This document shows positions 1 through 32,345 of a stretch of DNA of 32,345 nucleotides, piece after piece. The DNA comes from a virus. Within the stretch, counting starts at the first letter, position 1; each line of letters begins with the position of its first letter. The notes beneath the pieces are model-generated. The model was not told where the DNA came from. It was given only the letters and a program-made list of their open reading frames with translations, and searched no databases. The position numbers and the translations under genes are program-made. The DNA lies in the IMG/VR virus record IMGVR_UViG_3300031975_000400, positions 1 through 32,345 of that record, one strand, 5' to 3'.

Positions 1-2
1 AA

Positions 3-983
3 CGAGTAATGTCCGCAATCCATAAAAGATTACATTATGCACAAAGATGTGAGTTTAAAATACTAAAAAGAGTATTTGGTGAGTTTTTACCGCCTGAATA
101 CCCTTATCAAGTACAAGGTGCTTCCGAAAACGTATTTAAACAGGATTTCGATGGTTCTGTAGACGTTATACCAGTTTCTGACCCTAATATCTTTAGTATG
201 ACACAAAGAATTACGTTAGCTCAGACACAATTACAAATGGCACAAGCCGCACCTGAATTACACGACTTACGTGAGTCGTATAAGAAGATGTATATCGCAT
301 TAAACATAAAAGATATCGATGCACTACTTCCACCTGAACAAGAAGTACCTGCACGTGATCCTATTAGTGAACAACAAGCAGTTTTAACAGGAACACCTAT
401 TAGAGCTTACGAGTTTCAAAATCACGAAGCTTATATAGCAGCACATAGTGCGTTTATGCAAAATCCGATGGTACAACAAAACCCAGTAGCTTCACAAGCA
501 ATCGGTGCGAATATACAAGAACACCAAGCGATGTTATATAAATTACAAATAGAACAAGCGATGGGTCAACCGTTACCTGAAATACAAGCAGGACAAATGC
601 CGCCTGAAATGATGAATGAGATTGCATTAATGGCACAAGCGGCAACACAACAAGTTACAGGTCAAGCACAAGCGATGGCAGCAGCAATGCAAACACCAGA
701 TCCACAAAAACAGATGTTCGAACAACAACTACAACTTGAAAGAGAACAGTTGATGCAAAAAGAAGGCGACGATCAAAGAGATGCACAACTAGCCGCAATG
801 AAAGCTGAACTAGACGCACAAATTAAACGTGAGAAGATCGAAGCTGATTTACGTGTACAAGATACTAAAGCCGCAATAGAATTGCAAGAACTAGAGCAAA
901 GAGCTAAAGTTGATGCAGAAAAGAACTATACGGAATTAGTTAAAACAGTTCGAGAAACTCGAAAACAAAACGGAGAAAAATAA
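3..983 (+). CDS. Portal protein, C-terminal part (P22-type, cut by window edge)
   Basis: The portal forms the dodecameric ring at the capsid vertex through which DNA is packaged and ejected. The frame is open from base 3 through an internal ATG at 9 to the stop at 983, so the true start lies left of the window. About 326 residues are visible. Residues 50-105 (motifs VIPVSDPNIFSMTQRI and LGIKDID-like LNIKDIDALL) match the C-terminal part of large P22-like portals as I know them from marine phages. The last third (about residues 180-324) is Gln/Ala/Met-rich and then a charged helix, as expected for a barrel or coiled-coil tail facing the capsid interior. The following gene starts on the last base of its stop codon. 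The family call rests on recall; partial status is certain. Confidence 0.8.
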   Translation, partial: RVMSAIHKRLHYAQRCEFKILKRVFGEFLPPEYPYQVQGASENVFKQDFDGSVDVIPVSDPNIFSMTQRITLAQTQLQMAQAAPELHDLRESYKKMYIALNIKDIDALLPPEQEVPARDPISEQQAVLTGTPIRAYEFQNHEAYIAAHSAFMQNPMVQQNPVASQAIGANIQEHQAMLYKLQIEQAMGQPLPEIQAGQMPPEMMNEIALMAQAATQQVTGQAQAMAAAMQTPDPQKQMFEQQLQLEREQLMQKEGDDQRDAQLAAMKAELDAQIKREKIEADLRVQDTKAAIELQELEQRAKVDAEKNYTELVKTVRETRKQNGEK

Positions 984-1186
984 TGAGAGATTATTACGAT
1001 AACGATAAATATCCTTCACCGTCACCTAAGAAAACAAAGGCGTCTCCTAGTTTTCCTAGCGTAGAGGATACAACAAAAACACAATCTGTTCAAGCAGGTG
1101 AATGCTTAGACAAACCTGAAGAAGCTAAAGTAAAAGCGGCTTATGGACAGACAAAAGGACTTCTTTGGTATCGTTCTATTAAATAA
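983..1186 (+). CDS. Small uncharacterised protein downstream of portal
   Basis: A 67-residue protein whose ATG shares one base with the portal stop (TAATG), so translation is probably coupled to the portal. It is polar, with a Ser/Pro/Lys-rich N-terminal half (YPSPSPKKTKASPSF) and a more conserved-looking end (KVKAAYGQTKGLLWYRSIK). No membrane segment, cysteine motif or known domain is visible. Its place between portal and co-chaperonin suggests a small head-assembly or packaged protein, but I do not recognise a function. It is kept as a gene because it fills the gap exactly with tight junctions on both sides. Confidence 0.65.
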   Translation: MRDYYDNDKYPSPSPKKTKASPSFPSVEDTTKTQSVQAGECLDKPEEAKVKAAYGQTKGLLWYRSIK

Positions 1187-1189
1187 TTA

Positions 1190-1387
1190 ATGGACTATAT
1201 CTTAGCAACGGAGCATTTGCTTCGTAAATTTCGTGAGAGAAAAGAAGCTCTCATGCAAACATTGGCTTCTGGAAGTATTGAGAATTTTGAACAATACCAA
1301 AGGATAGTCGGTGAAATAGCAGGTTTGAGTTTCTGTGAACAGGAAATTCAAACTTTACATTCTAACATGGAGGATGCAAATGACTAA
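1190..1387 (+). CDS. Small uncharacterised helical protein
   Basis: A 65-residue protein predicted to be almost wholly helical (heptad-like leucines in LLRKFRERKEALMQTL, then FEQYQRIVGEIAGLSF). Similar-looking short helical proteins sit between portal and capsid genes in marine podophages and are unannotated as far as I recall. The start lies three bases after the previous stop, and the end overlaps the next gene's start by eight bases, so it is firmly embedded in the head operon. The GGAGG that serves the next gene lies inside its 3' end. Function unknown; a small virion or assembly factor is possible from position only. Confidence 0.65.
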   Translation: MDYILATEHLLRKFRERKEALMQTLASGSIENFEQYQRIVGEIAGLSFCEQEIQTLHSNMEDAND

Positions 1388-1832
1388 TGAAGTCGAAAAC
1401 ACAACTGTTCCAGATAGGGTAGATAATTTCGGTAGTAATGGTGCGGCTAAAGCAGAATTAGCTTCAGAGCCAACAATTACTCCTGATAATGTAGACTCTC
1501 ATGCAAGTTCGTTACCCCGTCCAACTGGGTATCGAATTTTAATATTACCTTTTAGCCCCAAAGCGGTAACTAAAGGTGGAATACATATAGCAAAACAAAC
1601 GGTCGATAAGGAAAGGTTAGCGACTGTTGTAGGGTACGTAGTTTCTCTAGGACCCGACGCTTATAGTGATCCACATAAGTTTCCAGAAGGAGCTTGGTGT
1701 AAAGAAGGTGATTGGGTTATCTTCGGTCGATATGCGGGAGCTCGTTTTCAAATAGAAGGTGGCGATATGCGTCTTTTAAATGATGACGAAATTTTAGCTT
1801 GTATCGATGACCCAGAAGCAATTTTATCATAA
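1380..1832 (+). CDS. GroES-like co-chaperonin
   Basis: A 150-residue protein with the chaperonin-10 fold pattern from about residue 45 onward. The order is a RILILPF strand, a loop with the GGIHI segment (equivalent to the GroES mobile-loop GGIVL that docks on GroEL), VVGYVVSLGPDAY, then EGDWVIFGRYAGARF and a closing LLNDDEILACI strand. The first 40 residues are an acidic extension absent from bacterial GroES (about 97 residues). The ATG at 1380 is preferred over the upstream in-frame ATG at 1335 because GGAGG lies seven bases before it. In phage T4 the analogous gp31 replaces GroES so that host GroEL can fold the capsid protein. The location three genes before the major capsid gene suggests the same job here. 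Confidence 0.85.
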   Translation: MTNEVENTTVPDRVDNFGSNGAAKAELASEPTITPDNVDSHASSLPRPTGYRILILPFSPKAVTKGGIHIAKQTVDKERLATVVGYVVSLGPDAYSDPHKFPEGAWCKEGDWVIFGRYAGARFQIEGGDMRLLNDDEILACIDDPEAILS

Positions 1833-1850
1833 CAAACTTGAGGAGGACTC

Positions 1851-2738
1851 ATGCAAAATAACGAAGCCGAAAAAATAGAATTAGAATTACCCGAAGGGGA
1901 AGTTGATATACACGCAGCAGACGTAGACGATTCGATTAAAGACGAAGTCGTCGAAGAAGCTCCTGTAGAAGAAGTAAAAGATGAATTAGATACTATTTCT
2001 GATTCAGTGCAAAAGCGTATCGATAAGTTAACTTATAAGATGCGAGAAGCAGAAAGACAGCGAGATGAAGCTGTTAATTACGCTCAAAGTGTTAATCAAA
2101 CAGCGACTAGTTTAAAAGAAAAATTAAAAAATTCTGATACTTCGCTTTTCAAAGAGTACGATAACAGGGTACAATCTGAAATTGAAGGAGCAAAAAGACT
2201 TTTAAAAGATGCACAAGAAGCAGGGGATAGTGAAGCAGTGGTTGAAGCAACTACGGTTCTTTCTCGTGCTACCGCTGAAGCAGAAAATCTTAGAAGACTA
2301 CAAGCTCAACAACAAGTTAGGGAAAAGGCAGCACCACGAGAAGTTCCTGTGGAGTCTTATCAACCTACCTTACAGCCAGACCAAGCTCCAGGACCAGATC
2401 CTAAAGCTGAAGCATGGGCTGAAAAAAATGAATGGTTTGGAGATGACCAAGCAATGACGTTTGCAGCATTTGGAATACATAAAGAATTAGTAGAAGAAGG
2501 CGTTGACCCAACTTCTGATAAATACTATTCTGAAGTTGATAAACGTATGGCTGAAAATTTTCCACACAAGTTTTCTAACGAGCAATCTGCCCCCGTGCAA
2601 CAGGTTGCTGCTTCTAGCCGAGGGGCTAGTGGTAAAAAATCATCACGCAAAATTAAGTTGACACCTAGTCAAGTAGCAATAGCTAAAAGACTAAATGTGC
2701 CGCTAGAAGAATATGCTAGACATATTGAAGGAGTATAA
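1851..2738 (+). CDS. Probable capsid scaffolding/assembly protein
   Basis: A 295-residue, strongly acidic and helical protein, directly upstream of the capsid block and preceded by a near-perfect ribosome site (GAGGAGG seven bases before the ATG). The first 45 residues are Glu/Asp/Val-rich. About 50-165 is a long coiled coil (KRIDKLTYKMREAERQRDEA onward). A Pro/Gln-rich linker (165-190) leads to a compact segment containing WAEKNEWFGDDQAMT, and the C-terminus is basic with SSRKIKLTPSQVAIAKRL. Scaffolding proteins typically have a helical body and a small basic C-terminal capsid-binding domain. The composition and the position before the capsid gene match that; sequence families of scaffolds diverge too far for certainty. 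Confidence 0.7.
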   Translation: MQNNEAEKIELELPEGEVDIHAADVDDSIKDEVVEEAPVEEVKDELDTISDSVQKRIDKLTYKMREAERQRDEAVNYAQSVNQTATSLKEKLKNSDTSLFKEYDNRVQSEIEGAKRLLKDAQEAGDSEAVVEATTVLSRATAEAENLRRLQAQQQVREKAAPREVPVESYQPTLQPDQAPGPDPKAEAWAEKNEWFGDDQAMTFAAFGIHKELVEEGVDPTSDKYYSEVDKRMAENFPHKFSNEQSAPVQQVAASSRGASGKKSSRKIKLTPSQVAIAKRLNVPLEEYARHIEGV

Positions 2739-2739
2739 A

Positions 2740-3234
2740 ATGACCGAAGAAAATAAAACAGAAGTCAATACTGATCGTAACTCACGATCTGCAGAGACAC
2801 GAGCCTCTCAAACTCGCAGAAAGCCTTGGGCTCCCCCGTCTATGTTAGACGCACCCGAAGCTCCTCCTGGATATCAATTTAGGTGGATTCGTGAAGCTAC
2901 TCGAGGAATCGATGATAAATCTAATATGTCTAAACGTATTAGAGAGGGATATGAACCTGTGAGAGCAGAAGACTATCCTGATTTCGAAGCTCCTACTATT
3001 GAAAACGGTAGCAACACTGGAGTAATTGGAGTCGGAGGATTAATACTTGCTAAAGTTCCAGTCGAAACCGCAGCAGAGCGTAATGCTTATTTTAAAGATC
3101 AAGCAGATACCGCAATGCAAGGTGTAGATCAAAACTTTATGCGAGAAAGTGATGCTAGAATGCCTATTAAGGATAGTGATATCCAAAGGACTTCTAAAGT
3201 CGCCTTCGGTAGTAAGCCTACCGATGCAAAGTAA
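2740..3234 (+). CDS. Conserved phage protein of unknown function, head module
   Basis: A 164-residue protein. The start at 2740 is chosen over the upstream in-frame ATG at 2713 because GAAGGAG precedes it by about eight bases and the longer form would overlap the scaffold gene. After a polar 30-residue lead it shows PWAPPSMLDAPEAPPGYQFRW followed by REATRG, then a central SNTGVIGVGGLILAKVP strand pair and a polar tail. I recall this Pro-rich then FRWIR pattern from unannotated proteins adjacent to capsid genes in marine podophages. No enzyme motif, cysteine pair or membrane segment is seen. Position between scaffold and decoration-like protein suggests a head-assembly component. Confidence 0.7.
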   Translation: MTEENKTEVNTDRNSRSAETRASQTRRKPWAPPSMLDAPEAPPGYQFRWIREATRGIDDKSNMSKRIREGYEPVRAEDYPDFEAPTIENGSNTGVIGVGGLILAKVPVETAAERNAYFKDQADTAMQGVDQNFMRESDARMPIKDSDIQRTSKVAFGSKPTDAK

Positions 3235-3271
3235 TTAATAATAACAATGTATATAGACAAAGGAGAAAACA

Positions 3272-3811
3272 ATGGCTAATACAAATAAACCAGATGGTTT
3301 TACTCCCGCATATCATATGTACGGAGGTGTTATTCGTCCTGCCAAAATGAGAATCGCAAGTGCAACTAACGCATCAATCTTTTCAGGTGATGTTGTTAAT
3401 TTATCTAGTGGTTATGTCATCCAAGGCACAGCGACAGGCACACCCGTAGGTGTATTTTACGGAGTATACTATACAGCTACTGACGGCACCCCGACTTTCT
3501 CGAAAGTTTGGACTGCTGACACAGCTACCCAAGGCGGAGCAGATGCAGAAGCTCTCGTTTATAACGATCCTGGAATCGTTTACGAGGCTCAATTTACAGC
3601 TGGAACACCAGCAGTAAGTTTTATCGGCTCTAAATATACTCTTTCTACGACTGCAGGTTCAACATTGAACGGTAGATCAAAGGAAGGGGCAACCGCAACA
3701 ACCTCAAGTGGTGTAGCGTTATGTGTAGGATTCGCCTCGCAACCAAGCAACGAAATCGGTGCTTATGCGAGAGGGTTATTCACATTCCCTACTAACACTT
3801 TTGCTGTTTAA
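3272..3811 (+). CDS. Probable capsid decoration/structural protein
   Basis: A 179-residue protein dominated by small residues and beta-strand character (Gly, Ala, Thr, Ser), without charged helices. It starts MANTNKPDGFTPAYHMYGG and ends with an ARGLFTFPTNTFAV strand. A good ribosome site (AAGGAGA) lies eight bases before the ATG. It sits immediately upstream of the major capsid gene, where many phages place a decoration (cement) protein made in similar copy number. The fold class and location support a capsid surface protein; no motif proves it. It could instead be another beta-rich virion component. Confidence 0.65.
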   Translation: MANTNKPDGFTPAYHMYGGVIRPAKMRIASATNASIFSGDVVNLSSGYVIQGTATGTPVGVFYGVYYTATDGTPTFSKVWTADTATQGGADAEALVYNDPGIVYEAQFTAGTPAVSFIGSKYTLSTTAGSTLNGRSKEGATATTSSGVALCVGFASQPSNEIGAYARGLFTFPTNTFAV

Positions 3812-3828
3812 TTCTAAGGAGATAAATA

Positions 3829-4737
3829 ATGGCGATTAACAGAGCACAACTAGTCAAAGAACTAGTTCCTGGACTCCATGCTCTCTTTGGATTAGAGTAT
3901 GAGAGATATAATAACGAACACGAAGACATCTTCGATACTGAGAACTCCGAAAGGGCTTTTGAGGAAGAAGTAATGTTAAGTGGATTTGGTGAAGCACCGA
4001 CTAAAGGAGAAGGAGCCGCAGTCATTTATGACACAGCTCAAGAATCCTGGACATCTCGTTTCACGCATGAAACTATCGCACTAGCGTTTGCGTTAACAGA
4101 AGAAGCAATCGAAGATAACCTCTACGACACACTTTCTTCACGTTACACAAGAGCACTAGCACGTTCGATGCAACAAACTAAGCAAGTTAAAGCAGCTAAT
4201 GTTTTAAACAATGCTTTTAGTTCATCTTACGTTGGTGGTGATGGAAAAGAGCTTTGTGCTACAGACCATCCAACTGTTGCGAACGTTGATTTAAGTAATG
4301 AGCTGTCTACAGCTGCTGACCTTAATGAAACTTCTCTAGAGCAATCATTGATTGATATCGCTGGATTTAAGGATGAAAGAAACCTTAAAGTAAATGCACA
4401 AGCAAGGAAATTAATTATTCCACCTGCTTTGCAATTCGTAGCGGATAGATTGATGGAAACTCCAGGAAGAGTTGGTACTTCAGATAACGATATTAATGCA
4501 ATTAGAAATATGGGAATGGTCTCAGAAGGCTACGTTGTAAATCATTATCTAACAGATACTGACGCTTTCTTCATCAAAACTGATGTTCCTAACGGGTTAA
4601 AACACTTTGTTAGAACTCCTGTATCTACTAGTATGGAAGGCGACTTCGAAACTGGTAACGTAAGATACAAGGCGAGAGAACGTTACAGCTTTGGTTGGAG
4701 TGACTGGAGAGGTATCTTCGGTTCACCAGGAGCCTAA
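3829..4737 (+). CDS. Major capsid protein (HK97-fold type)
   Basis: A 302-residue protein, the expected size for an HK97-fold shell subunit without a delta domain. The N-terminal helix region (ELVPGLHALFGLEYER) is followed by an EEVMLSGFGEAP loop, a segment like the Mu-gpT/marine-phage type (FTHETIALAFALTEEAIEDN), a spine-helix-like stretch at about 110-140 and an ending YSFGWSDWRGIFGSPGA that I associate with marine-phage capsid proteins. It is preceded by TAAGGAG and followed 22 bases later by a strong intrinsic terminator, the layout expected for a gene needing very high expression. It forms the icosahedral shell with the portal, scaffold-like and decoration-like proteins upstream. Confidence 0.88.
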   Translation: MAINRAQLVKELVPGLHALFGLEYERYNNEHEDIFDTENSERAFEEEVMLSGFGEAPTKGEGAAVIYDTAQESWTSRFTHETIALAFALTEEAIEDNLYDTLSSRYTRALARSMQQTKQVKAANVLNNAFSSSYVGGDGKELCATDHPTVANVDLSNELSTAADLNETSLEQSLIDIAGFKDERNLKVNAQARKLIIPPALQFVADRLMETPGRVGTSDNDINAIRNMGMVSEGYVVNHYLTDTDAFFIKTDVPNGLKHFVRTPVSTSMEGDFETGNVRYKARERYSFGWSDWRGIFGSPGA

Positions 4738-4758
4738 TTCATTAACGTGAATTCATTA

Positions 4759-4790
4759 AAGGGGAACTTCGGTTCCCCTTTTCTTTTTGT
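4759..4790 (+). terminator. Rho-independent terminator after the capsid gene
   Basis: A perfect nine-pair stem (AAGGGGAAC with GTTCCCCTT) closes an exceptionally stable TTCG tetraloop and runs into TTTTCTTTTT. It starts 22 bases after the major capsid stop and ends the head transcription unit. Confidence 0.92.
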
Positions 4791-4812
4791 AGGCATTCAT
4801 ATACAATCAAAA
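4778..4812 (+). promoter_or_regulatory. Putative promoter with shared ATATACAATCAA motif
   Basis: The 12-base string ATATACAATCAA at 4799-4810 recurs exactly at 9752-9763 and with one change at 21593-21604, each time in a short intergenic space on the same strand. TACAAT at 4802-4807 fits a sigma70 -10 box. The -35 box is poor here (CTTTTC/TTTTCT overlapping the terminator T-run), so this is the weakest match of the three. It would drive the structural genes from 4894. Confidence 0.5.
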
Positions 4813-4831
4813 GACTAGGATATATTAACTT

Positions 4832-4873
4832 GTTCTACAGACTGACCTAGCAGACAAGCCAAGACAGTAGAAC
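4832..4873 (+). promoter_or_regulatory. Leader hairpin in 5' untranslated region
   Basis: An inverted repeat GTTCTAC (4832-4838) and GTAGAAC (4867-4873) encloses a 28-base loop in the leader between the putative promoter and the gene at 4894. It leaves the ribosome site GGAGGAAA (about 4884-4891) free. It could stabilise the message or be chance; the stem is only seven pairs. Confidence 0.35.
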
Positions 4874-4893
4874 TTATTTCCACGGAGGAAATT

Positions 4894-5403
4894 ATGGCAA
4901 AATCAACCTTTTCAGGTCCAGTCAAATCATTGGCAGGATTTATTTCAGCAGGGGTTAATAACTCTGTTTCTTTAACCGCAGATACTACTTTAACAGTAGA
5001 TGCACATGCAGGAAAAATCTTGTTGTGTAATGATGCAGACGGTAAATTTACTTTACCTTCTATCTCATCAGCAACTCCAGGCGATCCTACAGATCCTAAC
5101 CAAGCTAACAACATTGGTGCTTCTTTCTATTTTGTAATAGAAACAGCAGCAACAGACTTAGACATTTTAACTGATGGTACCGACAAATTTGAAGGTGCGG
5201 TATTAGTAGCTGTAGACGATGGAGCTAAAAAAGCTTTTGTTCCAGCAGCATCTAACGATGTTATGACTATGAATGGTTCAACTAAAGGTGGTATTGCAGG
5301 AAGTGTTGTACGAGTTACAGCTATCGATGCAGCTACTTATCTTGTTCACGATTCATTATTAATTGGTTCAGGAACTATAGTAACACCATTTGCTGACGCT
5401 TAA
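4894..5403 (+). CDS. Probable virion structural protein (beta-rich)
   Basis: A 169-residue protein rich in Ala, Thr, Val, Gly and Asp with alternating strand patterns, starting MAKSTFSGPVKSLAGFISAG. The ribosome site GGAGGAAA is strong. It is the first gene after the capsid terminator and the putative promoter, so it probably has its own expression level, as expected for an abundant virion protein. I recall the GPVKSLAGF-type start from structural proteins of marine podophages next to the capsid gene. A second decoration protein or head fibre-like component is plausible; no catalytic or metal-binding motif is seen. Confidence 0.6.
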   Translation: MAKSTFSGPVKSLAGFISAGVNNSVSLTADTTLTVDAHAGKILLCNDADGKFTLPSISSATPGDPTDPNQANNIGASFYFVIETAATDLDILTDGTDKFEGAVLVAVDDGAKKAFVPAASNDVMTMNGSTKGGIAGSVVRVTAIDAATYLVHDSLLIGSGTIVTPFADA

Positions 5404-5423
5404 TCTTAATATAGGAGATTAAT

Positions 5424-5750
5424 ATGAGTTCATCAGATGTAAAAGCGACCGTAGCTTTAGCTGCAACAGGACAATTACAAGGGTTTATTGGTTCTGGTGC
5501 GGGTACTGCTACTAATTTAGGTCCAATAAGAATTCAGTCTGTTCAAGCACAAGCTAGTGCCGCAGACGGTTCTATAAAAATCTATGACGGAACGAGTGCA
5601 AGTGGAACTAAGTTACTTATTGAATTTAAGTTCGGTTCAGCAGCAAATGAGTCTTTTGACCATTATTTGCCTAATGACGGAGTAAAATTTAATACGGGGG
5701 CTTATGTTGTGTTGTCTAATTGCGACTTTTTTGTAGCATACTACAACTAA
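5424..5750 (+). CDS. Probable small virion structural protein
   Basis: A 108-residue beta-rich protein (pattern ...SIKIYDGTSASGTKLLIEF...) lacking cysteine pairs or membrane segments apart from one Cys near the end. TAGGAGA sits eight bases before its ATG, and the next gene begins one base after its stop. The size and strand alternation resemble small decoration- or head-closure-type proteins; the position between the preceding structural protein and the head-tail adaptor supports a virion role. Function not recognised. Confidence 0.6.
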   Translation: MSSSDVKATVALAATGQLQGFIGSGAGTATNLGPIRIQSVQAQASAADGSIKIYDGTSASGTKLLIEFKFGSAANESFDHYLPNDGVKFNTGAYVVLSNCDFFVAYYN

Positions 5751-5751
5751 C

Positions 5752-6423
5752 ATGGCAACCTCGGGAACTCGTGCATTTAGTTTAGATGTAGCGACCGCAA
5801 TCGAAGAGGCGTACGAACTTGCAGGATTAGAAGCTCGTACGTCATACGATGCTGTTACAGCACGTCGTTCTATGAATATTATGTTTGCCGATTGGTCAAA
5901 CAGAGGTATTCAAATGTGGGAAGTAGCCAAAGAGGAGCTAACTCTTACAGAAGGCACTAATGAGTATACGATTAACTCATATGATATCGATGTTTTAGAC
6001 GCTTATGTAGAACGAACAGTTAATACTGTAGTTACTGATTATCCTTTAGACAGAATAGATCGGAATGAGTATATAAGTATTCCTAACAAAGCTACTAAAT
6101 CACGTTCTACAGAATTTTGGCTAGAACGTAAAAAGTCTCCTGTTATTCATCTTTATCCAACGCCCGAGAATTCAACGGACAAACTCATTTACTATGTCTG
6201 GCGTACGATAGAGGATGCTGCGGCTTCTACTAACGATGTAGATATACCTACACGGTTTATGCCTTGTTTAGTATCAGGACTAGCTTATTATTTGTGTATA
6301 AAGAAAAATGTTCAGAAACTTCCTGTGATCCAAGATTTATATGAAAGAGATTTAGCTAACGCTTTACGTTATGATGAAGACCGTTCTAATATTAGACTAG
6401 TTCCTAAACAAGAGTATATCTAA
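5752..6423 (+). CDS. Head-tail joining protein, P22 gp4-like
   Basis: A 223-residue protein whose N-terminal half matches the pattern of P22 gp4-type tail accessory factors: helix AIEEAYELAGLEA, then TARRSMNIMFADWSNRGIQMW, then a beta segment TEGTNEYTI. Such proteins bind under the portal ring to close the head and attach the tail. The middle shows an FWLERKKSPVIHLYPTP segment and the C-terminus is helical (PVIQDLYERDLANALR). It begins one base after the previous stop and its own stop overlaps the next start by one base (TAATG). I base the family on overall pattern, so the exact adaptor class is uncertain. Confidence 0.65.
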   Translation: MATSGTRAFSLDVATAIEEAYELAGLEARTSYDAVTARRSMNIMFADWSNRGIQMWEVAKEELTLTEGTNEYTINSYDIDVLDAYVERTVNTVVTDYPLDRIDRNEYISIPNKATKSRSTEFWLERKKSPVIHLYPTPENSTDKLIYYVWRTIEDAAASTNDVDIPTRFMPCLVSGLAYYLCIKKNVQKLPVIQDLYERDLANALRYDEDRSNIRLVPKQEYI

Positions 6424-6800
6424 TGGCTTACGCTTCAGGAAAATATGCTTACTTTATTTGCGATACTTGCGGGTTTAGATATCCATATAAAGAAGCTAGA
6501 GGCACTTGGGAAAACAATAGAGTTTGTCATGAGTGTTATGAACCTAAACACCCACAACTAGACCCACCAAGTATAGGAGCAGACGCAGAACTGCTTTGGA
6601 GACCCAGACCCGACGTTCCTTTACCTCAAGCAGGGTTAGGTGTTGTTACTACAATAGATCCTTCAACAGCAGTTATAAATAGCACAACAAGTCCTAGTGG
6701 AACTAGAACAATGACTGTTACAGATGATCCTATTGGTAGTGTGTTTGAAGGGGAGTTCGGAACAGGTGAAATAGGTACTTTAGAAGCAGGTGGAGACTAA
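6423..6800 (+). CDS. Zinc-ribbon phage protein, head-tail region
   Basis: A 125-residue protein with two CxxC knuckles near the N-terminus (CDTC at residues 13-16, CHEC at 37-40), spaced as in a zinc ribbon, followed by EPKHPQLDPP. The remainder is beta/loop-like with a Gly/Glu-rich end (GEFGTGEIGTLEAGGD). I recall this arrangement (CGF...VCxxCxEPKHPQ) from marine phages, always among the head-tail joining genes and unannotated. It overlaps both neighbours by a single base, so it is made together with the adaptors. A structural zinc protein at the head-tail interface is the likely role; nucleic acid binding cannot be excluded. Confidence 0.7.
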   Translation: MAYASGKYAYFICDTCGFRYPYKEARGTWENNRVCHECYEPKHPQLDPPSIGADAELLWRPRPDVPLPQAGLGVVTTIDPSTAVINSTTSPSGTRTMTVTDDPIGSVFEGEFGTGEIGTLEAGGD

Positions 6801-7456
6801 TGGCAGGATTTACATACGCAACATTAAAAACAGCAATACAAGATTATTTAGACAATACAGAAACTACTTTCGTTAATAATTTAGATACTTTTATACAAAC
6901 AACCGAAGAAAGAATTTTAAAAGGAGTACAACTTCCTGTTTTCCGTAAAAATGTTACAGGGTTAGCATCATCAGGTAATACTTATTTAGCGACGCCTACA
7001 GATTTTTTATCTCCATTTAGTTTAGCTTTAATTGATAGTTCAGGTAACTATAGTTATTTATTGTTAAAACACGTTTCCTGGATAAGGGATTATACGCCTT
7101 CAGCAGCTACACAAGGAGCTCCCTTGTATTATTCTCAATTTGATGAAAATACTTTTTTATTAGCTCCTACACCTAATTCTGATTTGAATTTTGAATTACA
7201 CTACAACTATAGACCCGCATCACTAACCACCGTTGGAAACGATAATCAAAGTTGGCTTTCTGATAACGCTCCTAATGCTATGTTATACGGTGCTTTAGTA
7301 GAAGGTGCGGTATTTATGAAAGAAGCTCCTGAAACTATTATGTTATACGAACAAAAATTTCAAGAAGCTTTAGCCTTACTTAAAGTTCTTGGAGAGTATA
7401 AAGACGTTAGAGACGAAGCTCGAAACGATCAACTTAAAATACAACCACAAGCATGA
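6800..7456 (+). CDS. Head-tail adaptor-like protein
   Basis: A 218-residue protein starting with a helix pair (TYATLKTAIQDYLDN then LDTFIQTTEERILKG), followed by strands with ATPTDFLSPFSLAL and LHYNYRP, and ending in a helical C-terminus (YEQKFQEALALLKVLGEYKD). This order (N-terminal helix pair, beta core, C-terminal helix with E..F..AL) is typical of small adaptor/stopper proteins such as the phage SU10 adaptor family and T7 gp11-like tail tube proteins. It follows the gp4-like and zinc-ribbon genes with a one-base overlap and overlaps the next gene by four bases. The role in the head-tail connector is inferred. Confidence 0.6.
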   Translation: MAGFTYATLKTAIQDYLDNTETTFVNNLDTFIQTTEERILKGVQLPVFRKNVTGLASSGNTYLATPTDFLSPFSLALIDSSGNYSYLLLKHVSWIRDYTPSAATQGAPLYYSQFDENTFLLAPTPNSDLNFELHYNYRPASLTTVGNDNQSWLSDNAPNAMLYGALVEGAVFMKEAPETIMLYEQKFQEALALLKVLGEYKDVRDEARNDQLKIQPQA

Positions 7457-8181
7457 AAGAACTAGAGGGTAAAAATGTTGCAATAGTCGCCATGGGGCAA
7501 AGCCAAATAGATTTTCATCTTTCTCAAACCCATAGTGTAGAGTTTGATGAGATCTGGGCAATTAATGCAATGATTGGAGTTTTACCGAATATTGATAAAG
7601 CTTTTATTTTAGATCCTATGAGTCGATTCCTGGATACAGAAGATGCGGGAACTATGACTCAAATGATGAGAAAGAAATTACCTAAATGTAATTTTCCTAT
7701 TTATACGTGTGAATTAGACGATAGAGTTCCTGCTGCTGTTGAGTACCCTATAGAGTTAGTTGTACATGATTTAGGATGTTCTTATTTTAATAACACCATT
7801 CCTTACGCTATAGCTTTTGCTTTATGGAGCAAGGTCGGTAAAATTTCATTATTTGGAATTGACTTTACATATAGAAGCAATATGCATTTTGCGGAAGCAG
7901 GTAGATCATGTACGGAGTTTTGGTTATCTAAATGTATCGATGCAGGAATGCAAATAGAAGTGGCTCCTAGATCAACTTTGTTAGATATGGATATTCCTTT
8001 ACACGAGAAACTATACGGTTATCATAGACTTGATGATCCTAAAGTTGTTTATCAAAACGGTAAAGATATGAGCGTTTGTAAGTTATCTGAAGTAGAAATG
8101 GAACCAAAAAATAAACCTGTAGGAATAATTAATAGACATGATTTAAAAGAATTAAATCCTGTAGAACCGAAAGAGTATTAA
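7453..8181 (+). CDS. MptE/DUF115- or sialyltransferase-like protein
   Basis: A 242-residue protein that looks like an enzyme rather than a structural part. It opens with a Rossmann-like strand-loop (NVAIVAMGQSQIDF), then FDEIWAINAM and KAFILDP, resembling the pattern G.GPS...N in MptE/DUF115 and related glycosyltransferase-like folds. The second half has YFNNTIPYAIAFALW then GKISLFGIDFTYRSN and HFAEAGRS, like the second nucleotide-binding half of those folds (lineage pattern A..A...G...I.l.G.D). It overlaps the adaptor gene by four bases (ATGA), so it is co-translated with virion genes. It could modify virion or host surface sugars, or be a non-catalytic virion protein. The specific substrate is unknown. 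Confidence 0.5.
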   Translation: MKELEGKNVAIVAMGQSQIDFHLSQTHSVEFDEIWAINAMIGVLPNIDKAFILDPMSRFLDTEDAGTMTQMMRKKLPKCNFPIYTCELDDRVPAAVEYPIELVVHDLGCSYFNNTIPYAIAFALWSKVGKISLFGIDFTYRSNMHFAEAGRSCTEFWLSKCIDAGMQIEVAPRSTLLDMDIPLHEKLYGYHRLDDPKVVYQNGKDMSVCKLSEVEMEPKNKPVGIINRHDLKELNPVEPKEY

Positions 8182-8182
8182 T

Positions 8183-8473
8183 ATGTTTTCTTTAAAATCA
8201 GATTTAGAAGTAGGTAATTTAGGCGTAACCACCACAGACAACAGAGGGCACAGTGTTGAAGAAGTTGCTGAGATGGCGGTTAACAAAATAATTTCTGTGA
8301 GCGATACAGCTCCTGCACCCATAAGGGCACAAGCTCATGCATTTCGAGATGCATGTAAAAAGATAGTTATGTATTATATGCAAGAGGTAATTAAAAACCA
8401 TATGTGTACAATAGGTAATCAATTAGAACAGCAAGGTCAAAAAGACTTAGCTAATATTATCAGGAGACTATAA
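8183..8473 (+). CDS. Conserved small helical phage protein
   Basis: A 96-residue protein, helical after residue 24: SVEEVAEMAVNKII, then PIRAQAHAFRDACKKIVMYYMQEVIK and a Leu-rich end. I recall the pattern (HSxEEIAExAxxKI...IRxQAxAFxxxI) from many marine phage genomes, sited among tail genes and without known function. It starts one base after the previous stop, and its stop overlaps the next ATG by one base. The size and helicity would suit an assembly chaperone or a small tail component; this is inference from position. Confidence 0.65.
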   Translation: MFSLKSDLEVGNLGVTTTDNRGHSVEEVAEMAVNKIISVSDTAPAPIRAQAHAFRDACKKIVMYYMQEVIKNHMCTIGNQLEQQGQKDLANIIRRL

Positions 8474-8904
8474 TGGCAATAACACAAGCAATGTGTACAA
8501 GCTTTAAAAAAGAGCTTCTTGAAGCAAAACATAATTTTTTAGCTTCAGGTGGGAATTCTTTTAAATTAGCTTTGTACACAAGTTCAGCAACAATGGGTGC
8601 AACAACAACAGCATTCACAACCACTAACCAAGCATCTGGAACAAACTATACTTCAGGTGGAGCAGCATTAACCAATATTAACCCAACGTCATCAGGAACA
8701 ACAGCTTTTACTGATTTTGCGGATTTAACTTTTGGTACAGCTACTATTACCGCTAGAGGATGTATGATTTATAATGATACAGCTTCAGGCGATCCAGCAG
8801 TTGCAGTGTTTGATTTCGGTGGAGATAAAACATCTACAGCAGGTAGTTTTACTATAACATTTCCAACAGCCGACGCATCAAACGCGATTATTAGAATAGC
8901 GTAG
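8473..8904 (+). CDS. Probable tail-associated structural protein
   Basis: A 143-residue beta-rich protein. The first 25 residues contain a helix (CTSFKKELLEAKHNF), then FKLALYTSSATMGATTTAF and TNINPTSSGTTAFTDFADL, ending in strands rich in Thr/Ile/Phe. I associate the FKLALYTSSATM plus TARGxxIYN pattern with small tail-tip or fibre-associated proteins that are common in marine phage genomes. It sits between a helical small protein and the repeat-rich protein at 8911, just before the large fibre. Virion location is likely; receptor contact is possible but unproven. Confidence 0.6.
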   Translation: MAITQAMCTSFKKELLEAKHNFLASGGNSFKLALYTSSATMGATTTAFTTTNQASGTNYTSGGAALTNINPTSSGTTAFTDFADLTFGTATITARGCMIYNDTASGDPAVAVFDFGGDKTSTAGSFTITFPTADASNAIIRIA

Positions 8905-8910
8905 TAACGA

Positions 8911-9735
8911 ATGGCTGGTTGGGGTCGTTCTACTTGGGGATCTGGTCCTTGGGGTGAACCTGCAATAATTAATGTATCCGTAGCTGTTACAGGTGTTGCG
9001 GGTACTTCTGCATTAGGCACAGAAACCGTTACTTGTGACGCAAATGTTGCGGAAACGGGTATCGCAGCTACAGGTGGAATAAACTCTGTAGTTGTTACTG
9101 GTGCAGCTAATGTAACAGAAACAGGTGTTGTAGGTACTACATCACTAGGTTCAGAAACTGCTACAGGTTCAGCAAATATTGCAGTCACTGGACTAACAGC
9201 AACGTCTGCACTAGGTTCCGAAACAGTTACAGGAGAAGCTAATCTCTCTATTACTGGACTAACAGCAACGTCTGCACTAGGTTCCGAAACAGTTACTTGT
9301 GATGCAAACGTAACGGAAACGGGAGTAACAGCGACAAGCGGATTAGGGAATGTAATAGCTGCTGGTTTTGCAATAACAGGAGTTTCTGGATCCGCTTCTA
9401 CAATAGGTCTCGGAGATGAGACAGTTATTTGTGATGCGAATGTTTATCCTACAACTGTAGTAGGAACTACAGCTTTAGGAACTGTAGGATTAGTAACAAA
9501 TAATATTATTTCATTATCAGGTCTTGGTGCAACGTCGGCACTAGGTACTTTAGAAACAACAGCAGACGCAATAATTTACCCAACATCTGTTGTTGGAACA
9601 GGTGAGATTTCTAGTCTTACGGTTTGGGGAGACGTAGTACCAGGAGTGACGACTGATTGGGAAAACATCACAACAGTGACGACTGATTGGGAAAACATTA
9701 CAACAGTGACGACTGATTGGCAAGAAGTTGCTTAA
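8911..9735 (+). CDS. Repeat-rich tail structural protein
   Basis: A 274-residue protein with a Trp/Gly-rich start (MAGWGRSTWGSGPWG), then about nine 20-22-residue repeats of the form TATSALGSETVTCDANVTETG (Ala, Thr, Val, Gly dominated, strand-turn-strand), and a C-terminal triple repeat of TTDWENITTV. Such regular strand repeats suggest an elongated beta-solenoid or stacked fibre segment. It lies between a tail-associated protein and the long fibre. Parts of the repeat are identical at the DNA level, so the number of repeats has probably changed recently. Catalytic motifs are absent. Function is inferred from repeat architecture and position. Confidence 0.6.
   Translation: MAGWGRSTWGSGPWGEPAIINVSVAVTGVAGTSALGTETVTCDANVAETGIAATGGINSVVVTGAANVTETGVVGTTSLGSETATGSANIAVTGLTATSALGSETVTGEANLSITGLTATSALGSETVTCDANVTETGVTATSGLGNVIAAGFAITGVSGSASTIGLGDETVICDANVYPTTVVGTTALGTVGLVTNNIISLSGLGATSALGTLETTADAIIYPTSVVGTGEISSLTVWGDVVPGVTTDWENITTVTTDWENITTVTTDWQEVA
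9187..9296 (+). repeat. Perfect 44-base direct repeat (period 66)
   Basis: Positions 9187-9230 and 9253-9296 are identical over 44 bases, offset by 66 bases, that is one 22-residue unit of the encoded repeat protein. The absence of silent changes points to recent duplication or gene conversion. Confidence 0.9.
9646..9720 (+). repeat. 30-base tandem repeat at gene end (2.5 copies)
   Basis: Units at 9646-9675 and 9676-9705 differ at one base (ATC versus ATT) and are followed by a half unit at 9706-9720. They encode VTTDWENITT repeated at the C-terminus of the repeat-rich tail protein. Confidence 0.9.
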
Positions 9736-9764
9736 CATTTTGCTAAAAACGATATACAATCAAG
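9732..9764 (+). promoter_or_regulatory. Putative sigma70-type promoter for the fibre gene
   Basis: TTAACA (9732-9737) and TACAAT (9755-9760) are separated by 17 bases, each one mismatch from the sigma70 consensus. The -10 lies inside ATATACAATCAA, shared exactly with 4799-4810. The ATG of the fibre follows 25 bases after the -10, so the leader would be short, with CGGAGAG as ribosome site. Confidence 0.6.
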
Positions 9765-9784
9765 AAAGTACGGAGAGATAAACT

Positions 9785-12613
9785 ATGGCAACTTATGTAA
9801 ATGATTTAAGACTCAAGGAAATCGCCACAGGTGATGAGTCAGGAACTTGGGGTACAAGTACCAACACCAACTTAGAATTAATTGCAGAAGCTTTTAGTTA
9901 TGGCACCGAAGCCATCACCACTAACGCTGATACGCATACAACCACCATAGCAGACGGAGCAACTGATCCAGGCAGATCGATGTACCTTAAATATACAGGT
10001 ACTTTGGATTCAGCTTGTACTATTACGATTGGTCCTAATACAGTTTCTAAAGTATGGATTGTTGAGAATGCTACTAGTGGCTCTCAAAATATTATTCTTT
10101 CTCAAGGCTCAGGTGCAAATATCACCATTCCAGCAGGCGATGTCAAAGTTGTTTACTCAGACGGAGCAGGAAGTGGAGCAGCGTTTTTTGATGCTTTTGC
10201 TAGTCTTAATGTTGTAGATTTAAAAGTACAAGACGATCTTACAGTTACAGATGATGCTTCAGTAGGTGGAGATTTAACAATTACAGGAGCTTCAACAGCA
10301 GCTACTTATAACGGTATAGCAAGTAAAACCTTTGGCACATCCTCAATAATGATTGGAGACACAACCACAGGCACAATTGATGCAGCTAACTATAATACAG
10401 GTTTAGGTGTAGGTGTTTTTGCAGCTTTAACAAGTGGTGATGAAAATACAGCAGTAGGTACAGGTGCATTAGGTTTAAGTACCACTGCAAGTGGTAACAC
10501 TGCTGTTGGTAGAAATGCTTTACTAGCAAATACAACTGGTACTCGTAATACTGCGTTAGGTTATGCTACTTTAGATGCCAGTACTACAGGTGATTATAAT
10601 ACAGCCGTTGGGGGACTTGCTTTAAGTACCAATACAACAGCAGATAACAACACAGGAGTGGGTTTTCAAGCTCTATATTTAAACACAACAGGCACAAGCA
10701 ACGTAGCATTAGGTGCTTTAGCCTTAGATGCTAATACAACAGCAAATAACAACACAGCAGTTGGTTACGCTTCTTTATCAGCAAATACAACTGGTGCATT
10801 TAACGTAGCCTTGGGTGCTAATGCTTTAGATAATAACACCACAGCAAACAACAACATCGCAATTGGTTATGCTGCTTTAGATGCTAACACCACAGGTGCA
10901 GGGAATGTTGCGATTGGAGTTACAGCATTAGATGCCAATACCACAGCTTCTAACAATGTTGGTATAGGTGCTAATGCACTAGGAGCAAACACCACTGGTA
11001 CAGACAATGTAGCAGTTGGAGCTGATGCCTTAGATGCCAACACCACTGCTTCTAACAACACAGCTATTGGTGATGTTGCTTTATCAGCAAACACAACTGG
11101 TGCTGAAAATACAGCAGTTGGAGCTGATGCATTGAGGAATAATACGACAGCATCTTCCAACACAGCAGTTGGTAAAGGTGCTTTAACAGCAAACACCACA
11201 GGGGCTAATAATACTGCTATCGGCAGAACCTCACTAATAAACAATACCACAGGTGGTAGTAATGTAGGGCTTGGTGTTAATTCTTTAGAAGCTAATACGG
11301 AAGGAGATAATAATGTTGCTATTGGAGTACAAGCTTTAGATGCCAACACCACAGCAGATAACAATACAGCAGTGGGTCATCAGGCTTTACTAGCAAACAC
11401 CACAGGTACAGAAAATGTTGCAGTGGGTGCTTTAGCAGGAGATGCAAACACCACAGGTTCAGAAAACACTGCTGTAGGTACTTCAGCTCTATCAGCCAAT
11501 ACCACAGCATCTAATAACACAGCAGTTGGTCGTATGGCATTACGAGTCAATACAACTGGTGCTTCTAATACTGCGGTAGGACATCAAGCAATGATTGCAA
11601 ATACTACAGGAGCAAGTAACACCGCAGTTGGTAAAGGTGCTTTAGATGCTAACACCACCGCCTCAAACTGTACAGCAGTTGGTATCTCCGCACTTACCGC
11701 AAACACAACTGGTGAAAATAATACAGCACTTGGTGCATCAGCCTTATATGATTCTACAACTTCCACAGCAAACACTGCGGTGGGACACGCAGCACTTTTT
11801 GAAAATACTACAGGAGCTTATAACACCGCAGTTGGTAAAAGTGCTTCTGTAAATACAACCACAGGAAATTACAATACAACCCTTGGTTACTTAGCAGGTG
11901 GAGATATTACCACTGGAAGTTACAATACAGCAATTGGTACACAGGCTTTGGATGCTATGGCTACAGTAAATAGCAACACAGCAGTTGGATATGCGGCTGG
12001 TGGTTCTGTTACTACTGGTTCATTAAACACTTTTATTGGTACTCTTGCTGGGGATAACACAACAACTGGTACGGGAAATCTGGCTATTGGGTATGCTATG
12101 CGGACTTCAGCCACAGGAAGTGTAAGAGGACACATTGGTTATAATAACGGAGATACTGGTACAGCAGATTACGCCATAACTTTTGGTAGAAGTGGCACTG
12201 ACTGGTCAAGACTTTCTTATGGGGGTTCTAGTTTTACCACTGGTTCTGATGAACGCAAGAAAAAGGATATTACAGACCATCCTTTGGGTTTAGATTTTAT
12301 TAATCAACTAAGAACAGTAAATTACCACATTAAAGCTCCTTGTGATGTTCCTGAAGAATGGGATACTCACCAACCACACGAAACAGAAGCAAAAATAACC
12401 ACTTGGCAAACAGGTATGTTGGCTCAAGAGGTTAAAGCAGCCTTAGACAATTTAGGTGTAGAAGCTGAAAAATTTAATGGTTGGGGTCAAGAACCTGATG
12501 GCATGCAAACACTAGATTATGGACAATTTGTTATGCCATTAATTAAAGCTTTACAAGAAGCAGATGATAAAATAGATGCTTTAACAACAAGAATAGAAGC
12601 CTTAGAAGGCTAA
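9785..12613 (+). CDS. Long tail fibre with 17-residue repeats and S74-type self-cleaving chaperone
   Basis: A 942-residue fibre. Residues 1-200 hold a fibre-type N-terminus (VNDLRLKEIATGDESGTWG) and a linker. Residues 203-779 are about 34 tandem 17-residue units of the form NTAVGxxALxANTTGxx, reminiscent of the YadA/BadA-head type of parallel beta-roll. Residues 780-820 are a short cap. From 821 on a Peptidase_S74/intramolecular chaperone domain follows: SDERKKKDI with S821 and K826 in the serine-lysine spacing of endosialidase (S911/K916), then GMLAQEV and a final coiled coil (LQEADDKIDALTTRIEALEG). In that family the domain drives trimerisation and then cuts itself off before the Ser, which would leave a fibre of about 820 residues. 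It probably recognises the host surface. Confidence 0.88.
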   Translation: MATYVNDLRLKEIATGDESGTWGTSTNTNLELIAEAFSYGTEAITTNADTHTTTIADGATDPGRSMYLKYTGTLDSACTITIGPNTVSKVWIVENATSGSQNIILSQGSGANITIPAGDVKVVYSDGAGSGAAFFDAFASLNVVDLKVQDDLTVTDDASVGGDLTITGASTAATYNGIASKTFGTSSIMIGDTTTGTIDAANYNTGLGVGVFAALTSGDENTAVGTGALGLSTTASGNTAVGRNALLANTTGTRNTALGYATLDASTTGDYNTAVGGLALSTNTTADNNTGVGFQALYLNTTGTSNVALGALALDANTTANNNTAVGYASLSANTTGAFNVALGANALDNNTTANNNIAIGYAALDANTTGAGNVAIGVTALDANTTASNNVGIGANALGANTTGTDNVAVGADALDANTTASNNTAIGDVALSANTTGAENTAVGADALRNNTTASSNTAVGKGALTANTTGANNTAIGRTSLINNTTGGSNVGLGVNSLEANTEGDNNVAIGVQALDANTTADNNTAVGHQALLANTTGTENVAVGALAGDANTTGSENTAVGTSALSANTTASNNTAVGRMALRVNTTGASNTAVGHQAMIANTTGASNTAVGKGALDANTTASNCTAVGISALTANTTGENNTALGASALYDSTTSTANTAVGHAALFENTTGAYNTAVGKSASVNTTTGNYNTTLGYLAGGDITTGSYNTAIGTQALDAMATVNSNTAVGYAAGGSVTTGSLNTFIGTLAGDNTTTGTGNLAIGYAMRTSATGSVRGHIGYNNGDTGTADYAITFGRSGTDWSRLSYGGSSFTTGSDERKKKDITDHPLGLDFINQLRTVNYHIKAPCDVPEEWDTHQPHETEAKITTWQTGMLAQEVKAALDNLGVEAEKFNGWGQEPDGMQTLDYGQFVMPLIKALQEADDKIDALTTRIEALEG
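10391..12121 (+). repeat. About 34 tandem 51-base repeats in the fibre gene
   Basis: The units encode 17 residues, with strongest conservation at N-T-A-V-G, A-L and A-N-T-T. The first, more divergent unit is YNTGLGVGVFAALTSGD and the last is one residue short. Many units share long DNA matches such as TTAGATGCCAACACCAC, giving scope for unequal recombination. Confidence 0.9.
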
Positions 12614-12631
12614 CAACAATAGGAGTATAAA

Positions 12632-12904
12632 ATGGCAACAGTAACAAAAGTATTAACAGCAGCAACCGATAGCGTAACGCTTATCAACGCTGTCAATGAT
12701 GGTACACATGATGTAACAGGCATGACTCAAGAAGAAATAAACGAAATGGTACAAAGAAATGTAGACCATCTTGAAATTATCTTGGCTTATGCACCAGTAG
12801 ACGAAGATGATGAAACACCTGACGTAGTAGGAGACTCATCAGATAAGTCTAGCTATACAAGTGCAATTACAACTGGCAAAGCTTACATAACTGATAACAG
12901 TTAA
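12632..12904 (+). CDS. Small uncharacterised protein after the fibre
   Basis: A 90-residue acidic protein with a clear ribosome site (TAGGAGT, nine bases upstream). The middle is helical (MTQEEINEMVQRNVDHLEIIL) and is followed by an acidic stretch (VDEDDETPDVVGD) and a Ser/Thr-rich end. No known domain, cysteine or membrane segment is visible. Genes directly downstream of S74-type fibres can encode fibre assembly factors, and the size would suit that, but the sequence itself gives no support beyond position. Confidence 0.65.
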   Translation: MATVTKVLTAATDSVTLINAVNDGTHDVTGMTQEEINEMVQRNVDHLEIILAYAPVDEDDETPDVVGDSSDKSSYTSAITTGKAYITDNS

Positions 12905-12916
12905 AAGGAATAAATA

Positions 12917-13120
12917 ATGTCAGAAAATAAAAAAGTAGAAACAAAAGAAGTCGAATTAACAGAACGACAAAAATATTTACAGTCCCAACTAAACGATCTT
13001 CAAAATAAAGAAAATAGTTTAATGTTTCAATTAGATCAAATAAAAGCTTGTCAACAAGTTTTTAATCAAGCATTTATAGAAGAGTCAAAAGAAGTTTCTG
13101 AAAAACTTTCAGAAGAGTGA
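12917..13120 (+). CDS. Small coiled-coil protein
   Basis: A 67-residue, highly charged protein predicted to be one continuous helix with heptad leucines (ERQKYLQSQLNDLQNKENSLMFQLDQIKA) and a single cysteine. An AAAAGGAATAA site lies upstream of the ATG. Its stop overlaps the GTG of the next tiny membrane peptide by two bases. It resembles small coiled-coil proteins seen near holin genes in marine phages, but could equally be a fibre-associated helix. No function can be assigned. Confidence 0.65.
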   Translation: MSENKKVETKEVELTERQKYLQSQLNDLQNKENSLMFQLDQIKACQQVFNQAFIEESKEVSEKLSEE

Positions 13121-13206
13121 TTTATACTATTTTGCAATTAAGTATTGCAATATTTTGTGTTGTAAGTATCGCTGTTTTATTAATGGATGATAATCATCCA
13201 CTTTAA
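13117..13206 (+). CDS. Possible tiny one-span membrane peptide (GTG start)
   Basis: A 29-residue open frame beginning with GTG inside the stop region of the previous gene (GTGA overlap, a typical coupled start) and ending 12 bases before the next ATG. It encodes one hydrophobic span (YTILQLSIAIFCVVSIAVLL) with a short acidic-polar tail (MDDNHPL). It fills the otherwise unused gap exactly and is followed by two further small membrane proteins, which supports it being real. Against it: no clear ribosome site, and a hairpin at 13132-13150 lies within it. A holin or antiholin-like role is possible. Confidence 0.45.
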   Translation: MIYTILQLSIAIFCVVSIAVLLMDDNHPL

Positions 13207-13218
13207 AAGGAGAAAAAT

Positions 13219-13386
13219 ATGTTAGATATGATATTAAACATAATTCAATTAGCACCTTGGATTATTTCAGGAGCATCATTAATTTGTGCTTTAACACCAA
13301 CACCAAAAGACGATCAAATGATTGGTAAAATTTATAAACTGATCGACTGGTGTGCTATTAATGTAGGGAAAGCAAAAGAAAAATAA
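13219..13386 (+). CDS. Small membrane protein, possible holin component
   Basis: A 55-residue protein with an excellent ribosome site (AAAAGGAGA seven bases before the ATG). One or two hydrophobic stretches (MILNIIQLAPWIISGASLICAL, residues 4-25) are followed by TPTPKDDQMIG and an amphipathic helix (YKLIDWCAINVGKAKEK). I recall the pattern with ALTPTPKDD and a GKAKEK end from unannotated small proteins of marine phages beside the XhlA-like gene. The next gene starts three bases after its stop. It probably acts in the inner membrane; holin function is inference. Confidence 0.65.
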   Translation: MLDMILNIIQLAPWIISGASLICALTPTPKDDQMIGKIYKLIDWCAINVGKAKEK

Positions 13387-13389
13387 CTC

Positions 13390-13572
13390 ATGACTACTAC
13401 AAAAGAAGCTTTAATTAAATTAGAAGCACATGAAAGAGAATGTGCTATTCGTTACGAATACATAGAAAAACGTCTTGATGAAGGCTCTGCTAAGTTTAAA
13501 AGACTAGAATTTATTCTATGGGGTTTGTATGGTTTAATTGCAGCTTCTTTAGGTGTAGATAAACTATTGTAG
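13390..13572 (+). CDS. Small XhlA/holin-like membrane protein
   Basis: A 60-residue protein with an N-terminal charged coiled coil (EALIKLEAHERECAIRYEYIEKRL) and one C-terminal membrane span (FILWGLYGLIAASLGV). This order (short coiled coil, then a terminal span) matches the XhlA-type haemolysin/holin-associated proteins. It forms a run of three tiny membrane genes with its two upstream neighbours and precedes the tail protein at 13582. A role in lysis timing with the endolysin at 15797 is likely but not shown by sequence. Confidence 0.6.
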   Translation: MTTTKEALIKLEAHERECAIRYEYIEKRLDEGSAKFKRLEFILWGLYGLIAASLGVDKLL

Positions 13573-13581
13573 GAAAGTCAG

Positions 13582-15462
13582 ATGCCTTTACAAAAGTTCC
13601 TTTTTAAACCTGGAATCAACAAAGAAGGAACAGCTTATTCAAATGAAGGCGGTTGGTTTGATTCTAATTTAGTTCGTTTTAGAAAAGGGCTTCCCGAAAA
13701 AATTGGTGGATGGTCTAAAGCAACTGCTAATTATTTTCAGTCTACAGGTAGAGCACTCCACGCTTGGGTAGCTTTAGACGGAACGAAACTTTTAGGCTTA
13801 GGAACAACGTGGAAATATTATATTTTAGATGGAGATAGTTTTTCAGACATCACTCCAATCCGCTCAACTGATTTAAACGTTACAACTTTTTCCGCTACTG
13901 ATGGTAGTGCGGTTATTACAGCTACAGATACAAACCATGGAGCAAGTATCGATGATTTTGTAACTATTAGTAGTGCTGTATCTTTAGGCGGTAATATTAC
14001 CGCTACTGTTTTAAATCAAGAGCATCAAATAACTTCTGTTCCATCGGCTAACACCTATACGTTTACCGCCTCGGCTACAGCAAATTCTAGTGATACTGGA
14101 AATGGTGGAAGTTCTACCGATGCTGCTTATCAAATAAACACTGGTTTGGATGTTTATGTTCAATCAACGGGTTGGGGAGCAGGACTTTGGGGAGCTGGAG
14201 CTTTTGGGTCAACTACAACGCTTAGTTTTAATAATCAATTACGTTTATGGTCACACGATAATTTTGGTGAAGATTTAATAATAAACCCGAGAGCAGGTTC
14301 TGTTTATTACTGGGATAAAACAAACGGAACAGAAACTCGAGCAGTAGCTCTTTCAGATTTAGCAGGTGCAAATCTTCCTCCTACTTTAGCTTTACAGGTA
14401 ATGGTTTCTGATATTGACCGACACGTGATTTGTTTTGGTGCTGATCCTTTAAATACTGGAGAAACAGCTAGAACAGGAGCTATCGATCCTATGTTTATTG
14501 CTTGGAGTGACCAAGAAAATGCTGTTCAATGGGAACCTTTATCTACAAACACAGCAGGTTCTTTTAGGTTATCAGCAGGATCATCTATCGTAGGAGCCAT
14601 ACGTGCTAAACAAGAAATTTTAGTTTGGACGGACACTTCCCTATACTCTATGACTTTTATAGGTCAGCCTTTTACTTTTAGTTTAAATTTAGTTAATGAA
14701 GGAGTGGGGTTAGTTAGCCCCAACGCTATGGTTAACACTCCTAAAGGAATTTTTTGGATGGATAAAAAAGGTTTTTATACTTATACAGGAGCCACCCAAG
14801 ATATTCCTTGTAGTGTACAAGCTTATGTTTTTAGTGATTTAAATGAAAGTCAAAGTTATCAGATTTTTGGTTTTGTAAATAAAGCTTTCGATGAGGTTGG
14901 GTGGTTTTATTGTAGCAGTGGTTCGAATACTCTTAATAAATACGTAGTTTTCAATTATGAAGAACAGGTTTGGACTATAGGAACTTTAACCAGAACATGT
15001 TGGATAGACGAAGGTATTTTTAGTACACCTAAAGCAACAAGTTCTTCTTCAGATATAGGCTATCTTTATGACCACGAAACAGGTAATGATAATGATGGTT
15101 CTCCTATGACGAACGTATTTATTGAATCCAGTGATTTTGATATTGATCCAGGAGGAGAAGATTTTCAATTTATTAGTAGAATTATTCCTGATATACAGTT
15201 TACAGGAAGTGGTTCAACTGGAAGTGGAGGACAAAGCGTTAATGTTGTTTTAAAACGTAGGAATTTTCCTGGAGAAAGTTTAACAACAGCAGTAACTAGT
15301 GTTTGTGATTCAGCAACAACTAAAATTGATACGAGAGTTAGAGGCAGACAAGCTGTTTTACGAGTAGAATCAGATGATGATGGAGCACCAGGAAGTACAG
15401 AAGGCGTAGGGTTTAGAGTAGGAGCTATGCGATTAAACTTCAGACCTGATGGTAGACGGTAA
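13582..15462 (+). CDS. Large tail protein (nozzle/P22 gp10-like)
   Basis: A 626-residue protein with a recognisable start (MPLQKFLFKPGINKEGTAYS, then NEGGWFDSNLVRFRKGLPEKIGGW) that I know from tail nozzle or DNA-stabilisation-type proteins of marine podophages; the general design resembles P22 gp10 and T7 gp12. The body is beta-rich, with repeated Trp motifs (GLWGAGAFG, WTDTSLYSM, IFWMDKKGFYTYTG), as in a beta-propeller-like tube domain. The end contains the basic RRNFPGE and NFRPDGRR. No membrane segment. It probably forms the lower part of the short tail, under the adaptor. The final TAATG overlap leads into a small protein. Confidence 0.65.
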   Translation: MPLQKFLFKPGINKEGTAYSNEGGWFDSNLVRFRKGLPEKIGGWSKATANYFQSTGRALHAWVALDGTKLLGLGTTWKYYILDGDSFSDITPIRSTDLNVTTFSATDGSAVITATDTNHGASIDDFVTISSAVSLGGNITATVLNQEHQITSVPSANTYTFTASATANSSDTGNGGSSTDAAYQINTGLDVYVQSTGWGAGLWGAGAFGSTTTLSFNNQLRLWSHDNFGEDLIINPRAGSVYYWDKTNGTETRAVALSDLAGANLPPTLALQVMVSDIDRHVICFGADPLNTGETARTGAIDPMFIAWSDQENAVQWEPLSTNTAGSFRLSAGSSIVGAIRAKQEILVWTDTSLYSMTFIGQPFTFSLNLVNEGVGLVSPNAMVNTPKGIFWMDKKGFYTYTGATQDIPCSVQAYVFSDLNESQSYQIFGFVNKAFDEVGWFYCSSGSNTLNKYVVFNYEEQVWTIGTLTRTCWIDEGIFSTPKATSSSSDIGYLYDHETGNDNDGSPMTNVFIESSDFDIDPGGEDFQFISRIIPDIQFTGSGSTGSGGQSVNVVLKRRNFPGESLTTAVTSVCDSATTKIDTRVRGRQAVLRVESDDDGAPGSTEGVGFRVGAMRLNFRPDGRR

Positions 15463-15794
15463 TGGGTAAATTATTAGAAACTAAATTACCTATTTCTATT
15501 GGCGAAGTTTCTTCAGATACTTTTAATCGTTTAGTAAGGGTTTTAGAATTAAGTTTAAACAGGGTTGACGTAGATTCCACACTATCAGTAAACGAAACTC
15601 AGCGTAATGAAAATAAATTTAATAATGGTGATATTATATGGAATCTTTCCACTAACCAATTACAACTATGGAATGGTCAAACGTGGGTAGATTTATATTC
15701 TGGCAACGAAAAAGGAATTCAAGCAGTAGGACAGATAGGCAATATAACTGTAGCTACTGGGGGAGCTACTTCAATAGAATTAGGAATAAATTAA
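15462..15794 (+). CDS. Small tail-associated protein
   Basis: A 110-residue protein that starts on the stop codon of the large tail gene (TAATG). The N-terminal half is helical (SSDTFNRLVRVLELSLNRV). The second half is a beta module with a Trp pair (NGDIIWNLSTNQLQLWNGQTW), a pattern common at the ends or attachment domains of fibres and spikes. It ends in small-residue strands (GNITVATGGATSIELG). A tail accessory or fibre-attachment role is plausible from its fusion-like arrangement. No enzymatic motif. Confidence 0.55.
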   Translation: MGKLLETKLPISIGEVSSDTFNRLVRVLELSLNRVDVDSTLSVNETQRNENKFNNGDIIWNLSTNQLQLWNGQTWVDLYSGNEKGIQAVGQIGNITVATGGATSIELGIN

Positions 15795-15796
15795 GT

Positions 15797-16243
15797 ATGA
15801 ATATTAATAAATTAAGAGAAGAGTTAGAGTTTGATGAAGGGTGTATATACGAAATTTATAATGATCATTTGGGTTATCCCACTTTTGGTATTGGTCACCT
15901 TGTACTTGAAAGCGATCCCGAACACGGAGAACCAGTTGGAACCCCAGTATCAAAGGAACGAGTTATCGAATGTTTTGAAAAAGATATAGAGTCTGTGTTT
16001 GCTGATTTAGAAAGAAATATGCCTTGGGCTTCTAATCAGCCTGAAGATATAAAACGTGTATTAGCTAATATGTGTTTTAATTTAGGTATTACAAGGTTGT
16101 TAAAGTTTCAAAAGTTTTTAACTGCGATAGAAAAACAGGATTGGAATACTGCTGCAGTTGAGATGATGGATAGTCGTTGGGCTACACAAGTAGGACCTCG
16201 TGCGACTAGGTTAAGAGATAGAGTATTAAAAGGAGGATTATAA
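15797..16243 (+). CDS. Endolysin, T4-lysozyme type (GH24 muramidase)
   Basis: A 148-residue lysozyme that cleaves the glycan strands of host peptidoglycan. The start at 15797 is chosen because the alignment with T4 lysozyme begins there (MNINKLREELEFDEG versus MNIFEMLRIDEG); an upstream in-frame ATG at 15668 would overlap the tail gene. The catalytic residues are in place: E14 (FDEG), D23 (YNDHLG) and T29 (PTFGIGH), equivalent to T4 E11, D20 and T26. The C-terminus has the family pattern SRWATQVGPRATRLRD. There is no signal peptide or SAR domain, so it depends on a holin for release. No good ribosome site is seen; coupling to the previous gene is likely. Confidence 0.92.
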   Translation: MNINKLREELEFDEGCIYEIYNDHLGYPTFGIGHLVLESDPEHGEPVGTPVSKERVIECFEKDIESVFADLERNMPWASNQPEDIKRVLANMCFNLGITRLLKFQKFLTAIEKQDWNTAAVEMMDSRWATQVGPRATRLRDRVLKGGL

Positions 16244-16359
16244 TGCCAAAAGTAGGAACAAAAAAATTTTCATACACCGCTAAAGGGAAAGCAGCAGCAA
16301 AAGCTTATGCTAAGAAAATGAAAAAGAAAAAGGGAAAAAGTAGTGCCAAGAAAAAGTAA
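16243..16359 (+). CDS. Very basic 38-residue protein
   Basis: A 38-residue peptide whose ATG shares one base with the endolysin stop (TAATG) and has AGGAGGA directly upstream. It contains 16 lysines, no acidic residue and only a few hydrophobic positions (MPKVGTKKFSYTAKGK, then a Lys-run). It is the first of three tandem basic genes. Nucleic acid binding by charge is likely, and the string KKFSYTAKGKAAAKAYAKK occurs in similar short phage peptides as I recall. A virion DNA-packaging accessory or histone-like role is inference. Confidence 0.65.
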   Translation: MPKVGTKKFSYTAKGKAAAKAYAKKMKKKKGKSSAKKK

Positions 16360-16531
16360 AACCCACAAGACTAAAGATGGTCGAACAGCTAAAAAAGGTT
16401 TATATTACAATATAAACAAAAAACGTAAAGAAGGCAGAAAAATGCGAAAGAAAGGAGCTAAAGGTGCTCCGACTGCAGCAGCCTTTAAACGTTCCGCTAA
16501 GACCGCTAAGAAGCTTAAAAAGAAAAAGTAA
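16343..16531 (+). CDS. Very basic 62-residue protein (GTG start)
   Basis: A 62-residue protein starting with GTG at 16343, overlapping the 38-residue gene by 17 bases, with AGGG about eight bases upstream. It contains 27 Lys/Arg and only two acidic residues. A short aromatic centre (GLYYNINKKRKEG) is followed by RKKGAKGAPTAAAFKRSAK. I recall the motif THKTKDGRTAKKGLYYNINKRKxxG from small basic phage proteins. No zinc or membrane motif. DNA or RNA binding, perhaps as a packaged condensing factor, is inferred from charge. Confidence 0.7.
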   Translation: MPRKSKTHKTKDGRTAKKGLYYNINKKRKEGRKMRKKGAKGAPTAAAFKRSAKTAKKLKKKK

Positions 16532-16806
16532 TGGCTAAGGCTAAGAAACGCAAAGAAAAGTCTATACGACGTACTACGAAGGGTAAGGGAGCTAATTTCC
16601 GATCTACTAAGTCTGGTGCGGGTATGACTAAGAAAGGCGTAGCGGCTTATCGACGTAAAAATCCTGGATCAAAACTAAAAACAGCGGTTACAGGTAAAGT
16701 TAAAAAAGGTAGTAAAGCAGCAAAAAGACGTAAATCATTTTGTGCTAGATCAAAAGGTTGGAAAGGTGAACGAGGTAAAGCGGCTAGAAGAAGATGGAAA
16801 TGTTAG
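16531..16806 (+). CDS. Very basic protein, DUF6321-like
   Basis: A 91-residue basic protein whose ATG shares one base with the previous stop. It has RSTKSGAGMTKKGVAAYRR followed by NPGSKLKTAVTGKVKKGSKA and KRRKSFCARSKG, then a basic end with RRRWKC. This series of blocks is characteristic of a phage protein family (Pfam DUF6321, by recall) of unknown function. Two cysteines (in SFCARS and at the C-terminus) could form a metal site or a disulphide. It is the third of three tandem Lys/Arg-rich genes and is followed without a gap by the nuclease gene, so all four are probably made together. Confidence 0.8.
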   Translation: MAKAKKRKEKSIRRTTKGKGANFRSTKSGAGMTKKGVAAYRRKNPGSKLKTAVTGKVKKGSKAAKRRKSFCARSKGWKGERGKAARRRWKC

Positions 16807-17238
16807 ATGTATGAATATAGTTGTAGGGTTAACAAAGTGGTTGATGGCGATACCATTGACGTTACTCTTGATCTTGGTTTTGATATATTGCATAAGTGTA
16901 GAGTACGCTTATACGGTATTGACACGCCTGAAAGCAGAACCCGAGACAAAGACGAAAAAGCTAGAGGTAAATTAGCCTCTAAGTTCTTACAAGACGCAAT
17001 AAACAATGGTAAAAAAATTGTTTTACAATCTAAACTAAAAGATTCTAAAGGTAAATATGGACGTGTTTTAGGGGCTGTTATTGTAGACGGTGTAGACATT
17101 AACGAAAAAATGGTATTAAACTTTCTTGCAGTTAGGTATCATGGTCAAAACAAAGAAGACGTTGAAGCAGAGCATATGGAAAACAGACGCAAGTTAATAG
17201 AATTAGGAGAGTTTGTTCCAGTAGAAACGGAGAAATAA
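16807..17238 (+). CDS. Staphylococcal-nuclease-type nuclease (TNase)
   Basis: A 143-residue nuclease with an OB-fold SNc domain throughout. The catalytic set of staphylococcal nuclease is conserved: VVDGDTIDV (D15, calcium ligand equivalent to D21), RLYGIDTPES (R34, D39, T40, E42 equivalent to R35, D40, T41, E43) and KYGRVLG (R86 equivalent to R87). There is no signal peptide, unlike the secreted bacterial enzyme, so it would cleave DNA or RNA in the infected cell or be packaged. It starts directly after the stop of the basic protein and is followed one base later by the holin-like gene. Host DNA or RNA degradation is the likely role. Confidence 0.9.
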   Translation: MYEYSCRVNKVVDGDTIDVTLDLGFDILHKCRVRLYGIDTPESRTRDKDEKARGKLASKFLQDAINNGKKIVLQSKLKDSKGKYGRVLGAVIVDGVDINEKMVLNFLAVRYHGQNKEDVEAEHMENRRKLIELGEFVPVETEK

Positions 17239-17239
17239 A

Positions 17240-17623
17240 ATGAATAACGACGGTAGATTTGGTGGAGATATGGATCGTAATGAAGTTGAGATGGATCTCA
17301 ATAAGTTCATGGCGATGATACAAGAAATATCTGATCTTAAAGATAAAATAAGAGATTTAGAAGCTGATGATAAAATAAACCCACATCAAAAATGGATTCA
17401 TTTAGCTAAAGCGGTAGACTCATGGCGTATTTTCCCTAGAGCTTTTTTAACTGTTTATATTGTTTTATTGTATAAATGTACTATTTGGTTTATGGAACTT
17501 CCTGAACCTAGTTTTGAACAATCAGGTCTTATTTCTATTGTAGTAGGTGCGGGTGCCGCATGGTTTGGTTTATATGCTGGTACAACAGGTAGTAGTAAAC
17601 AGTTTAAAGGTGAAGATTCTTGA
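17240..17623 (+). CDS. Holin-like two-span membrane protein
   Basis: A 127-residue protein. The first 50 residues are an acidic coiled coil (EVEMDLNKFMAMIQEISDLKDKI), then NPHQKWIHLAKAVDSWRIFPR, a first membrane span (AFLTVYIVLLYKCTIWFM, about residues 75-92) and a second (GLISIVVGAGAAWFGLYAG, about 102-120), with a polar tail. I recall the same order and the WRIFPR...YKxxIWFM...GAAWFGLY pattern in marine phages, usually labelled holin. It lies two genes after the endolysin gene cluster, which fits a role in inner-membrane permeabilisation. The start has GGAGAAA upstream. Confidence 0.72.
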   Translation: MNNDGRFGGDMDRNEVEMDLNKFMAMIQEISDLKDKIRDLEADDKINPHQKWIHLAKAVDSWRIFPRAFLTVYIVLLYKCTIWFMELPEPSFEQSGLISIVVGAGAAWFGLYAGTTGSSKQFKGEDS

Positions 17624-18759
17624 ATAAAAAAGAAGAAGAACAACACGACAAAATTTTTTCGTGTGTTGGAATTTTGTTTTTAATAACCGTTGTAATTGGT
17701 TTATCTATAAACGTAAACGCTCAATCTAGCCAACAATCTGGTACCGCTTGTGTTAATGGTTCTCAATACTGTGAAAACAATAGTTTAGACACTACCAACA
17801 CAACGACAACGACTAACACAAATACCAATACGAACACCAACACGAACACCAATACGAACACGAACACGAACAATAATACCAACACGAACAACAACCTTAA
17901 TACTAATACAACAACGAGTACAGCAACAAACACAAATTCAAATACCAATGTCAACACCAATACGAACAATAATGTAAACACTTCAACAGCGACTTCGACT
18001 TCAAACAACACCAACACAAACAATAACGTTAACACTTCGACTTCTAATTCAACGGTAAATTCAACAGTTAATCAAAACGTTAATAATACAAATAATTCAA
18101 CTTCAACATCGAATAATACGAACACTAACACTAACGTAAATCAATCAACTTCAGATTCGAACGTTACTACAGACAATACCAACACAAACAATAATAATTC
18201 AAAGTCTGATAATACGAATCGAAACATAAACGAATCGAACAGTACGCAAACGATTAACCAAAACGTAAAAAGCGAAGCCCCTCCTGCGTCTGCGATAGCT
18301 CCTAGTATCATGTCTTACTCACAAGACCTCTGTACAACAGGTGTCTCAGGAGCTTTTCAAGGACAGGTGTTTGGTTTATCTGGTGGTAAAACTATTGTTG
18401 ATGAAAACTGTGAAAGGTTAAAACTATCTAAGTATCTATACGATATGGGAATGAAAGTAGCATCGGTTGCATTACTCTGTCAAGACGAAAGAGTATTTAA
18501 AGCTATGTCGATGGCTGGTACGCCTTGTCCGTATAACGGTAAAATTGGTAAAGAAGCTACCGTAGCGTGGGAAGAAAACCCACAAAAAAGACCTGATAAA
18601 GATGACGCTTTAGAAGATTATATTGCTCAATGTACACATGAAGCTAACCCCAACAGAGACAAGATTAATAAAGATGTTGTAGGTTTAGTTAAAAAAACGT
18701 ATACACGGAAAACTAAAACAGCTAAACAATGCAAAAAAGAGTTTTATTCTACGCATTAG
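17620..18759 (+). CDS. Exported Asn/Thr-repeat protein with six-Cys C-terminal domain
   Basis: A 379-residue predicted exported protein. The start is an unusual TTG overlapping the holin-like stop (TTGA), with AAAGGTGAAG upstream; no internal Met occurs before residue 230. Residues 12-35 form a hydrophobic signal (FSCVGILFLITVVIGLSI) ending in VNA before QSSQQ, a likely signal peptidase site. Residues about 58-215 are an extreme Asn/Thr/Ser repeat (NTNTNTN...). The C-terminal 150 residues are compact, with six cysteines and the block NCERLKLSKYLYDMGMKVAS, then GTPCPYNGKIGKEA. I recall this family from marine phages as uncharacterised. It overlaps the next exported protein by 31 bases, so the two are probably partners. 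Confidence 0.8.
   Translation: MNKKEEEQHDKIFSCVGILFLITVVIGLSINVNAQSSQQSGTACVNGSQYCENNSLDTTNTTTTTNTNTNTNTNTNTNTNTNTNNNTNTNNNLNTNTTTSTATNTNSNTNVNTNTNNNVNTSTATSTSNNTNTNNNVNTSTSNSTVNSTVNQNVNNTNNSTSTSNNTNTNTNVNQSTSDSNVTTDNTNTNNNNSKSDNTNRNINESNSTQTINQNVKSEAPPASAIAPSIMSYSQDLCTTGVSGAFQGQVFGLSGGKTIVDENCERLKLSKYLYDMGMKVASVALLCQDERVFKAMSMAGTPCPYNGKIGKEATVAWEENPQKRPDKDDALEDYIAQCTHEANPNRDKINKDVVGLVKKTYTRKTKTAKQCKKEFYSTH
17791..18270 (+). repeat. Asn/Thr codon repeat tract
   Basis: A low-complexity tract of alternating ACN and AAY codons (for example AACACCAATACGAACACC) encodes the long Asn/Thr/Ser stretch of the exported protein. It opens a spurious antisense frame rich in Val/Leu. Confidence 0.9.
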
Positions 18760-21029
18760 GGTGTTTAGTTAGTTTTAATGTATTGGGACAGTATACATAC
18801 GAAGCTAATCAAGACCTTTATGATCTTAATGCTAATGCTAATAACTTTAACGGTGAATTAGCATACGAGGTATCTGATGATGGAATTAGTCCTGCGATTG
18901 ACCTTTCTTTTAATTTTACTTTTTATGGCTCTACGTTTAGCCAAGCAAGAATGGCAACGAATGGATGTCTCCATTTTGGTAATAGTGGGAGCTATTGTAA
19001 TGACTATACTCCTGACCCTATTAACGGACAGCACACTTATACCATATACCCTTTCTGGACTGATCTCATAAGAGATAGCGATTCTCGTATGAAGTCTTGG
19101 GGAGACTCAAGTAAGATGATTTTTGGTTGGTATAACCTTCGAGAATACAATAGAGCATCTGATAATAGTTTTGAAATTATACTTTGGAATAATAATTCTT
19201 TCGATTTACGATACGGAGAACTAGATATTATTAATCATGATGTTCTTATAGGTGAGGTTGGGGCTAATAAAGACAATTCATACACTTATTACTATCATGA
19301 TGAGTGCAATACTGGCTCAACCAACACTTCTAGTTGTTACAACTATGATTGGAATAACTCTGATAAAAATACAAACTTAGAAAATGGTGGTTCTTTATTT
19401 GGCTGGGGGTCTGGTAGTGGGCTTGATTGTAGCAACCCTTTGAATGATGCTACTTGTCCAGGTTATGATGATGCCTATCAAACTCAACAATGTGATATAG
19501 ACCAGCTATACTCTGAATCTTGTTCTGGATATGCTCAAGCTTATCAAACTCAACAATGTGATATTGATCAACTGTATTCAGAGTCTTGTTCTGGATATGC
19601 TCAAGCTTATCAAACTCAACAATGTGATATTGATCAACTTTATTCTGAAGAATGTCCATATTATGCAGAAACTTATTTATCTCAACAATGCGATATAACT
19701 GATCTTTATAGTGAATCATGTCCTAACTATTGGGATGCATACGATGACCAGCAATGTGAAGAGGATCCGCAATATGCTCCTTTTTGTGCAGGGTATAGAC
19801 AAGAAGAATCAGTAGCTTTTTTTGACGATACTAACGTAGATTACGGTTATGAAGAAGAAATGTTTCCATCTTATGAACAATTTGATAGTTATGAACCTGA
19901 AGAAGTTGTTATATTTTTTGATCCTGAACCTTTACCCTTTATCGATACTTTTAGTCCCCTTCATGACGAACCTCTCCATCAAGACGAAGTATTAATAGAT
20001 GAGTTTATATTCCAAGAAACATTTTTAGTAGAGGATTATAATGAACCTGAAACATTTATTGAATTTGATAACGTAGAAGAACTGGAAGAGTGGTTTGAAG
20101 AAGAAATTAATGAACGTTTTGAAGAAAGAATTGAAGAAGAATTTGCTGATCTTGCTGAGCCTGAAGAAGAATTTATTGAAGAAATTTTCGAGGAAGAAGC
20201 CGTAGAAGAAGTGTTTGAAGCGATTGAAGAACGCATAACAGAAGCGGAAATAGAGGAAGAAAGAATCGAAAGAGAAGAAGTTTTTGAAGAAGAGTTTGAA
20301 ATAGCTGAACGAGAAAATACTAGAGGCAAAAGTTCAATTAGTAGAGACATAGCTTTACGAGTTGTTTCTTCGACCATAGCTACAGCTACACAAAGTGTAA
20401 GTGGAACAACCGCAGGTAATAGTATTCATGCTACAGGTAATAGTGCGGCTTCTGGTAATGTTGTAAGTAATAGTTCTACAGGAGCTTCGTCGGGTAACGC
20501 AGGAATAAGTACGAGTAGTTCTCCAAGTATGTCAGACCAGTTTGCTTCAGCTACCGTACAAACAAATCAAGTATTGGATATGAGTTCTATGTCTGTTTCT
20601 AGTTCTTCTACTAGTGATTCTATGAATGCAACCGATGTTAATACTTCGGTTGTTGTTGCTAACGTAAATACTAATACAGTTCAAGATCAGATAGATACTT
20701 CGATTAGTTCTATGAGTACATCTTCTGACACAGATACTACAGTAGAAGATGTAATAGCACAAAATTTACAAACAGCACAAGAAGAAGTAGAAGCTCAACA
20801 AGAAGAAACAGGTGAATATGGTTCAGAAGATACGATTATTGCATATATGGGTTTTGTTCCTGGATTTAATACTTACGAGAAAGTTTTAATGGTAGATCAA
20901 GATCAATGGTATACGTCTAGAACCATCTATACTGAGACGATGCCTGATAATATAAACGCTTTTTATGGACTAGCGGGTAGTAATATAAGCAAAATGAACG
21001 ATATAATAAATTCACAACCACCTTTATAG
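18729..21029 (+). CDS. Exported nidogen-like protein with Cys repeats and Glu/Ser-rich stalk
   Basis: A 766-residue mosaic protein. Residues 1-20 are a Sec-type signal (KRVLFYALGCLVSFNVLG, cut before QYTYE). Residues about 33-175 resemble a NIDO (nidogen-like) domain: LSFNFTFYGSTFSQARMATNG, then YTIYPFWTDL and FEIILWNNNSFDLRYG. Residues 243-352 are five 22-residue repeats CxxYxxAYxxQQCDIDQLYSES, with twelve cysteines in this region. About 440-530 is a Glu-rich helical stalk (EEFIEEIFEEEAVEEVF), 532-690 is Ser/Thr-rich, and a distinct C-terminal domain (DTIIAYMGFVPGFNTYEKVL) ends the chain. The start overlaps the previous exported protein by 31 bases and lacks a clear ribosome site. It is probably periplasmic or cell-surface, or added to the virion; function unknown. 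Confidence 0.78.
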   Translation: MQKRVLFYALGCLVSFNVLGQYTYEANQDLYDLNANANNFNGELAYEVSDDGISPAIDLSFNFTFYGSTFSQARMATNGCLHFGNSGSYCNDYTPDPINGQHTYTIYPFWTDLIRDSDSRMKSWGDSSKMIFGWYNLREYNRASDNSFEIILWNNNSFDLRYGELDIINHDVLIGEVGANKDNSYTYYYHDECNTGSTNTSSCYNYDWNNSDKNTNLENGGSLFGWGSGSGLDCSNPLNDATCPGYDDAYQTQQCDIDQLYSESCSGYAQAYQTQQCDIDQLYSESCSGYAQAYQTQQCDIDQLYSEECPYYAETYLSQQCDITDLYSESCPNYWDAYDDQQCEEDPQYAPFCAGYRQEESVAFFDDTNVDYGYEEEMFPSYEQFDSYEPEEVVIFFDPEPLPFIDTFSPLHDEPLHQDEVLIDEFIFQETFLVEDYNEPETFIEFDNVEELEEWFEEEINERFEERIEEEFADLAEPEEEFIEEIFEEEAVEEVFEAIEERITEAEIEEERIEREEVFEEEFEIAERENTRGKSSISRDIALRVVSSTIATATQSVSGTTAGNSIHATGNSAASGNVVSNSSTGASSGNAGISTSSSPSMSDQFASATVQTNQVLDMSSMSVSSSSTSDSMNATDVNTSVVVANVNTNTVQDQIDTSISSMSTSSDTDTTVEDVIAQNLQTAQEEVEAQQEETGEYGSEDTIIAYMGFVPGFNTYEKVLMVDQDQWYTSRTIYTETMPDNINAFYGLAGSNISKMNDIINSQPPL
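19455..19784 (+). repeat. Five 66-base Cys-repeat units
   Basis: Five units of 22 codons encode CxxYxxAYxxQQC repeats. Positions 19518-19573 and 19584-19639 are identical over 56 bases, including silent sites, so the second and third units duplicated recently; the outer units have diverged. Confidence 0.88.
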
Positions 21030-21039
21030 GAGAATTACT

Positions 21040-21399
21040 ATGGATTGGTTTCAAAATAAAACAACACAAATAATAGCTCTTGTAGGTATTGTTTCAACTC
21101 TTGCAGGGTTCGGCTACACAGGTGCGACCTACGTTAATAGAGTAGAAAACCTAGAAGCTAAGATAGGCGGTATCGGAGATACTGAAGACGCTCAAAAGAT
21201 TATTGAAGAACGTTTCGCGGCTATCGAAACATCTGTACAGTTTTTAGAAAAAAGTATTGATGGTATAGCTGTTCCAGATGTTACTGAAATTAAAACGGAT
21301 ATAGCTACGATTAAAGCTGATTTAGAAAGCTTAGATGATAACTTACGTAAAGTAGAAACTAAATTAGATAAAAAAGACGATAATCCATTAAACGGATAA
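21040..21399 (+). CDS. Membrane-anchored coiled-coil protein, spanin-like
   Basis: A 119-residue protein with one N-terminal membrane span (TQIIALVGIVSTLAGFGYTG, about residues 9-28) after a short polar start, followed by about 85 residues of charged helix with heptads (VNRVENLEAKIGG ... TDIATIKADLESLDDNLRKVETKL). The arrangement of an N-terminal anchor and a long coiled coil is that of inner-membrane spanins (Rz-like) and of some virion proteins. No embedded Rz1-type lipoprotein frame was found. TAGGAG lies upstream of the ATG. It ends one base into the next start (TAATG). Position after the holin-like and exported genes favours a lysis role. Confidence 0.55.
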   Translation: MDWFQNKTTQIIALVGIVSTLAGFGYTGATYVNRVENLEAKIGGIGDTEDAQKIIEERFAAIETSVQFLEKSIDGIAVPDVTEIKTDIATIKADLESLDDNLRKVETKLDKKDDNPLNG

Positions 21400-21581
21400 T
21401 GAAAGTTTTTATTACAGAGTTCCTACACGATGGACTTTTTTACGAAGGTCCTAATATTGTAGCAGAATCATTTGAAGCCGCAGAAGAAACTGCGGAGTTA
21501 TATTCGGTAAATGTAGTCGGTATGCTTGATGTAATCATCACTGATCACAACGAAGATGAGTATAAAAGGGTTTTACATTAA
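21399..21581 (+). CDS. Small uncharacterised acidic protein
   Basis: A 60-residue protein coupled to the spanin-like gene by a one-base overlap. It has a strand-helix-strand look: MKVFITEFLHDGLFYEG, then AESFEAAEETAELYSVNVVGML and DVIITDHNEDEY. No cysteine or membrane span. The last codons form the left arm of the terminator hairpin. The beta-alpha-beta pattern resembles small DUF-type phage regulators or inhibitors, but I do not recognise it. It ends the lysis-region transcription unit. Confidence 0.6.
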   Translation: MKVFITEFLHDGLFYEGPNIVAESFEAAEETAELYSVNVVGMLDVIITDHNEDEYKRVLH

Positions 21582-21591
21582 CCCTTTCTTT
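21565..21591 (+). terminator. Possible intrinsic terminator
   Basis: AAAGGGTT (21565-21572), a seven-base loop and AACCCTTT (21580-21587) make an eight-pair stem followed by only CTTT. The stem overlaps the last codons of the 60-residue gene and the -35 box of the next promoter. The short T-run makes it weaker than the one at 4759. Confidence 0.5.
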
Positions 21592-21604
21592 GATATATAA
21601 TCAA
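21572..21604 (+). promoter_or_regulatory. Putative sigma70-type promoter for the ejection-protein unit
   Basis: TTTACA (21572-21577) and a consensus TATAAT (21596-21601) are 18 bases apart. The -10 lies inside ATATATAATCAA, one base different from the motif at 4799 and 9752. It would give a leader of about 70 bases (21608-21676), in which no gene or strong hairpin was seen, before the basic peptide at 21677. Confidence 0.62.
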
Positions 21605-21676
21605 AGTTCAGCCATTGTGCTGCAGTTTACGGGGTGAGCTATAACTCGCAAAACGTTTATATACGCTGAGGAAACA

Positions 21677-21784
21677 ATGGTTGGAGTTGATAAAAAGACA
21701 TACAAAAAGAATAAAGGTCGTCGTTCTGACTTCGTAATTTATTCATCTAAAGGCAAGAAAACAAAAGCTAGGAGTAGGTTCTAA
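21677..21784 (+). CDS. Basic 35-residue peptide
   Basis: A 35-residue peptide (MVGVDKKTYKKNKGRRSDF, then VIYSSKGKKTKARSRF) with 13 Lys/Arg and two acidic residues. It has a good ribosome site (TGAGGAAA about six bases before the ATG), and its stop shares one base with the cupin-like gene's ATG. It is the first gene after the putative promoter at 21572. It resembles the basic peptides at 16243-16806 in charge but not in detailed sequence. Nucleic acid binding is inferred. Confidence 0.65.
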   Translation: MVGVDKKTYKKNKGRRSDFVIYSSKGKKTKARSRF

Positions 21785-22344
21785 TGAGTCTTAATGCTTT
21801 AAAAACAGTGCCTAACTTTTCTGATCAAGAAATTTCTGAGTTTATAAATTACAAACAAAATTTACAAGAATTCACTACTAAAGTATCTAAGTTTCAAAAA
21901 CTTTTAGATAAGTTGTGTAAAGACACAGGACAAGACAGTAACTTAGCTTCGTTAAAAGGCGAAACGGAAGGAGCTGTTACTCATGATTTTGCAGACGGAC
22001 AATACATTAGAACGATTGTTATGCCAAAAGGGTTAACTTTAGTTAGTAAAATTCATAACAAAAATCATCCGTTTTTTATTATGCAAGGTGAATGTTCTAT
22101 TTATACTGAAAAAGGATTAGAACGTGTAAAAGCTCCTCATAACGGAATCACTTTAGCAGGTACACAAAGATTAATGTTTATTCATGAAGAATGTACTTTT
22201 ATAACGGTCCATAGAACAGATTGTTTAACTCCAGAAGAAGTGATAAAAGAAGTAACTATAGAAAATTTATCAGAAAGTTCTTTAGAAGGTTTTGATTTAA
22301 AACAAATAGATAACTTAGTAAATAAGTTTGAGGTGTTTTCATGA
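21784..22344 (+). CDS. Cupin-like protein
   Basis: A 186-residue protein. Residues 1-60 are helical (EFINYKQNLQEFTTKVSKFQKLLDKL). A beta-barrel (about 65-150) shows cupin-like motifs: HDFADGQYIRTIVMPKG, then LVSKIHNKNHPFFIMQGECS (His residues that could bind a metal, and the turn before the second strand) and APHNGITLAGTQRLMFIHEE, followed by FITVHRT. I recall this exact pattern (YxRxIxxPKGxxxxxKIHxxxH...GExxVxTExG) from many phage genomes, where it is called cupin without a known reaction. It starts on the last base of the basic peptide's stop and overlaps the next gene by four bases (ATGA). Metal binding and substrate are unknown. Confidence 0.75.
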   Translation: MSLNALKTVPNFSDQEISEFINYKQNLQEFTTKVSKFQKLLDKLCKDTGQDSNLASLKGETEGAVTHDFADGQYIRTIVMPKGLTLVSKIHNKNHPFFIMQGECSIYTEKGLERVKAPHNGITLAGTQRLMFIHEECTFITVHRTDCLTPEEVIKEVTIENLSESSLEGFDLKQIDNLVNKFEVFS

Positions 22345-23348
22345 GTATGATAAAAACTGCGATAATTACCATAGGAGGTAATCTTCTTGCAGGTAAAATA
22401 GCTCGTAATACTGCAAACGATCCTAAAGCCGCTATTGGTAGCGGTACAGCACCTGCATTACAACCTGGAGGAGATATTCAAGTTACTCCTGTTGAAGGAA
22501 GTGATGTACAAGATTTTGGTGATTTCGAAAGTGAAAACATGGCTATGTCTGATGAAATGACAGAACAAGAAAAACTATTATTGATGTTACAACAATCAGG
22601 TTTTGATGCAGATGGGTTAGCTTCATTAGCTTTTGGTGGACCTGTTCAGTATAGAGCTAACGGTTTTGGAATTACAAATTTATTAGACTCTGATGGTTTA
22701 AAACAATTTGAAGAACTCCAAGCTATGATTGCAAAAATGTCAGGTAGACCTTCTAAACCAGAGCCTCGTCCAGACTCAGGCGTAGATTTTGAATCAGGAA
22801 TTATAGAAAACCCACCGCTTGAAGATATAATGGAAAATCAGATAGTTAATAACGATACAACAAAATCTGAAATATTAGCGGGAATCGATCCTGAAATAAG
22901 ACAAGAACAAACAATGATGCAAGAAATATCTAACTACGCAGGAGAAAACCCTGAAATGTTTAATGCAGGAATTGGTGCAATTACTAAAGTATTAAGTGCG
23001 GCTCTTTCTGACGCTCCTGAACGTAAAGGTAGTATCGTTAGTACACAAACACTTCCAGGAAATTCAGCACGTAGAAGATCAGCACAAATGAATATACAAC
23101 CGATTGGTGGTTCTAAAATTACTTTTGCTAACCAAGGTAAAGCCTTACAAAGACCGATGTTCATGCCTCACGGAGGACAGATGCGAGGTCCAGGAGGTCC
23201 TAAAGATGACCTTATACCTGTAATGGCAAGTAACGGTGAATATATGCTTTCTAAAGCCGCAGTTGATGCTGCAGGTGGTGGTAGTCATGCTAAAGGTTTA
23301 GCTCGTTTAGACGCGTTTAATAAAATGGGTAATCAAAGATACGGATAA
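22341..23348 (+). CDS. Probable internal virion protein with SNGEYM C-terminal motif
   Basis: A 335-residue protein with a short hydrophobic start (MIKTAIITIGGNLLAGKIA), an acidic, Met/Gln-rich middle with LASLAFGGPVQYRANGFG, and a conserved C-terminus: HGGQMRGPGGPKDDLIPVMA, then SNGEYMLSKAAVDAAGGGSHAKGLARLD. The last block (GPGxxxDxIPxMxSNGEYxxxxxAVxxxGGG) recurs at the ends of tail or ejection proteins in many phages as I recall. It overlaps the cupin-like stop by four bases. As the first large gene of the right-hand block it may be an ejected protein or an adaptor inside the capsid. Confidence 0.65.
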   Translation: MSMIKTAIITIGGNLLAGKIARNTANDPKAAIGSGTAPALQPGGDIQVTPVEGSDVQDFGDFESENMAMSDEMTEQEKLLLMLQQSGFDADGLASLAFGGPVQYRANGFGITNLLDSDGLKQFEELQAMIAKMSGRPSKPEPRPDSGVDFESGIIENPPLEDIMENQIVNNDTTKSEILAGIDPEIRQEQTMMQEISNYAGENPEMFNAGIGAITKVLSAALSDAPERKGSIVSTQTLPGNSARRRSAQMNIQPIGGSKITFANQGKALQRPMFMPHGGQMRGPGGPKDDLIPVMASNGEYMLSKAAVDAAGGGSHAKGLARLDAFNKMGNQRYG

Positions 23349-23351
23349 TTT

Positions 23352-25337
23352 ATGGCAACTAGAGAAGAACAAGAATATTCAAGTCAAGCCCCCGCGGGTT
23401 ACGTAGGTGATTTTTTACAACAAGGTATTTTCCCGTATGCTCAACAATTCTTAAGAGATCAATTTAGTAATTTAGGACAAGCTGATTCAAGTCCGTTTAC
23501 TTATACAGGTCCACGAGTAGCTCAATTTGATCCTAGAGAAAGATATGCAATGAATCTTGCAGATTCAGCTATTGGTAGTTATAGACCCTATTTAGGAGCA
23601 CAAGCGGGGTTATTAGACGAAGCTTCAGGTTTAACACGTAGAGCTACGGGTAGAGGAACCGATGAAATATCTCGAGGATTAACTACAGGTAGACAGTTAA
23701 GTGGACAAGCTTCCGATATAACAAGAGGAGCTACTTTTGATCAATCAGGTAGAGCCGATATACAAAACGCTCAATTTACACAACCAGGATTAGCTGATTT
23801 TAGATCATCACTCCCCAGTTTTAATGAAGCTTCAGCAATGACTAGAGCGGGAGCACCTAACTTAGATTTAGCTAGGTTTGAAACAGCTTCAGCAAGACCA
23901 GATTTTAGAGGTGCAAGAACAGGTTTAGCGGGTTCAGCAGCAGAACTTGCAGGAGCAAGACCAGATTACGGTGAAGCGAGAGGAGCTTTAGGTAGAGCAG
24001 AAATGAGTGGGTATGGTTCTACTCGAGCTTTTAATCCTAGTAATGTTAGTAGTTTTTACAATCCTTTTGAAGATGCAGTCGTAGAACAAACTTTAGCAGA
24101 TGTTAGAGAGGGATTAGCTAAAGGCGATATGGGTCTTAGAGATGAAGCAGTTAGTAGTGGGGCTTTTGGCGGTGCACGATCTAGAATGAGACGTGGTGAA
24201 CTTGCTGAAAATACAGCAAGGGGAGCAGCAGAAGCAGTAGCAGGAATACGTTCAGGAGGTTTTGAAGGTGCTAGAAATGCAGCACAACAAGCATTTGAAT
24301 CACAACAAGCAAGACAAGCAGGTTTAGCAGGATTACAATCAGGATTAGCAGGTATAGAAGGAGGCTTCTCAGGACAACAAGCACAAACAGCTTTAGGTAG
24401 AGCACAACAATTAGGTTCGTTAGCAGGTCAAGAAGCAGGTTTTGCAGAACAAGAAGGTTCTGCAGCATTGGCTAGAGGAAGACAGTTTGGAGATCTTTCA
24501 ACAACAGAAGCTCAAAATACGTTAGCAAGAGCGGCACAGTTAGGAAGTTTTGAAGCACAACAAGCACAAGCTAAATTAGCCCGAGGAGAAGCTTTAAATC
24601 AATCAGAGATGAACGCTATTAACGTAGCTATGCAAAGAGGGCAAGCTTTAAATCAATTAGATCAACAAGCTTTTCAAAATCAAATGCAAAGAGGACAACA
24701 ATTAGGTGCTCTTGGTCAACAACAATTTAACATGGGGTTACAAGGCGGTCAAGGTATCGCAGGACTAGGTCAACAAGCAGCACAAGGATTAGGTGCTCTT
24801 GGTCAACAGTACAGCGGCATGGCTTCTTTATTACCACAGCTACAACAAAACGATATTAACCAACAATTAGCATTAGGTGGGTTAGGTAGAGGTAGGCAAC
24901 AATCCCTTATGGATCTTAATTATCAAAACTTTGTGGGTCAATACAACTTACCGATGCAAACTTTACAAAACGTTGGTTCGCTTACCGCGGCTCTTGGACC
25001 GTTAGCAGGTGGTTATGGTTACGCAGGTGCAGCACCTGCGTATAATTCAAACTATTACCCAAACATAGGGACTATTCCTAATCCGTATCTTCCTCCTGTA
25101 AATAATCCTGGAACTACACCTCCTGGAACTACACCTCCTGGAACTACACCTCCTGGAACTACACCTCCTGGAACTACACCTCCTGGTGGACCTTATCCTC
25201 CTGGTGGACCTTATCCTCCTGGAACTACACCTCCTGGTGGACCTTATGTTCCATTTGATCCCACAGGTCCTATTCAAAGGTTTGCTGGTGGTGGAGGAAT
25301 CGGTCTTCCAGGACTGTATAATAGGTATAGAAGATAA
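23352..25337 (+). CDS. Probable internal virion/ejection protein, Gln/Ala/Gly-rich with PGTTP repeats
   Basis: A 661-residue protein. Residues 1-60 have a conserved-looking start (GDFLQQGIFPYAQQFLRD). About 70-230 is Arg/Gly/Ala-rich. About 230-290 contains FYNPFEDAVVEQTLADVREG and a GAFGGARSRMRRGEL block. About 290-520 is long helical Gln/Ala/Gly repeats (GLAGLQSGLAGIEGGFSGQQ and similar LGQQ units). About 586-630 is a Pro/Gly/Thr repeat, and the end is QRFAGGGGIGLPGLYNRYRR. Highly helical, repetitive proteins in this position are typical of podovirus ejection proteins that form a trans-envelope channel. The family is not recognised with certainty. Confidence 0.6.
   Translation: MATREEQEYSSQAPAGYVGDFLQQGIFPYAQQFLRDQFSNLGQADSSPFTYTGPRVAQFDPRERYAMNLADSAIGSYRPYLGAQAGLLDEASGLTRRATGRGTDEISRGLTTGRQLSGQASDITRGATFDQSGRADIQNAQFTQPGLADFRSSLPSFNEASAMTRAGAPNLDLARFETASARPDFRGARTGLAGSAAELAGARPDYGEARGALGRAEMSGYGSTRAFNPSNVSSFYNPFEDAVVEQTLADVREGLAKGDMGLRDEAVSSGAFGGARSRMRRGELAENTARGAAEAVAGIRSGGFEGARNAAQQAFESQQARQAGLAGLQSGLAGIEGGFSGQQAQTALGRAQQLGSLAGQEAGFAEQEGSAALARGRQFGDLSTTEAQNTLARAAQLGSFEAQQAQAKLARGEALNQSEMNAINVAMQRGQALNQLDQQAFQNQMQRGQQLGALGQQQFNMGLQGGQGIAGLGQQAAQGLGALGQQYSGMASLLPQLQQNDINQQLALGGLGRGRQQSLMDLNYQNFVGQYNLPMQTLQNVGSLTAALGPLAGGYGYAGAAPAYNSNYYPNIGTIPNPYLPPVNNPGTTPPGTTPPGTTPPGTTPPGTTPPGGPYPPGGPYPPGTTPPGGPYVPFDPTGPIQRFAGGGGIGLPGLYNRYRR
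25107..25241 (+). repeat. Nine 15-base PGTTP/PGGPY repeats
   Basis: Five identical CCTGGAACTACACCT units (25107-25181), two CCTGGTGGACCTTAT units, one of the first type and one more of the second type. They encode PGTTP and PGGPY pentapeptides near the C-terminus of the 661-residue protein. Confidence 0.95.
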
Positions 25338-27007
25338 TGGCTTTACCGTTTATAGGTCCCGCATCTCTTAATCCACAACAAGGTGGTGGTGGGGGAATAA
25401 CGACTATTAAAATGAATCCTGCGGCTGTTAAATTTCCTACAGCACGTAGACAAGCTCCACGAAGATCAGTAGAGCCAACGACTAAAGAAAAACTAGCACC
25501 ACTAGCACCTTTTTTAGTCGGTGGTATTATGGATATGTTTCAAGGAAAACCTGAAACATTAACAGACGAACAATATTTACAAAATTTAGGAGCTGATCCT
25601 GAAAATATAACCGATGTAGAACAAGCTTCGTTAGACGCATATAAACTATTTGGACCACGAGCAGAAGCTAATACTTTCGGATTAGATGAAATAGCTAATA
25701 TTGTAGCTAGTTCTCAAATGGGTAGAGGAGCAAAAGATTACGCAAGTACTTATGTGGCTATGCGTAAAGCCGACGCTACTAAAGATGCTCAAACAGAAAC
25801 AACAAGAGCTGCTTTCATTAAAAATCAATTAGATACTGGAACTGCTGCATTTTTAAATTTACAAGATTCAGACTCTGCTAAAGTAGGAATTGTTGATATC
25901 CGTCCAGGATTTGTAAAAAGCAAAGGACCACAAGCAGGGGTTGCTTTTATAAATGATCCTGAACACCCTGATGCAGATGAGAATGGTTTTAGACCCGCAG
26001 GACCTAATTGGGTTGATCCTGCTAAACTAGACTCAGGCTCGGGCAGTGGGTTAGATATATTTCAAAATCCTAACTATAAAGCTTTGGTAGAAACTAATAA
26101 AACACTAACTGCTAGAGATCAAGCGGTTGTAAGTTTTTTAAACGTAGCTGATTCAACGATTGAAATGTTACAAGAAGGTATTAAAGATCCAACTAAAGCA
26201 GGTACAACTACAGCTTCTGCTTTAATGAATATAGGTGCTAGTGCTTTAGTTAATTTTGATGTAATAGCTGCAACAATAGGTGGTAGTGATGGGGTTTTAG
26301 GAGCTTTTAGTACTGATAATACTGGTGGTACATTACTCGGTAATGGTAATAATGCTAAACAACTTTATTTAGCTATTAAATCAGGTGACGAAGATCAAAT
26401 TAATCAAGCTACCCTTGATTTTGAAAACTCAACTGGAGTAAGTTTAAGGGATATTATAGGCGAAGCTTCTTACAATAACACAGCAACTCGTGCAAACTTT
26501 TTACAAATGGCTTATATGGCTGCTGCGGCAAACGGACAGACAGGTAGAACGTTATCAGATAAAGATTTAGCTTATCATTTACAAATTGTTGGGTTTGGTA
26601 GTTCTCAAGTTCCTCAAACATTAAACGATAATTTACTTCGTTATGGAGATCAATTAGTACGAGGATTAGATTCTGAAACACAAGTAGCTATTTCTATTAA
26701 TGGTATGCCTAGATACGATATGATGGATCCGAGTTATCAATCGATTGTTCAAATGTATTATAATCCTATGGTCAAGCCTAATGTAGAGGGTAAAGATACC
26801 GCTCAATGGTTAGATTATAATTCTTATACATATAAACCTTTTTTCCAAAGATATGGAAGTAATCCTCAGTTACAAAAATGGCAACAACACGAAGCAAAAT
26901 TCTACGATAGAAAAAATCAAAAAACAGCCGTCCGTCCTGGAGACCCAATAGATCCTAATAAAGAATATAGTTTCGAAATACAAAAAATAAGAGACTTAAC
27001 TCAGTAA
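25337..27007 (+). CDS. Probable internal virion protein
   Basis: A 556-residue protein starting on the stop of the previous gene (TAATG). It has a Pro/Gly-rich, basic N-terminus (FPTARRQAPRRSVEP), a short hydrophobic helix (LAPFLVGGIMDMF), then a helical body with DEIANIVASSQMGRGAKDYA. About residues 310-420 contain AAANGQTGRTLSDKDLAYHL. The C-terminus is aromatic-rich with WLDYNSYTYKPFFQRYG. I recall the GQTGRTLSDKDL block from internal or tail proteins of marine podophages. Lack of enzymatic motifs and the neighbourhood suggest an ejection protein. Confidence 0.6.
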   Translation: MALPFIGPASLNPQQGGGGGITTIKMNPAAVKFPTARRQAPRRSVEPTTKEKLAPLAPFLVGGIMDMFQGKPETLTDEQYLQNLGADPENITDVEQASLDAYKLFGPRAEANTFGLDEIANIVASSQMGRGAKDYASTYVAMRKADATKDAQTETTRAAFIKNQLDTGTAAFLNLQDSDSAKVGIVDIRPGFVKSKGPQAGVAFINDPEHPDADENGFRPAGPNWVDPAKLDSGSGSGLDIFQNPNYKALVETNKTLTARDQAVVSFLNVADSTIEMLQEGIKDPTKAGTTTASALMNIGASALVNFDVIAATIGGSDGVLGAFSTDNTGGTLLGNGNNAKQLYLAIKSGDEDQINQATLDFENSTGVSLRDIIGEASYNNTATRANFLQMAYMAAAANGQTGRTLSDKDLAYHLQIVGFGSSQVPQTLNDNLLRYGDQLVRGLDSETQVAISINGMPRYDMMDPSYQSIVQMYYNPMVKPNVEGKDTAQWLDYNSYTYKPFFQRYGSNPQLQKWQQHEAKFYDRKNQKTAVRPGDPIDPNKEYSFEIQKIRDLTQ

Positions 27008-27010
27008 GGT

Positions 27011-30000
27011 ATGGATGTTACACAAGCACAATACGACTCTTTTATTGAGCAAAGGAACGAAGCGGCAAAAGCATTAGGCACACAAGCTCTTACTAATAAC
27101 CCAAACGTTACCTACGGACAGGTGCTTTCTCCCCAAGAATTACAATCAGCAGCTATTATCTTTAGTCCTGAACTTAATGCTCGTGCTAATGAAATATTTG
27201 ATCAAGATATATTAAATCAAATAGAAGCTTCTGTTGATTTCGAAAATCGAGTAAAACCCTATAACAGAGCTCCGATCGAATACGATATGTATGAGCGTCA
27301 TCCTGAATATATGAAACAAGTTGATTATTTTAATTCACCTGAAGGTCAATCAAGAAGTTTAGACGCTAAAGTTAGAGGTAATTATCCTGATGACTATAAA
27401 CCATTCGAGCCTCAAGCTCCTTTCGGTATTGAAAAAGCTAAAGAGATTGCCGCATTTGGTTTTGATCCTGCTAAAGAAATAACTTTCGATAATTTTGGCG
27501 ATCAAGCAGGGTTTAGAACTAAAATAGGTTTAGCTCCGCGTAATTTAACAAAAGAAGATATTGAATTTATCGGTAATCAATATGGTTTAGACGGAACTTA
27601 TCGATATATAAATCCTAGTAAGCCTTCATTAGGGTTAGTTTATAAAGCAAAAGGTTCTGATGAAGAACAGTTAGTAAACACGCCTTATATTACAGCTGAA
27701 GATACATACAAGTTTTTAATAAACGAAGTTCCTGCGATTGCAGGAGATATTGCTCTTACAGTTTATGGAGCTAAAAAGTTTGAACCTTTATTAAGAGGAG
27801 CAGCTACCAAAGATCCAGGAGTTATTCGACGAGCAGGTCAAGTTTTAGGTATTTCAGGTCTGTCAGCAGTTGGTGCGGCAGGTGGAGACTTTTTAAGACT
27901 AACTGCAGGACAAGTAGCAGGAGCTCACGATAGAGATTTTATGGATATTTTAAAAGAATCAGGAATGATTGGTTCTTTAGCTTTTGCAGGTACTGCTGCG
28001 ATTAGTACAGCAGTTAATATTGTTCCTAAAATATGGAGAAATATAACAGGAAAAGATGTTCCGCCTGAGTTTTTCGAAAAAATAGATGATTTGATGAAAC
28101 AAGCAAGAGCTTCTGAAGGTGGTGTTGTTTCTACGGATGGTGTTTTATACGGTAATGCTGGATCTGTTCAAGAAATACAAGAAGCAATAGTAGAACTAGC
28201 TAATCGTACAGGTGCGGAACTTAAAGCATATAACCCTACATTAGCTTCAGCAACAGGGAGTATAGAAGCCGCTGATTTAGAAACTATTTTCTTAAAGAAT
28301 GCTGACTCACCTGAACTTGCTGCTTTATATCAACAAATTAAAAACGGAAATCAAGAAATAATCGATCGTTTTATTGTAGCTTTGAATGAAGAAGTAGGAC
28401 CTGATTTAGCAACGTCTGCTGTTACAGGTGCAACAACAAGTCAAAGTATACGTAATTTAGTAGAACAAGATGTTTTAGCTTTTGAAGAAAATTCAAGAGC
28501 CGCTGTTACTAATATGCGTAATAATTTAATCGGTGCTGAAGATCCCGCAGTCGCAGGTCAAACATTACTTAAACAAGTAGATGACGCAAAAGCAGGGGAA
28601 GGAATGTTTCCTCGTACACGTACACGTTTAAATGAGATAAGAGAAAATTATATAAAACCTTTTAATCAAGCTTGGTCAGACGCGTTAAACAACCCACTGT
28701 ACACAGACTTAACTACAGGTGCGGGATATACAAGAGCTCCTGCTACAGCTTGGTCTAAATCTACTAAAAAAGGTTCTGATCAATTATTACGTAGTTTAGA
28801 TTCTAAAGAATCAAAAGATATTTTGATGCAAATGTTAGGCACAGAAGGGGGTGCAGTTTTAAAAAGACTACAAGGATTAGGTAAAGAAGGTTTTGAAAAT
28901 CCTAATTTTACATTACAAGAATTAAACAATGCTCGTGTAGTTTTAAATGATTTTGCTAGTAACAATCCTAACTTAAAAGGAGCTGTCGGGTTTGCTAGAA
29001 ACTTAGAACGTGGTATAGAAAAACAGATAAATTCTTTAATAGATGAGGGAGCAAAAGCTCAGATGGAAGCTCAAGGCATAAAAGTAACTAAAAAATCTTT
29101 ACGTGAATATAAACAAAACACAGGTTACGGAGAAGATTTAAAAGGTGCTTGGTCTAATCAAAAAGAAGCAATTCAATTAAGTAATTCAGAAATATTTAGA
29201 AGTTTAAATCAACAACAGCCTGAAAAAGTTGTAGATTTTTTATTAGGTTCGAGCACGTCAGGCAGTAACGTTAATACTCGAGTTGGTCAATTAATGAAAG
29301 TTTTACGTGAAGAAGGTTCTGATGAAGTATTAGATATACAAAAAGGTATCGCTACTTATGTTCAACGTAATATTTTAGACCAAGCAGATAAAACACCTTT
29401 ACAAATTACTAAAGATTATCGTGAATTTATGAAATTACATAGAGGTACGTTAAAAGAAATATTTGGTGATAATTATAAAATGTTTGATTTTAGTCCTAAA
29501 CAGTTCGAGAAAAACGTTATTCAACAATTACAAAAGAATGAAGATACGATTCAGTTTTTACGTGCAAGGTTTGGTAGTGCGAACAACCCTAACCCGAGTG
29601 CTGCAAACGTTGTAGAGTTGTTATTAGAAACAGGTAAAACACAAAAACTTTCAGGACAAATATTAGAAGATCAAAAATATTTGATGAATTTAATAAAAGA
29701 TAACCCTGAATTAAAAGAACAAGTTGCGGCAGTTACGAAACGTTATATAAATCAATCAATATTAAAACCTAAACAAGGTGTTGCAGGTGGAGTAGAAGTT
29801 GATCCCGTTGCTTTAAATAGATTAATTACAGAAGGATTTGGACCACAAGATGTTACTGGACCTGTATTAACTTTTGATAATTTTATTACACCTTTATTAG
29901 GAAAAGAAGGTAAAGAATATATCAAATTATTTAAAACTTTTAACAATTTAGTACAACGAGAAATAGGACCTGCTACTTCATCAGCAGCAGAACAATCTAT

Positions 30001-30361
30001 ATTACGAGAAGCTCCTGCTACTAAAATTGAATATATTAAGAAATTTGTTATCCCACCACTCACACAGTTTGGTAGACGAGTTAACGCGGCAGAAAAACGA
30101 ACTAATGAAGCTAGTCGAAGGTTTATTGGTGAAATGTTATTAGACCCTGACTTGTTTAGAATGACTATGAATTACGCAGATGGTCGAGTAAAAGCACAAA
30201 ACTTTATAAGATTTTTAACTTCATACGGAACAGTCGCTACACAAGATTTGGCTAATGATTTAGAAGATTATGATACAGGAACAAAAACACAACCGTCCCG
30301 TAGGGCAACAACACAAACTGTAGATGATGTTGTAGATAGAGCAGTAGGAGCATTTCAATAA
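27011..30361 (+). CDS. Large internal virion (ejection) protein
   Basis: A 1116-residue protein, the largest in the window. N-terminal 230 residues are mixed. About 236-345 contains hydrophobic stretches (IAGDIALTVYGA, VLGISGLSAVGAAGG, MIGSLAFAGTAAISTAV) that could insert into a membrane. The remaining 770 residues are long, charged helices (for example ENFYIKPFNQAW-type RENYIKPFNQAWSDAL, ERGIEKQINSLIDEGAKAQM). This layout of a membrane-active part and a very long helical part fits the T7 gp16 or P22 gp16-type proteins that leave the head before DNA and form a conduit through the envelope. No lytic transglycosylase Glu motif is recognised. The assignment comes from size, helicity and position. 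Confidence 0.6.
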   Translation: MDVTQAQYDSFIEQRNEAAKALGTQALTNNPNVTYGQVLSPQELQSAAIIFSPELNARANEIFDQDILNQIEASVDFENRVKPYNRAPIEYDMYERHPEYMKQVDYFNSPEGQSRSLDAKVRGNYPDDYKPFEPQAPFGIEKAKEIAAFGFDPAKEITFDNFGDQAGFRTKIGLAPRNLTKEDIEFIGNQYGLDGTYRYINPSKPSLGLVYKAKGSDEEQLVNTPYITAEDTYKFLINEVPAIAGDIALTVYGAKKFEPLLRGAATKDPGVIRRAGQVLGISGLSAVGAAGGDFLRLTAGQVAGAHDRDFMDILKESGMIGSLAFAGTAAISTAVNIVPKIWRNITGKDVPPEFFEKIDDLMKQARASEGGVVSTDGVLYGNAGSVQEIQEAIVELANRTGAELKAYNPTLASATGSIEAADLETIFLKNADSPELAALYQQIKNGNQEIIDRFIVALNEEVGPDLATSAVTGATTSQSIRNLVEQDVLAFEENSRAAVTNMRNNLIGAEDPAVAGQTLLKQVDDAKAGEGMFPRTRTRLNEIRENYIKPFNQAWSDALNNPLYTDLTTGAGYTRAPATAWSKSTKKGSDQLLRSLDSKESKDILMQMLGTEGGAVLKRLQGLGKEGFENPNFTLQELNNARVVLNDFASNNPNLKGAVGFARNLERGIEKQINSLIDEGAKAQMEAQGIKVTKKSLREYKQNTGYGEDLKGAWSNQKEAIQLSNSEIFRSLNQQQPEKVVDFLLGSSTSGSNVNTRVGQLMKVLREEGSDEVLDIQKGIATYVQRNILDQADKTPLQITKDYREFMKLHRGTLKEIFGDNYKMFDFSPKQFEKNVIQQLQKNEDTIQFLRARFGSANNPNPSAANVVELLLETGKTQKLSGQILEDQKYLMNLIKDNPELKEQVAAVTKRYINQSILKPKQGVAGGVEVDPVALNRLITEGFGPQDVTGPVLTFDNFITPLLGKEGKEYIKLFKTFNNLVQREIGPATSSAAEQSILREAPATKIEYIKKFVIPPLTQFGRRVNAAEKRTNEASRRFIGEMLLDPDLFRMTMNYADGRVKAQNFIRFLTSYGTVATQDLANDLEDYDTGTKTQPSRRATTQTVDDVVDRAVGAFQ

Positions 30362-31413
30362 TGGCAGTAAATAGATTTAATAACAATATGTTTCAATTCG
30401 AAGATTTCGATATGTCAGGAATTATGAGTCCTGAACTTGTTGATGTTATGGAAATGCGTAAAGAAGCGAATCTTGCTAGAGGTAATGCAACGGATCAATA
30501 CGAAGCTGACGTTGCTGATTTTAAAAATATACAAGCAACTGAAGCAGAACAAGGGATAGCTTCGTTACCTAATGCACCTTTTATACCTAATATACCAACA
30601 TTACCTAATATACCTAATATCGATTATACAAATCTTGATCCTACAATATTTGGTATACCTTTTACTCCCCCTGATATTAATTTTGAAGATATAGATATTT
30701 CAGAAATTTTACCCGATATTAATTTTGAAGATATTCCAATAAACCTACCCGATATTCCAACGATTCCAACGATTCCACCCGATATTAATTTTGAAGATAT
30801 AGATATTAATTTTGACGATATTCCAATAAATATACCCGATATTCCAGAAGAAGTTGTAACTAATCCTTATGAAGAAGTATTTGATACGACTACATCTGAT
30901 GTAGATATTCCTGTATCAGATAACCTCCTTACCGACCCTGAAACAGGCGGTGATTTAGTTTTAGTAGTGGGAACACCAGATAATCCTGGACCAGGAGTCG
31001 TGGTTAGAGATCCTGAAACAGGAGATTTACCTCCAGGATTTACTGATGAAGGACCCGTTTACCCTCCAGGAACAACACCACCAGAAATTTATACACCACC
31101 ACCTCCGCCACCTCCGCCACCTCCAAAAAATCCATACACGGGGCGGGATGTTGTAAACCCTTACACACCATACGAATTACCTATGAGTAATCCTTCAGCA
31201 GGATACACTCCTCCAATGGATCCAAGTTTATTTGGTAGTACTCCAGGATTTGAAGATGACCCTATACCAAAACCTCCTGGTATGAAATTTGGCGGTCGAG
31301 TACCTATGGGGAATAATAATATGTTAAATAGTGGGCTATCAAGGTTGCCCTTAAATCAACAAAACGATACACTTACTCAAGTGTTCCAATCAGGCTTTAG
31401 ACCACGGAGATAA
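30361..31413 (+). CDS. Probable virion protein with PDINFEDI and poly-Pro repeats
   Basis: A 350-residue protein starting on the last base of the previous stop. The N-terminal 60 residues are helical and acidic (SPELVDVMEMRKEANLARG). About 70-165 is an Ile/Pro/Asp repeat (PDINFEDIDI, PDINFEDIPINLPDIP). About 235-260 is PPGTTPP followed by a ten-Pro run, and the end is MKFGGRVPMGNNN plus VFQSGFRPRR. It looks like a flexible, low-complexity virion protein. The PPGTTP piece is shared with the protein at 23352. It has no known domain. Function unknown. Confidence 0.6.
   Translation: MAVNRFNNNMFQFEDFDMSGIMSPELVDVMEMRKEANLARGNATDQYEADVADFKNIQATEAEQGIASLPNAPFIPNIPTLPNIPNIDYTNLDPTIFGIPFTPPDINFEDIDISEILPDINFEDIPINLPDIPTIPTIPPDINFEDIDINFDDIPINIPDIPEEVVTNPYEEVFDTTTSDVDIPVSDNLLTDPETGGDLVLVVGTPDNPGPGVVVRDPETGDLPPGFTDEGPVYPPGTTPPEIYTPPPPPPPPPPKNPYTGRDVVNPYTPYELPMSNPSAGYTPPMDPSLFGSTPGFEDDPIPKPPGMKFGGRVPMGNNNMLNSGLSRLPLNQQNDTLTQVFQSGFRPRR
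30673..30845 (+). repeat. PDINFEDI coding repeat
   Basis: GATATTAATTTTGAAGATAT recurs exactly at 30673, 30715 and 30781, with a partial GATATTAATTTTGACGATAT following the last. Between them lie GATATTCCAA units, all encoding Asp/Ile/Pro/Asn strings. Confidence 0.85.
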
Positions 31414-31414
31414 A

Positions 31415-32224
31415 ATGGCAAACGGAATAGAAGACTTAATGAATATACGAACAACAGGCGGTACACAAAACGTTCCCCCTAGACCTCCTATGCAAGGTGG
31501 TTTAGCTTCTATGGGATCAGGACAACCAACAATGCCTCCTGTAGTAGAAGAACAAAGAGCTATGCCTCCGATGGGCGGACAAGAAATGCCTTCTGAACAA
31601 CCTCAAGAACAAGGAATGTCTATTGAACAAGATGCAGCAATGTTAGCCGAAGCAACAATCGGTAGAACAGGTGGTGATCCTCAAGCAGCAGTCGCTATTT
31701 TAGATACAGCTAAAGCCATGTTGATGCAAGGTGGTCAAGAAGAACCTATGATGATGGCAGGTGGTGGTGCATTAAATCCAGGATTACAAGCCTTACAAAA
31801 AACAAACCCTGAAGTCGTTGATAAAATTTTAAAAAGAGAAATGGGTGGACCGTTATATGCTGAAGAGGGTATGCCTTTAACAGATACTGAAACGATGAAA
31901 CAAATGATTATGAATAGTATTAGAGAAAACCCTGTACTAAATAGTGAAGGAGCTTATAATATTACAAGTCCTATGGGGCAAAATGTAAGAACAGCTGTAT
32001 CTCAGTTAAGTAATGATGTTTTAGGTAGAGATGTTTCTGATAACCGTACTACTTCAGGCAGAGGATTATCCGATAAAGATTTACAAAACTATATGAATAT
32101 GAATAGCGAAACAGGCAGAACTCTTTCTGAGAAAGATTTACGAAACTATATGAATATGAATTCTGATAATCGTACTCAAGAAGCTGCAAATGCTGCTATT
32201 GCGTATCAGATGTCTTTACGTTAA
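31415..32224 (+). CDS. Probable internal virion protein with GR-LSDKDL repeats
   Basis: A 269-residue protein, last gene of the plus-strand block. The N-terminal 80 residues are Met/Pro/Gln/Gly-rich (MPPMGGQEMPSEQPQEQGM). The middle shows EQDAAMLAEATIGRTGGDPQ, then MMMAGGGALNPGLQALQ and REMGGPLYAEEGMPL. The last 60 residues contain two copies of GR(G/T)LS(D/E)KDLxNYMNMNS. The same LSDKDL core occurs in the protein at 25337. The stop overlaps the minus-strand helicase stop by two bases. Virion location is likely from the neighbourhood; the activity is unknown. Confidence 0.6.
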   Translation: MANGIEDLMNIRTTGGTQNVPPRPPMQGGLASMGSGQPTMPPVVEEQRAMPPMGGQEMPSEQPQEQGMSIEQDAAMLAEATIGRTGGDPQAAVAILDTAKAMLMQGGQEEPMMMAGGGALNPGLQALQKTNPEVVDKILKREMGGPLYAEEGMPLTDTETMKQMIMNSIRENPVLNSEGAYNITSPMGQNVRTAVSQLSNDVLGRDVSDNRTTSGRGLSDKDLQNYMNMNSETGRTLSEKDLRNYMNMNSDNRTQEAANAAIAYQMSLR

Positions 32225-32345
32225 TCGATCCAGTCTTTCCACTTTTCATCACCCAGTACTTCTTGTGCTAGGTCAAGTTTATTTCTAAGAGCTTTTACGA
32301 TCTTTTCATCAACCGTGCCTTTAGCAACTAAATCAATATAGGTAA
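32221..32345 (-). CDS. SNF2/DEAD-type helicase, C-terminus only (cut by window edge)
   Basis: On the minus strand the last 40 residues of a protein are visible, entering from the right edge: TYIDLVAKGTVDEKIVKALR, then NKLDLAQEVLGDEKWKDWID. This matches the C-terminal end of superfamily 2 (SNF2-like) helicases of marine podophages, where the ID-VAKGTVDE-I segment follows helicase motif VI. Its stop (32221-32223 on the plus strand) overlaps the stop of the plus-strand virion gene. Such helicases act in phage DNA replication or recombination, so the early/replication module probably begins here on the opposite strand. Only the tail is seen, so completeness cannot be judged. Confidence 0.7.
   Translation of the reverse strand, partial: TYIDLVAKGTVDEKIVKALRNKLDLAQEVLGDEKWKDWID

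Follow-up and report, generated by a model that had tools for sequence, protein, structure and literature searches.

A three-gene export cassette that takes the place of the phage curli module in the lysis region of marine podophages

In close relatives among HTVC023P-like marine podophages, a three-gene cassette (genes A, B, and C) and the phage curli module repeatedly replace each other at one locus. The cassette was analysed in a 32,345-nt stretch of viral DNA (hereafter the window; IMG/VR record IMGVR_UViG_3300031975_000400), whose capsid is 71–74% identical to that of HTVC023P and to those of phages listed with other or unknown hosts. The original prediction had singled out, within the lysis region, a pair of exported proteins bearing an adhesin-type domain, with marine-phage relatives and no described function, and this picture is supported; gene C and the swapping of the complete module for curli are additional to it. 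As far as the literature found goes, the A-B-C cassette and its exchange with curli are new, with no mention of either in the available main text of PMC9599517, PMC9004378, and PMC7029224, where the role of phage curli is left open or merely proposed.

The three genes and their products

The slot in the window is laid out as follows.
16807..17238, + strand: SNase-family nuclease (Pfam), not counted in the proposed surface module
17240..17623, + strand: holin-like gene, upstream anchor of the cassette slot (phrog_10198, unknown function, E 2.7e-21); the label rests on hydrophobic segments judged by eye and on position
17620..18759, + strand: gene A, 379 aa (phrog_20531, E 5.4e-13)
17782..18285, + strand: Asn/Thr tract of A with two-residue alternation (lag analysis)
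18292..18609, + strand: conserved domain of A, common to Pelagibacter and Roseobacter phages (cross-phage alignment)
18729..21029, + strand: gene B, 766 aa
18789..19326, + strand: N-terminal beta-rich adhesin-type domain of B, RemA-like by sequence profile
19491..19787, + strand: five Cx9C units of B (aa 255–353)
21040..21399, + strand: gene C, 119 aa, third module member

Gene A starts with TTG inside a TTGA overlap with the holin-like gene, and its predicted 31-nt overlap with B is confirmed; the A–B junction overlap is conserved, measuring 31 nt in 68 of 91 distinct junctions and 28 nt in another 18. The Sec-type signals claimed for both proteins also stand, by hydropathy. Both N-termini are of the n-h-c type, with cleavage sites placed by eye between GLSINVNA and QSS in A and between MQKRVLFYALGCLVSFNVLG and QY in B, and a hydrophobic N-terminal stretch is found in 163 of 206 distinct A proteins (15-residue window) and in 157 of 181 genes next after A (12-residue window), against a background, A and B included, of 700 of 1814 genes longer than 150 aa at the same loci (12-residue window).

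In A, the leader is followed by an Asn/Thr tract (approximately aa 55–222), a four-Cys domain (approximately aa 232–330), and a tail with two further cysteines. The tract is the extreme Asn/Thr repeat that had been described: Asn recurs at a lag of two residues in 42 cases, compared with 24 ± 3 in shuffles, and is encoded by mixed synonymous codons (AAC 34, AAT 30; for Thr, ACA 15, ACG 15, ACT 13, and ACC 9). This alternation is present in the window and at loci L128 and L332, and is absent from the short tracts of HTVC023P, Mosig, and HTVC202P. The six cysteines noted in the second half of A lie at positions 238, 264, 287, 303, 338, and 371, and four of them are common to all 13 rows of the cross-phage alignment. 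The match to phrog_20531, a family with no function given, covers residues 125–316, partly within low-complexity sequence; the A proteins of HTVC202P (5.7e-9), HTVC115P (4.5e-12), and CRP-207 (1.3e-8) match the same family, which B and C do not. At E ≤ 0.1, Pfam assigns to A neither a pore nor a curlin repeat nor any other known domain. Models of A and B, each predicted singly as had been suggested, were poor, and that of A (mean pLDDT 40) was too poor for structure searching.

Gene B encodes a strongly acidic protein composed of a leader, an N-terminal beta-rich domain, the Cx9C repeats, a Glu-rich segment, a Ser/Thr segment, and a C-terminal region. The cysteine-repeat block is as described, its five Cx9C units sitting in 22-aa repeats that are in part a 66-bp DNA tandem, whereas 64 of 72 distinct B homologues have two such units. 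The nidogen-like domain also attributed to B is not supported: window B matches zero Pfam families at E ≤ 0.1, and NIDO (PF06119) is not among the 25 families listed, of 27 in all, for 63 B proteins at E ≤ 1. Instead, positions 8–165 of the B profile match residues 10–171 of chain D in PDB 8gl6, a RemA-type gliding adhesin (E 3.5e-8); the likeness to this Flavobacterium johnsoniae system is limited to the N-terminal domain and to the sequence profile. According to the available text of the 8gl6 paper, the matched region is not well resolved, and the trapped substrate is named RemZ, a homologue of RemA (PMC10994853). The B model (mean pLDDT 51, with ten-residue means of 60–88 over aa 41–190) gave no PDB match below E 0.09 with Foldseek, a best Z of 5.7 with VIA-align, within the range that the tool calls uninformative, and four viral proteins at E ≤ 0.001 in BFVD, none of known role. 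No PHROG family was found for window B, and tblastn of B, its N-terminal domain, and C against INPHARED gave no matches. A swap of the B head over a constant C-terminus occurs in 8 of 97 pairs, representing two independent cases. The C-terminal regions of window-type and HTVC023P-type B share only a short motif, and their alignment is not significant (hhalign probability 1.2); B is therefore treated across groups as a positional partner rather than a homologue.

Gene C encodes an N-terminal membrane segment, a coiled coil, and a C-terminal NPL motif, and both A and C are homologous between the window type and the HTVC023P type (for C, probability 98.6, E 1.2e-15). Of 147 window-type sequences, 135 have both A and B; in the remaining 12, the contig extends for less than 500 nt on the side of the missing gene. 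Among distinct A genes with more than 4.5 kb downstream, a gene with an N-terminal membrane segment and ending in NP[LMIV] lies within the next six genes in 43 of 45 window-type cases, the two loci where C is missing from the gene calls being L037 and L117, and in 25 of 25 HTVC023P-type cases. C is recognisable beside 10 of 29 CRP-810-type A genes, on GC-rich contigs where the gene calls, made by greedy ORF picking, are poor. At L153 and L154, the annotated A was lost in the gene calls and the profile match is a small upstream lipoprotein; some short CRP-810-type matches to A may likewise be this lipoprotein. In INPHARED, 9 of 12 loci have a C-type gene; the exceptions are HTVC115P, where the gene in C's place lacks the NPL motif, and ctXG6705 and JWAlpha, with no NPL-type C among the neighbouring genes inspected. 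A, B, and C are thus co-conserved, and C belongs to a unit with A and B.

Exchange with phage curli

The curli (T8SS) module of HTVC023P-type pelagiphages and pelagimyophages, which comprises CsgF, CsgG, CsgA/B, FecR, and adenylate cyclase genes, occupies the same slot as A-B-C in HTVC023P-like relatives, where Pfam identifies CsgF (2.3e-14), CsgG (6.7e-46), Curlin_rpt (2.2e-14), FecR (3.8e-11), and a cyclase (3.4e-12). Both modules are accessory, encode exported envelope proteins, and are found in podo- and myoviruses. In contrast to curli, A-B-C lacks the CsgG pore, the curlin repeat (PF07012, Pfam), FecR, and the cyclase; in their stead, it encodes a coiled-coil membrane protein and a protein resembling an adhesin.

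Anchored on the holin-like gene, 70 loci comprise 28 with A-B-C, 32 with Csg genes, none with both, and 10 that are unassignable, having less than 1.5 kb downstream; anchored on the downstream Rz-like gene, 80 loci comprise 48 with A-B-C, 18 with Csg genes, one with neither, none with both, and 13 that are unassignable. These loci are the best 80 matches of each scan rather than a random sample, include near-copies, and overlap between the two sets in at least 9 of 74 loci. The exchange is seen directly by comparing L329, which has A-B-C, with L348, which has Csg genes: the two are 91% identical over 963 nt, ending a few nucleotides past the holin stop codon, and 85% identical over 612 nt from the Rz-like gene onward, with no further match at E ≤ 1e-10, so that the middles are unrelated. 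On a tree of the holin gene (61 rows, 44 different sequences; a quick tree with SH-aLRT support only), five changes of occupant suffice, four of them forced by starred branches, compared with approximately 19 for random labels; the occupant is therefore mostly inherited, with repeated exchanges.

CsgG (PF03783) was not found in any of the 35 records that carry A or a gene like it; many of these are fragments, and the positive controls gave matches in 4 of 14 genomes. CsgG is also absent from a further A-bearing record, G025. The result in the 35 records speaks against export of A through a CsgG pore of the same phage. Conversely, A, B, and C are absent from 78 further CsgG loci, searched up to 9 kb on each side (L378 and L423 were left out of 80). 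Of 52 CsgG loci with sufficient sequence upstream, 15 have the holin-like gene within 2.6 kb, and of 48 loci, 19 have the Rz-like gene downstream; the slot is therefore shared by a fraction of the curli phages. Among myophages, the curli module of HTVC008M and the A-B-C module of Mosig lie at different places. The window's own holin clade (18 rows) carries A-B-C only, and the window's subtype has no Rz-like gene downstream at this position; the exchange is therefore observed in relatives and inferred for the window.

Occurrence in other phages

Related modules are present in unrelated phages, including HTVC podoviruses, the myovirus Mosig, Votkovvirus, and Roseobacter phages, across which the four-Cys domain of A is conserved and the N-terminal domain of B is exchanged. 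Elsewhere, other proteins take the position of B beside the A domain. Those of HTVC202P (E 0.02) and AP013540 (E 0.0089) show weak N-terminal Pfam matches to CBM_4_9, both below the Pfam cut-off, and any homology to the window B domain is putative; the HTVC033P partner has no such Pfam match, and those of HTVC033P and AP013540 are named carbohydrate-binding in GenBank. Achromobacter phage JWAlpha has a weak match to the A domain with no exported partner adjoining. A and B homologues thus occur independently of each other only at long range, with other partners or, weakly, in JWAlpha, and not within the window type. Two contig pattern scans, whose reach is close relatives only, revealed no bacterial relative of the CRP-810 or JWAlpha A domains. 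No A was found in HTVC010P, HTVC011P, HTVC019P, or HTVC027P, the last with a published transcriptome (PMC12753301, in its available text). Since related phages with neither A-B-C nor curli exist (HTVC027P and 023Pt_psg01), the cassette is accessory.

Upstream of A, CRP-207 and CRP-810 encode a small lipoprotein whose Cys motif resembles that of A; together with C, it would also fit an envelope-spanning, spanin-like device.

Proposed function of the cassette

We tentatively favour, at somewhat less than even confidence, a reading in which A-B-C builds an adhesive structure within the infected cell's envelope or on its surface, doing the job of the curli module of sister phages. The cassette would be export cargo of the lysis region, expressed late in infection; the cysteines of A and B would form disulphides, C would serve as an inner-membrane anchor, the alternating Asn/Thr tract could form a beta-rich fibre or spacer, and the interchangeable N-terminal domain of B could be a sugar-binding or adhesive tip. 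The effect may be the aggregation of cells or debris ("sibling capture") or the shielding of the cell, and A and B may remain periplasmic, acting once lysis exposes them. The roles originally listed (superinfection block, envelope change, aggregation, and virion decoration) are narrowed, though not decided, by the curli exchange towards a surface or aggregation role, and both cassettes may render the surface of infected cells sticky. It is conceivable, if doubtful, that A-B-C is a second, non-curli phage apparatus for extracellular fibres or adhesins, so that either of two unrelated but interchangeable cassettes yields a sticky, adhesin-tipped, disulphide-rich surface.

Unlikely, but the best of the alternatives, is a lysis or envelope-disruption module that weakens the outer membrane or times its rupture. 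Such a role would suit the position between the holin-like and Rz-like genes in relatives, the i-spanin-like architecture of C, the lipoprotein before A as a possible outer-membrane partner in CRP-207 and CRP-810, and the suggestion, in the available text of PMC9004378, that phage CsgGF pores act in lysis, as gated secretin or pinholin. Like Rz/Rz1 spanins, C combines an N-terminal membrane segment, a coiled coil, and a lysis-region position. However, window C, called spanin-like in the original prediction, matches the Rz-like family at no better than E 0.021 and more poorly than several families without known function, whereas a separate gene outside the module in relatives matches it at 7.5e-10 (phrog_739) and 2.1e-12. 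A test of 11 A-bearing records showed an Rz-like gene in 8, although four of the eight are only 26–28% identical, three of those across a TGA stop. A strict pattern scan found no lipoprotein ORF near window C, its one candidate lying far away on the minus strand, and the four HTVC phages named above lack A. In some relatives, C is followed by a gene for a 64-aa lipoprotein that is weakly Rz1-like (E 0.025). Since relatives encode an Rz-like spanin separately from the module, A-B-C is unlikely to be the spanin, and the possibility that it is the phage's only spanin is rejected or at least weakened. No lysis terms were found in PMC10504331.

Exclusion of superinfecting or competing phages, in which A and B, once exported, would mask or bind surface receptors of the infected cell, seems quite unlikely. 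It would account for the exchangeable N-terminal domain of B and the accessory distribution, and superinfection defence is among the options that the available text of PMC9599517 gives for phage curli; however, the late-region position would make it late, as far as position indicates timing, and the window-type N-terminal domains of B, 48–100% identical to the window's, are not obviously fast-evolving.

A common slot is not a common function, and a permissive site could hold unrelated cargo, with A-B-C and curli merely using the same insertion site. This objection to a curli-equivalent role draws on HTVC027P and 023Pt_psg01, which can do without both modules, and on the SNase gene, which lies before or after the holin-like gene, also in curli loci. 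The unrelated-cargo reading is improbable, as only two large occupants are seen in 60 and 66 assignable loci (overlapping sets of best matches), both are exported envelope modules, and no examined record holds both. A part in virion decoration or as tail adhesin is highly improbable: the adhesin-type domain of B, a weak structural likeness to a Xanthomonas phage tail fibre (E 7.6e-3), the tail-adhesin-like gene at 21784, and the placement of the HTVC115P module after structural genes are outweighed by the Sec-type N-termini of A and B and the lack of a PHROG family for B. No virion-proteome paper for these phages was found in the literature.

The grouping brings "hypothetical protein" genes of HTVC023P, HTVC033P, HTVC115P, HTVC202P, Baldr, and Mosig into one unit. 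A cassette that repeatedly replaces curli at one site amounts to a natural experiment: should the two be equivalent in function, their common property is the selected function, and models that require the CsgG pore itself, such as uptake or a pinholin, become less likely. If A-B-C is indeed a second fibre or adhesin apparatus interchangeable with curli, oceanic phages would be under strong selection to control the stickiness of cells that are about to lyse.

Composition and conservation of the three-gene module

The original prediction of two open reading frames overlapping by 31 nt, gene A (window 17620-18759) and gene B (18729-21029), is borne out. A encodes 379 aa, in which a hydrophobic leader is followed by an Asn/Thr tract and a cysteine-containing C-terminal half; B encodes 766 aa, starting with a leader and a beta-rich N-terminal domain, which are followed by Cx9C repeats, Glu-rich and Ser/Thr segments, and the C-terminal region. 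Both leaders were assessed from composition and hydropathy. A Pfam search of A and B found no family, and A matches PHROG 20531, for which no function is given. The Asn/Thr tract of A shows a period-2 alternation (N–N at lag 2 observed 42 times vs 24 ± 3 after shuffling) and is written in mixed synonymous codons, a pattern indicative of selection acting on the encoded protein rather than of DNA slippage. The repeats of B are partly a 66-bp DNA tandem (window 19453-19696) that supplies extra Cx9C units, five being present in the window and two in 64 of 72 distinct homologues, and the length of the B stalk therefore varies.

The usual order in A-bearing phages is A, a leader-bearing protein, and a small protein that has a membrane segment at its N-terminus, contains a coiled coil, and ends in NPL or a close variant; in the window, this small gene is C (21040-21399). 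The C proteins of the window and HTVC023P types align with a probability of 98.6 (E 1.2e-15). Among distinct A genes with more than 4.5 kb downstream, a C-type gene lies within six genes after A in 43/45 of the window type, 25/25 of the HTVC023P type, and 10/29 of the CRP-810 type, and it follows A in 9 of 12 INPHARED loci; elsewhere in the surveyed loci, 20 of 2736 genes end in an NPL-type motif. In the Roseobacter phages CRP-207 and CRP-810, the C-type genes (193 aa with the end NPL, and 140 aa with the end NPLGR, respectively) are annotated as lysozymes in GenBank, a label that looks doubtful. Another membrane-anchored coiled-coil gene is common to HTVC019P (L319:38973-39338), HTVC010P (L320:25223-25585), and HTVC115P (L148:10917-11279); it replaces C in HTVC115P, and the other two phages are without A.

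Genes adjoining A in two Roseobacter phages
L154:8558-8815 (CRP-810), small lipoprotein directly upstream of A, lipobox LSAC or LAGC, matches the A profile
L153:1728-1937 (CRP-207), small lipoprotein directly upstream of A, lipobox LSAC or LAGC, matches the A profile
L153:3292-3870 (CRP-207 gp73), GenBank lysozyme with a membrane segment, coiled coil, and NPL end, in the position of C
L154 (CRP-810 gp51), GenBank lysozyme with a membrane segment, coiled coil, and NPL-type end, in the position of C

The lipoproteins of CRP-810 and CRP-207 match the A profile with E-values of 2.8e-7 and 4.9e-6, and carry a shortened A-like cysteine motif. Each is possibly an outer-membrane paralogue of A, and their location hints at an outer-membrane tether in these phages.

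The N-terminal domain at the position of B varies by group. It is RemA-like in the window type, where the profile match to a RemA-type adhesin reaches E 3.5e-8; the substrate in the matched PDB entry is named as the RemA homologue RemZ and described as well resolved in its C-terminal domain only (PMC10994853), so the match holds at the level of sequence. HTVC202P and AP013540 have a CBM_4_9-like N-terminus (weak, below the Pfam cut-off), ctXG6705 has a Cys-rich protein annotated TonB, and the Roseobacter phages have proteins that appear helical by eye. Within the HTVC023P type, the N-domains are less than 40% identical in 8 of 97 pairs whose C-termini are at least 85% identical, indicating two independent N-domain swaps.

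Exchange with a curli module

In some related phages, the position of A-B-C downstream of the holin-like gene (window 17240..17623, phrog_10198) is occupied by a module in which Pfam recognizes CsgF, CsgG, curlin repeats, FecR, and a CHASE2 adenylate cyclase; such a curli module has been described from HTVC023P-type phages (PMC9599517). Anchored loci comprised the best 80 hits per scan. Of the 70 further contigs that have the holin-like gene as anchor, A-B-C is present in 28 and CsgF or CsgG in 32; none has both, and 10 have less than 1.5 kb downstream. Anchoring on the 131-aa gene found 3' of either module gave 48 loci with A-B-C, 18 with Csg, one with neither, none with both, and 13 undetermined (n = 80), and the 392 sequences gathered divide into 324 with A only, 32 with Csg only, 36 with neither, and none with both. 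Likewise, a search of 78 further CsgG loci found none of A, B, or C, and no CsgG was found among the 35 records in which A or an A-like gene is present. Between the loci L329 and L348, 91% nucleotide identity ends a few nucleotides beyond the holin stop codon and resumes at 85% from the 131-aa gene onward, with no further match between these stretches.

On a tree of the holin gene with 61 rows, 44 of them different, the occupant changes five times, four of these forced by well-supported branches, vs about 19 for random labels; the occupant is thus mostly inherited, yet repeatedly exchanged. All 18 rows of the clade holding the window carry A-B-C, and the gene after C in its subtype is not Rz-like, so that the exchange is shown for relatives of the window. 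An SNase-family nuclease gene (window 16807-17238; L329:2658-3101) precedes or follows the holin-like gene in A-B-C phages, and 64 of 78 curli loci (L477-L554) contain one as well.

Spanin genes, dispensability, and distribution

The 131-aa gene is Rz-like (phrog_739, E 7.5e-10 and 2.1e-12); downstream of it in L329 is an endolysin gene (E 4.5e-55), and curli modules have an endolysin downstream only sometimes. An Rz-like gene is present in 8 of 11 A-bearing records, four of the eight at 26–28% identity, and three of these four contain an internal TGA, including G001, a near-identical sister of the window. A-B-C is therefore probably not the spanin. One Rz-like gene (L455:6501-6893) lies away from the slot; the contig that carries it is also the source of L350, in which A-B-C comes after the holin-like gene.

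Neither A nor CsgG was found in HTVC027P, 023Pt_psg01, DSL-LC04, CRP-901, Pag-Yong1, HTVC010P, HTVC011P, or HTVC019P, and the cassette is therefore accessory cargo rather than essential. A-B-C is carried by HTVC023P, HTVC033P, and Mosig, and curli by HTVC008M. Upstream in the window lie genes for two small, very basic Lys/Arg-rich proteins of 62 and 91 aa (16343-16531 and 16531-16806), the latter resembling by eye a 93-aa HTVC010P protein (L320:26149-26430).

Relatives of B occur in 189 IMG/VR stretches (79 loci kept), and tblastn found none in INPHARED. With the window query, the A domain was detected in 11 INPHARED records, and the HTVC023P query gave 13, JWAlpha being counted twice among these. 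The carriers are Pelagibacter podoviruses, two Roseobacter phages, the myovirus Mosig, two genomes from freshwater springs, and AP013540, an Autographiviridae genome, with a weak match in Achromobacter phage JWAlpha. All 13 aligned A rows have four cysteines in common. The weak relative, JWAlpha gp25 (L158:5455-6369), has a leader and a Gly/Asn/Ser/Gln-rich tract, and lies among early-type genes of a Schitoviridae genome without an adjoining exported partner. The window capsid (3829-4737) is 71–74% identical to those of HTVC023P, 023Pt_psg01, and DSL-LC04 (for which Gammaproteobacteria is the listed host) and shares 58% identity with those of Planktothrix phages, and thus does not fix the host.

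Proposed role of the slot

Roles proposed for phage curli include sibling aggregation, superinfection defence, and molecule import (PMC7029224, PMC9599517), and one proposal has them forming a channel for lysis (PMC9004378). A-B-C and phage curli appear to have in common that they are exported, include a secreted protein of low complexity, and have a part bound to the envelope, whereas the pore belongs to curli. We hold with high confidence that A and B are of exported type, that A, B, and C are co-conserved, and that they are exchanged as a module with curli in relatives, and with moderate confidence that the common function is adhesion or aggregation. Confidence is low in the architecture proposed for A-B-C, because both structure models are poor; A would be a fibre or spacer, B an interchangeable adhesin, and C an anchor. 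The main weakness of the adhesive reading is that no outer-membrane route is evident for A-B-C, a need that would be avoided if the module acted at or after lysis, once the periplasmic contents are exposed. The most parsimonious interpretation is that selection at this slot would favour, late in infection, an adhesive product in the envelope or at the surface.
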